From contig JAJRZX010000065.1 of NCBI GenBank assembly GCA_024275045.1, positions 1 through 33,121 on the forward strand: DNA of 33,121 nucleotides, read 5' to 3'. Shown here one piece after another: positions 1 to 33,121 of this stretch. Position 1 is the stretch's first letter. Each line of letters opens with the position of its first letter. Source of the DNA: Deltaproteobacteria bacterium (lineage in GTDB: Bacteria > Desulfobacterota > GWC2-55-46 > JADFVP01). Position numbers and translations under genes: made by a program. Below the pieces are notes generated by a model, which ran no database searches, was not told the DNA's origin, and saw only the letters and a list, made by a program, of their open reading frames with translations.

Positions 1-242
1 CCCAGAGCCTCGTTTTTCAGCAAGACATCGGTTACGAGGCTGTTATCGCGGTACCTCAGGTCTTTTTCCCATTCCAAACCAAGCCAGGAGAAGCGACCAT
101 CCACCCACACTCCGAACCTGAAGGGATGTCCCTGTGAATGGTTCTCCTGCCCTATATGGGGAAAGTAAATGTCCCTGATCCTATAATCAGAGTCAAAGTT
201 CAAGAGAAGGTTTCCATTGCTTACGGGAATGTCTTTTGGCAT
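1..242 (-). CDS. GH15 family glycoside hydrolase, N-terminal part (cut by window edge)
   Basis: An open frame starts with ATG at 242 and runs off the left edge, giving about 80 residues. It begins MPKDIPVSNGNLLLNF and continues with RIRDIYFPHIGQENH and GHPFRFGVWVDG. I recognise this as the N-terminal super-beta-sandwich of bacterial GH15 enzymes (glucoamylase, glucodextranase or trehalase-like). The family hydrolyses alpha-glucosidic bonds by inversion. The catalytic domain lies outside the window, so the substrate cannot be judged. A GGAAA ribosome-binding sequence lies just upstream. The gene starts 14 bases after the end of the GT4 glycosyltransferase on the same strand, so the two are probably cotranscribed. 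Known: GH15 family traits. Inferred: a role in alpha-glucan or trehalose turnover. Confidence 0.8.
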   Translation of the reverse strand, partial: MPKDIPVSNGNLLLNFDSDYRIRDIYFPHIGQENHSQGHPFRFGVWVDGRFSWLGLEWEKDLRYRDNSLVTDVLLKNEAL

Positions 243-256
243 AGTTTATTTTCCGG

Positions 257-1507
257 CTATCGTATCGTGGTGCTAAGGGGAGGTAAAGGTTTCCGATTAA
301 CGGGCAATTTTCGGCGTATGATATTTTTACGGTCGCTGAGCGCATATTGATACAATTCCGAATATTTGCGGGCCATATTTGCTATGGAAAAATGTTTTTG
401 AACATGACTTCGGCATTCATGTGGATCGATAAGGTCTATGCGACGCACCGCCTCGGCCATGGCGTTAATGGAGTCCGCCACGAACCCTGTTTTACCGTCC
501 ACTATTATCTCCGGAACTGCGCCTCGATTAAATGCAATAACAGGCGTGCCGCACGCCATTGACTCGACCATTACAAGCCCGAAGGGCTCACCCCATTGTA
601 TGGGGAATAGAGTGGCTCGCGCATGACGGTACCAATGTTTTTTTTGCTCGCTGCTGATCTCTCCGATGTAGATAATCTGATACTCGCTCTCCAAGAGCGG
701 CCTTATTACTTTCTCATAATAGTCTTTGTCGAGCGGGTATTTGCCTACTTCAACCGAGAGGTCTATTGAGTCCTTCAAGCCTGCAAAAAACTCCCTGTCA
801 GCGGCTTTGTTCTGGACACAACCGGCAATGATGAGTTTGGAACCTGTTTTCTTGGCAGCTTCTATGGCCTTATCCTGCCCCTTGACCGGGGTTATCCTGC
901 CGATAGTGAACAAATAGCTCCCTTTGTCCGGTCTGTCTTTTACCGGAAATTGTTCAACTTCAATGCCGTGGTAGATGACAGTCGCTTTACTTAACTGCTC
1001 CTTATATTGCTTCTTTTGATACTCGCTTATCGCAACGCAATACACCGGTGGAGCTGATTTGGGGTTGCGCCAGAGTTGGTGAGGAGCCCCCATGAAGGGG
1101 CTTTCTTTTACGCCTACATGAACTGTCATAACAATAGGTATCCGCATCCTGGATGCAACGTCATATAAGAACTCGACCGCTTCCATATCATGGGTGTGTA
1201 TGACGTCAATATCGCCTTTCTCTATCCTCTCAAGCGCCTTTGAAAGATGGGTGTGCCTGTTCTGACGTAGCAACGGGGGGGTATTGCTCCAATGCTCACC
1301 GATACTTTTATCGACTGTCACGTAATGTTCCCCGGCGACTATGGAATCGCGTGAACAGGCAACAATAGACCTGTGACCTAATAAATGGAGACCTTTATCG
1401 AGGTTATAAATGACTGTCTCTATGGGACTATAACCGAGGTCAGGCCTGATTGGCTGGTTAAGTGTCGCCACCTGCAGCACTCTCAGCTTTTTATGTCTGT
1501 TTATCAT
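257..1507 (-). CDS. GT4 family glycosyltransferase
   Basis: This is a 416-residue retaining glycosyltransferase of the GT-B fold. The N-terminal half starts LRVLQVATLNQPIRP and has the acceptor-side segment DVIHTHDMEAVEF. The C-terminal half has the nucleotide-sugar part: TIGRITPVKGQDKAIEAA and the E-x7-E motif in EPFGLVMVESMACGTP, followed by AVPEIIVDGKTGFV. There is no signal peptide or membrane segment, so it acts in the cytoplasm. ATG at 1507 is preceded by AAGGAATC. A TATAAT sequence at 1611-1616 on the same strand could be the -10 element of its promoter. The partner gene downstream is a GH15 hydrolase, which hints at glucan or glucoside metabolism. The donor and acceptor cannot be read from the sequence. 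Confidence 0.88.
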   Translation of the reverse strand: MINRHKKLRVLQVATLNQPIRPDLGYSPIETVIYNLDKGLHLLGHRSIVACSRDSIVAGEHYVTVDKSIGEHWSNTPPLLRQNRHTHLSKALERIEKGDIDVIHTHDMEAVEFLYDVASRMRIPIVMTVHVGVKESPFMGAPHQLWRNPKSAPPVYCVAISEYQKKQYKEQLSKATVIYHGIEVEQFPVKDRPDKGSYLFTIGRITPVKGQDKAIEAAKKTGSKLIIAGCVQNKAADREFFAGLKDSIDLSVEVGKYPLDKDYYEKVIRPLLESEYQIIYIGEISSEQKKHWYRHARATLFPIQWGEPFGLVMVESMACGTPVIAFNRGAVPEIIVDGKTGFVADSINAMAEAVRRIDLIDPHECRSHVQKHFSIANMARKYSELYQYALSDRKNIIRRKLPVNRKPLPPLSTTIR

Positions 1508-1856
1508 ATGGATGATTCCTTGTAATACGTAGACACGAAGGCATAAAAAAAACCGCGAAGCTACATACCCTGCGATTTTAATGCAAAATATACTCCAAGA
1601 TGATATTTCTATTATAATAACATAGTTATGATTTGCTTACAATCAAACCATTCTTTTGCATGAGATAATAGGGGCGGAGAAAATAGGGTCAGCACCTATT
1701 TTTTAAGAATCTATGCCTCTCAAGTGTCGCTTAAGGTACCAATGTAACCCCTACCGTTACGGGGCTAAAATAAGTCTTGAATCCTCTCACCGCTGCCAGG
1801 TTGGGCCGATTAGTTTCCGAGAAATGAGAAACTTGCCTTTCATTCAAGGGGTTACG
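1508..1856. other. non-coding stretch with REP-like palindromes
   Basis: I see no convincing gene here. The part next to the glycosyltransferase is AT-rich and probably holds its promoter (TATAAT on the minus strand at 1611-1616, without a good -35) and a leader with a run of eight T on the minus strand near 1546-1553. The part from about 1670 onward is different in character. It is richer in G and C and carries the two short palindromes listed separately. Short open frames in it show no protein-like composition. Confidence 0.5.
1680..1702. repeat. REP-like palindrome
   Basis: AAAATAGG (1680-1687) and CCTATTTT (1695-1702) are perfect inverted repeats around the 7-base loop GTCAGCA. From memory, sequences of the form AATAGGGTCAG...CCTATTT recur in many bacterial genomes beside IS200-like or REP-associated tyrosine transposases. 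No transposase is present here, so this would be a solitary or left-over element. Confidence 0.5.
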
Positions 1857-1870
1857 CTAATGCGCAACCC
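1849..1870. repeat. hairpin GGGTTaCGC-TAAT-GCGcAACCC
   Basis: A 22-base imperfect palindrome. GGGTT pairs with AACCC and CGC with GCG, with one A-C mismatch and a TAAT loop. It overlaps the last codons of the small minus-strand frame at 1857-2126. Its form fits a REP-like element, and it lies about 150 bases from the palindrome at 1680. Confidence 0.4.
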
Positions 1871-2126
1871 ATTTTATCATCTCCCGCTCCCTGCCACCCC
1901 CACGTGGCCCCATCTTCAAAATACTACCCTCAGCACGTAAACCGGCTCTACGAAGTGCACAGCCACCCGAGAAAGAGAAACTCTTAATACTCAGAATAAA
2001 CAAGAGAGAGAGGGGCAGCATTATGAGAATTAACCCCGGATTACGGATATTCCCTAAAGATATTAACAACACATACGATAATAATACTGTGAGCAAGACC
2101 ATCACCTTGAGATACTCACGCTCCAT
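1857..2126 (-). CDS. possible small membrane protein
   Basis: An 89-residue frame. The first ~52 residues are strongly hydrophobic and form two likely membrane helices (VMVLLTVLLSYVLLISL and LILIMLPLSLLFILSI) separated by the short loop GNIRNPG. AAGG lies 7 bases before ATG at 2126, which is good Shine-Dalgarno spacing and the main reason to believe in this gene. The C-terminal third is rich in Gly and Arg and ends inside a REP-like hairpin, so it may be a read-through tail of a damaged gene. I recognise no family. The gene is divergent from the chemoreceptor that starts at 2242. Confidence 0.4.
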   Translation of the reverse strand: MEREYLKVMVLLTVLLSYVLLISLGNIRNPGLILIMLPLSLLFILSIKSFSFSGGCALRRAGLRAEGSILKMGPRGGGREREMIKWVAH

Positions 2127-2144
2127 GACCTCACCTTAGACACC

Positions 2145-2205
2145 GGGGCAAAAGGCCGTAATCAGAGAGCCCCTGTAAGCTCCGCCATAGAATCTCTTGT
2201 CTATG
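2145..2205 (+). promoter_or_regulatory. leader hairpins upstream of the first chemoreceptor
   Basis: Two inverted repeats lie in the 115 bases before the chemotaxis operon. GGGGC (2145-2149) pairs with GCCCC (2169-2173), and CATAGA (2186-2191) pairs with TCTATG (2200-2205). There is no T run, so neither is a typical terminator. They could form a structured leader or be a regulator site. I could not match them to a known riboswitch. Confidence 0.3.
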
Positions 2206-2241
2206 CATAATTAATAATTCTCGTAAAAAAAGGAGAGTTTT

Positions 2242-4569
2242 ATGTCAATCAATATACTGAATAATCTCAAGATTCGTACAAAATTATTTCTCGGTTTTGG
2301 TCTGGTCCTCGGGCTCATCCTCTTCATCGGCATCTACAGTATAGCTGTATCAAACAATACAAAAAAAGAGATAACCAATATTGAGCATGTCTCTCTGAAA
2401 TCCGCCCTCGCCACCCTCAGCATGAGAACAGCGGTCAACCAGACACAGCAGTGGCTAACGGACATCAGTGCCACGAGAGGGCGTAATGGTCTTAATGACG
2501 GATTCAAAAAAGCTGAGTCATGGGCCGCTAACTTCAAAAAAGAGCTAAGCGTTTTAAAAGGTATATTCAAGGACGATGCCGGGATGCTTGCCAGGCTTGA
2601 CGCTATAAACCAATCCTATGACGAGTACTATGCCGTTGGAGTGAAGATGGCGCAGGCATATGTGGCAGGAGGGCCGGCTCTTGGAAATAAGGTCATGTCC
2701 GAATTTGATATGGCCGCCGATAAGATAAATAATCAGACAAAAAAAATAACAGATGAAAAACTTGCGGACCTCGACTCCAACCTTACCATGCTTCATAACT
2801 GGGCAGAGCATTCAAAGAAATTAAGCATACTGCTGCTCACGGGGGCCATTTTAATCAGTATTATTCTATCAACCCTAATTGCAGGATCCATCACAGGACC
2901 GATTAAAAAAACCATAGCCATGCTTAAAGACATATCAGAGGGTGATGGAGACCTTACGAAAAAGATAGAGGTCTCATCACATGATGAGCTGGGTGAGCTT
3001 GCCAGATACTTTAACACCTTCCTTGACAAGCTCAAGAAGATGATAGGCGAGATAAAGTCCAACGCAGGCACCCTCTCCGAGCACTCACAGGATCTGTACG
3101 CGGCCTCCTCTCAGATGGAGATAGATACGGGGTCCATGTCCTCAAATACAAAATCCGTATCTCTTACCTCCGGCGAGGTTACCACCAATGTAGAGACCGT
3201 GGCCGGCGCAGCCGAGGTGGCCTCGGCAAATGTTACAAACGTCTCCGCCGCCGCCGAAGAGATGAGTCAGAAGATGGTGGAAGTTGCTACTACGACAAAA
3301 GATGTCCTCTCCAACGTACATACTGTTGCCGCGGCCATTGAGGAGATGAGTTCCACTGTAAGCGAGATTACGAAGAATACAACCAGGGCCGCTGAGATCA
3401 GCACAGACGCCACGGAAAAAGCGGTTGAGGCAGAGGTGCTGATGAAAGAACTCAGCACCAGCGCAGATACTGTTGGCAAGGTTATTGAGGTAATAAACGA
3501 CATAGCAGACCGCACGAATCTGCTTGCCCTTAACGCCACTATTGAGGCGGCAAGCGCGGGAGAGGCCGGAAAAGGTTTCGCAGTTGTGGCAAACGAGGTA
3601 AAGGAGCTTGCAAGGCAGACCGCTGATGCAACAAAAGAGGTGGTAAAACAGATTGAAGAGATGCAGAGCAATACCAAGGTAGCGGTCAAGGCCATCGATA
3701 AAGTTGCCTCTACCATAAATGATATAAACGAGATAAATACGTCAATAGCAGCCTCAGTGGAAGAGCAAGACGCAACGACCAATGAGATATCCAAGACCAC
3801 GGTGCAGACAGTGACGGACATGGAAAACGTAACGCGTAACATTGAGGAGACTGCCCTTGGTGCCGAAGAGGTAGCAAAAAACGCTGCAGAGCTCTCCAGA
3901 GGAGTAATGAATATCTCCGATAACATCCAGGAGGCCGCGGTACGCGTTAAGGAGGTTGCCTCAGGCATACAGACAGTGGAAGAGACGTCTGAAAACGCCC
4001 TTGGCTCGGTAAAAGAGGTGCATCAGAGCATTGATGACCTATCCACGGTAAGCGGCAACCTTAATGACCTGGTTGGTCAATTTATTATAGAAGAACAGTT
4101 TAACAAGAGGAACGGTCAGGTGCAGGCACAGAAAACAGCTACGGCTAAAGTGCGACCATTCATAACCTGGCATGACCGTTACAGTGTTGGCGTGGAGATA
4201 TTCGATGCTCAGCACAAGCGTCTCTTTACTCTCATAAATAATGTACACGAGGCAATGGTGCTTGGCGCGGAAAAAGACCGAGTAGTTGCCATACTTGGCG
4301 AGCTCCTTGATTACACCAATAAGCACTTTGGTAAAGAAGAGGAACTAATGCAAAACGCCGGTTATGAGGGATACGAGGATCAACACGAAAAACATATAAA
4401 ACTTGTTGAACAACTCTGCGCCTTTAAGGACGAGTGCGAGAAAGGCAGCGCGGTGATTGATATGAAGCTCATGGGTTTTCTAAAGGACTGGCTCACAAAA
4501 CACATAATGGGCACGGACATGAAGTACAAGAGCTTTTTTAAGACCAAGGGGTTCTCAAAAGTTGCCTGA
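2242..4569 (+). CDS. methyl-accepting chemotaxis protein with C-terminal hemerythrin domain (copy 1)
   Basis: A 775-residue membrane chemoreceptor. Helix 1 is at about residues 13-34 and helix 2 at about 194-214, with a ~160-residue periplasmic sensor of no recognised type between them. A HAMP domain follows (~215-267, [17 protein letters not shown]). The signalling coiled coil has its conserved hairpin tip near 420-460 ([19 protein letters not shown]). A hemerythrin domain spans ~640-770. Its di-iron ligands are mostly present: H658, H695-x3-E699, H718, H754-x4-D759. The position expected for His in the H-x3-H motif is Gln714, with a His shifted to 715. The protein lacks a CheR-binding pentapeptide at its C-terminus and ends ...KGFSKVA. 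AAAGGAG precedes ATG. It heads the chemotaxis operon. Oxygen or redox sensing is inferred from the family. Confidence 0.95.
2920..4569 (+). repeat. duplicated receptor segment, copy 1 (HAMP to stop)
   Basis: Codes for the HAMP, signalling and hemerythrin parts of the first receptor. The protein is largely identical to that coded at 8473-10137, while third codon positions often differ. The duplication is therefore clear but not brand new. Confidence 0.85.
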
Positions 4570-4656
4570 GACCTATCACGCGCAAATTCAGAGGCTTTTA
4601 TACTTCAGTGACTATGTAATGTCAGAGGTTTATACAATAATCAAGAGAGACTTAAG

Positions 4657-7600
4657 ATGAGCGAAAATAACGACTACAGCGACAACGAGATGCTGGCCCT
4701 CTTCATTGAGGAGTCCAAGGAACATCTTGAAGTCGTTGAGCCCTCTTTGCTTACCATGGAGGAAAAAGGTGATGATACAGACGCCGAGGTAATCAATACC
4801 GTTTTCAGGGCCATACACTCCATTAAAGGTTCAGCCGGATTTTTCGGGCTTACAAACATTACCGAGCTCAGCCATATAATGGAAAACCTCATGGCCAGGG
4901 TAAGGGACCGCTCAATATCCACCACCCCGGAGCTGATTAATGTGCTTCTAAAGGGACTGGATAAACTTGAGGGCATGGTTGAGGATGTTACAACAAGCGA
5001 TGAGGTTGATGTATCTGAGGAGATCGCGCTCATTGAGGCCTTAATGTCAGGTGAGCCCTCTACAACTCTTACTACAGCGTCTGAAGAGGCAGAGCCGCCC
5101 CGAGACAAGCATGAAAATGGTGTGTGGAGGGTTGAGGAGTATCACGATGCAACAGAGCAGGCTGTCTCCAGAGGGCATCATCTGTACTCCTTAACCATAC
5201 ACCTTTGCGGTGAGAGCGCAGAACGGGAAAAGGCCATAAGAGAACAGATAGAATTTCTCTCTTCCATTGGTATCATCGTTGCCTCAAGGCCCGATATAAC
5301 CGAGAGCGAGTCCGTTAAAAAACTCGCCGCTGAACAAACCGCTTCACTGCGGCTGCTCTTTGCCTCAATACTTGAAAAAACCCTCCTCACCGAGTCCGCG
5401 GGCCTGGCTGAAGATGATGTAAGTACAGTAGACTGCAAGGCTCTATCCAACTTGAAAAAAAATGATAAGCACAAAGATGAACTCGATTCAGAGCCGGTGG
5501 CATCTAAAAAAGCAACGGTCCCGGATAAGGTCCTAAAAAAAGTAACCCCAAAAAAATCCAATCCCAGAGCAACAGCACCCAAGGCAAGCAAACTGCCAGT
5601 ACAGCAAAAAAAAGAGAGCTCCAAGGTCTCGCCCTCATCGGATACCGTACGTGTACGCGTTGACCTACTTGACAAGATCATGGCCCTTGCAGGTGAGATT
5701 GTTCTTGGACGCAATCAGCTTCTCCGTCAATACGCAGACAAAAAAAACAACAATATTCTAATCGACCACTCTCAGCGTGTTACCGAGCTGCAGGAGAATG
5801 TAATGAAGACACGCCTCCAGCCTGTTGGAGCTGTCTTCAGTAAATTCAAACGAATTGTCCGGGACATGGCGCGCAAGGTGGATAAAAAAATAAACCTTGT
5901 CGTTGAGGGCGAGGATGTTGAGCTTGACCGCTCCATTATCGAGGTCCTCTCAGACCCGCTTACTCATATGATACGAAACTCCGTGGACCATGCCATTGAG
6001 TCCCCTGATGAGAGGGTAAGGCTTGGGAAATCAGACACCGGTCTTATAAACCTTCGTGCATCACACGAAGGCGGGCTCGTTGTTATTGAAGTTGAGGATG
6101 ACGGCGGGGGCATTGATTCTGTGATGATAAAAGAAAAGGCCCTTGATAAAGGAATCATCTCAGATGATGAGGCTAAAAAGATGAGTGATAAAGAGCTTGT
6201 AAATCTCATCTTTCACCCCGGTTTCTCTACTGTCACCGAGGTCTCGGAGCTATCAGGCAGAGGCGTGGGCATGGATGTGGTAAAGAGGAGCTTTGAAAAG
6301 CTGGGCAGCACCATTGACCTGCAGTCCACACCCGGCGAGGGCACTCTGTTCACGGTACGCCTTCCCCTTACCCTTGCCATCCTTCCATCTATCATAGTAA
6401 CGGTAGGCGCAAATACCTTTGCCATCCCGCAGGTTGATATTACGGAGATCGTCCGTATCAGAGAGCAGGATCTTGCAGAGCAGCTTGAGGAGATTGAAGG
6501 TCAGAGTGTCTTTCGTCTAAGAGGCAAGCTCCTTCCCGTAATAAGTCTTGCTCATATTCTGGAAAGAAGAGAGCACGCCCCACACACAAAAGCCGTGGAG
6601 CCGCGGCCTGAAGGAACCGCCGATACAGATAACGATGAGAGCGATAACTCACAAGGCATCAGGCGCCTTATTGTAATGCGCTACGGCGCAAACCACCTCG
6701 GGCTTCTTGTTGACACAGTGCTCGACCCTGAGGAGATTGTCGTCAAACCCATGCCACAGATCGTAAGGTCCTGTAAGATTTTTGCCAGCGCTACCATTAT
6801 GGGAGACGGTCACGTAGCCATGATTCTCAACATAGGCGGCATTATCGAAAAAGCCGGGTTCCGCTTTGAGAGCTTTGAGAAAGAGACCCGTCAATATGAG
6901 GAGGATGAGCGTAAAAAGGCCATGCAGGAGACGCAGAGCATTCTTATATTCAAGAACCCCGCTGATGAGCACTTCGGAATCTCACTCTCCATGATAAGCA
7001 GGATTGAAAAAATCAGTGGCCATGATGTTACATCCCTTGCAGGGAAAAGATTTGTTAATTTCCGAGGTAAAAGTATTCAGCTAATCTCCGTGGAGGACTA
7101 TATCAATAAGAATAACGAGCAGAGCCAGGACAAAGACATCTATGTCATTATCCCAAAGACAAGAGGACAGATAGCAGGTATCGCGGCTGATGAGATTGTT
7201 GATGTACTTGACATCTCACTTGTTATGGATGAGGGCACAATTGATTCTCCCGTTGTTATTGGTTCAACTATTATTGAGAAAAAGATGACCCTGATGATTG
7301 ACGTATATACGCTTCTTGAAAAAGCCCTGCCAAGCCGCGCAGCCGCAGGAGCATCCACGCATCACGATGAGAGAAAGATACATATACTGCTTGTTGAAGA
7401 CACGCCTTTTTTTCAGAACCTTGAAGAGCGCTACTTTGCCTCAGCAGGTTTCAAGGTCACCATAGCCTCTGACGGAGGCAAAGGTCTTGAGATGCTTCAG
7501 GCCGCACCCGCTGCATTCGATATTGTCGTATCAGATATTGAGATGCCTGTAATGAACGGTTATGAGCTTGTAAACGCCATAAGGAACAACGAACGCCTCT

Positions 7601-7782
7601 CTCACCTTCCGGTCATGGCCCTTACTTCTCTTAATACCGAGGAAAACAGAAAACGCGGTATAGACGCGGGTTTTGATGCCTACGAGGTCAAGGTAGACAA
7701 GGACAGCCTTATTAACCGGGTTTATGAATTAATTCATAACCGCGCGAAAGACGGTCTCCTGAAAGGTGCCGCCACGGCATAA
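4657..7782 (+). CDS. cheA: hybrid chemotaxis histidine kinase CheA with two CheW-like domains and a receiver
   Basis: 1041 residues, longer than classical CheA (~650). Order: Hpt domain with phospho-acceptor His54 (AIHSIKGSAGFFG); a poorly conserved region ~150-255 where P2 normally lies; a Lys/Ser/Pro-rich linker ~265-325; dimerisation helices (~328-400); ATPase with N-box LTHMIRNSVDHAIE near 435-448, G1 VEDDGGGID and G2 GRGVGMDVV; a first CheW-like domain ~571-733; a second, more divergent one ~765-895; and a receiver ~903-1025 with phospho-acceptor Asp960 (VVSDIEMPVMNG). The kinase phosphorylates CheY and CheB in response to receptors. The fused receiver probably acts as a phosphate sink or internal brake. 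It lies between the two receptors in the operon, 36 bases before the second one. Confidence 0.95.
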   Translation: MSENNDYSDNEMLALFIEESKEHLEVVEPSLLTMEEKGDDTDAEVINTVFRAIHSIKGSAGFFGLTNITELSHIMENLMARVRDRSISTTPELINVLLKGLDKLEGMVEDVTTSDEVDVSEEIALIEALMSGEPSTTLTTASEEAEPPRDKHENGVWRVEEYHDATEQAVSRGHHLYSLTIHLCGESAEREKAIREQIEFLSSIGIIVASRPDITESESVKKLAAEQTASLRLLFASILEKTLLTESAGLAEDDVSTVDCKALSNLKKNDKHKDELDSEPVASKKATVPDKVLKKVTPKKSNPRATAPKASKLPVQQKKESSKVSPSSDTVRVRVDLLDKIMALAGEIVLGRNQLLRQYADKKNNNILIDHSQRVTELQENVMKTRLQPVGAVFSKFKRIVRDMARKVDKKINLVVEGEDVELDRSIIEVLSDPLTHMIRNSVDHAIESPDERVRLGKSDTGLINLRASHEGGLVVIEVEDDGGGIDSVMIKEKALDKGIISDDEAKKMSDKELVNLIFHPGFSTVTEVSELSGRGVGMDVVKRSFEKLGSTIDLQSTPGEGTLFTVRLPLTLAILPSIIVTVGANTFAIPQVDITEIVRIREQDLAEQLEEIEGQSVFRLRGKLLPVISLAHILERREHAPHTKAVEPRPEGTADTDNDESDNSQGIRRLIVMRYGANHLGLLVDTVLDPEEIVVKPMPQIVRSCKIFASATIMGDGHVAMILNIGGIIEKAGFRFESFEKETRQYEEDERKKAMQETQSILIFKNPADEHFGISLSMISRIEKISGHDVTSLAGKRFVNFRGKSIQLISVEDYINKNNEQSQDKDIYVIIPKTRGQIAGIAADEIVDVLDISLVMDEGTIDSPVVIGSTIIEKKMTLMIDVYTLLEKALPSRAAAGASTHHDERKIHILLVEDTPFFQNLEERYFASAGFKVTIASDGGKGLEMLQAAPAAFDIVVSDIEMPVMNGYELVNAIRNNERLSHLPVMALTSLNTEENRKRGIDAGFDAYEVKVDKDSLINRVYELIHNRAKDGLLKGAATA

Positions 7783-7818
7783 AGAGATATGCGTACTTCA
7801 TCAAAGGGAGAAATATAA

Positions 7819-10137
7819 ATGAGAACAAATACCCTGATTTTTAAATCAACTTTTTTGCTCAGTCTCTTTGCGGCGTTCATGCTGATAACGGTTGGAGTTA
7901 CTTTTTACGTTGTACAGAGCCAGTCATCAGATGCCAGCGTTATAAATATCGCGGGACGGCAGAGGATGCTTACTCAGAAGATAACCAAGGAGAGCCTGAA
8001 CTTTTTAAAAGTAGGCATGAACAAAGAACTCTCCGGCAAGATACTTAATAACCTTAAACACACGGTAAGGCTCTTTGACAGAAGCCTCCTTGCCCTTAAG
8101 GACGGCGGTAAGACTGTTGGTACAAAAGGTTATAAGGTAACTCTGCCTCCAAGCCGCGGTGAGGCACGCCTTCAATTTCAAAAAGTTGCCGCACTCTGGG
8201 GCGCCTTTAAGAAGAACATTGATATTCTTACAGCCCCCATGTCTTCAGTGGGAAACCTTCAGGAATCCATTCAGAAGATTACCGGTAATAACATGGCTCT
8301 GCTCAAGGCCTCAAATAAGGCGGTAGGCATTCTCACGGAGCAGTCCGCGGCAAAGATATCTTTTCTTAAGACTGTTCTTATCTCCGCGCTCCTTATCACC
8401 ACTATTCTCGTAGTGCTATCGCTTTACTTTGCAAACAGAGTACTCTTTCGTCCCATAAAGAAATTCCTTGCCATGTTAAAAGACATCTCAGAGGGCGATG
8501 GAGACCTTACAAAGAGGATACATGTCTCCTCAAATGATGAGATAGGTGAGCTTGCAAGATACTTTAATACCTTTCTTGACAAGCTCAAGAAGATGATAGG
8601 CGAGATAAAGGATAACGCTGCCACGCTCTCCGAGCACTCACAGAACCTCTACTCAGCCTCATCACAGATGGAGATAGACACGGGTTCAATGTCATCTAAC
8701 GCTCAATCCGTAGCCGATACCTCAGGCGAGGTTGCCGCCAATGTAAAGACCGTGGCAAATGCCGCAGAAGTTGCATCGGCCAATGTTACAAATGTCTCCG
8801 CCTCCGTAGACGAGGTGAGTCAGAAGATAGTACAGGTTGACTCCACGACAAAGGACATACTCTCTAACATTCACACCGTTGCCGCGGCAATTGAGCAGAT
8901 GTCGTCCACGGTAAGCGAAATCACGAAAAACACCACCAAGGCCGCCGGCATCAGCGCAGATGCCACTGATAAGGCAGGTGAGGCAGAGATACTTATGAAA
9001 GACCTTAGCGCCAGCGCCGAGACCGTTGGAAAGGTAATTGAGGTGATAAATGATATTGCCGACCGCACGAACCTCCTTGCACTTAACGCCACCATTGAGG
9101 CGGCGAGCGCGGGAGAGGCGGGCAAGGGTTTTGCCGTTGTGGCCAATGAGGTAAAAGAACTTGCACGGCAGACGGCAGAGGCGACAAAAGAAGTAGTCAA
9201 ACAGATAGAAGAGATGCAGGGCAATACCACAGTAGCCGTTGAGGCCATTGGCAAGGTAGCCTCTACCATTCATGACATAAACGAGATAAACACCTCCATA
9301 GCAGCCTCTGTGGAAGAACAAGACGCAACCACCAATGAGATATCCAGGACCACTGTGCAGACCGTTACGGATATGGAGGCTGTCTCGCAGAACATGGAGG
9401 AGGTGGCACTTGGCGCCGAGGAGGTGGCAAAGAACGCGGCTGAGCTCTCAAGCGGAGTATTGGAAATCTCCAATAATATTCAAGAGGCCGCGGTGCGGGT
9501 TAATGAGGTATCTTCAGGGATACAGATAGTGGAGGACGCCTCAGTGAACACCCTTGACTCTGTAAAAGACGTGCACCGCAGCATAGACAACCTCTCTAAC
9601 GTCACAGGCAACCTTCATGACCTGGTGGGCCAGTTCATAATAGATGAGAACGATATAAGAGAGGTCTCAAGCACAACTGGGACAAGGCAGGGCAAACCCC
9701 GTAAGGGCAAGGCCGGGATTAAACCATTCATAACCTGGAAAGACCGTTACAGCGTTGGTGTAGATTTATTCGACTCTCAGCACAAGCGTCTCTTTACTTT
9801 AATCAATGACGTCCACGAGGCCATGGCCATGGGTTCCGGCAAGGAGCGCATGGGCAGCATACTTACGGAGTTAATAGATTATACGGCAAAACACTTTAAC
9901 GAAGAAGAAGAGCTCATGAAAAAAACAGGTTATGACGGGTACGAGGCCCACCACGAGAAACACACCTCTCTTGTTGAGACGGTTGTTGGTTTCAAGAATG
10001 ACTTTGATTCCGGCGCCGCGGAGGTGGACCTTAAGCTCATGAGTTTCCTCAAAGACTGGCTCTCCAAACACATCATGGGTACGGATATGAGGTACAAGAA
10101 GTTCTTTAAGGAAAAGGGCTGCGCAAAGGTGGCCTGA
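7819..10137 (+). CDS. methyl-accepting chemotaxis protein with PilJ/NarX-like sensor and C-terminal hemerythrin domain (copy 2)
   Basis: 772 residues, with helices at ~8-32 and ~182-203. The periplasmic part starts with [18 protein letters not shown], the hallmark of the PilJ/NarX-type N-terminal domain, so its sensor is unrelated to that of copy 1. From HAMP (~207-260) to the C-terminus it is nearly a copy of the first receptor, including the hairpin tip [19 protein letters not shown]. The hemerythrin domain (~636-768) has the complete ligand set: H655, H692-x3-E696, H711-x3-H715, H751-x4-D756. It should therefore bind a di-iron centre and O2 or a related ligand in the cytoplasm. AAAGGGAG lies upstream of ATG. 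Inferred role: reporting both a periplasmic signal and intracellular oxygen or redox state to CheA. Confidence 0.95.
8473..10137 (+). repeat. duplicated receptor segment, copy 2 (HAMP to stop)
   Basis: Direct-repeat partner of 2920-4569, beginning with the same HAMP motif [14 protein letters not shown]. The similarity stops upstream of HAMP, so the duplication or recombination boundary lies at the sensor/HAMP junction. Confidence 0.85.
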
Positions 10138-10230
10138 GCCAACTTGTACTCACCACCCACATGAGATCTCCGCTGATGTATGTGGCCCGCATATCAGCCC
10201 CATGGACTCTCTCTTTGCAAGGAGCAGATA

Positions 10231-10716
10231 ATGCAATACGCAACTTTTTATATTGATGAAGCCCTTTACGGTATACCCATACTTACGGTAAGGGAGATAA
10301 GCAGGTTTTTCGATATCACTCCGATACAGGGAGCTGATGAGCGTATTGAGGGGCTTCTGAATCTGCGTGGACAGATTGTCACGGTACTTAACCTGGGCCG
10401 TTGTCTGCATACAATACCTGTCCCGCTCTCGGAGAAATCGCGTATCATTATCCTAAAGACTGATGAGACCCTAACCGCCGAGGCCGCTACAGCAGGCATC
10501 TCCACCTCACCCGATACACTTGCTTTACTTGTTAGCAGCATCGGAGACGTTGTGGACGCAGAGGACAACAGTATTGAACCTCCTCCGCCCCATTTATCAG
10601 GCACCTATGTATCAGGCATTGTACAGCATGGCAGCGAACTTCTCACACTGCTCTCCACGGAGTGGCTCTGCGCACTTGAAGAAGATGACGGTATTCCGTT
10701 AACAGTGAAGAGCTGA
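10231..10716 (+). CDS. cheW: chemotaxis coupling protein CheW
   Basis: 161 residues from ATG at 10231, which has AAGGAG 6 bases upstream. An in-frame ATG at 10180 would add 17 residues with no match to CheW, so I reject it. The CheW fold is visible: YATFYIDEALYGIPILTVREI, then IEGLLNLRGQIVTVLNLGRCL, SRIIILKTDE, a 15-20 residue Ala/Thr-rich insertion, LALLVSSIGDVVDAED, and VSGIVQHGSELLTLLST. CheW bridges receptor tips and CheA on the cytoplasmic face of receptor arrays. This copy comes in addition to the two CheW-like domains inside the hybrid CheA. Confidence 0.93.
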   Translation: MQYATFYIDEALYGIPILTVREISRFFDITPIQGADERIEGLLNLRGQIVTVLNLGRCLHTIPVPLSEKSRIIILKTDETLTAEAATAGISTSPDTLALLVSSIGDVVDAEDNSIEPPPPHLSGTYVSGIVQHGSELLTLLSTEWLCALEEDDGIPLTVKS

Positions 10717-10843
10717 TATAGGAGAGTACGAAGAGGTATTGCTCACGCTTATATTTTCTTAATAAAGAGGTCTAACCCTGTACGCAGCGCCTTGAGATAA
10801 GACTGGACAAGAGAGGTTAAGCTGCAACGACAAGGAGCGGATT

Positions 10844-11938
10844 GTGGACGGCAATAAAATAAAAGTTTTAATCATAGACGACTCTGTTACATACAGGGCA
10901 ATTCTCTCAAAGACACTCTCATCCATTGAGGGATGTGAGGTGGTAGGCGCGGCGACGAACGGGAAGGTGGGTCTTGATATGGTTGCCCTTCACAGACCTG
11001 ATCTCGTAACCCTTGATATAGAGATGCCGGTTATGGGCGGCCTTGAGACGCTTCAGCACCTTACAGGAAAGTACAAGGATACGGGTGTCATCATCGTCTC
11101 ATCCGCCAATGCTCACTCCGCTGACCAGACAGTGGAGGCGCTCAGCCTTGGCTGCCTTGAGTTTATCGTTAAACCCGATACCACGAGCCTGGCAGTGGCA
11201 AGAGAGGCCCTTGAGAAGCAGATACGCCACGTACTCTCAGTCTACAGAAAAAAAATAGGCGCCCCCCTCATAAAGTCCCCTCCCGCGGCAACGCCTCCCC
11301 TACAGAGATCTGTTGCCGCCTCGAGAGCGTACAGGGGCAAGATAAAAGAGCCCCGCATACTTGACCTTATCGCCATTGGCACGTCTACAGGGGGGCCGCG
11401 CGCCCTTGAAGAGCTCATCACAAGGCTTCCCGGCACAATCCCCGTACCTATTGTAGTGGTTCAGCACATGCCCCCACTCTTTACAAAATCGCTGGCGAAA
11501 AACATCAATGATAAATCCGCCCTCAATGTCTGCGAGGGCAGCGACGGGCAGAAAATTATGGCAGGCAATGTCTACATCGCCCCCGGCGGCAGACACATGG
11601 CCTTACTTAAAGGCAGCGACAGGCAGGCTCATATAACCATAAATGACAATGCCCCGGAAAACTCATGCAGACCTTCTGTTGATGTGCTCTTCAGGTCTCT
11701 TACAACAGTGTACCGCCCGACGAGAATCCTCTGTGTAATCCTCACGGGAATGGGGGCAGATGGAGTAAAAGGCGTACAGTATCTACAGGAGCAAGAGGGT
11801 GGGTACTGCATTACTCAGTCGGAAAAATCATGTGTTGTCTACGGCATGCCGCGCTCTATAGCGGAGGCAAAGCTCTCTCACGAACCTCTGGACCTTAAAG
11901 ACATAGCGCGGCGGATTACATCTCTCAGCATGTACTGA
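10844..11938 (+). CDS. cheB: chemotaxis response regulator protein-glutamate methylesterase CheB
   Basis: 364 residues from a GTG start, chosen because AAGGAG lies 6 bases before it. The N-terminal receiver has Asp58 as phospho-acceptor (VTLDIEMPVMGG) and ends near residue 125. A ~45-residue Pro/Ala/Arg-rich linker leads to the methylesterase domain, with the catalytic triad Ser181 (IGTSTGGP), His208 (VVVQHMP) and Asp306 (LTGMGADG). It removes methyl groups from receptor glutamates, and may deamidate receptor glutamines, when phosphorylated by CheA. Together with CheR in the same operon it provides adaptation for the two receptors. No cheD is seen nearby. Confidence 0.95.
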   Translation: MDGNKIKVLIIDDSVTYRAILSKTLSSIEGCEVVGAATNGKVGLDMVALHRPDLVTLDIEMPVMGGLETLQHLTGKYKDTGVIIVSSANAHSADQTVEALSLGCLEFIVKPDTTSLAVAREALEKQIRHVLSVYRKKIGAPLIKSPPAATPPLQRSVAASRAYRGKIKEPRILDLIAIGTSTGGPRALEELITRLPGTIPVPIVVVQHMPPLFTKSLAKNINDKSALNVCEGSDGQKIMAGNVYIAPGGRHMALLKGSDRQAHITINDNAPENSCRPSVDVLFRSLTTVYRPTRILCVILTGMGADGVKGVQYLQEQEGGYCITQSEKSCVVYGMPRSIAEAKLSHEPLDLKDIARRITSLSMY

Positions 11939-12042
11939 GAGGATTAAGGGATGAGACAAAAGACAGGGGAAAGACTATATTTTTACTAACCTTTACCAAC
12001 TACGGGAATCTCTAAAACACAAAACAGGGGACTGCGGATACC

Positions 12043-12897
12043 ATGGCGATAAGCAAAGAAGAGTTCGACCTCTTCAGGACGTATATAAAGGACAAGAGCG
12101 GCATTACCCTTAACTACGGCAAGGAATACCTTGTTGAGAACCGCCTCTCCGTCCTCATGGCACAGAACGGCTGCGAGACTTTGCTGGACTTTTACAAGAA
12201 AATTTCCCTTAACAACAGCCAGCTCGGCAAAAAAGTCATTGACGCCATGACAACGAATGAGACCCTGTGGTTTAGAGACGCTACCTTTGTTGAGGCAATG
12301 GAGGATAAGGTCATACCGTGGCTTATACGCAAGGCAGCGAAAAAGACCGTTCGCATATGGAGCGCCGCCTCATCAACCGGGCAGGAGGCTTACTCCGTTG
12401 CCATGCTCATTGATGACGCGCTACGTAAAGGCGGTGCAGCTGCTCCGCCCGCTAACAGGTTCCAGATAACAGGCACGGATATATCTCCATCCGTAATCTT
12501 CATGGCAGTTGCCGGCAGATACAGCCAACTTGCCGTATCACGAGGCATGCGTCCGGAGTTTCTCACCAAGTACTTTAAGAAAGAGGGCGTAGTTTATACG
12601 ATTGACGAGAAACTTCGCAATATGGTCACCTTCAAGCAGCTCAACCTTACGGAGTCTTTTCTCACCATGGGACAATTTGACCTCATACTCTGCCGTTATG
12701 TGCTTATTTATTTTGATGAAGATCTGAAGTTAAAGATATGCAGCAAATTTCACAAGGCCCTGCACGCTGAGAGCCTTCTCGCCATCGGCGCCACGGAATC
12801 CATACGCGGCTCCAAGGACTTCACTCGTATATTAACGGGAAGAAGCACGTTATATTACCCTCTCTCAAAGGGTAATGATACCTTCAACGGGTTCTAA
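12043..12897 (+). CDS. cheR: chemotaxis protein methyltransferase CheR
   Basis: 284 residues. An N-terminal helical domain (FDLFRTYIKDKSGITL ... FYKKIS) is followed by the S-adenosylmethionine-dependent methyltransferase domain. Motifs seen are MTTNETLWFRD, IWSAASSTGQEAYS (cofactor loop), ITGTDISPSVI and FDLILCRYVLIYF. The last is usually CRNVLIYF, so Asn is replaced by Tyr here. There is no C-terminal TPR extension. It methylates receptor glutamates. The ribosome-binding site is weak (AGGGG about 12 bases before ATG). A 104-base gap separates it from cheB. Confidence 0.94.
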   Translation: MAISKEEFDLFRTYIKDKSGITLNYGKEYLVENRLSVLMAQNGCETLLDFYKKISLNNSQLGKKVIDAMTTNETLWFRDATFVEAMEDKVIPWLIRKAAKKTVRIWSAASSTGQEAYSVAMLIDDALRKGGAAAPPANRFQITGTDISPSVIFMAVAGRYSQLAVSRGMRPEFLTKYFKKEGVVYTIDEKLRNMVTFKQLNLTESFLTMGQFDLILCRYVLIYFDEDLKLKICSKFHKALHAESLLAIGATESIRGSKDFTRILTGRSTLYYPLSKGNDTFNGF

Positions 12898-12948
12898 TGC
12901 CTGAGAAGATTTTTTGATAGCCGCAATGGTAGAGATAAGGGAGAACAG

Positions 12949-13326
12949 ATGAAAATAATGACGGTTGACGACTCCAGAATAATACGAACCATTATCAAGG
13001 GTATCATAGCCACTCTGGGCTACGAGACAGTGGAGGCCGACTGTGGCGCTGCCGCACTAAAGCTCCTTGGCCAGACCGATGCAGATGTATCCCTTATACT
13101 TCTTGACTGGAATATGCCGGGGATGAACGGCCTTGAGGTGCTTCAGGCCATTAAGGCGGATGAGAACCTTAAAGATATTCCCGTGATGATGGTAACAACA
13201 GAGGCGGAGAAGAGTAATATTGTAAAGGCCATACAGAACGGAGCAGCCAATTACCTGACAAAACCATTTCAGCAGGAAGAGCTGGCCGGAAAGATTATGG
13301 AGTGCCTTGGCATGGGGAGTATCTAA
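12949..13326 (+). CDS. cheY: single-domain response regulator CheY
   Basis: 125 residues, a lone receiver domain. The acidic pair is Asp7/Asp8 (TVDDSR), the phospho-acceptor is Asp53 (LLDWNMPGMNG), the switch Thr is at 83-84 (MVTTEAE), and the conserved Lys is Lys105 (YLTKPF). Its usual role is to carry the signal from CheA to the flagellar motor switch. The motor genes are not in this window. Its stop codon overlaps the start of the HDOD gene (TAATG), showing translational coupling. Confidence 0.94.
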   Translation: MKIMTVDDSRIIRTIIKGIIATLGYETVEADCGAAALKLLGQTDADVSLILLDWNMPGMNGLEVLQAIKADENLKDIPVMMVTTEAEKSNIVKAIQNGAANYLTKPFQQEELAGKIMECLGMGSI

Positions 13327-14204
13327 TGAGTGAATCAAATCGGGATGATATTTTAAGGACTCTCGCTGCTGTCAGCGACCTTCCAACGCTGCCGCAGGTG
13401 GTAACAAAGCTGCAGGAAGAGATGGCCTCTCCTAATGCCTCCGCAGGTTCCATATCGGATATAATACGCGAGGACCCGGCTATCTCCATTAAGACCCTGA
13501 GAGTTGCCAACTCCCCGCTTTACGGTCTTGGCCGCAAGGTTACGGATATCAGAGACGCCGTACGCGTACTGGGGCTGAAGGAGGTTTACAATATTGTTAT
13601 GAGCATGTCCACGCTCAACCTCTTTAAGAGCGACACTCATATAAACTACAAAAAATTCTGGACACATTGCCTCTCCGTGGCTTTTGCCACAAAGGCCATA
13701 TTTGAGTTTACAGGGGATATGGAGCGCCCGTTAGAAAAAGAAGAGCTGGCAGACCTCTTTATAGCAGGGCTGCTTCATGATATTGGCATACTTGTACTGG
13801 ATCAATACAAACCAGAGCTCTATAAAATGGTTCTTCAAAAAGTATCGGAGCTCGGCGAGGTGCCTCTATATGGCGTGGAGTACGAGCTTCTGGGAATTTC
13901 CCACGGCGAGATTGGCGAGTTTCTCATGAACAAATGGAATATCCCAGCGCATATTGCCACTGCCGTAGCCTTTCACCACAGGTCTGAAGCCATAACCGGT
14001 AAGAGAGAGCTTACGGAGATACTGCACATAGCTGATTTTATCTGTAATAATCAGGGGCTTGATAACGGCCTCGGTGTGCTGCCTACGTCATTTTCCGATG
14101 AGGCATGGAGTAACCTTAACCTTTCCATTAACGATATAAGTGCAATAATTGAGAAGGTACGAGTGGAATCAGAGAACTCCGCTATTCTCATGGCCCTTGC
14201 CTGA
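13326..14204 (+). CDS. HDOD domain protein
   Basis: 292 residues from ATG at 13326, which overlaps the cheY stop codon. An earlier in-frame ATG at 13302 lies inside cheY and adds only 8 residues, so the later start is preferred. The HDOD domain covers about residues 15-215: LPTLPQVVTKLQEEM, IIREDPAISIKTLRVANSP, DIRDAVRVLGLKEVYNIV, AGLLHDIGILVLDQY and IATAVAFHHRSEA. The fold is related to HD phosphohydrolases. Family members usually act as signalling scaffolds or regulators, and catalysis has not generally been shown. Its place between cheY and cheX suggests a regulatory output or c-di-GMP-linked role in this chemosensory pathway. That is an inference. Confidence 0.88.
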   Translation: MSESNRDDILRTLAAVSDLPTLPQVVTKLQEEMASPNASAGSISDIIREDPAISIKTLRVANSPLYGLGRKVTDIRDAVRVLGLKEVYNIVMSMSTLNLFKSDTHINYKKFWTHCLSVAFATKAIFEFTGDMERPLEKEELADLFIAGLLHDIGILVLDQYKPELYKMVLQKVSELGEVPLYGVEYELLGISHGEIGEFLMNKWNIPAHIATAVAFHHRSEAITGKRELTEILHIADFICNNQGLDNGLGVLPTSFSDEAWSNLNLSINDISAIIEKVRVESENSAILMALA

Positions 14205-14247
14205 GGTGGCTGTACAGAGGATATACCCAAATAACCGAGAGGAAAAT

Positions 14248-14718
14248 ATGGAAAAGCAGAATGCCAAGAACCAGAAACTCATAGATGGGCTTCAGGGCGC
14301 TGTCTCGTCTCTTTTTAATACAATGATAGGTCTGGAGCCCCTTTATAAGGAAGGCACAGAGGCTGATACCTTCTCCCTTAGCGCCGATGTCGCTGGTATC
14401 ATGTACATACAGGCAGACCCGCCGGGCATGGTTGCCTGCGGTGCCCCTACCGTACTTGCACGCAGTATCATAGGCAAGATGACAGGTATTGCCGAGGCTG
14501 AGCTTGAGGAGGGGGATATATCCGACGGGCTTGCGGAGATGGTAAATATGCTCTGCGGCCATATTAAGACCCAGCTGCCGGAGCTCTGTATTAACCTCAC
14601 TCCTCCGCTCTCGCTTATTGGCAGAGAGAGCAAGGTATGCTGGAAGACCGCTCATCCATCCATAGTGCTGAGATTTGATATCTCAGGCAGTGAGCTAACT
14701 GTTGCGGCAGCACTGTAA
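14248..14718 (+). CDS. cheX: CheX-like chemotaxis phosphatase
   Basis: 156 residues from ATG at 14248, preceded by GAGAGGAAAAT. The longer frame from 14149 overlaps the previous gene and has an unlikely N-terminus. The central helix ISDGLAEMVNMLCGHIKT has the E-x2-N pair (Glu97, Asn100) that marks the active site of the CheC/CheX/FliY phosphatases. IMYIQADPPGMVACGAP and LSLIGRESKV fit the CheX fold. It would dephosphorylate CheY-P and end the signal, filling the place of the absent CheZ. It is the last gene of the operon. It could be a more distant CheX-domain protein with another receiver as its target. Confidence 0.8.
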   Translation: MEKQNAKNQKLIDGLQGAVSSLFNTMIGLEPLYKEGTEADTFSLSADVAGIMYIQADPPGMVACGAPTVLARSIIGKMTGIAEAELEEGDISDGLAEMVNMLCGHIKTQLPELCINLTPPLSLIGRESKVCWKTAHPSIVLRFDISGSELTVAAAL

Positions 14719-14724
14719 AAGCAC

Positions 14725-14780
14725 AGGCCGCTCTGAAGGGGGCCTCTATCTTACGAGTATCTTTACTCACGGGACTCGTA
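14725..14780. terminator. hairpins in the convergent gap between cheX and the HD-GYP gene
   Basis: AGGCC (14725-14729) pairs with GGCCT (14741-14745). TACGAGT (14752-14758) pairs with ACTCGTA (14774-14780), and inside it GAGTA-TCTT-TACTC can form instead. There are no good T runs. Position between convergent genes suggests a weak or factor-assisted terminator in both directions. Confidence 0.4.
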
Positions 14781-17693
14781 TTAAGACAAAAGACTAACCA
14801 CGTCACAGGTTTTCAAGTAATTCTCAACAATAGCCGGGTCAAACTGAGTACCCGAGCATCTCTTCAGCTCATCAATAATCACTTTCATGGGCTGGCCCTT
14901 TCTGTATGGCCTGTCCGCGCCCATGGCGTCCACGGTATCTGATACAGCCAGTATTCTGGCAAAGAGCGGTATATCCATCCCCCTCAGCCCATCGGGATAA
15001 CCCGTACCGTCAAAGCACTCGTGGTGCCCTCTTATGGCCGGAAGCAGGTGTGTAAGCTGCTGTATGGGTGCGAGTATGTCAGAGCCTATGACAGGATGTT
15101 TCTTAATCTCAGAGAACTCCTCCTCCGTAAGCTTTCCGGACTTATCAAGTATGGACTCAAAAGTGCCTATCTTGCCGATATCATGGAGAAGACCGGCTAT
15201 CCTCAGGTCATTAAGCTCTTTTTCTCTTAGCCCCGCCTTCCTGCCGATATTAAGGGCTATACGGGTAACCCTCTCAGAGTGACCATGGGTCCAGGGGCTC
15301 TTGGCATCTATGGATCTTGCAAGGGCGCTTATCGTACCCATGGAAAAGTCTTCAAGGTCTCGCACCAGCCTTGCGTTAGTAAGAGCTACCGCAACATGGT
15401 GCGAGAGGTCCTCAAGTGTGGCCAGGTCTGAAGGCAAAAAGGCCGAGACACGGCGCGATATAAGACCGAGAATACCTATGACCTTCCCGTTTGCGATCAG
15501 GGGTATACGTAAAACCGAGACGTAACCATCATTCATCAGGTCTCTCTCAAGGCGAAGCGGAGATTTAATGGCGGAAAGATCCGCGATATACTCAGGTCTT
15601 CTCGTATCAACAACAGTTGTGAGACTCGTTGCGTCAAAAGACATAACCACACTCTCACGCACTCCGTCTTTCTCAAAACCCGCAGTAAAGGTGAACTCCT
15701 CTCTTACGCTGTCAACCTCTATTATCCTCAGCCAATCGCAGGAGACAAGCCTTGAGACCATGCCGGCGGTAAGCTCCATTACTGCATCAAGGTCAAGCGT
15801 GGAGAGTATAGCCTTGGATATCGTGCTTATAGTCTCAATGGTCTCTACCTTTCTTGATAGTTCCATGGCCCTGCTGATAGACTCACTGTAATGACGGGCG
15901 TCCTCAAGTGCGATGGATACCTGGTTGGCAACGGCCTGCATTAATCTTTTTTTCCTCTCCGATATGCCGCCGCAGCAATCTTGTTCACCTCCAAGACATA
16001 AACATACAAGAAGCCCCTGATACTCTCTCTTGCCGACAAGAGGGAGCAACGCGATTAAATCGGCGTTATCCACCCATTCGCAGACCCCCTCCTGCTGCAG
16101 CTTGAGGGGGACTCCGTCCTTTGAGGCGGACTCCATATATATACGCCCCGTATCCATGGCGTTCTTTACGGATAGGTTGCCTGTGGCCAGAGGCTCGGTC
16201 TTAAAGAGCGGCAGCATGCCGCGGGCAAGCCCTGACGCCTCGGCTGGCCTTAGAATCTTTCTCTCTGCGTCCCAGACATATGAGATGACAAGGTCTACTG
16301 TAATAATGTCACGGGTAATCTCCACAACGCTTTTCATAAGCTCGTCAATATCAACGATACTGGATGTAGCCTCAGAGAGCATAAGCAGGTTTTTCATGGT
16401 CTCAGTCTCACGGCGCGCCTCTTGCTCTGCATGCTTTCTCGCCGTAATATCCTGAATTGTGCCGAACATCTCAGAGGGCTCGCCATTCCCATCGAATTTC
16501 AAGGTGCCCAGTCCATTAACCCATCTTTCTTCTCCGGTCCGTAAATTTATTATCTTGTATTCCCTGTCAAACTTCTGCTTCTGCCTGATTACGTTATGCT
16601 GTAAATAATGGTGTATTTCCTCTCTATAATCAGGGTGAACAATCTCAAGCCAGCCCTGCACATCTCTCTTAAAGCCCTCATCTATCCCGAATATATAATC
16701 CAGTGTCTGTGAGTTAGTCCAGATACCACTCTTGATATCCCAGACATAGTATCCAAGGCCGGCTGCCTTCTCAGCCTCATGAAGTCTGGTTTTGCTGTCA
16801 AGCAGCTCCTGCTCATCGCGTTTACGTCTGGTAATATCACGCACAATGGCCTGCAGCACATCCCTTCCCGCAAGGCGCATACGTGTCAGCAGCACCTCGG
16901 CCGGAAAGACCACTCCATCGGCACGCCTGTGACTCCACTCAAAAAAAAGCCGGCCCTCTTGCAGAGCAGTCTCGCACTTTTCTCTTGCGGCCTCATTTGA
17001 GGGACTTCCGTCCGGCTGAGTCAGAGGGGACCAATCACCCGGTTTTGTGTTAAGAAATTCCTCTTTTCTGGTACAGCCGAATACCTTTAGCGTGGCTTTA
17101 TTGCAGTCAATAAAGCCATTACTATCCAGCAGCATAATCGCGTCGCTTGAAGACTCAAAAATGGTTCTGAACTTATTGGCTAAGTCCTTACCATGATTTA
17201 GACTTAGGAGAAGTTCTTCCTCGGCCTTAATCTTAGCGGTAATATCTTCTTTTACAGCGATAAAATTAGTAATGACCCCATTCTTGTCAACTAAAGGAGA
17301 GATTGAGGCCTCTTCCCAGTAAAGCTCTCCGTTTTTCTTCTTGTTATGCAGCCGCCCCTTCCATACCTTTTCCGAGAGAATGGTATCCCAGAGCTCCTTG
17401 TAAAATTCCGGCGGATGTTCGCCGCTCTTCCACAAACGGGGATTCTCTCCCCGGGCCTCCTCGAGATTATACCCCGTAAGGTCCATGCATTTTGGGTTCA
17501 TGTACTCAATGGCGCCATCGCGGTCAGTTATTATTACCGATAACGGACTCTCCTCTATGGCGCGGTAAAAGGTGCCTGATGGAAGGCCTGTATCTTTATC
17601 TCTTACCTCAAGGCGATTTTTATCCGCTAATTTACCCCGAAGCAGACGCAGCTCTTTTATAAGGTCCTCTTTTGACCTGCTCTCATCGCTCAT
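14781..17693 (-). CDS. PAS-PAS-PAS-GAF-GAF-HD-GYP signalling protein
   Basis: 970 residues, cytoplasmic. Three PAS domains with PAC tails lie at about 45-155 (FYRAIEESPLSVIITDRDG), 172-290 and 305-420 (DITARKHAEQE). Two GAF-like domains lie at about 430-605 and 625-775. The HD-GYP domain (~780-965) has HGHSERVTR, LLHDIGKIG, HHECFDGTGYPDG and DRPYRKG, so all metal- and substrate-binding signatures are intact and it should hydrolyse c-di-GMP. The multiple sensor domains suggest control by redox, heme/flavin or small ligands, but no cofactor site can be named. It is convergent with the chemotaxis operon and has its own AT-rich upstream region. No GGDEF domain is present. Confidence 0.93.
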   Translation of the reverse strand: MSDESRSKEDLIKELRLLRGKLADKNRLEVRDKDTGLPSGTFYRAIEESPLSVIITDRDGAIEYMNPKCMDLTGYNLEEARGENPRLWKSGEHPPEFYKELWDTILSEKVWKGRLHNKKKNGELYWEEASISPLVDKNGVITNFIAVKEDITAKIKAEEELLLSLNHGKDLANKFRTIFESSSDAIMLLDSNGFIDCNKATLKVFGCTRKEEFLNTKPGDWSPLTQPDGSPSNEAAREKCETALQEGRLFFEWSHRRADGVVFPAEVLLTRMRLAGRDVLQAIVRDITRRKRDEQELLDSKTRLHEAEKAAGLGYYVWDIKSGIWTNSQTLDYIFGIDEGFKRDVQGWLEIVHPDYREEIHHYLQHNVIRQKQKFDREYKIINLRTGEERWVNGLGTLKFDGNGEPSEMFGTIQDITARKHAEQEARRETETMKNLLMLSEATSSIVDIDELMKSVVEITRDIITVDLVISYVWDAERKILRPAEASGLARGMLPLFKTEPLATGNLSVKNAMDTGRIYMESASKDGVPLKLQQEGVCEWVDNADLIALLPLVGKREYQGLLVCLCLGGEQDCCGGISERKKRLMQAVANQVSIALEDARHYSESISRAMELSRKVETIETISTISKAILSTLDLDAVMELTAGMVSRLVSCDWLRIIEVDSVREEFTFTAGFEKDGVRESVVMSFDATSLTTVVDTRRPEYIADLSAIKSPLRLERDLMNDGYVSVLRIPLIANGKVIGILGLISRRVSAFLPSDLATLEDLSHHVAVALTNARLVRDLEDFSMGTISALARSIDAKSPWTHGHSERVTRIALNIGRKAGLREKELNDLRIAGLLHDIGKIGTFESILDKSGKLTEEEFSEIKKHPVIGSDILAPIQQLTHLLPAIRGHHECFDGTGYPDGLRGMDIPLFARILAVSDTVDAMGADRPYRKGQPMKVIIDELKRCSGTQFDPAIVENYLKTCDVVSLLS

Positions 17694-18229
17694 GCATAAA
17701 TCCTTTGTTGTAAGATGAAAGACGGCTTAGTTAATCTACAAGTCATAAGTGTAACAAAGCCATACAAATAATCAACATAAAAAGAAGGTTGCGTTAATTA
17801 TTTAAAGTATAACATGTAATAAATCAACACCTGGAGCATTATTGTAATAAAAACAAATAATAACGGGGTTTTTCCCGGCCAGAGGACCGCATTATGCGAT
17901 AAGTAGAGTAAATTAGAGATATTAAGTCCCTACTCTTAAAGAAGGCATCGGGTTTTTAATGAAAAATAACATAATTCAAGGGGCATATTCACCGCACTCA
18001 TGAAAGACCACACCTTTAAAGAGCCTACCTCGCAGACTTGACAGAGAGGAAGAAATAGTATCTATTATACTAATAAAGTCGTTATAAGGGGCCTCTAATG
18101 GGGCCGTTGCAAATGAGAGCATAATAACCGTATATATATACCCCTCTTGCCACACAGGCCCTTGAAGAGTCCTTCTTAAGCCTGCTGCCGGGAGAATTAG
18201 AAAATATTCAACCATTAGGAGCAGGAATT
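17694..18229. other. 536-base divergent intergenic region
   Basis: AT-rich, between the HD-GYP gene (minus) and the transglutaminase gene (plus). I see promoter-like sequences (listed separately), a short hairpin CGGG-GTTTTT-CCCG near 17868, and GGGGCC repeated directly 6 bases apart near 18090. A 79-codon minus-strand frame at 17976-18215 lacks a ribosome-binding site and shows no family resemblance. I call no gene here. Confidence 0.5.
18038..18068 (+). promoter_or_regulatory. possible sigma70 promoter for the transglutaminase gene
   Basis: TTGACA at 18038-18043 is a perfect -35 sequence. TATTAT at 18063-18068 lies 19 bases downstream, and a poorer TCTATT lies at 17 bases. The distance to the TTG start at 18230 is about 160 bases, so the mRNA leader would be long. 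Confidence 0.4.
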
Positions 18230-19258
18230 TTGATAAATAGAAAAAAAATACTAAGCCTTATCCTTTCAGTACTCTTTCTCATGCCTCTAATGTGGTCAAA
18301 TGCTCAGGCACGGGAGAGAAAGGGCGAGGTTGTCCTTGATATAAGCATAGACGCAGAAAACGGGAACAGCGATACGCGGCTCTGGCTCCCCTACCCTGTC
18401 TCAGACCAGGACCAGACCATAGAGGATATGAGAATTAAGGGTAACTTTACCAGGAGCGGCGTATACAGCAACAGCGAGAACGGGGTGCTAATGCTCTACG
18501 CCGAGTGGTCAGAACCCGTTAAGGAACGTAGACTGCGCGTGACCTATGTGGCAACGGCGGAAGAAAGGGTTAAGAAGGATTTCCCGGGTAAATCAGAGAG
18601 TATTATCCCCGTGGAGGTAGCAAAATACCTTGATAGTACGGAGTTCATACCCCTTAACAGCAAGATAGTGAAGATTGCCGCAAAGGTAACGGCAGGAAAG
18701 AAAGACGTTCACGAGAAGGCCCGAGCTGTTTACGACTGGGTGGTGGAGAACATCTCAAGAGACCCACTTGTGCAGGGATGCGGCCTTGGCGACGTAGAGG
18801 TAACACTTGCAAAACGCAGCGGCAAGTGCGCTGATATCAGCTCTGTATTTGTAGCCGTGGCGCGAGCCGCAGGGGTTCCGGCACGTGAGGTATTTGGAAT
18901 TCGCCTGGGTAAAAAAGACATTGAGGATATTACCGGTGGTTATCACTGCTGGGCCGAGTTCTATGAGCCCGGGTACGGATGGGTACCCGTGGACCCGGCG
19001 GATGTGAGAAAGATTATGCTTATAAAGGGCCTTAACCTTAAAGAGGCCGGTAAGTACCGCGAGTATTACTTCGGAGCTGTTGACGAGTACAGGATAGCCA
19101 TAGCAAAGGGCAGGACGGATTTTCTCGCCCCTGCCCAGAAAGCCGGACCTGTGAGCTACTTTATGTACCCCTACGCAGAGGTAGACGGCAAACCCCTTGA
19201 ATGGCTTGCGGCGCAGAAAAAACTTAAGTATAAAAATACCTTTACGGCAATCCGTTAA
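18230..19258 (+). CDS. exported transglutaminase-like (cysteine protease fold) protein
   Basis: 342 residues from a TTG start. AGGAG is placed 8 bases upstream and the first residues are MINRKKILSLILSVLFLMP, a proper signal peptide with likely cleavage after AQA near residue 27. An immunoglobulin-like N-terminal part (DTRLWLPYPVS) is followed by a transglutaminase-core domain with a full triad: Cys200 (SGKCADISSVF), His239 (GYHCWAEFY) and Asp255 (VPVDPAD). Such bacterial proteins act in the periplasm or at the cell surface as proteases, peptidases or crosslinking enzymes; the substrate is unknown. The gene is followed by an 88-base gap before arsR, and its link to the transporter operon is unclear. 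Confidence 0.85.
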   Translation: MINRKKILSLILSVLFLMPLMWSNAQARERKGEVVLDISIDAENGNSDTRLWLPYPVSDQDQTIEDMRIKGNFTRSGVYSNSENGVLMLYAEWSEPVKERRLRVTYVATAEERVKKDFPGKSESIIPVEVAKYLDSTEFIPLNSKIVKIAAKVTAGKKDVHEKARAVYDWVVENISRDPLVQGCGLGDVEVTLAKRSGKCADISSVFVAVARAAGVPAREVFGIRLGKKDIEDITGGYHCWAEFYEPGYGWVPVDPADVRKIMLIKGLNLKEAGKYREYYFGAVDEYRIAIAKGRTDFLAPAQKAGPVSYFMYPYAEVDGKPLEWLAAQKKLKYKNTFTAIR

Positions 19259-19346
19259 GGCCGCAGAGTAATATAACCTCCCCACCCCTCCTTCTCTTAT
19301 ATCACGCTTAGAGAGAGAGGCAACCTGAGTTCAGTGCCTAAGGCCA

Positions 19347-19661
19347 ATGGAAAAAAGAGCCCTCAACACAAATGAATGCGCCGCCGCGCTTAAGGCCATG
19401 TCTGATAAGACCAGGCTTCTTATACTTAAAAACCTCTTCAAGGGAGAAAAGTGCGGCACTGAGCTCGCCCGTGAGCTGGGCTTAAGCCAGCCCCATATAG
19501 CGCACCACCTGAATATACTTAAAAAGGCCAGGCTCGTGGATAGCCGCCGTGACGGCAAGAGGGTCTGCTACAGCCTGCACAGTACCGTACATGAGGCCAT
19601 GGAGGATAGAGATACGACTATAGACCTTGGCTGCTGCACCATGACATTTACGGACGAATAA
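19347..19661 (+). CDS. ArsR/SmtB family transcriptional regulator
   Basis: 104 residues with the winged helix of ArsR repressors: ALKAMSDKTRLLILKNLF, then TELARELGLSQPHIAHHLN (recognition helix) and LVDSRRDGKRVCYSL (wing). Cysteines are at 11, 36, 74, 96 and 97. The classical arsenite motif CVC in the third helix is reduced to one Cys (Cys36 in GEKCGTEL), while the C-terminal tail carries LGCC (96-97). A Cys36 plus Cys96/97 site would be a non-classical metal or metalloid sensor. The gene lies 68 bases upstream of pstS on the same strand, with an 18-bp palindrome between. It may regulate the transporter in response to arsenite, arsenate stress or another ligand (inference). Confidence 0.88.
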   Translation: MEKRALNTNECAAALKAMSDKTRLLILKNLFKGEKCGTELARELGLSQPHIAHHLNILKKARLVDSRRDGKRVCYSLHSTVHEAMEDRDTTIDLGCCTMTFTDE

Positions 19662-19686
19662 GGAGAGGCTTTTTTTTAAGTTTACC

Positions 19687-19704
19687 TATGTAAGTTTTTA
19701 CATA
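19687..19704. promoter_or_regulatory. palindromic operator candidate upstream of pstS
   Basis: TATGTAAGTTTTTACATA: seven-base perfect arms around GTTT. This is the size and AT-rich type of site bound by ArsR dimers. A -10-like TATACA follows at 19709-19714, so a bound repressor would block an internal promoter for pstSCAB. The site lies 25 bases before the pstS start. Confidence 0.5.
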
Positions 19705-19729
19705 CTTTTATACATATGAGGGAAAGTCC

Positions 19730-20587
19730 ATGATACTGAAGCGCGTATACACGTTTGTAACAGGGTTTTTATTAGTAACTCTCCTGGTCATGGTACCAGG
19801 CGGCACGGCCGCGGCCAAGAGAGCAAGCATTAGAGTAACGGGCTCCACTACCGTGCTTCCCGTAGCAGCAAGGGCGGCTCGAAGTTTCATGGCCGCTCAC
19901 CCCGATGTAAGAATAACCGTAAACCCCGGGGGCTCGGGTATGGGGGTAAAATCCACAGGCAGGGGTCTTGCGGATATAGGCATGGTATCGCGTGAGATTA
20001 CAGATAAAGAGAGGGCCCTCTTCAAGGACGTGGACTTTAACGTAATGGTCTTCGCAAGGGACGCCGTTGCCTGCGTAGTATCATCAGAGGTCTATGAGGG
20101 CGGGGTTAAGCGCCTTACAAGAGAAGAGATTAAGGGAATCTACAGCGGTACCATTAAAAACTGGAAAGAGGTGGGCGGGCCGGACCGTGACATATTCGTC
20201 ATTGACAAAGAGGCGCACAGGGGCACGCGCCATGTCTTCATGGAGTATGTCTTTGGTGAAAAAACCCCAGCGGCGCGTGGTGCGGACCTTGTATCAGGGG
20301 CCAATAACGAGGAGCAGACCAAGGTGAGCCAGAGCAACTCCGCTATCGGCATGTTATCCATAGCGTGGATTAATAAAGACGTGCGTGGTATGGCCATAGC
20401 AGAGAACGGCAAAACAATTATGCCCACAAAGGATAACATTATAAACGGCTCATACCCCATATCACGGGATCTCACATTTATTACAAATGGCCCTCCACAA
20501 GGTGTGGTGAAAGATTTTCTTGATTACATAATGAGCGTGCAGGGACGAAAGATAATCAAGGACTCAGGATATGTTCCACTTAAATAA
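19730..20587 (+). CDS. pstS: phosphate-type ABC transporter substrate-binding protein PstS
   Basis: 285 residues with a signal peptide (VTGFLLVTLLVMVPGGTAAA, cleavage near residue 29). The mature protein begins with IRVTGSTTVLPVA and has the oxyanion-binding features of the PstS/PBP-like family: VNPGGSGMGVKS, ADIGMVSREITDKE, FARDAVACVVS, GIYSGTIKNWKEVGG, and RGTRHVFMEYVF in place of the usual SGT-type loop. It binds the anion in the periplasm and delivers it to PstCA. GAGGGAAAG precedes ATG. The gene overlaps pstC by 17 bases. Phosphate is the most likely ligand. Arsenate or another tetrahedral oxyanion is possible given the ArsR neighbour. Confidence 0.88.
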   Translation: MILKRVYTFVTGFLLVTLLVMVPGGTAAAKRASIRVTGSTTVLPVAARAARSFMAAHPDVRITVNPGGSGMGVKSTGRGLADIGMVSREITDKERALFKDVDFNVMVFARDAVACVVSSEVYEGGVKRLTREEIKGIYSGTIKNWKEVGGPDRDIFVIDKEAHRGTRHVFMEYVFGEKTPAARGADLVSGANNEEQTKVSQSNSAIGMLSIAWINKDVRGMAIAENGKTIMPTKDNIINGSYPISRDLTFITNGPPQGVVKDFLDYIMSVQGRKIIKDSGYVPLK

Positions 20588-21470
20588 AGACAGGGCAGCA
20601 GGGATTGTCCTTGGGACGAGCTTTTTAATTACCATGGCACTGGCGCTTTTTATCCTCGCCTTTCTTCTGGCAGAGAGCCTCCCCGTACTCCGTGAGGAGG
20701 GCTTGAGTTTTATCACCGGACAAGTCTGGTACGTTGCAGGAGATATATACGGGGCGCTGCCCATGATATACGGCACCCTCGCTGTAACGCTTTTAGCCCT
20801 TATTATCGCCCTACCCCTTGGGATTGGCAGCGCCGTAATAACATCAGAGATACTCACGGGCAGGACCCGCCACATTGTAAAGTCACTTATGGAGATGCTC
20901 GCGGCCATCCCCGGTGTTGTATACGGGCTCATAGGCATAGCGCTGCTCACCACCTCGGTGCGGGATTTATTCGGGCTTATGGACGGCAACACCATCTTCA
21001 CGGCAGGTCTGCTACTTGGCATAATGATACTGCCAACTATCATGACGCTCTCTGATGACGCTATGAGGAGTCTTCCAGGGGAGCTGCGAGCACAGGGTCG
21101 CGTACTTGGCCTATCACACGGCCAGACCATCAGGCGAGTGGTACTGCCCGGTTCCATAAAAGGCATAACAGGGGCCGTGCTCCTTGGGGTATCACGCGCC
21201 ATGGGAGAGACCATCTCCGTAATGCTCGTTATAGGCAGTCTGGACCGTCTGCCAACCCCGATTTACAATGTCTTTACATCAGGGCAGAGCATTACCTCAA
21301 AGCTTGGCAGGGAAGGCGCCGAGGGACTTGGTTTGGGACTGCAGTGGAGCGCGCTGGCCGGCCTTGGCCTTATGCTCTTTATCTCTGTTATGGCCCTTAC
21401 TTTTACGGGCAATATCATCAGAGGCGGCGTAAGGCCGAAAAAATCAAAAAATCATGAGGTCACAGGGTAA
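20571..21470 (+). CDS. pstC: phosphate ABC transporter permease PstC
   Basis: 299 residues and about six membrane helices: one N-terminal (VLGTSFLITMALALFILAFLL) and a five-helix permease core with LAVTLLALIIALPLGIGSAV, MLAAIPGVVYGLIGIALL and LLLGIMILPTIMTLS. The ABC coupling motif is RAQGRVLGLSHGQTIRRVVLP. The last helices include GVSRAMGETISVMLVIGS, diagnostic for PstC/PstA. ATG at 20571 follows AAGGA by 8 bases and lies inside the end of pstS. It forms the inner-membrane channel together with PstA. Confidence 0.92.
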   Translation: MFHLNKDRAAGIVLGTSFLITMALALFILAFLLAESLPVLREEGLSFITGQVWYVAGDIYGALPMIYGTLAVTLLALIIALPLGIGSAVITSEILTGRTRHIVKSLMEMLAAIPGVVYGLIGIALLTTSVRDLFGLMDGNTIFTAGLLLGIMILPTIMTLSDDAMRSLPGELRAQGRVLGLSHGQTIRRVVLPGSIKGITGAVLLGVSRAMGETISVMLVIGSLDRLPTPIYNVFTSGQSITSKLGREGAEGLGLGLQWSALAGLGLMLFISVMALTFTGNIIRGGVRPKKSKNHEVTG

Positions 21471-22315
21471 TGAGAGTACGGGTAAAGGATATATGTTTTT
21501 TCTCCCTCTGTCTCATGGCAGCCGCAACGGCCATATCGCTCTTATTTATTATCATCGGCTACATCTTGTGGCACGGCGCTCCTGCCATAAATTTTGCCTT
21601 TCTAACAGAGGGCTCAAGGGATTTTGGCGCGGCCGGAGGCGTCTTTTACCAGACAACGGGCACGGTACTGCTTATGTTTACGGCAGGTCTTATCGCCCTT
21701 CCCATAGCCCTTGGCACAGTACTGTTCAGCCACGTATACCTTGGCCCATCTTACAAAAAAACAACAGACCTCTTTATATACGCCCTTAACGGCGTGCCTA
21801 CCATAATCTTCGGTCTCCTGGGGTACATTATCATCGGAGAAGGTCTGCACCTTGGCGTATCCTGGGTTACAGGTTCCATAATCCTCGCTGTTATGATACT
21901 GCCGAGTATGGCCGTATCCATAGATGAGGCCCTCTCTGCCATGCCCCATAAATACAGAGACGCCGCCCTTGTGCTTGGTCTTGGCAGATGGCATTTAATA
22001 CGGACTCTGCTCCTGCCGCGCTCACTCCCGGGGGTGCTTACGGGGCTTTTTCTGGGTCTAGCGCGCGCCGCAGGAGAGACGGCGGCAATAATGTTTACGG
22101 CAACGGCCTTCTCAGGCGTGGGACTGCCACGCGGCATAAGCGAACCCGTGGCAACGTTGCAGACCCATATACTCGTCCTCGCAGGTGAGGCTACAAACCC
22201 CCGCGCACTCACAAATGCCTGGGGCGCAGCGCTTATACTCGTAACCCTGGTTCTGGCACTGAGTCTAACGGCGATGTTTATTAGAAGACAGGTGCGCATG
22301 GAGGCAGAGATATGA
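21470..22315 (+). CDS. pstA: phosphate ABC transporter permease PstA
   Basis: 281 residues and about six membrane helices. The start codon overlaps the pstC stop (TAATG). Features are the N-terminal helix LCLMAAATAISLLFIIIGYIL, the family segment YALNGVPTIIFGLLGYIII, the coupling motif KYRDAALVLGLGRWHLIRT and GLARAAGETAAIMFTATAF. It pairs with PstC in the inner membrane. It ends with an ATGA overlap into pstB. Nothing is truncated. Confidence 0.92.
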   Translation: MRVRVKDICFFSLCLMAAATAISLLFIIIGYILWHGAPAINFAFLTEGSRDFGAAGGVFYQTTGTVLLMFTAGLIALPIALGTVLFSHVYLGPSYKKTTDLFIYALNGVPTIIFGLLGYIIIGEGLHLGVSWVTGSIILAVMILPSMAVSIDEALSAMPHKYRDAALVLGLGRWHLIRTLLLPRSLPGVLTGLFLGLARAAGETAAIMFTATAFSGVGLPRGISEPVATLQTHILVLAGEATNPRALTNAWGAALILVTLVLALSLTAMFIRRQVRMEAEI

Positions 22316-23094
22316 GCGAACTCTTCAGGCTTACAAAGACCTCCCTTTACTTCGGAAATACCCCCGTTATTCACGAAGCAAACCTTACGATTAAAAATGG
22401 CGGCATTACCTGTATAATCGGCCCCTCAGGTGCGGGAAAGAGCACGCTGCTGCGCTCCCTAAACAGGATGAATGACCTTATCGCGGATTTTCATCATAAA
22501 GGCACTATTATGTACAATAATCGGGATATTTACGATAAGGGCCTGCGTCTTGAGGGTCTTCGCCGGGAAGTGGGGCTGGTCTTCCAGAAGCCCTGTTTAT
22601 TTCCGGGCTCTATTCACGATAACGTCATCTTCGGGATAAGACATATAAGAGAGAAAAAAAAAGAGGGTTTTAAGGTAATCGCAGAGCGTACGCTAAAGGC
22701 CGTAGGTCTCTGGGATGAGGTACACAACAGGCTGGACTCACCGGCCATTGGACTCTCAGAAGGTCAGGCGCAGCGCCTTGCCATAGCCCGCGCCCTTGCC
22801 GTAGGCCCAAAGACCCTGCTCCTTGACGAGCCCACATCTTCCCTTGACCACCGCTCGGCAAGGGCTATAGAGACTCTCGTAAAAGAGCTCGGCAGGACAA
22901 TGACCATTGTTATTGTTACCCATAAGCTGGAGCAGGCAAAGGCACTTGCCGATGACGTAGTCTTTATCTGTGAGGGTAAGATATGCGAGGCAGGAGAGGC
23001 CGCAAACATCTTCAGCCACCCTGAGAATATAGAGACCCGCTGTTATATAGAGGGTAGTCCCCCCTTGGACCCAACTCTTCCGTACCCTGAATAG
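22312..23094 (+). CDS. pstB: PstB-like ABC transporter ATPase with altered signature motif
   Basis: 260 residues, overlapping pstA by four bases. Walker A is GPSGAGKST, the Q-loop is VFQKPCLFPGSI, Walker B is TLLLDEPTSSLD and the switch His is in VIVTHKLEQA. The segment LLRSLNRMNDLI is typical of PstB. The ABC signature reads LSEGQAQR instead of LSGGQQQR, and the D-loop region is SSLDHRS instead of SALDP. It is therefore a divergent PstB, or an ATPase of a related anion importer. It powers import from the cytoplasmic face. No phoU follows, which is unusual for a full pst operon. Confidence 0.87.
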   Translation: MSELFRLTKTSLYFGNTPVIHEANLTIKNGGITCIIGPSGAGKSTLLRSLNRMNDLIADFHHKGTIMYNNRDIYDKGLRLEGLRREVGLVFQKPCLFPGSIHDNVIFGIRHIREKKKEGFKVIAERTLKAVGLWDEVHNRLDSPAIGLSEGQAQRLAIARALAVGPKTLLLDEPTSSLDHRSARAIETLVKELGRTMTIVIVTHKLEQAKALADDVVFICEGKICEAGEAANIFSHPENIETRCYIEGSPPLDPTLPYPE

Positions 23095-23107
23095 AGATAA
23101 AAGCACC

Positions 23108-23136
23108 TTGACAAAACCTTGAATTTTTATTATCTT
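23108..23136 (+). promoter_or_regulatory. sigma70 promoter of the Rrf2 gene
   Basis: TTGACA (23108-23113), a 17-base spacer, then TATCTT (23131-23136). The start of transcription would fall within the palindrome at 23136-23160, just upstream of the ribosome-binding sequence GGAGGGG. Confidence 0.65.
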
Positions 23137-23160
23137 TTTAAGACATAAATTGTCTTAAAA
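23136..23160. promoter_or_regulatory. Rrf2 operator candidate
   Basis: TTTTAAGACA (23136-23145) and TGTCTTAAAA (23151-23160) are perfect 10-base inverted repeats around TAAAT. The length and spacing fit a dimeric winged-helix regulator such as Rrf2/IscR. It covers the end of the -10 element and the expected transcription start, so binding would repress the gene. Autoregulation is the simplest reading. Confidence 0.65.
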
Positions 23161-23178
23161 GGAGGGGTATCTACAGAT

Positions 23179-23655
23179 ATGTTCAGACTCAGCAGGGCGG
23201 CGGAATACTCAATCAGAGGCATATTATACCTCTCGGAAAAGGACGGCAGCAACGCAACGGATATTGAAGAGATCTCAGAGAAGGCCGAGGTTCCTACTCC
23301 ATACCTTGCCAAGTTATTTCAGACACTTGCCAAAAAAGGATTCGTGCGCTCCATGCGCGGCCCGGAGGGCGGTTTTATCCTCCTTAAGAGACCTGAGGCG
23401 ATATCCCTGCTGGAGATAATCGAGGCCGTGGAGGGCCCCATCTTCCTTAACGACTGCCTAATACATAATAATTACTGTAAGAGAGAGAGCAAGTGCCCCA
23501 TACATGACGTATGGAGAGGGGCGGAAAAGGCTTTCCTCTCCCATCTGCAGAGCTGCTCCTTCAGAGACCTTGTAAATGCAGGAATAGCCAAGAGAGAAGG
23601 GCTTCGAGCTGACCCTCTCATCGGGCTGGTCTCCAATATGAAGAGGCAGGCTTAA
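23179..23655 (+). CDS. Rrf2 family transcriptional regulator with three Fe-S-type cysteines
   Basis: 158 residues. The family start is FRLSRAAEYSIRGILYLSE. The winged helix follows (IEEISEKAEVPTPYLAKLFQ, then RSMRGPEGGFILLKRP), then the dimer helix ISLLEIIEAVEGP. Three cysteines follow in the order C-x6-C-x5-C (NDCLIHNNYC ... KCPIHDVW). These sit where IscR, NsrR and relatives bind a [2Fe-2S] or [4Fe-4S] cluster, so it probably senses Fe-S status, NO or redox stress. It has its own promoter and a palindrome over the start site. Its regulon is not visible, and the upstream pst genes end 84 bases before it. Confidence 0.9.
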   Translation: MFRLSRAAEYSIRGILYLSEKDGSNATDIEEISEKAEVPTPYLAKLFQTLAKKGFVRSMRGPEGGFILLKRPEAISLLEIIEAVEGPIFLNDCLIHNNYCKRESKCPIHDVWRGAEKAFLSHLQSCSFRDLVNAGIAKREGLRADPLIGLVSNMKRQA

Positions 23656-23753
23656 GAGCTACTTTGCTCCCCACACTCTACACACTCACCTGTAAAAGAG
23701 GAGCACATGGGGGCATGTAGACCTGATGCAGAGAGAGCTGCGCCTTTAATCAA

Positions 23754-23779
23754 CGATAAAATCATTCTGCGATAAAATC
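23754..23779. repeat. 10-base direct repeat CGATAAAATC
   Basis: CGATAAAATC occurs at 23754-23763 and again at 23770-23779, a 16-base period. It lies directly before the terminator hairpin. The function is unknown; chance or slippage is possible. Confidence 0.45.
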
Positions 23780-23792
23780 CTTTTTTTAAACA

Positions 23793-23827
23793 AAAACGGC
23801 CCTTTTTGATCAGAAAAGGGCCGTTTT
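23793..23827. terminator. strong bidirectional terminator
   Basis: AAAACGGCCCTTTT (23793-23806) and AAAAGGGCCGTTTT (23814-23827) are perfect 14-base arms around a 7-base loop. The stem has T runs on both strands. It ends the Rrf2 transcript from the left and can also stop minus-strand transcription that passes the next hairpin. Confidence 0.9.
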
Positions 23828-23929
23828 ACATGAAAAATGCAGAATTACGTAAGATAAGCACTACTCCCCTCTGCGACAATCAAAACCGCCGCCAAATAAA
23901 AGCAAAAAAGGCTGTTTTGGCCATAAAAA

Positions 23930-23954
23930 AGCCCTTTTTCATAAAAAAAGGGCT
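23930..23954 (-). terminator. terminator of the mscS-treT-otsAB operon
   Basis: AGCCCTTTTT (23930-23939) and AAAAAGGGCT (23945-23954) are perfect 10-base arms around CATAA. On the minus strand the stem is followed by TTTTTT. It lies 20 bases past the stop codon of the otsA-otsB fusion. Confidence 0.85.
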
Positions 23955-23974
23955 AATAACGCAAAAAACAGCAC

Positions 23975-26212
23975 TTAGACAATATCAAGAATAAACTCAA
24001 GAAACCTCTTCACCTCTGACTGGTCCTTAAGGTAATAATCCGACTCCCTGCTCATGCCTATGGATACAGAGAGCCCCCATCCCTTTAAGACCTTGTAGGC
24101 GTCCTCATCAGTGGTATCATCGCCTACATAAACAACGTCCCTTCCCGGCATCATGGTATCGCATATCCATTTCACGGCATCGCCCTTATTCCATATATCA
24201 CGGGGGCGTATCTCAAAGACTTTTTTGCCCGAGGTTATGCGCAGCGAATCATCGTGGCCCTGAACGCAGTTAAAGAAGACATCGAAAAAATCAGCGAGTT
24301 GACGGGTCTTAACCTGCCTGTAGTGAATGGATACGGTTACGCCCTTGTCCTCTATGATTACGCCGGGAATGCCAGAGACCCCATCGGTGAGTCTGCTTAA
24401 AATGTCCTCGATAAGATCTCTTTTTTCAGTCTCGTTCTGAGTTACCACCACACCTGCCCCGTCCCAGATCTCGGCACCGTGATTACCTGCGTATATTAAA
24501 TCCGCGATGCCTATGCGTTCCCTGATATCAGTGAGGCCGCGGCCGCTGATTACGGCTACGCGGGTTTTTTTCTTTAGACTTAGTATGAGCTCGCGCATCT
24601 CCGCTGAGAGCACGGCCGCATCAGGGGTGGCCATTATCGGTGTAAGGGTACCGTCAAAATCAAGAAAAACAACAGGCGGGCCCGCGGCGTTCTCGCCAAG
24701 TATCATTGAGAAATCCTCTTTATGATCAAAGACATAAGAGAGGCTCTCATCCATGGAAGATGAGACTCTGAGAATGGCGCGTATTATATCGAATATCCAG
24801 TGGTATATATCAAAGTCCCGTACATGGGTGCGTAGCGCTGACATGCGCGCCTTTTTTTCTCTTGCCGATAATAACAGGGCATCCTTTATCTTGTCGGCAA
24901 AGTCCTCAACATCATATGGATTTACAAGCATGGCGCCTTCGAGCTCCTCGGCAGCGCCTGCGAACTCGCTTAAGATAAGTATGCCCTTCTCATCCACCTG
25001 CGAGGCGATAAACTCCTTTGCCACAAGGTTCATCACGTCATAAAGGGAGCTTACAATGGCTACATCGGCAAGCCTGTAGTATACGGAGAGGTCCTTGACC
25101 TCGGCCTTTTTGTCAAGGTACACCACGGGCCGCCACCCGTCCTTTGCAAAACGTATGTTTATCTTATTAACAAGGGCCTCCACGGCCTTCTTGTACGTTA
25201 TATACGGCTGGCTCATCCTTGTGGGCACGGCTATCTGTACAAAGGTAAACTTGCCTCTAAAACTCCTGTACTTCTCAAAGAATAAATTTATGGCCTGCAG
25301 CCTCTTGATAAGGCCCTTTGTGTACTCAAGCCTGTCAACGCCTATGCCGAGATAATTACCAAGCTCCAGCCTGCCGTGTATTTTTTTAATGGTGTTAACG
25401 GTTCTTCTGGAGCTTGCGTGGTTATTGAATTTATCAAAATCAATACTTATGGAAAAGGACTCCAGGCGGGTGATATGACCTTTGTAGGTAACGGTGCTGT
25501 TATCGTAATCCACCTCCGCGTCGTCAAGGCACTCGCGAACACAATCCATGAAGTTCCGTGTAAAGAGCGGTATCTGAAAACCAAGCAGATCATTGCCAAG
25601 GAGCCCCACAATGAGCTCCTTTGCCTGCGGGCATACCCTGAAGGCAAACCAGTTGGGCCAGGGGATGTGCCAGAAATGCATAAGGGGCAGATCCGGAACC
25701 GCAGCCTTTATCATGGCAGGGGCAAGACAGAGATGATAATCATGGAGCCATACAATAGAGTCGGCGGCGACCTCGGAGATAACGGCATCAGCGAATTTTT
25801 GATTCACCACAACATAATCCCGCCAGAATTTCTTCATAAAAAAAACTCTGTCAAGGGAGAGATGACAGAGCGGCCAGAGCATGTGATTTGAGTATCCGTT
25901 ATAGTAGTTATTAACCTCCCGCGAGGTTAACCAGACGCGTTTAAGGTTATAAGAGGGGTTCTCCGGCGGCACGGCTACGCAGTCGTTGGTAACTGTCTCT
26001 TTATCGGCGTTGCCGCTGCCCCAGGCCACCCATGTGCCGCCAACAGCTCGAAGCACGTCATCCATGGCCGAGGTAAGTCCTCCGGCGGGTCGCTCTACCT
26101 TAAGCCCCGTGGCGGTTCTCTTATGGACATAGGGCTCACGGCTTGATACTACGATGAGGGACCTATCTGCGAAGTTGTCTTCTACAAGTGCCTTTAGCCG
26201 GCTTATGCTCAT
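23975..26212 (-). CDS. bifunctional GT20 synthase / HAD phosphatase (trehalose-6-phosphate synthase-phosphatase type)
   Basis: 745 residues, an OtsA-OtsB fusion. The GT20 part (~15-480) has GGLTSAMDDVL, NGYSNHMLWPLCH, VWLHDYHLCLAP, HFWHIPWP, VDRLEYTKGLIKRL (donor-phosphate Arg/Lys), VMNLVAKEF and LSEFAGAAEEL. The HAD part (~510-740) has FLDFDGTLTPI (nucleophile Asp), VISGRG, YAGNHGAE and GDDTTDEDAY. The combined reaction is NDP-glucose plus glucose 6-phosphate to trehalose 6-phosphate, then trehalose. Deviations from E. coli OtsA: SSR for SNR, YDVMNL for RDGMNL, HIPWP for HIPFP. The nucleotide donor, or even the acceptor, may therefore differ; glucosylglycerol-phosphate synthases are relatives. 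ATG overlaps the treT stop by four bases. Confidence 0.9.
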   Translation of the reverse strand: MSISRLKALVEDNFADRSLIVVSSREPYVHKRTATGLKVERPAGGLTSAMDDVLRAVGGTWVAWGSGNADKETVTNDCVAVPPENPSYNLKRVWLTSREVNNYYNGYSNHMLWPLCHLSLDRVFFMKKFWRDYVVVNQKFADAVISEVAADSIVWLHDYHLCLAPAMIKAAVPDLPLMHFWHIPWPNWFAFRVCPQAKELIVGLLGNDLLGFQIPLFTRNFMDCVRECLDDAEVDYDNSTVTYKGHITRLESFSISIDFDKFNNHASSRRTVNTIKKIHGRLELGNYLGIGVDRLEYTKGLIKRLQAINLFFEKYRSFRGKFTFVQIAVPTRMSQPYITYKKAVEALVNKINIRFAKDGWRPVVYLDKKAEVKDLSVYYRLADVAIVSSLYDVMNLVAKEFIASQVDEKGILILSEFAGAAEELEGAMLVNPYDVEDFADKIKDALLLSAREKKARMSALRTHVRDFDIYHWIFDIIRAILRVSSSMDESLSYVFDHKEDFSMILGENAAGPPVVFLDFDGTLTPIMATPDAAVLSAEMRELILSLKKKTRVAVISGRGLTDIRERIGIADLIYAGNHGAEIWDGAGVVVTQNETEKRDLIEDILSRLTDGVSGIPGVIIEDKGVTVSIHYRQVKTRQLADFFDVFFNCVQGHDDSLRITSGKKVFEIRPRDIWNKGDAVKWICDTMMPGRDVVYVGDDTTDEDAYKVLKGWGLSVSIGMSRESDYYLKDQSEVKRFLEFILDIV

Positions 26213-27420
26213 AACTCAAGTATGTGTCTGCCTTTATTCTGTACTGAGTACCATACGCCAAGATAGTCTCTTATATGCCTGGTGATGAGAAAGTTGTTTC
26301 TTACGTACTCTTTTGCCTCTTCGCCCATACGCCTAGCCATCTCGGGATTATTGAAAATCTGTCTTATCCTGAAGGCCGCACCATGAACGGAATGAACGAG
26401 AAAACCCGTAACTCCGTGCTCTATCTGAAGAGGTATGCCGCCTACGGCGCCTGCCACAACTGGTTTGCCCTTCCACATGGCCTCGCTTACGGTAAGACCA
26501 AAGCCCTCTTTCAGGGATTTCTGCACCACAACGGTAGCAGCGCGCTGCAGGGCGTTAATATCTTTATTGCTGAATGGGGGCAGCATCAGTATATGAATAT
26601 CCGGGTCTGTGCCGGCGGCCTCTTTTACTTCCTCAAGCACAATATCAGCCTCAGGGTCATCCGTAGCAGGGCTGCCTGCGAGAACAAGTATGCAGTCATT
26701 GTATTTTTTTACGTTGCGGTAAGCCTCTATCACTCCCACAGGGTCTTTAAAGCGGTCAAAACGAGAGACCTGAAGTATCATCTTTCGGTCCGCGGGCAGC
26801 TCGAACTTCGCCAGCGTCTCCGCGACCTCCTCTGCGGTAAGGTCTCTGTTCTTATCTGCAAGAGGGTCAATGGAAGGCGGTATTATGAACTCGTCCATAT
26901 CCATTGGTTTGGCAAACTTGGATACAGAAAATATTGAGGCGTCATAGAGCCTGCAGTAGCGCTCCACATTATTGTAGACCTGCGGCATGGGGTTGGAGAT
27001 ATCTATATGGCATCTCCATATCCAGATACCCTCTTTTCTATACTCCACAAGGGGCACGGGCTGAGGGTCGTGTATTATTACGGCATCGGCCTCAAGGTTC
27101 ATGGTAGAGGCGTTTTTTTTGTTAATATCATAGTGGTGCTGCCACATGGCATCGGTTATTATCTCAGTATCACCCTGCAGTGCGTTATGGACTTTTTTTG
27201 TCATATCAAAAAAGTCGCCGTCGCCCTCAATGGCCTCCCAGCGCACGTCTATGCCAAGGTCTTTTAAAAACGGGACCATGCGAACAAGTATCTCAGCCAC
27301 GCCTCCTCCGGCAAGGGTGGAGTTTACGTGAAGGAATTTTTTGTCCCTGAAGATATTACATAATTTTTTTACGAGAATAAGATCTCCCTGCGGGGCTATA
27401 CCCGTGTATTGATCTATCAT
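26209..27420 (-). CDS. treT: trehalose glycosyltransferring synthase TreT-like (GT4)
   Basis: 403 residues, GT-B fold. Features: FLHVNSTLAGGGVAEIL (nucleotide-sugar glycosyltransferase start with the TreT-type GGGVAEIL), AVIIHDPQPVPLVEY, IWRCHIDISNP, ILQVSRFDRFKDPVGVIEAY, VVQKSLKEGFGLTVSEAMW (E-x7-E) and VGGIPLQIEHGVTGFLV. TreT condenses NDP-glucose with free glucose to make trehalose directly, a reaction that is reversible in known enzymes. It is coupled by ATGA overlaps to both neighbours, so it is made together with a two-repeat protein and the OtsA-OtsB fusion. It gives the cell a second route to the same type of product. The assignment rests on motif recall, not on a search. Confidence 0.85.
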   Translation of the reverse strand: MIDQYTGIAPQGDLILVKKLCNIFRDKKFLHVNSTLAGGGVAEILVRMVPFLKDLGIDVRWEAIEGDGDFFDMTKKVHNALQGDTEIITDAMWQHHYDINKKNASTMNLEADAVIIHDPQPVPLVEYRKEGIWIWRCHIDISNPMPQVYNNVERYCRLYDASIFSVSKFAKPMDMDEFIIPPSIDPLADKNRDLTAEEVAETLAKFELPADRKMILQVSRFDRFKDPVGVIEAYRNVKKYNDCILVLAGSPATDDPEADIVLEEVKEAAGTDPDIHILMLPPFSNKDINALQRAATVVVQKSLKEGFGLTVSEAMWKGKPVVAGAVGGIPLQIEHGVTGFLVHSVHGAAFRIRQIFNNPEMARRMGEEAKEYVRNNFLITRHIRDYLGVWYSVQNKGRHILEL

Positions 27421-28091
27421 CTTCCCATTATCTCCATATCACTGTGAACTTCTTCCTCAACAAACTCGATAATATCATATCTGATATTCTCAATGTTGAG
27501 CATAAAAGGGTCTATGGAAGCAATGCGCGCGGCAAGGGCTTCTTTTTTAAGCGTATCCTTTATCCACTTGGCAAAATCCCCTGAGTCCTGCCCCAGCCTC
27601 TTTCTGGCAAGGTAAAAATGGTAGTAGATACACCCCTGGTCCACGTGTTTTATGGCCATGAGAAACTCCGCCAGGTTCCTTACCCGCATGCCTATGGGAA
27701 AGACAAAACTTACGGTCTCGTTAAAATAAAACTCATCTCCGGGCAAGGCCTCGCGGGGCTCGGGAAAGGTCTCAAGGTATATGTCTATCTGTCCCAGTAT
27801 GGCGGCTCTGAGGTCATCTATCTCCGTAAAAGCGAATATGTCTATGTTGCAAAGGTACTCTGATAAGGCCCTCTCCTCAAGGCACTCACCTGCCCAGTGC
27901 CCGAAATCATTGGTGTACTCAAGGCTGTGACCTTTAATAAAATACTGATATGTGTGATGAAAGATAGAGTCAATGCTTATGGTAGAGATAAGGTCACGGA
28001 GCTCACGGAGGTTGCGCGCCCTCTGCCCCGTGGATTTGGTAAGGCCGATACACTGGCGAAACTCAAACTCGTTTTTTACTGCTGATTCCAT
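27417..28091 (-). CDS. uncharacterised protein made of two ~80-residue repeats (possibly DUF5752)
   Basis: 224 residues without signal peptide or membrane segments. Two halves align with an offset of 110-112: RARNL (24-28) with RVRNL (136-140); SIFHHTY (42-48) with CIYYHFY (154-160); DFGHW (62-66) with DFAKW (172-176); ALSEYLCNIDIF (75-86) with ALAARIASIDPF (185-196). Conserved His, Tyr, Trp and Asp residues in each half could form a binding or catalytic site. From memory it resembles the DUF5752 family, often found near trehalose synthesis genes, but I cannot verify this. It overlaps mscS by 16 bases and treT by four, so it is translated together with them. Its function is unknown; a regulator or partner of the osmolyte enzymes is an inference. 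Confidence 0.85.
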   Translation of the reverse strand: MESAVKNEFEFRQCIGLTKSTGQRARNLRELRDLISTISIDSIFHHTYQYFIKGHSLEYTNDFGHWAGECLEERALSEYLCNIDIFAFTEIDDLRAAILGQIDIYLETFPEPREALPGDEFYFNETVSFVFPIGMRVRNLAEFLMAIKHVDQGCIYYHFYLARKRLGQDSGDFAKWIKDTLKKEALAARIASIDPFMLNIENIRYDIIEFVEEEVHSDMEIMGR

Positions 28092-29149
28092 TCTTTTTCC
28101 TCCCTTACATATACCGTCCTGTGGGGATATGGTATCTCTATACCTTCCTTGCGAAAACGCTTAAAAATACGCTTTCTTAGCTCATGCTGAACAAGGTACT
28201 GGTCCACAAACTCCTTTACCTTGCATATTAAAGTAAAATCCAGCGAACTCTCGCCAAACCCCGGGATAAACCGTACAAATGGGTCATCGGCCTCAGGAGC
28301 GCCAACAAGGCCCGGGACCTCGCCTATGGCGCTCATGGCCTCTTCTGTAAGCACGCGCTCCACATGATCGGGGTCGCATGAGTAGCTTACGCCCACGTTA
28401 ATAAGGAGGCTCATCCATTTTTCGGGGAGATAATAATTCGTTACAATGGATTGACTGAGCTTGCTGTTGGGGATTATCACCTCGTTATTGCCAAGCATGC
28501 GTATACGTGTTGTACGCCAGGTAATGTCTTTTACATACCCCTGCTCGCCGGACTCGAGTTTTATAAAGTCCCCCACCCGTACGCTGCGTTCAAGGAGTAT
28601 ATGAAGGCCCGCGAAAAAGTTGGTAAGTGAATCCTGCAGCGCAAGGGCCACGGCAAGACCACCAACGCCAAGGGCTGTCAGGAGCGGGGTAATGGATATT
28701 CCAAGGAGCGATAGAACGATGAGGAAACCAACTACAAGGATTACGCCCTTTATTATGGCGTAAGTAAGCCCTGTTGTGGGCATGGGCATCTTACTTCTGC
28801 TTATATAACCCTCGAAAATCCTCCCCGATAGATTGGCCGCCGCAAGGGTCATGGAGATGATGATAAGTACGTATATGCCCTTGGTTATGTAGTTTACATA
28901 CCGAAGCGGCAGTGAAGATACGGCCACGCCCACGTACAGACCTATTGCGATGGACCAGTATATGGAGGGCGTCCTCAGGGCCTTGAGTATAATATCGTCA
29001 ACATTGGATTTTGTGCGCGTGGTGCCCTTGCGCATAAGCTTAAAAGCAGCGCCCCTGATGATAAGCATGACAATAATAATGGCAATGGTTACGGCGGCGG
29101 GTATGATAAATTCCTTGAAGTTGCCAAGTTCTTTCAGGTACTGCTCCAT
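28076..29149 (-). CDS. MscS-family small-conductance mechanosensitive channel
   Basis: 357 residues. Four or five membrane helices lie before residue ~165: IIPAAVTIAIIIVMLII, IYWSIAIGLYVGVAV, GIYVLIIISMTLAAANL, IIKGVILVVGFLIVLSLL and the pore helix PLLTALGVGGLAVALALQDSL with its Gly/Ala packing pattern. The cytoplasmic beta domain follows: RVGDFIKLESGEQGYVKDI, WRTTRIRMLGNNEVIIPNS and KLSQSIVTNY. The C-terminal alpha/beta part ends YPHRTVYVREEKEW. MscS channels open on membrane tension and release solutes during hypo-osmotic shock. Here the gene starts the operon that makes trehalose-type osmolytes, linking synthesis and release. The start is ATG with GTGGGG upstream. Confidence 0.93.
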   Translation of the reverse strand: MEQYLKELGNFKEFIIPAAVTIAIIIVMLIIRGAAFKLMRKGTTRTKSNVDDIILKALRTPSIYWSIAIGLYVGVAVSSLPLRYVNYITKGIYVLIIISMTLAAANLSGRIFEGYISRSKMPMPTTGLTYAIIKGVILVVGFLIVLSLLGISITPLLTALGVGGLAVALALQDSLTNFFAGLHILLERSVRVGDFIKLESGEQGYVKDITWRTTRIRMLGNNEVIIPNSKLSQSIVTNYYLPEKWMSLLINVGVSYSCDPDHVERVLTEEAMSAIGEVPGLVGAPEADDPFVRFIPGFGESSLDFTLICKVKEFVDQYLVQHELRKRIFKRFRKEGIEIPYPHRTVYVREEKEWNQQ

Positions 29150-29362
29150 GTAGACCCCACGTCTTTAAGAATTTTAATGCTATGACGGTAAGCCAAAAGC
29201 AATCTTACCATATAACATAATATCTAAAGGTATGTTTTACAAGCATAAACTAAGAACAGCCCCTTAGATGCGGGGGGCTGCCATAGAGATCTTCTCTTAA
29301 AGCCGAGTAAAGCGCATATCCCCTCTCACTCCCCGGTGCGTACCACTGCCCCTTTAAGAGTC
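29150..29362. other. intergenic region between pgl and mscS
   Basis: 213 bases with no gene. On the minus strand it holds the terminator-like hairpin at 29257-29280 and then an AT-rich stretch with TTGTAA and TATGTT at 17-base spacing (about 29213-29241), a possible weak promoter for mscS. Confidence 0.45.
29257..29280 (-). terminator. terminator-like hairpin after pgl
   Basis: CAGCCCC (29257-29263) and GGGGCTG (29274-29280) are perfect 7-base arms. On the minus strand the stem is followed by TTCTTAGTTT, an imperfect T run. It separates the pentose-phosphate unit from the osmotic unit. Confidence 0.65.
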
Positions 29363-30103
29363 TCAGAGCATTGAGGCGGCATCTTTATCAAGAAACCAGC
29401 GTACCCTGCCCGCGGCCCTAAGAGTAAGGGAGACCGGCAATACAGAGGGGTTGTATGGACTCTCAAGCACAGCCCTTACTACGGCGGCCTTCTCGCCTCC
29501 CTTTACAAGGAAGATAATATTGGCGGCATTCTGTATAAGGGGAGGAGTAAAGGTCACCCTGGTTGAGGCGAGTTTTTTCACATACTCCGCGGTTACGAGT
29601 TTTACCTTTTCCTTTACCGAGGCAGAGCCCGGGAAGAGCGAGGCCGTGTGCCCGTCGCCGCCCATGCCGAGAAGTATAAGGTCAAAACAGGGGAGCTCAC
29701 CGCTCTTTGTACCAAAGACCCGTCTGAGCTCGCGCTCATATGCAGGTCCCGCCGCCTCGCCAAGCTCGCCTTTTATGCGGTGTATGTTATTATCATCAAT
29801 ATCAAGCTTATCAAGAAGATTAAGCGCGGTATTGCCGTAGTTGCTATGCTCATCATCAGGGGGCAGACAACGCTCGTCACTCCAGAAAAAATGCACCCCA
29901 CTCCAGTTCACCTTCTCGCGAAAAGCCTCAAGCCCAAGCAGAGCATAAAGAGGCATGGGCGTGGTACCTCCGGAGAGTGCCACGCTAAAAGAACCGTTTT
30001 TTGCCTGAAAAAAAGAAGATAGATTTATAAAGGCGCCGGCGGCCTTGCTGTAAAACTCAAGGCTGTCTTTGCAGATTATTATCTCAGGTCTCTTAGACTC
30101 CAC
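29363..30103 (-). CDS. pgl: 6-phosphogluconolactonase
   Basis: 246 residues from a GTG start with AGAGGA 8 bases upstream, the family's normal length. Family motifs: VALSGGTTPMPLY (phosphate binding), HFFWSDERCLPPDDEHSNYG, and DLILLGMGGDGHTASLFPG with the catalytic His. It hydrolyses 6-phosphoglucono-lactone to 6-phosphogluconate in the cytoplasm. It starts 12 bases after the zwf stop codon, so zwf and pgl are cotranscribed and carry out consecutive steps. Confidence 0.94.
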   Translation of the reverse strand: MESKRPEIIICKDSLEFYSKAAGAFINLSSFFQAKNGSFSVALSGGTTPMPLYALLGLEAFREKVNWSGVHFFWSDERCLPPDDEHSNYGNTALNLLDKLDIDDNNIHRIKGELGEAAGPAYERELRRVFGTKSGELPCFDLILLGMGGDGHTASLFPGSASVKEKVKLVTAEYVKKLASTRVTFTPPLIQNAANIIFLVKGGEKAAVVRAVLESPYNPSVLPVSLTLRAAGRVRWFLDKDAASML

Positions 30104-30115
30104 GCTTTGTTCCTC

Positions 30116-31642
30116 TTAATCATTACGCCAGAAACGCCTCTCTCTGGTCATAAGCTCCTCGGCTGCATCAGGTCCCCAGGACCCGGCCTCGTACTCAACA
30201 ATCGGCGGAGCGGACTCGCCCTGCCATGCCTCTAAGATCTGAGTTATATAAGCCCACGACGCCTCTATACCGGCTTTATGTGGAAAGAGCGTGGCATCGG
30301 ATAACATGCAGTCAAGTATAAGCCTCTCGTACGCAAGGGGCAGCTCTGCCTTAAAGGTCTCGCCGTAGGAAAAATCCATGGTGACCTGCTCCATATGGCG
30401 CGACGAGCCCGGCCGCTTCACATTAAACTGAAAGGCTATGCCCTCATCTGGCTGAATCTTAAGTATGAGCGTATTATTCTCCGGGCACCCCGTAAGAGTC
30501 TGCGTAAAAAGGCATATGGGCACTCGCTTAAAGTGTATGGCTATCTCGGTTACGTTTTTTTTGAGCCTCTTGCCTGTTCTGAGATAAAATGGCACATCAG
30601 CCCATCTCCAGTTATCAATAAAGACTTTAAGGGCCACAAAAGTCTCAGTCTCAGAGTCCGCCGCGATACCCACCTCGTCTTTATACCCCGGCACCTCCTG
30701 CTCATCCAGAGTCCCTGCCGCGTATTGACCACGCACGGTATCAGATGAGACATTATCGCTGCTTATGGGGCGAAGGGCCTGCACAAGCTCTATCTTCTCT
30801 CTTCTTATCTTACCGGGGCTCATTGATGCAGGGGCCTCCATGGCAACAAGGCTTAAGAGCTGCATGAGGTGGTTCTGCACCATGTCTCGAAGCGTGCCTG
30901 ACTCCTCGAAGTATTTGCCGCGTTTACCCACACCATTTGTCTCTGCGGCAGTTATCTGCACATGGTCGATATACCGCCTGTTCCAGATGGGCTCGTAGAT
31001 TCCATTGGCAAAACGGAAGAATAGAATATTCTGCACCGTCTCCTTGCCAAGATAATGGTCTATCCTGTAAATCTGCTCCTCATCAAAATACTTTGCGATT
31101 ACCTCATTGAGGTTCTTGGCGCTGGCAAGGTCGCGGCCAAAGGGTTTTTCTATAATTACCTTTGGTCTGTCAATGGCCGCGGCACCGTCATCGGAGAGCC
31201 CGGCCTTGTAGAGGTTCTCGATAATAACCTCAAAAAAACTTGGCGGCGTGGCAAGGTAAAATATCCTTGATGCCTGCGGACCCTCGGTCTTCTCGTCAAG
31301 TACCTCAAGTACACGGGTGAGCTTTTTGTATCCGCCGTCATCATCAAAAGAAGATGAGACAAAATGAGTGTTCTGAAATAGAGCCTCAAGATGCGCCTCT
31401 TCAGGCTCACGTGGCGAGTACTTTTTAACCGCGCTTACGGCAAAATCTCTGAACTCACTGTGAGAAAAATCTCTTGTGGAGTAACCCACGATATTAAAAG
31501 TCTTTGGCATGAGCCCCAGGACTTTTAACCTGTAGAGCGCGGGCAGGAGTTTTCTCTTTGTAAGGTCTCCGGTGGCACCGAATATCACCATGGTAGTAGG
31601 CGCGGGTGTAAGTGCAGGTACAACGGATGTGCTCTCAGACAT
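30116..31642 (-). CDS. zwf: glucose-6-phosphate 1-dehydrogenase
   Basis: 508 residues from ATG at 31642, which has AGAGGA just upstream. The frame is open for 44 more codons, but that extension reads back into the end of gnd and is not protein-like. Seen: [19 protein letters not shown] (dinucleotide binding), [11 protein letters not shown], and [14 protein letters not shown] with the catalytic His and substrate-binding residues. The C-terminal beta-domain includes FYLRTGKRL. It oxidises glucose 6-phosphate and makes NADPH (or NADH), feeding the oxidative pentose phosphate pathway. It lies between gnd and pgl. Confidence 0.95.
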
Positions 31643-31712
31643 AACTTCCTCTCTGATTACAGGTAAGATAAGCGCGGTGCCCTGCAGGGCTGAACACCGT
31701 GCTTGCGGTAAA

Positions 31713-32609
31713 CTACTTTTTAAATCCGTGTCCGCCGAACTCGTCACGAAGCGCCGCAAGAAGCCTTGCCGCAAATGGATTGACCTCCCTTGAGCGCAGC
31801 CTGTACAAGAGCGAGAGCGTGATTACGGGTATGGAGACGTCTTTTTCCAGCCCGTCCATAACCGTCCACCTGCCCTCGCCGGAATCAGCCACATAGGGTT
31901 TAATCCCCTCAAGAGTTCCGTCTTTTTCAAAGGCAAGCTCCGCCAGCTCCAGAAGCCAAGAGCGCACAACGCTGCCGTGGTTCCAGACACGGGAGATTTT
32001 TTCAAGGTCCAGATTATACTCCGATGCCTCAAGAAGAGAAAAACCCTCGGCATATGCCTGCATAAGCCCGTACTCAATACCGTTATGCACCATCTTCACG
32101 TAATGACCGGCACCCGGGCCGCCCATGTACTCATACCCGTTCTCCGGGGCAAGGGTCTTAAATACAGACTCGCACCTCTTAAACGCACGGGACTTTCCGC
32201 CAACCATGAGGCAATACCCCTCTGTAAGCCCCCATACCCCGCCGCTTGTGCCTGCGTCAAGAAAGTCTATGCCAAGGGCGGCAAGGGCTTTTGCTCTCCG
32301 CACCGAGTCCTTATAATTGGAGTTTCCCCCGTCGATAATACAATCGCCTTTACTGAGAAGCGGAATTAGTTTCTCAATGGTGCCGTCAACAGGTTTACCC
32401 GCAGGTATCATAAGCCATATGGTACGCGGGCCCTGAAGTTTTGAGACCATGCCCTTTAATGACCTCGCTCCGGCGGCACCGTACTTAAGGGCCTTATCAA
32501 CGGGAGCTTTATCCTTATTAAATACCACAAGCTCATGCTCACCGTCCTTTAGCAGCCTCCTAACCATATTCAGCCCCATCTTGCCAAGACCTACGAAACC
32601 TATCTGCAT
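31713..32609 (-). CDS. gnd: 6-phosphogluconate dehydrogenase, short (GndA/YqeC-like) form
   Basis: 298 residues, much shorter than the ~470-residue enzyme of E. coli, and typical of the short bacterial form. The N-terminal dinucleotide site is [26 protein letters not shown] and [13 protein letters not shown] bind substrate, and the catalytic Lys is in [17 protein letters not shown]. The C-terminal part is a single helical unit. It decarboxylates 6-phosphogluconate to ribulose 5-phosphate. Short forms often prefer NAD over NADP (family knowledge, not visible here). GAGG lies 7 bases before ATG. It is the first gene of the gnd-zwf-pgl unit, 70 bases before zwf. Confidence 0.92.
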
Positions 32610-32847
32610 AATAACCTCGTTTGTTTATATATTGATAAGAATTTATAGTATAATTACAGTATAGGCTTATGGGGCAAAAAACCGTAAGCAAGATTACTTT
32701 CTCTTGGAAAAAACAGGCCATATGCACGGGTAAGGTCCTCTTTAAAAATAAGAGGCCAACCTTCCCGCCAGAGTCCATGAATCGGGTTTACCGTGCTTAA
32801 AATCTAACTATATCAGTATTATCTTGATTATCAACAGGAGACCCTTT
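32610..32847. other. divergent intergenic region
   Basis: 238 bases between gnd (minus) and a secreted protein gene (plus). It holds an AT-rich stretch near gnd with TATACT/TATAAA-type sequences on the minus strand (32645-32660), probably the gnd promoter, and a hairpin CCTCTT (32737-32742) / AAGAGG (32750-32755) extended by GG/CC past one bulged T. No gene is seen. Confidence 0.45.
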
Positions 32848-33121
32848 ATGTTAATCAGAAAAACCCTCTTGCTGCCGGCCATAACTCTCTTATTCGTACT
32901 GAATAGCGCCCTTGTAATGGCCGATTACCGCGAGATACCCCTTAACAAGGCTGATGAAAATCAGGCCGCATACGGCTACATAACCATAGAGCCAATTGGC
33001 TACATCCCATCGGAGAGACTTCTTCGCGTATACCTCAACTCCCTTGCTCCAAACACCATGTATGATGTATGGATAGTTGATATCGATACGGGCAAGAGAA
33101 CCCGCGCCGGGTTTGAGGGAG
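32848..33121 (+). CDS. secreted protein of unknown function, N-terminal part (cut by window edge)
   Basis: The frame is open from ATG at 32848 to the right edge, giving 91 complete codons. AGGAG lies 7 bases upstream. The product starts MLIRKTLLLPAITLLFVL, a signal peptide with likely cleavage after VMA (residue 25). The mature part (DYREIPLNKADENQAAYGYI ... LAPNTMYDVWIVD) looks like beta-sandwich material. The segment after LNSLAPNT resembles extracellular domains of varied proteins, but I cannot name a family. It is divergent from gnd. Confidence 0.75.
   Translation, partial: MLIRKTLLLPAITLLFVLNSALVMADYREIPLNKADENQAAYGYITIEPIGYIPSERLLRVYLNSLAPNTMYDVWIVDIDTGKRTRAGFEG

Follow-up and report, generated by a model that had tools for sequence, protein, structure and literature searches.

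The window analysed here, that is, the whole stretch of 33,121 nucleotides from contig JAJRZX010000065.1 of a Deltaproteobacteria bacterium, contains a chemotaxis cluster with two receptors, here termed copy 1 and copy 2, whose genes lie on either side of a CheA-type hybrid kinase gene (Table 1). The order of the genes that follow, CheW-CheB-CheR-CheY-HDOD-CheX, is the same in Deltaproteobacterium OFTM298. By Pfam, both receptors have the layout of DcrH (a periplasmic domain, HAMP, MCP and a C-terminal hemerythrin), and the hemerythrin domain of each scores above the Pfam cut-off. Copies 1 and 2 are DcrH-type chemoreceptors of one chemotaxis cluster, with the hemerythrin domain in the cytoplasm. 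Elsewhere in the window are adjacent trehalose synthesis genes on the minus strand (positions 23975-27420), coding for a fused trehalose-6-phosphate synthase/phosphatase and a TreT-type trehalose synthase, and near them is a gene for glucose-6-phosphate dehydrogenase (30116-31774).

Table 1. Features of the chemotaxis cluster, in positions of the window.
Feature	Positions	Strand	Domain source
Copy 1 receptor, 775 aa: TarH/4HB periplasmic domain, HAMP, MCP, C-terminal hemerythrin with Gln714	2242..4569	+	Pfam
Copy 1 hemerythrin domain, four-helix bundle in the AlphaFold2 model	4162..4566	+	
CAA codon, Gln714 of copy 1, in the column of McHr His77	4381..4383	+	
His715 of copy 1, McHr position 78, surface-type; His in copy 2 as well	4384..4386	+	
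CheA-type hybrid kinase between the two receptors: Hpt, dimerisation, HATPase and CheW domains, receiver	4657..7782	+	Pfam
Copy 2 receptor, 772 aa: PilJ periplasmic domain, HAMP, MCP, C-terminal hemerythrin with full ligand set	7819..10137	+	Pfam
CAC codon, His711 of copy 2, counterpart of Gln714	9949..9951	+	
Remaining chemotaxis cluster: CheW, CheB, CheR, CheY, HDOD protein, CheX	10180..14718	+	

The identity between the two receptors is 78.1% in the HAMP-MCP part and 65.9% in the hemerythrin domain, compared to 22.8% in the periplasmic (N-terminal) part, where the Pfam families are also different (TarH/4HB in copy 1, PilJ in copy 2). From these differences in identity we conclude that the cytoplasmic parts are paralogous, while the periplasmic sensor parts have been either exchanged or diverged beyond recognition. 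An earlier note on this DNA had described the hemerythrin domains as near-identical, which is too strong a term for 65.9% identity. Between the two hemerythrin domains Ka is 0.23 and Ks is about 2.1; the resulting Ka/Ks of about 0.1, which is rough because Ks is close to saturation, speaks for continued purifying selection on these domains.

Ligand positions were assigned after bacteriohemerythrins of solved structure. The ligands of McHr, the bacteriohemerythrin of Methylococcus capsulatus, are His22, His58, His77, His81, His117, Glu62 and Asp122, and both copies match this spacing. As read from the DNA, copy 2 has the complete set of seven ligands (H655, H692-x3-E696, H711-H712-x2-H715 and H751-x4-D756), whereas copy 1 has six of the seven (H658, H695-x3-E699, Q714-H715-x2-H718 and H754-x4-D759), with Gln714 at the position of McHr His77. 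Aligned by phmmer to McHr (4xpx) and DcrH (2avk), copy 1 shows no gap around helix C, and Gln714 falls opposite McHr His77 and His718 opposite His81. In hemerythrins, position 77 binds Fe1 together with positions 81 and 117. The claims of the earlier note that Gln714 replaces an iron-ligand histidine in copy 1 and that copy 2 retains the complete set are both confirmed, the former by the DNA together with an alignment to solved bacteriohemerythrins of the kind that the note had suggested, in which Gln714 falls on the ligand column and helix C has no gap. The codon is CAA in copy 1 compared to CAC in copy 2. A sequencing error at this single codon base is unlikely, as an independent syntenic receptor in another genome also has Gln, encoded there by CAG.

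AlphaFold2 predicts an intact four-helix bundle for both domains, with nearly equal helix boundaries and a mean pLDDT of 94.2 for copy 1 and 91.2 for copy 2, in models that contain no metal. The best structural match to the copy 1 model in the Foldseek comparison is McHr, with an rmsd of 1.4 Å, compared to 1.5–1.8 Å for DcrH. A histidine, His715, adjoins Gln714, and one scenario is that it shifts into the vacant place and makes the diiron site complete again. The earlier note had drawn attention to this residue, which is indeed present but is not special to copy 1, as copy 2 reads HHEKH and has the equivalent histidine next to its true ligand. Position 78 is Lys or Arg in 40 of the 63 domains of the phylum sample and polar or charged in 51, which is typical of a surface position. 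In an ideal helix, it is located at 60 degrees from position 81 and on the opposite side from position 77, and most of the Gln domains have no histidine there. The shared histidine in copy 2 and the surface character of the position led us to reject His715 as the replacement ligand; the sequences and models argue strongly, if not with finality, that such a role is unlikely, and full restoration of the diiron site in this way would be extremely improbable.

The Gln variant is not confined to copy 1. In a pattern search, 22 of 395 phylum genomes encoded a hemerythrin with Gln77 and the remaining pattern ligands kept. When position 77 was left free, the 63 domains found in 148 phylum genomes had His in 56 cases, Gln in 6 and Lys in 1. 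The phylum patterns required the other ligands with the exception of His22, and this residue is kept in 35 of 35 Gln domains. A collection of 21 domains from the order of the window, which was gathered by protein similarity and not by ligand pattern, shows no exception at the six other ligand positions (126 of 126 cells); at position 77, 5 of these domains have Gln and 16 have His. The QHxxH form is rare and was found at 10 loci among approximately 85,000 species genomes, in Pseudomonadota, Spirochaetota, Bdellovibrionota and relatives of Desulfobacterium; the excess of His78 among the Gln domains is a product of the QHxxH search itself. Candidate compensating second-shell residues tied to Gln77 by Fisher tests include Met18, with only four supported independent pairs. 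The earlier note had considered the possibility that Gln is common at this position in domains shown to bind two irons. Gln is common there (6 of 63; Bailly et al. 2008, PMC2556348), but the structures and literature searched contained no Gln77 hemerythrin with a solved structure, a measured metal content or demonstrated binding of two irons, and no biochemistry of a Gln variant was found in the literature searched.

Several loci combine different residues at position 77. A hemerythrin with Lys at position 77 (L088:5450-5890) is located beside a Gln-type gene. A Desulfobacterium protein of 465 aa (L069:6511-7905) contains three tandem hemerythrins with two Gln and one His at position 77 by profile alignment. 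A genome of the window's family has three consecutive single-domain hemerythrin genes (L147:1444-3090), one with Gln and two with His, and the Gln gene is closely related to the one next to it.

In a tree of 109 domains, which is short of columns, position 77 changes 18 times at the best estimate, and at least four changes are forced by supported branches. Clades consisting entirely of Gln domains are found among class III cyclases, in a five-member clade of family f35, among HD-GYP proteins and among metallo-beta-lactamase/cNMP proteins. The cyclase clade has five Gln members, and their His relative is also a cyclase. Judged from the sequences, Gln77 is a recurrent and evolutionarily maintained variant of the family. 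The frequent changes of state, the fact that a single transversion suffices and the difference at position 77 between orthologue and paralogue would all fit a near-neutral substitution, in which Gln serves as an amide ligand equivalent to His and both domains function in the same way. However, of the residues that a single base change can put in place of His (Asn, Asp, Tyr, Leu, Pro, Arg and Gln) Gln alone is common, the 63 domains including no others besides the single Lys. This indicates that position 77 is selective. Moreover, several clades are fixed for Gln, and we regard a near-neutral change as rather improbable.

The class III adenylate/guanylate cyclases with a C-terminal hemerythrin are located at L075:4852-6258, L092:855-2153, L094:4067-5392, L083:5104-6252 and L104:5959-7320; position 77 in this family is Gln in L075, L092, L094, L083 and L093 and His in L104. 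Hemerythrin-cyclase fusions are absent from the characterised sensors listed in a 2022 review. Proteins that combine metallo-beta-lactamase and cyclic-nucleotide-binding domains with a C-terminal QHxxH hemerythrin (L068:703-3363, L073:1815-4514, L074:2-2194 and L067:2-691, the last a cut fragment) occur in MAGs of Spirochaetes and Methylococcales, and it is possible that they are redox-controlled enzymes.

Copies 1 and 2 pair as sisters in the receptor tree (100/100). The OFTM298 receptor branches just outside them (99/98), and the relatives beyond it have His. Either history takes two changes on this tree: two separate gains of Gln, or a single gain followed by a reversal in copy 2. The statement of the earlier note that copy 1 lost its histidine is consequently not established, given also that the syntenic OFTM298 receptor has Gln, and we dropped the interpretation of Gln714 as a loss in copy 1, the direction of change not being fixed by the tree.

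One of the three Fe1 histidine ligands is missing from copy 1, and Bailly et al. (2008) considered that altered hemerythrins may have drifted from the canonical motif, with possible loss of function (PMC2556348). Copy 1 could by this reasoning bind one iron, at the Fe2 site, or none, and its hemerythrin domain could be a metal-poor or structural remnant, leaving the periplasmic domain alone to signal. Against this speak the Ka/Ks of approximately 0.1 and the persistence of Gln-only clades across families. Copy 1, like every Gln domain found, also retains the other two Fe1 histidines, both bridging carboxylates and all remaining ligands. The low Ka/Ks and the retained ligands disfavour simple decay of copy 1, and we consider a metal-poor domain unlikely.

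The explanation that we favour, with a probability of roughly 0.55, is that copy 1 still binds iron, most likely at a diiron site with an altered Fe1, so that the two receptors would report different ranges of O2 or redox state. We base this preference on the gap-free alignment, the intact modelled folds, the six other ligands, the recurrence of the variant and its fixation in clades, and the low Ka relative to Ks between the domains. Fe1 of copy 1 would keep two strong histidine ligands, while Gln714 could coordinate weakly by its amide oxygen or give way to a water ligand. The altered shell of Fe1 would in turn be expected to shift the redox potential, the autoxidation rate or the affinity for iron and its retention. 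Copy 1 would then act as a sensor with altered tuning beside the canonical sensor of copy 2, both feeding one kinase; with the same MCP output they would cover different O2/redox ranges, and their periplasmic domains would report different signals from outside the cell. The characterised bacterial hemerythrin sensors, Bhr-DGC and Bhr-HD-GYP, are switched by the redox state of their diiron site rather than by a stable O2 adduct (PMC9388753).

A second hemerythrin is present within approximately 6 kb at 5 of 20 Gln loci compared to 2 of 52 His loci, in a count where the flanks are uneven and the contigs end at differing distances; p is 0.015 and becomes 0.04 when near copies are merged. The difference is suggestive of a preferential location of Gln loci beside another hemerythrin. 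From known hemerythrin chemistry, an open coordination site at Fe1 is expected if Gln does not bind. Together with the adjoining hemerythrins, such a site would fit a changed ligand specificity of copy 1, for example for NO or peroxide, which would make the receptors a two-gas sensor pair. The pairing signal is nevertheless small, and the periplasmic domains differ as well, so that the pair does not provide a clean comparison; we consider this proposal very unlikely. A difference between the two domains in metal content or ligand, which the earlier note had raised, is possible. The arrangement as sensor and reference, proposed in the earlier note, has no specific support, as the signals that the two receptors can detect outside the cell are different too. 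A reference would have to be otherwise equivalent to the sensor, and the 22.8% identity and different families of the periplasmic parts indicate that these receptors are not; the scheme is unproven.

These results lead us to speculate, quite tentatively, that Gln77 hemerythrins could form a discrete functional class with an alternative diiron or Fe1-labile site. Such a class would have arisen many times and been selected in sensor proteins (chemoreceptors, class III cyclases, HD-GYP proteins and beta-lactamase-fold/cNMP proteins), often beside a canonical hemerythrin, widening the range of O2 or redox state that is covered. The two receptors form a natural near-minimal pair, located in one cluster, with the same output domains and one ligand changed, and as such provide a test of the need for all seven ligands. 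Changes that have long been taken for defects may be tuned sites, since the same Gln recurs, alone among the ligand positions in the order of the window, and is kept in whole clades of sensors.

Among known systems, DcrH of Desulfovibrio vulgaris shares with both receptors the succession of periplasmic domain, HAMP, MCP and C-terminal hemerythrin, as well as the fold. It differs in having all seven ligands where copy 1 has Gln for a helix C histidine, and in its periplasmic part, as the TarH/4HB and PilJ domains of copies 1 and 2 are unlike that of DcrH. A change of CheA activity driven by O2 or redox state has been proposed for DcrH (PMC9388753). McHr (4XPX) resembles copy 1 in fold and ligand spacing but is a single-domain protein that keeps His77, in contrast to the Gln of a multidomain receptor. 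In the hemerythrin-like domain of P1B-5 ATPases, the helix C motif is also non-canonical, with HxE in place of HxxxH, and a non-heme diiron site has been described (PMC9388753); other residues are altered there, and position 77 is not Gln. Another counterpart is the OFTM298 receptor (L063/L070), a PilJ-HAMP-MCP-hemerythrin protein with Gln77 in the QHxxH form, which is encoded in a syntenic CheA-receptor-CheW-CheB-CheR-CheY-HDOD-CheX cluster. That cluster has only one such receptor, placed like copy 2, which has His.

The Gln variant itself is already known. Bailly et al. (2008) found iron-ligand changes in 18% of 327 bacterial hemerythrins, mostly in helix C, with Gln as the most frequent replacement of an iron-ligand histidine (PMC2556348), and copy 1, where Gln replaces a helix C ligand histidine, is a further case. 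Alvarez-Carreno et al. (2016) reported variants among 106 single-domain sequences and asked whether they represent loss or a new function (PMC4919030). Most of the altered proteins in the study of Bailly et al. had a single domain, and they were treated as possibly defective, whereas copy 1 is a multidomain receptor in which the variant is accompanied by six retained ligands and by signs of selection. The present data add that the variant clusters at a single position, with the rest of the site kept, and that it is fixed in clades and found in multidomain sensors.
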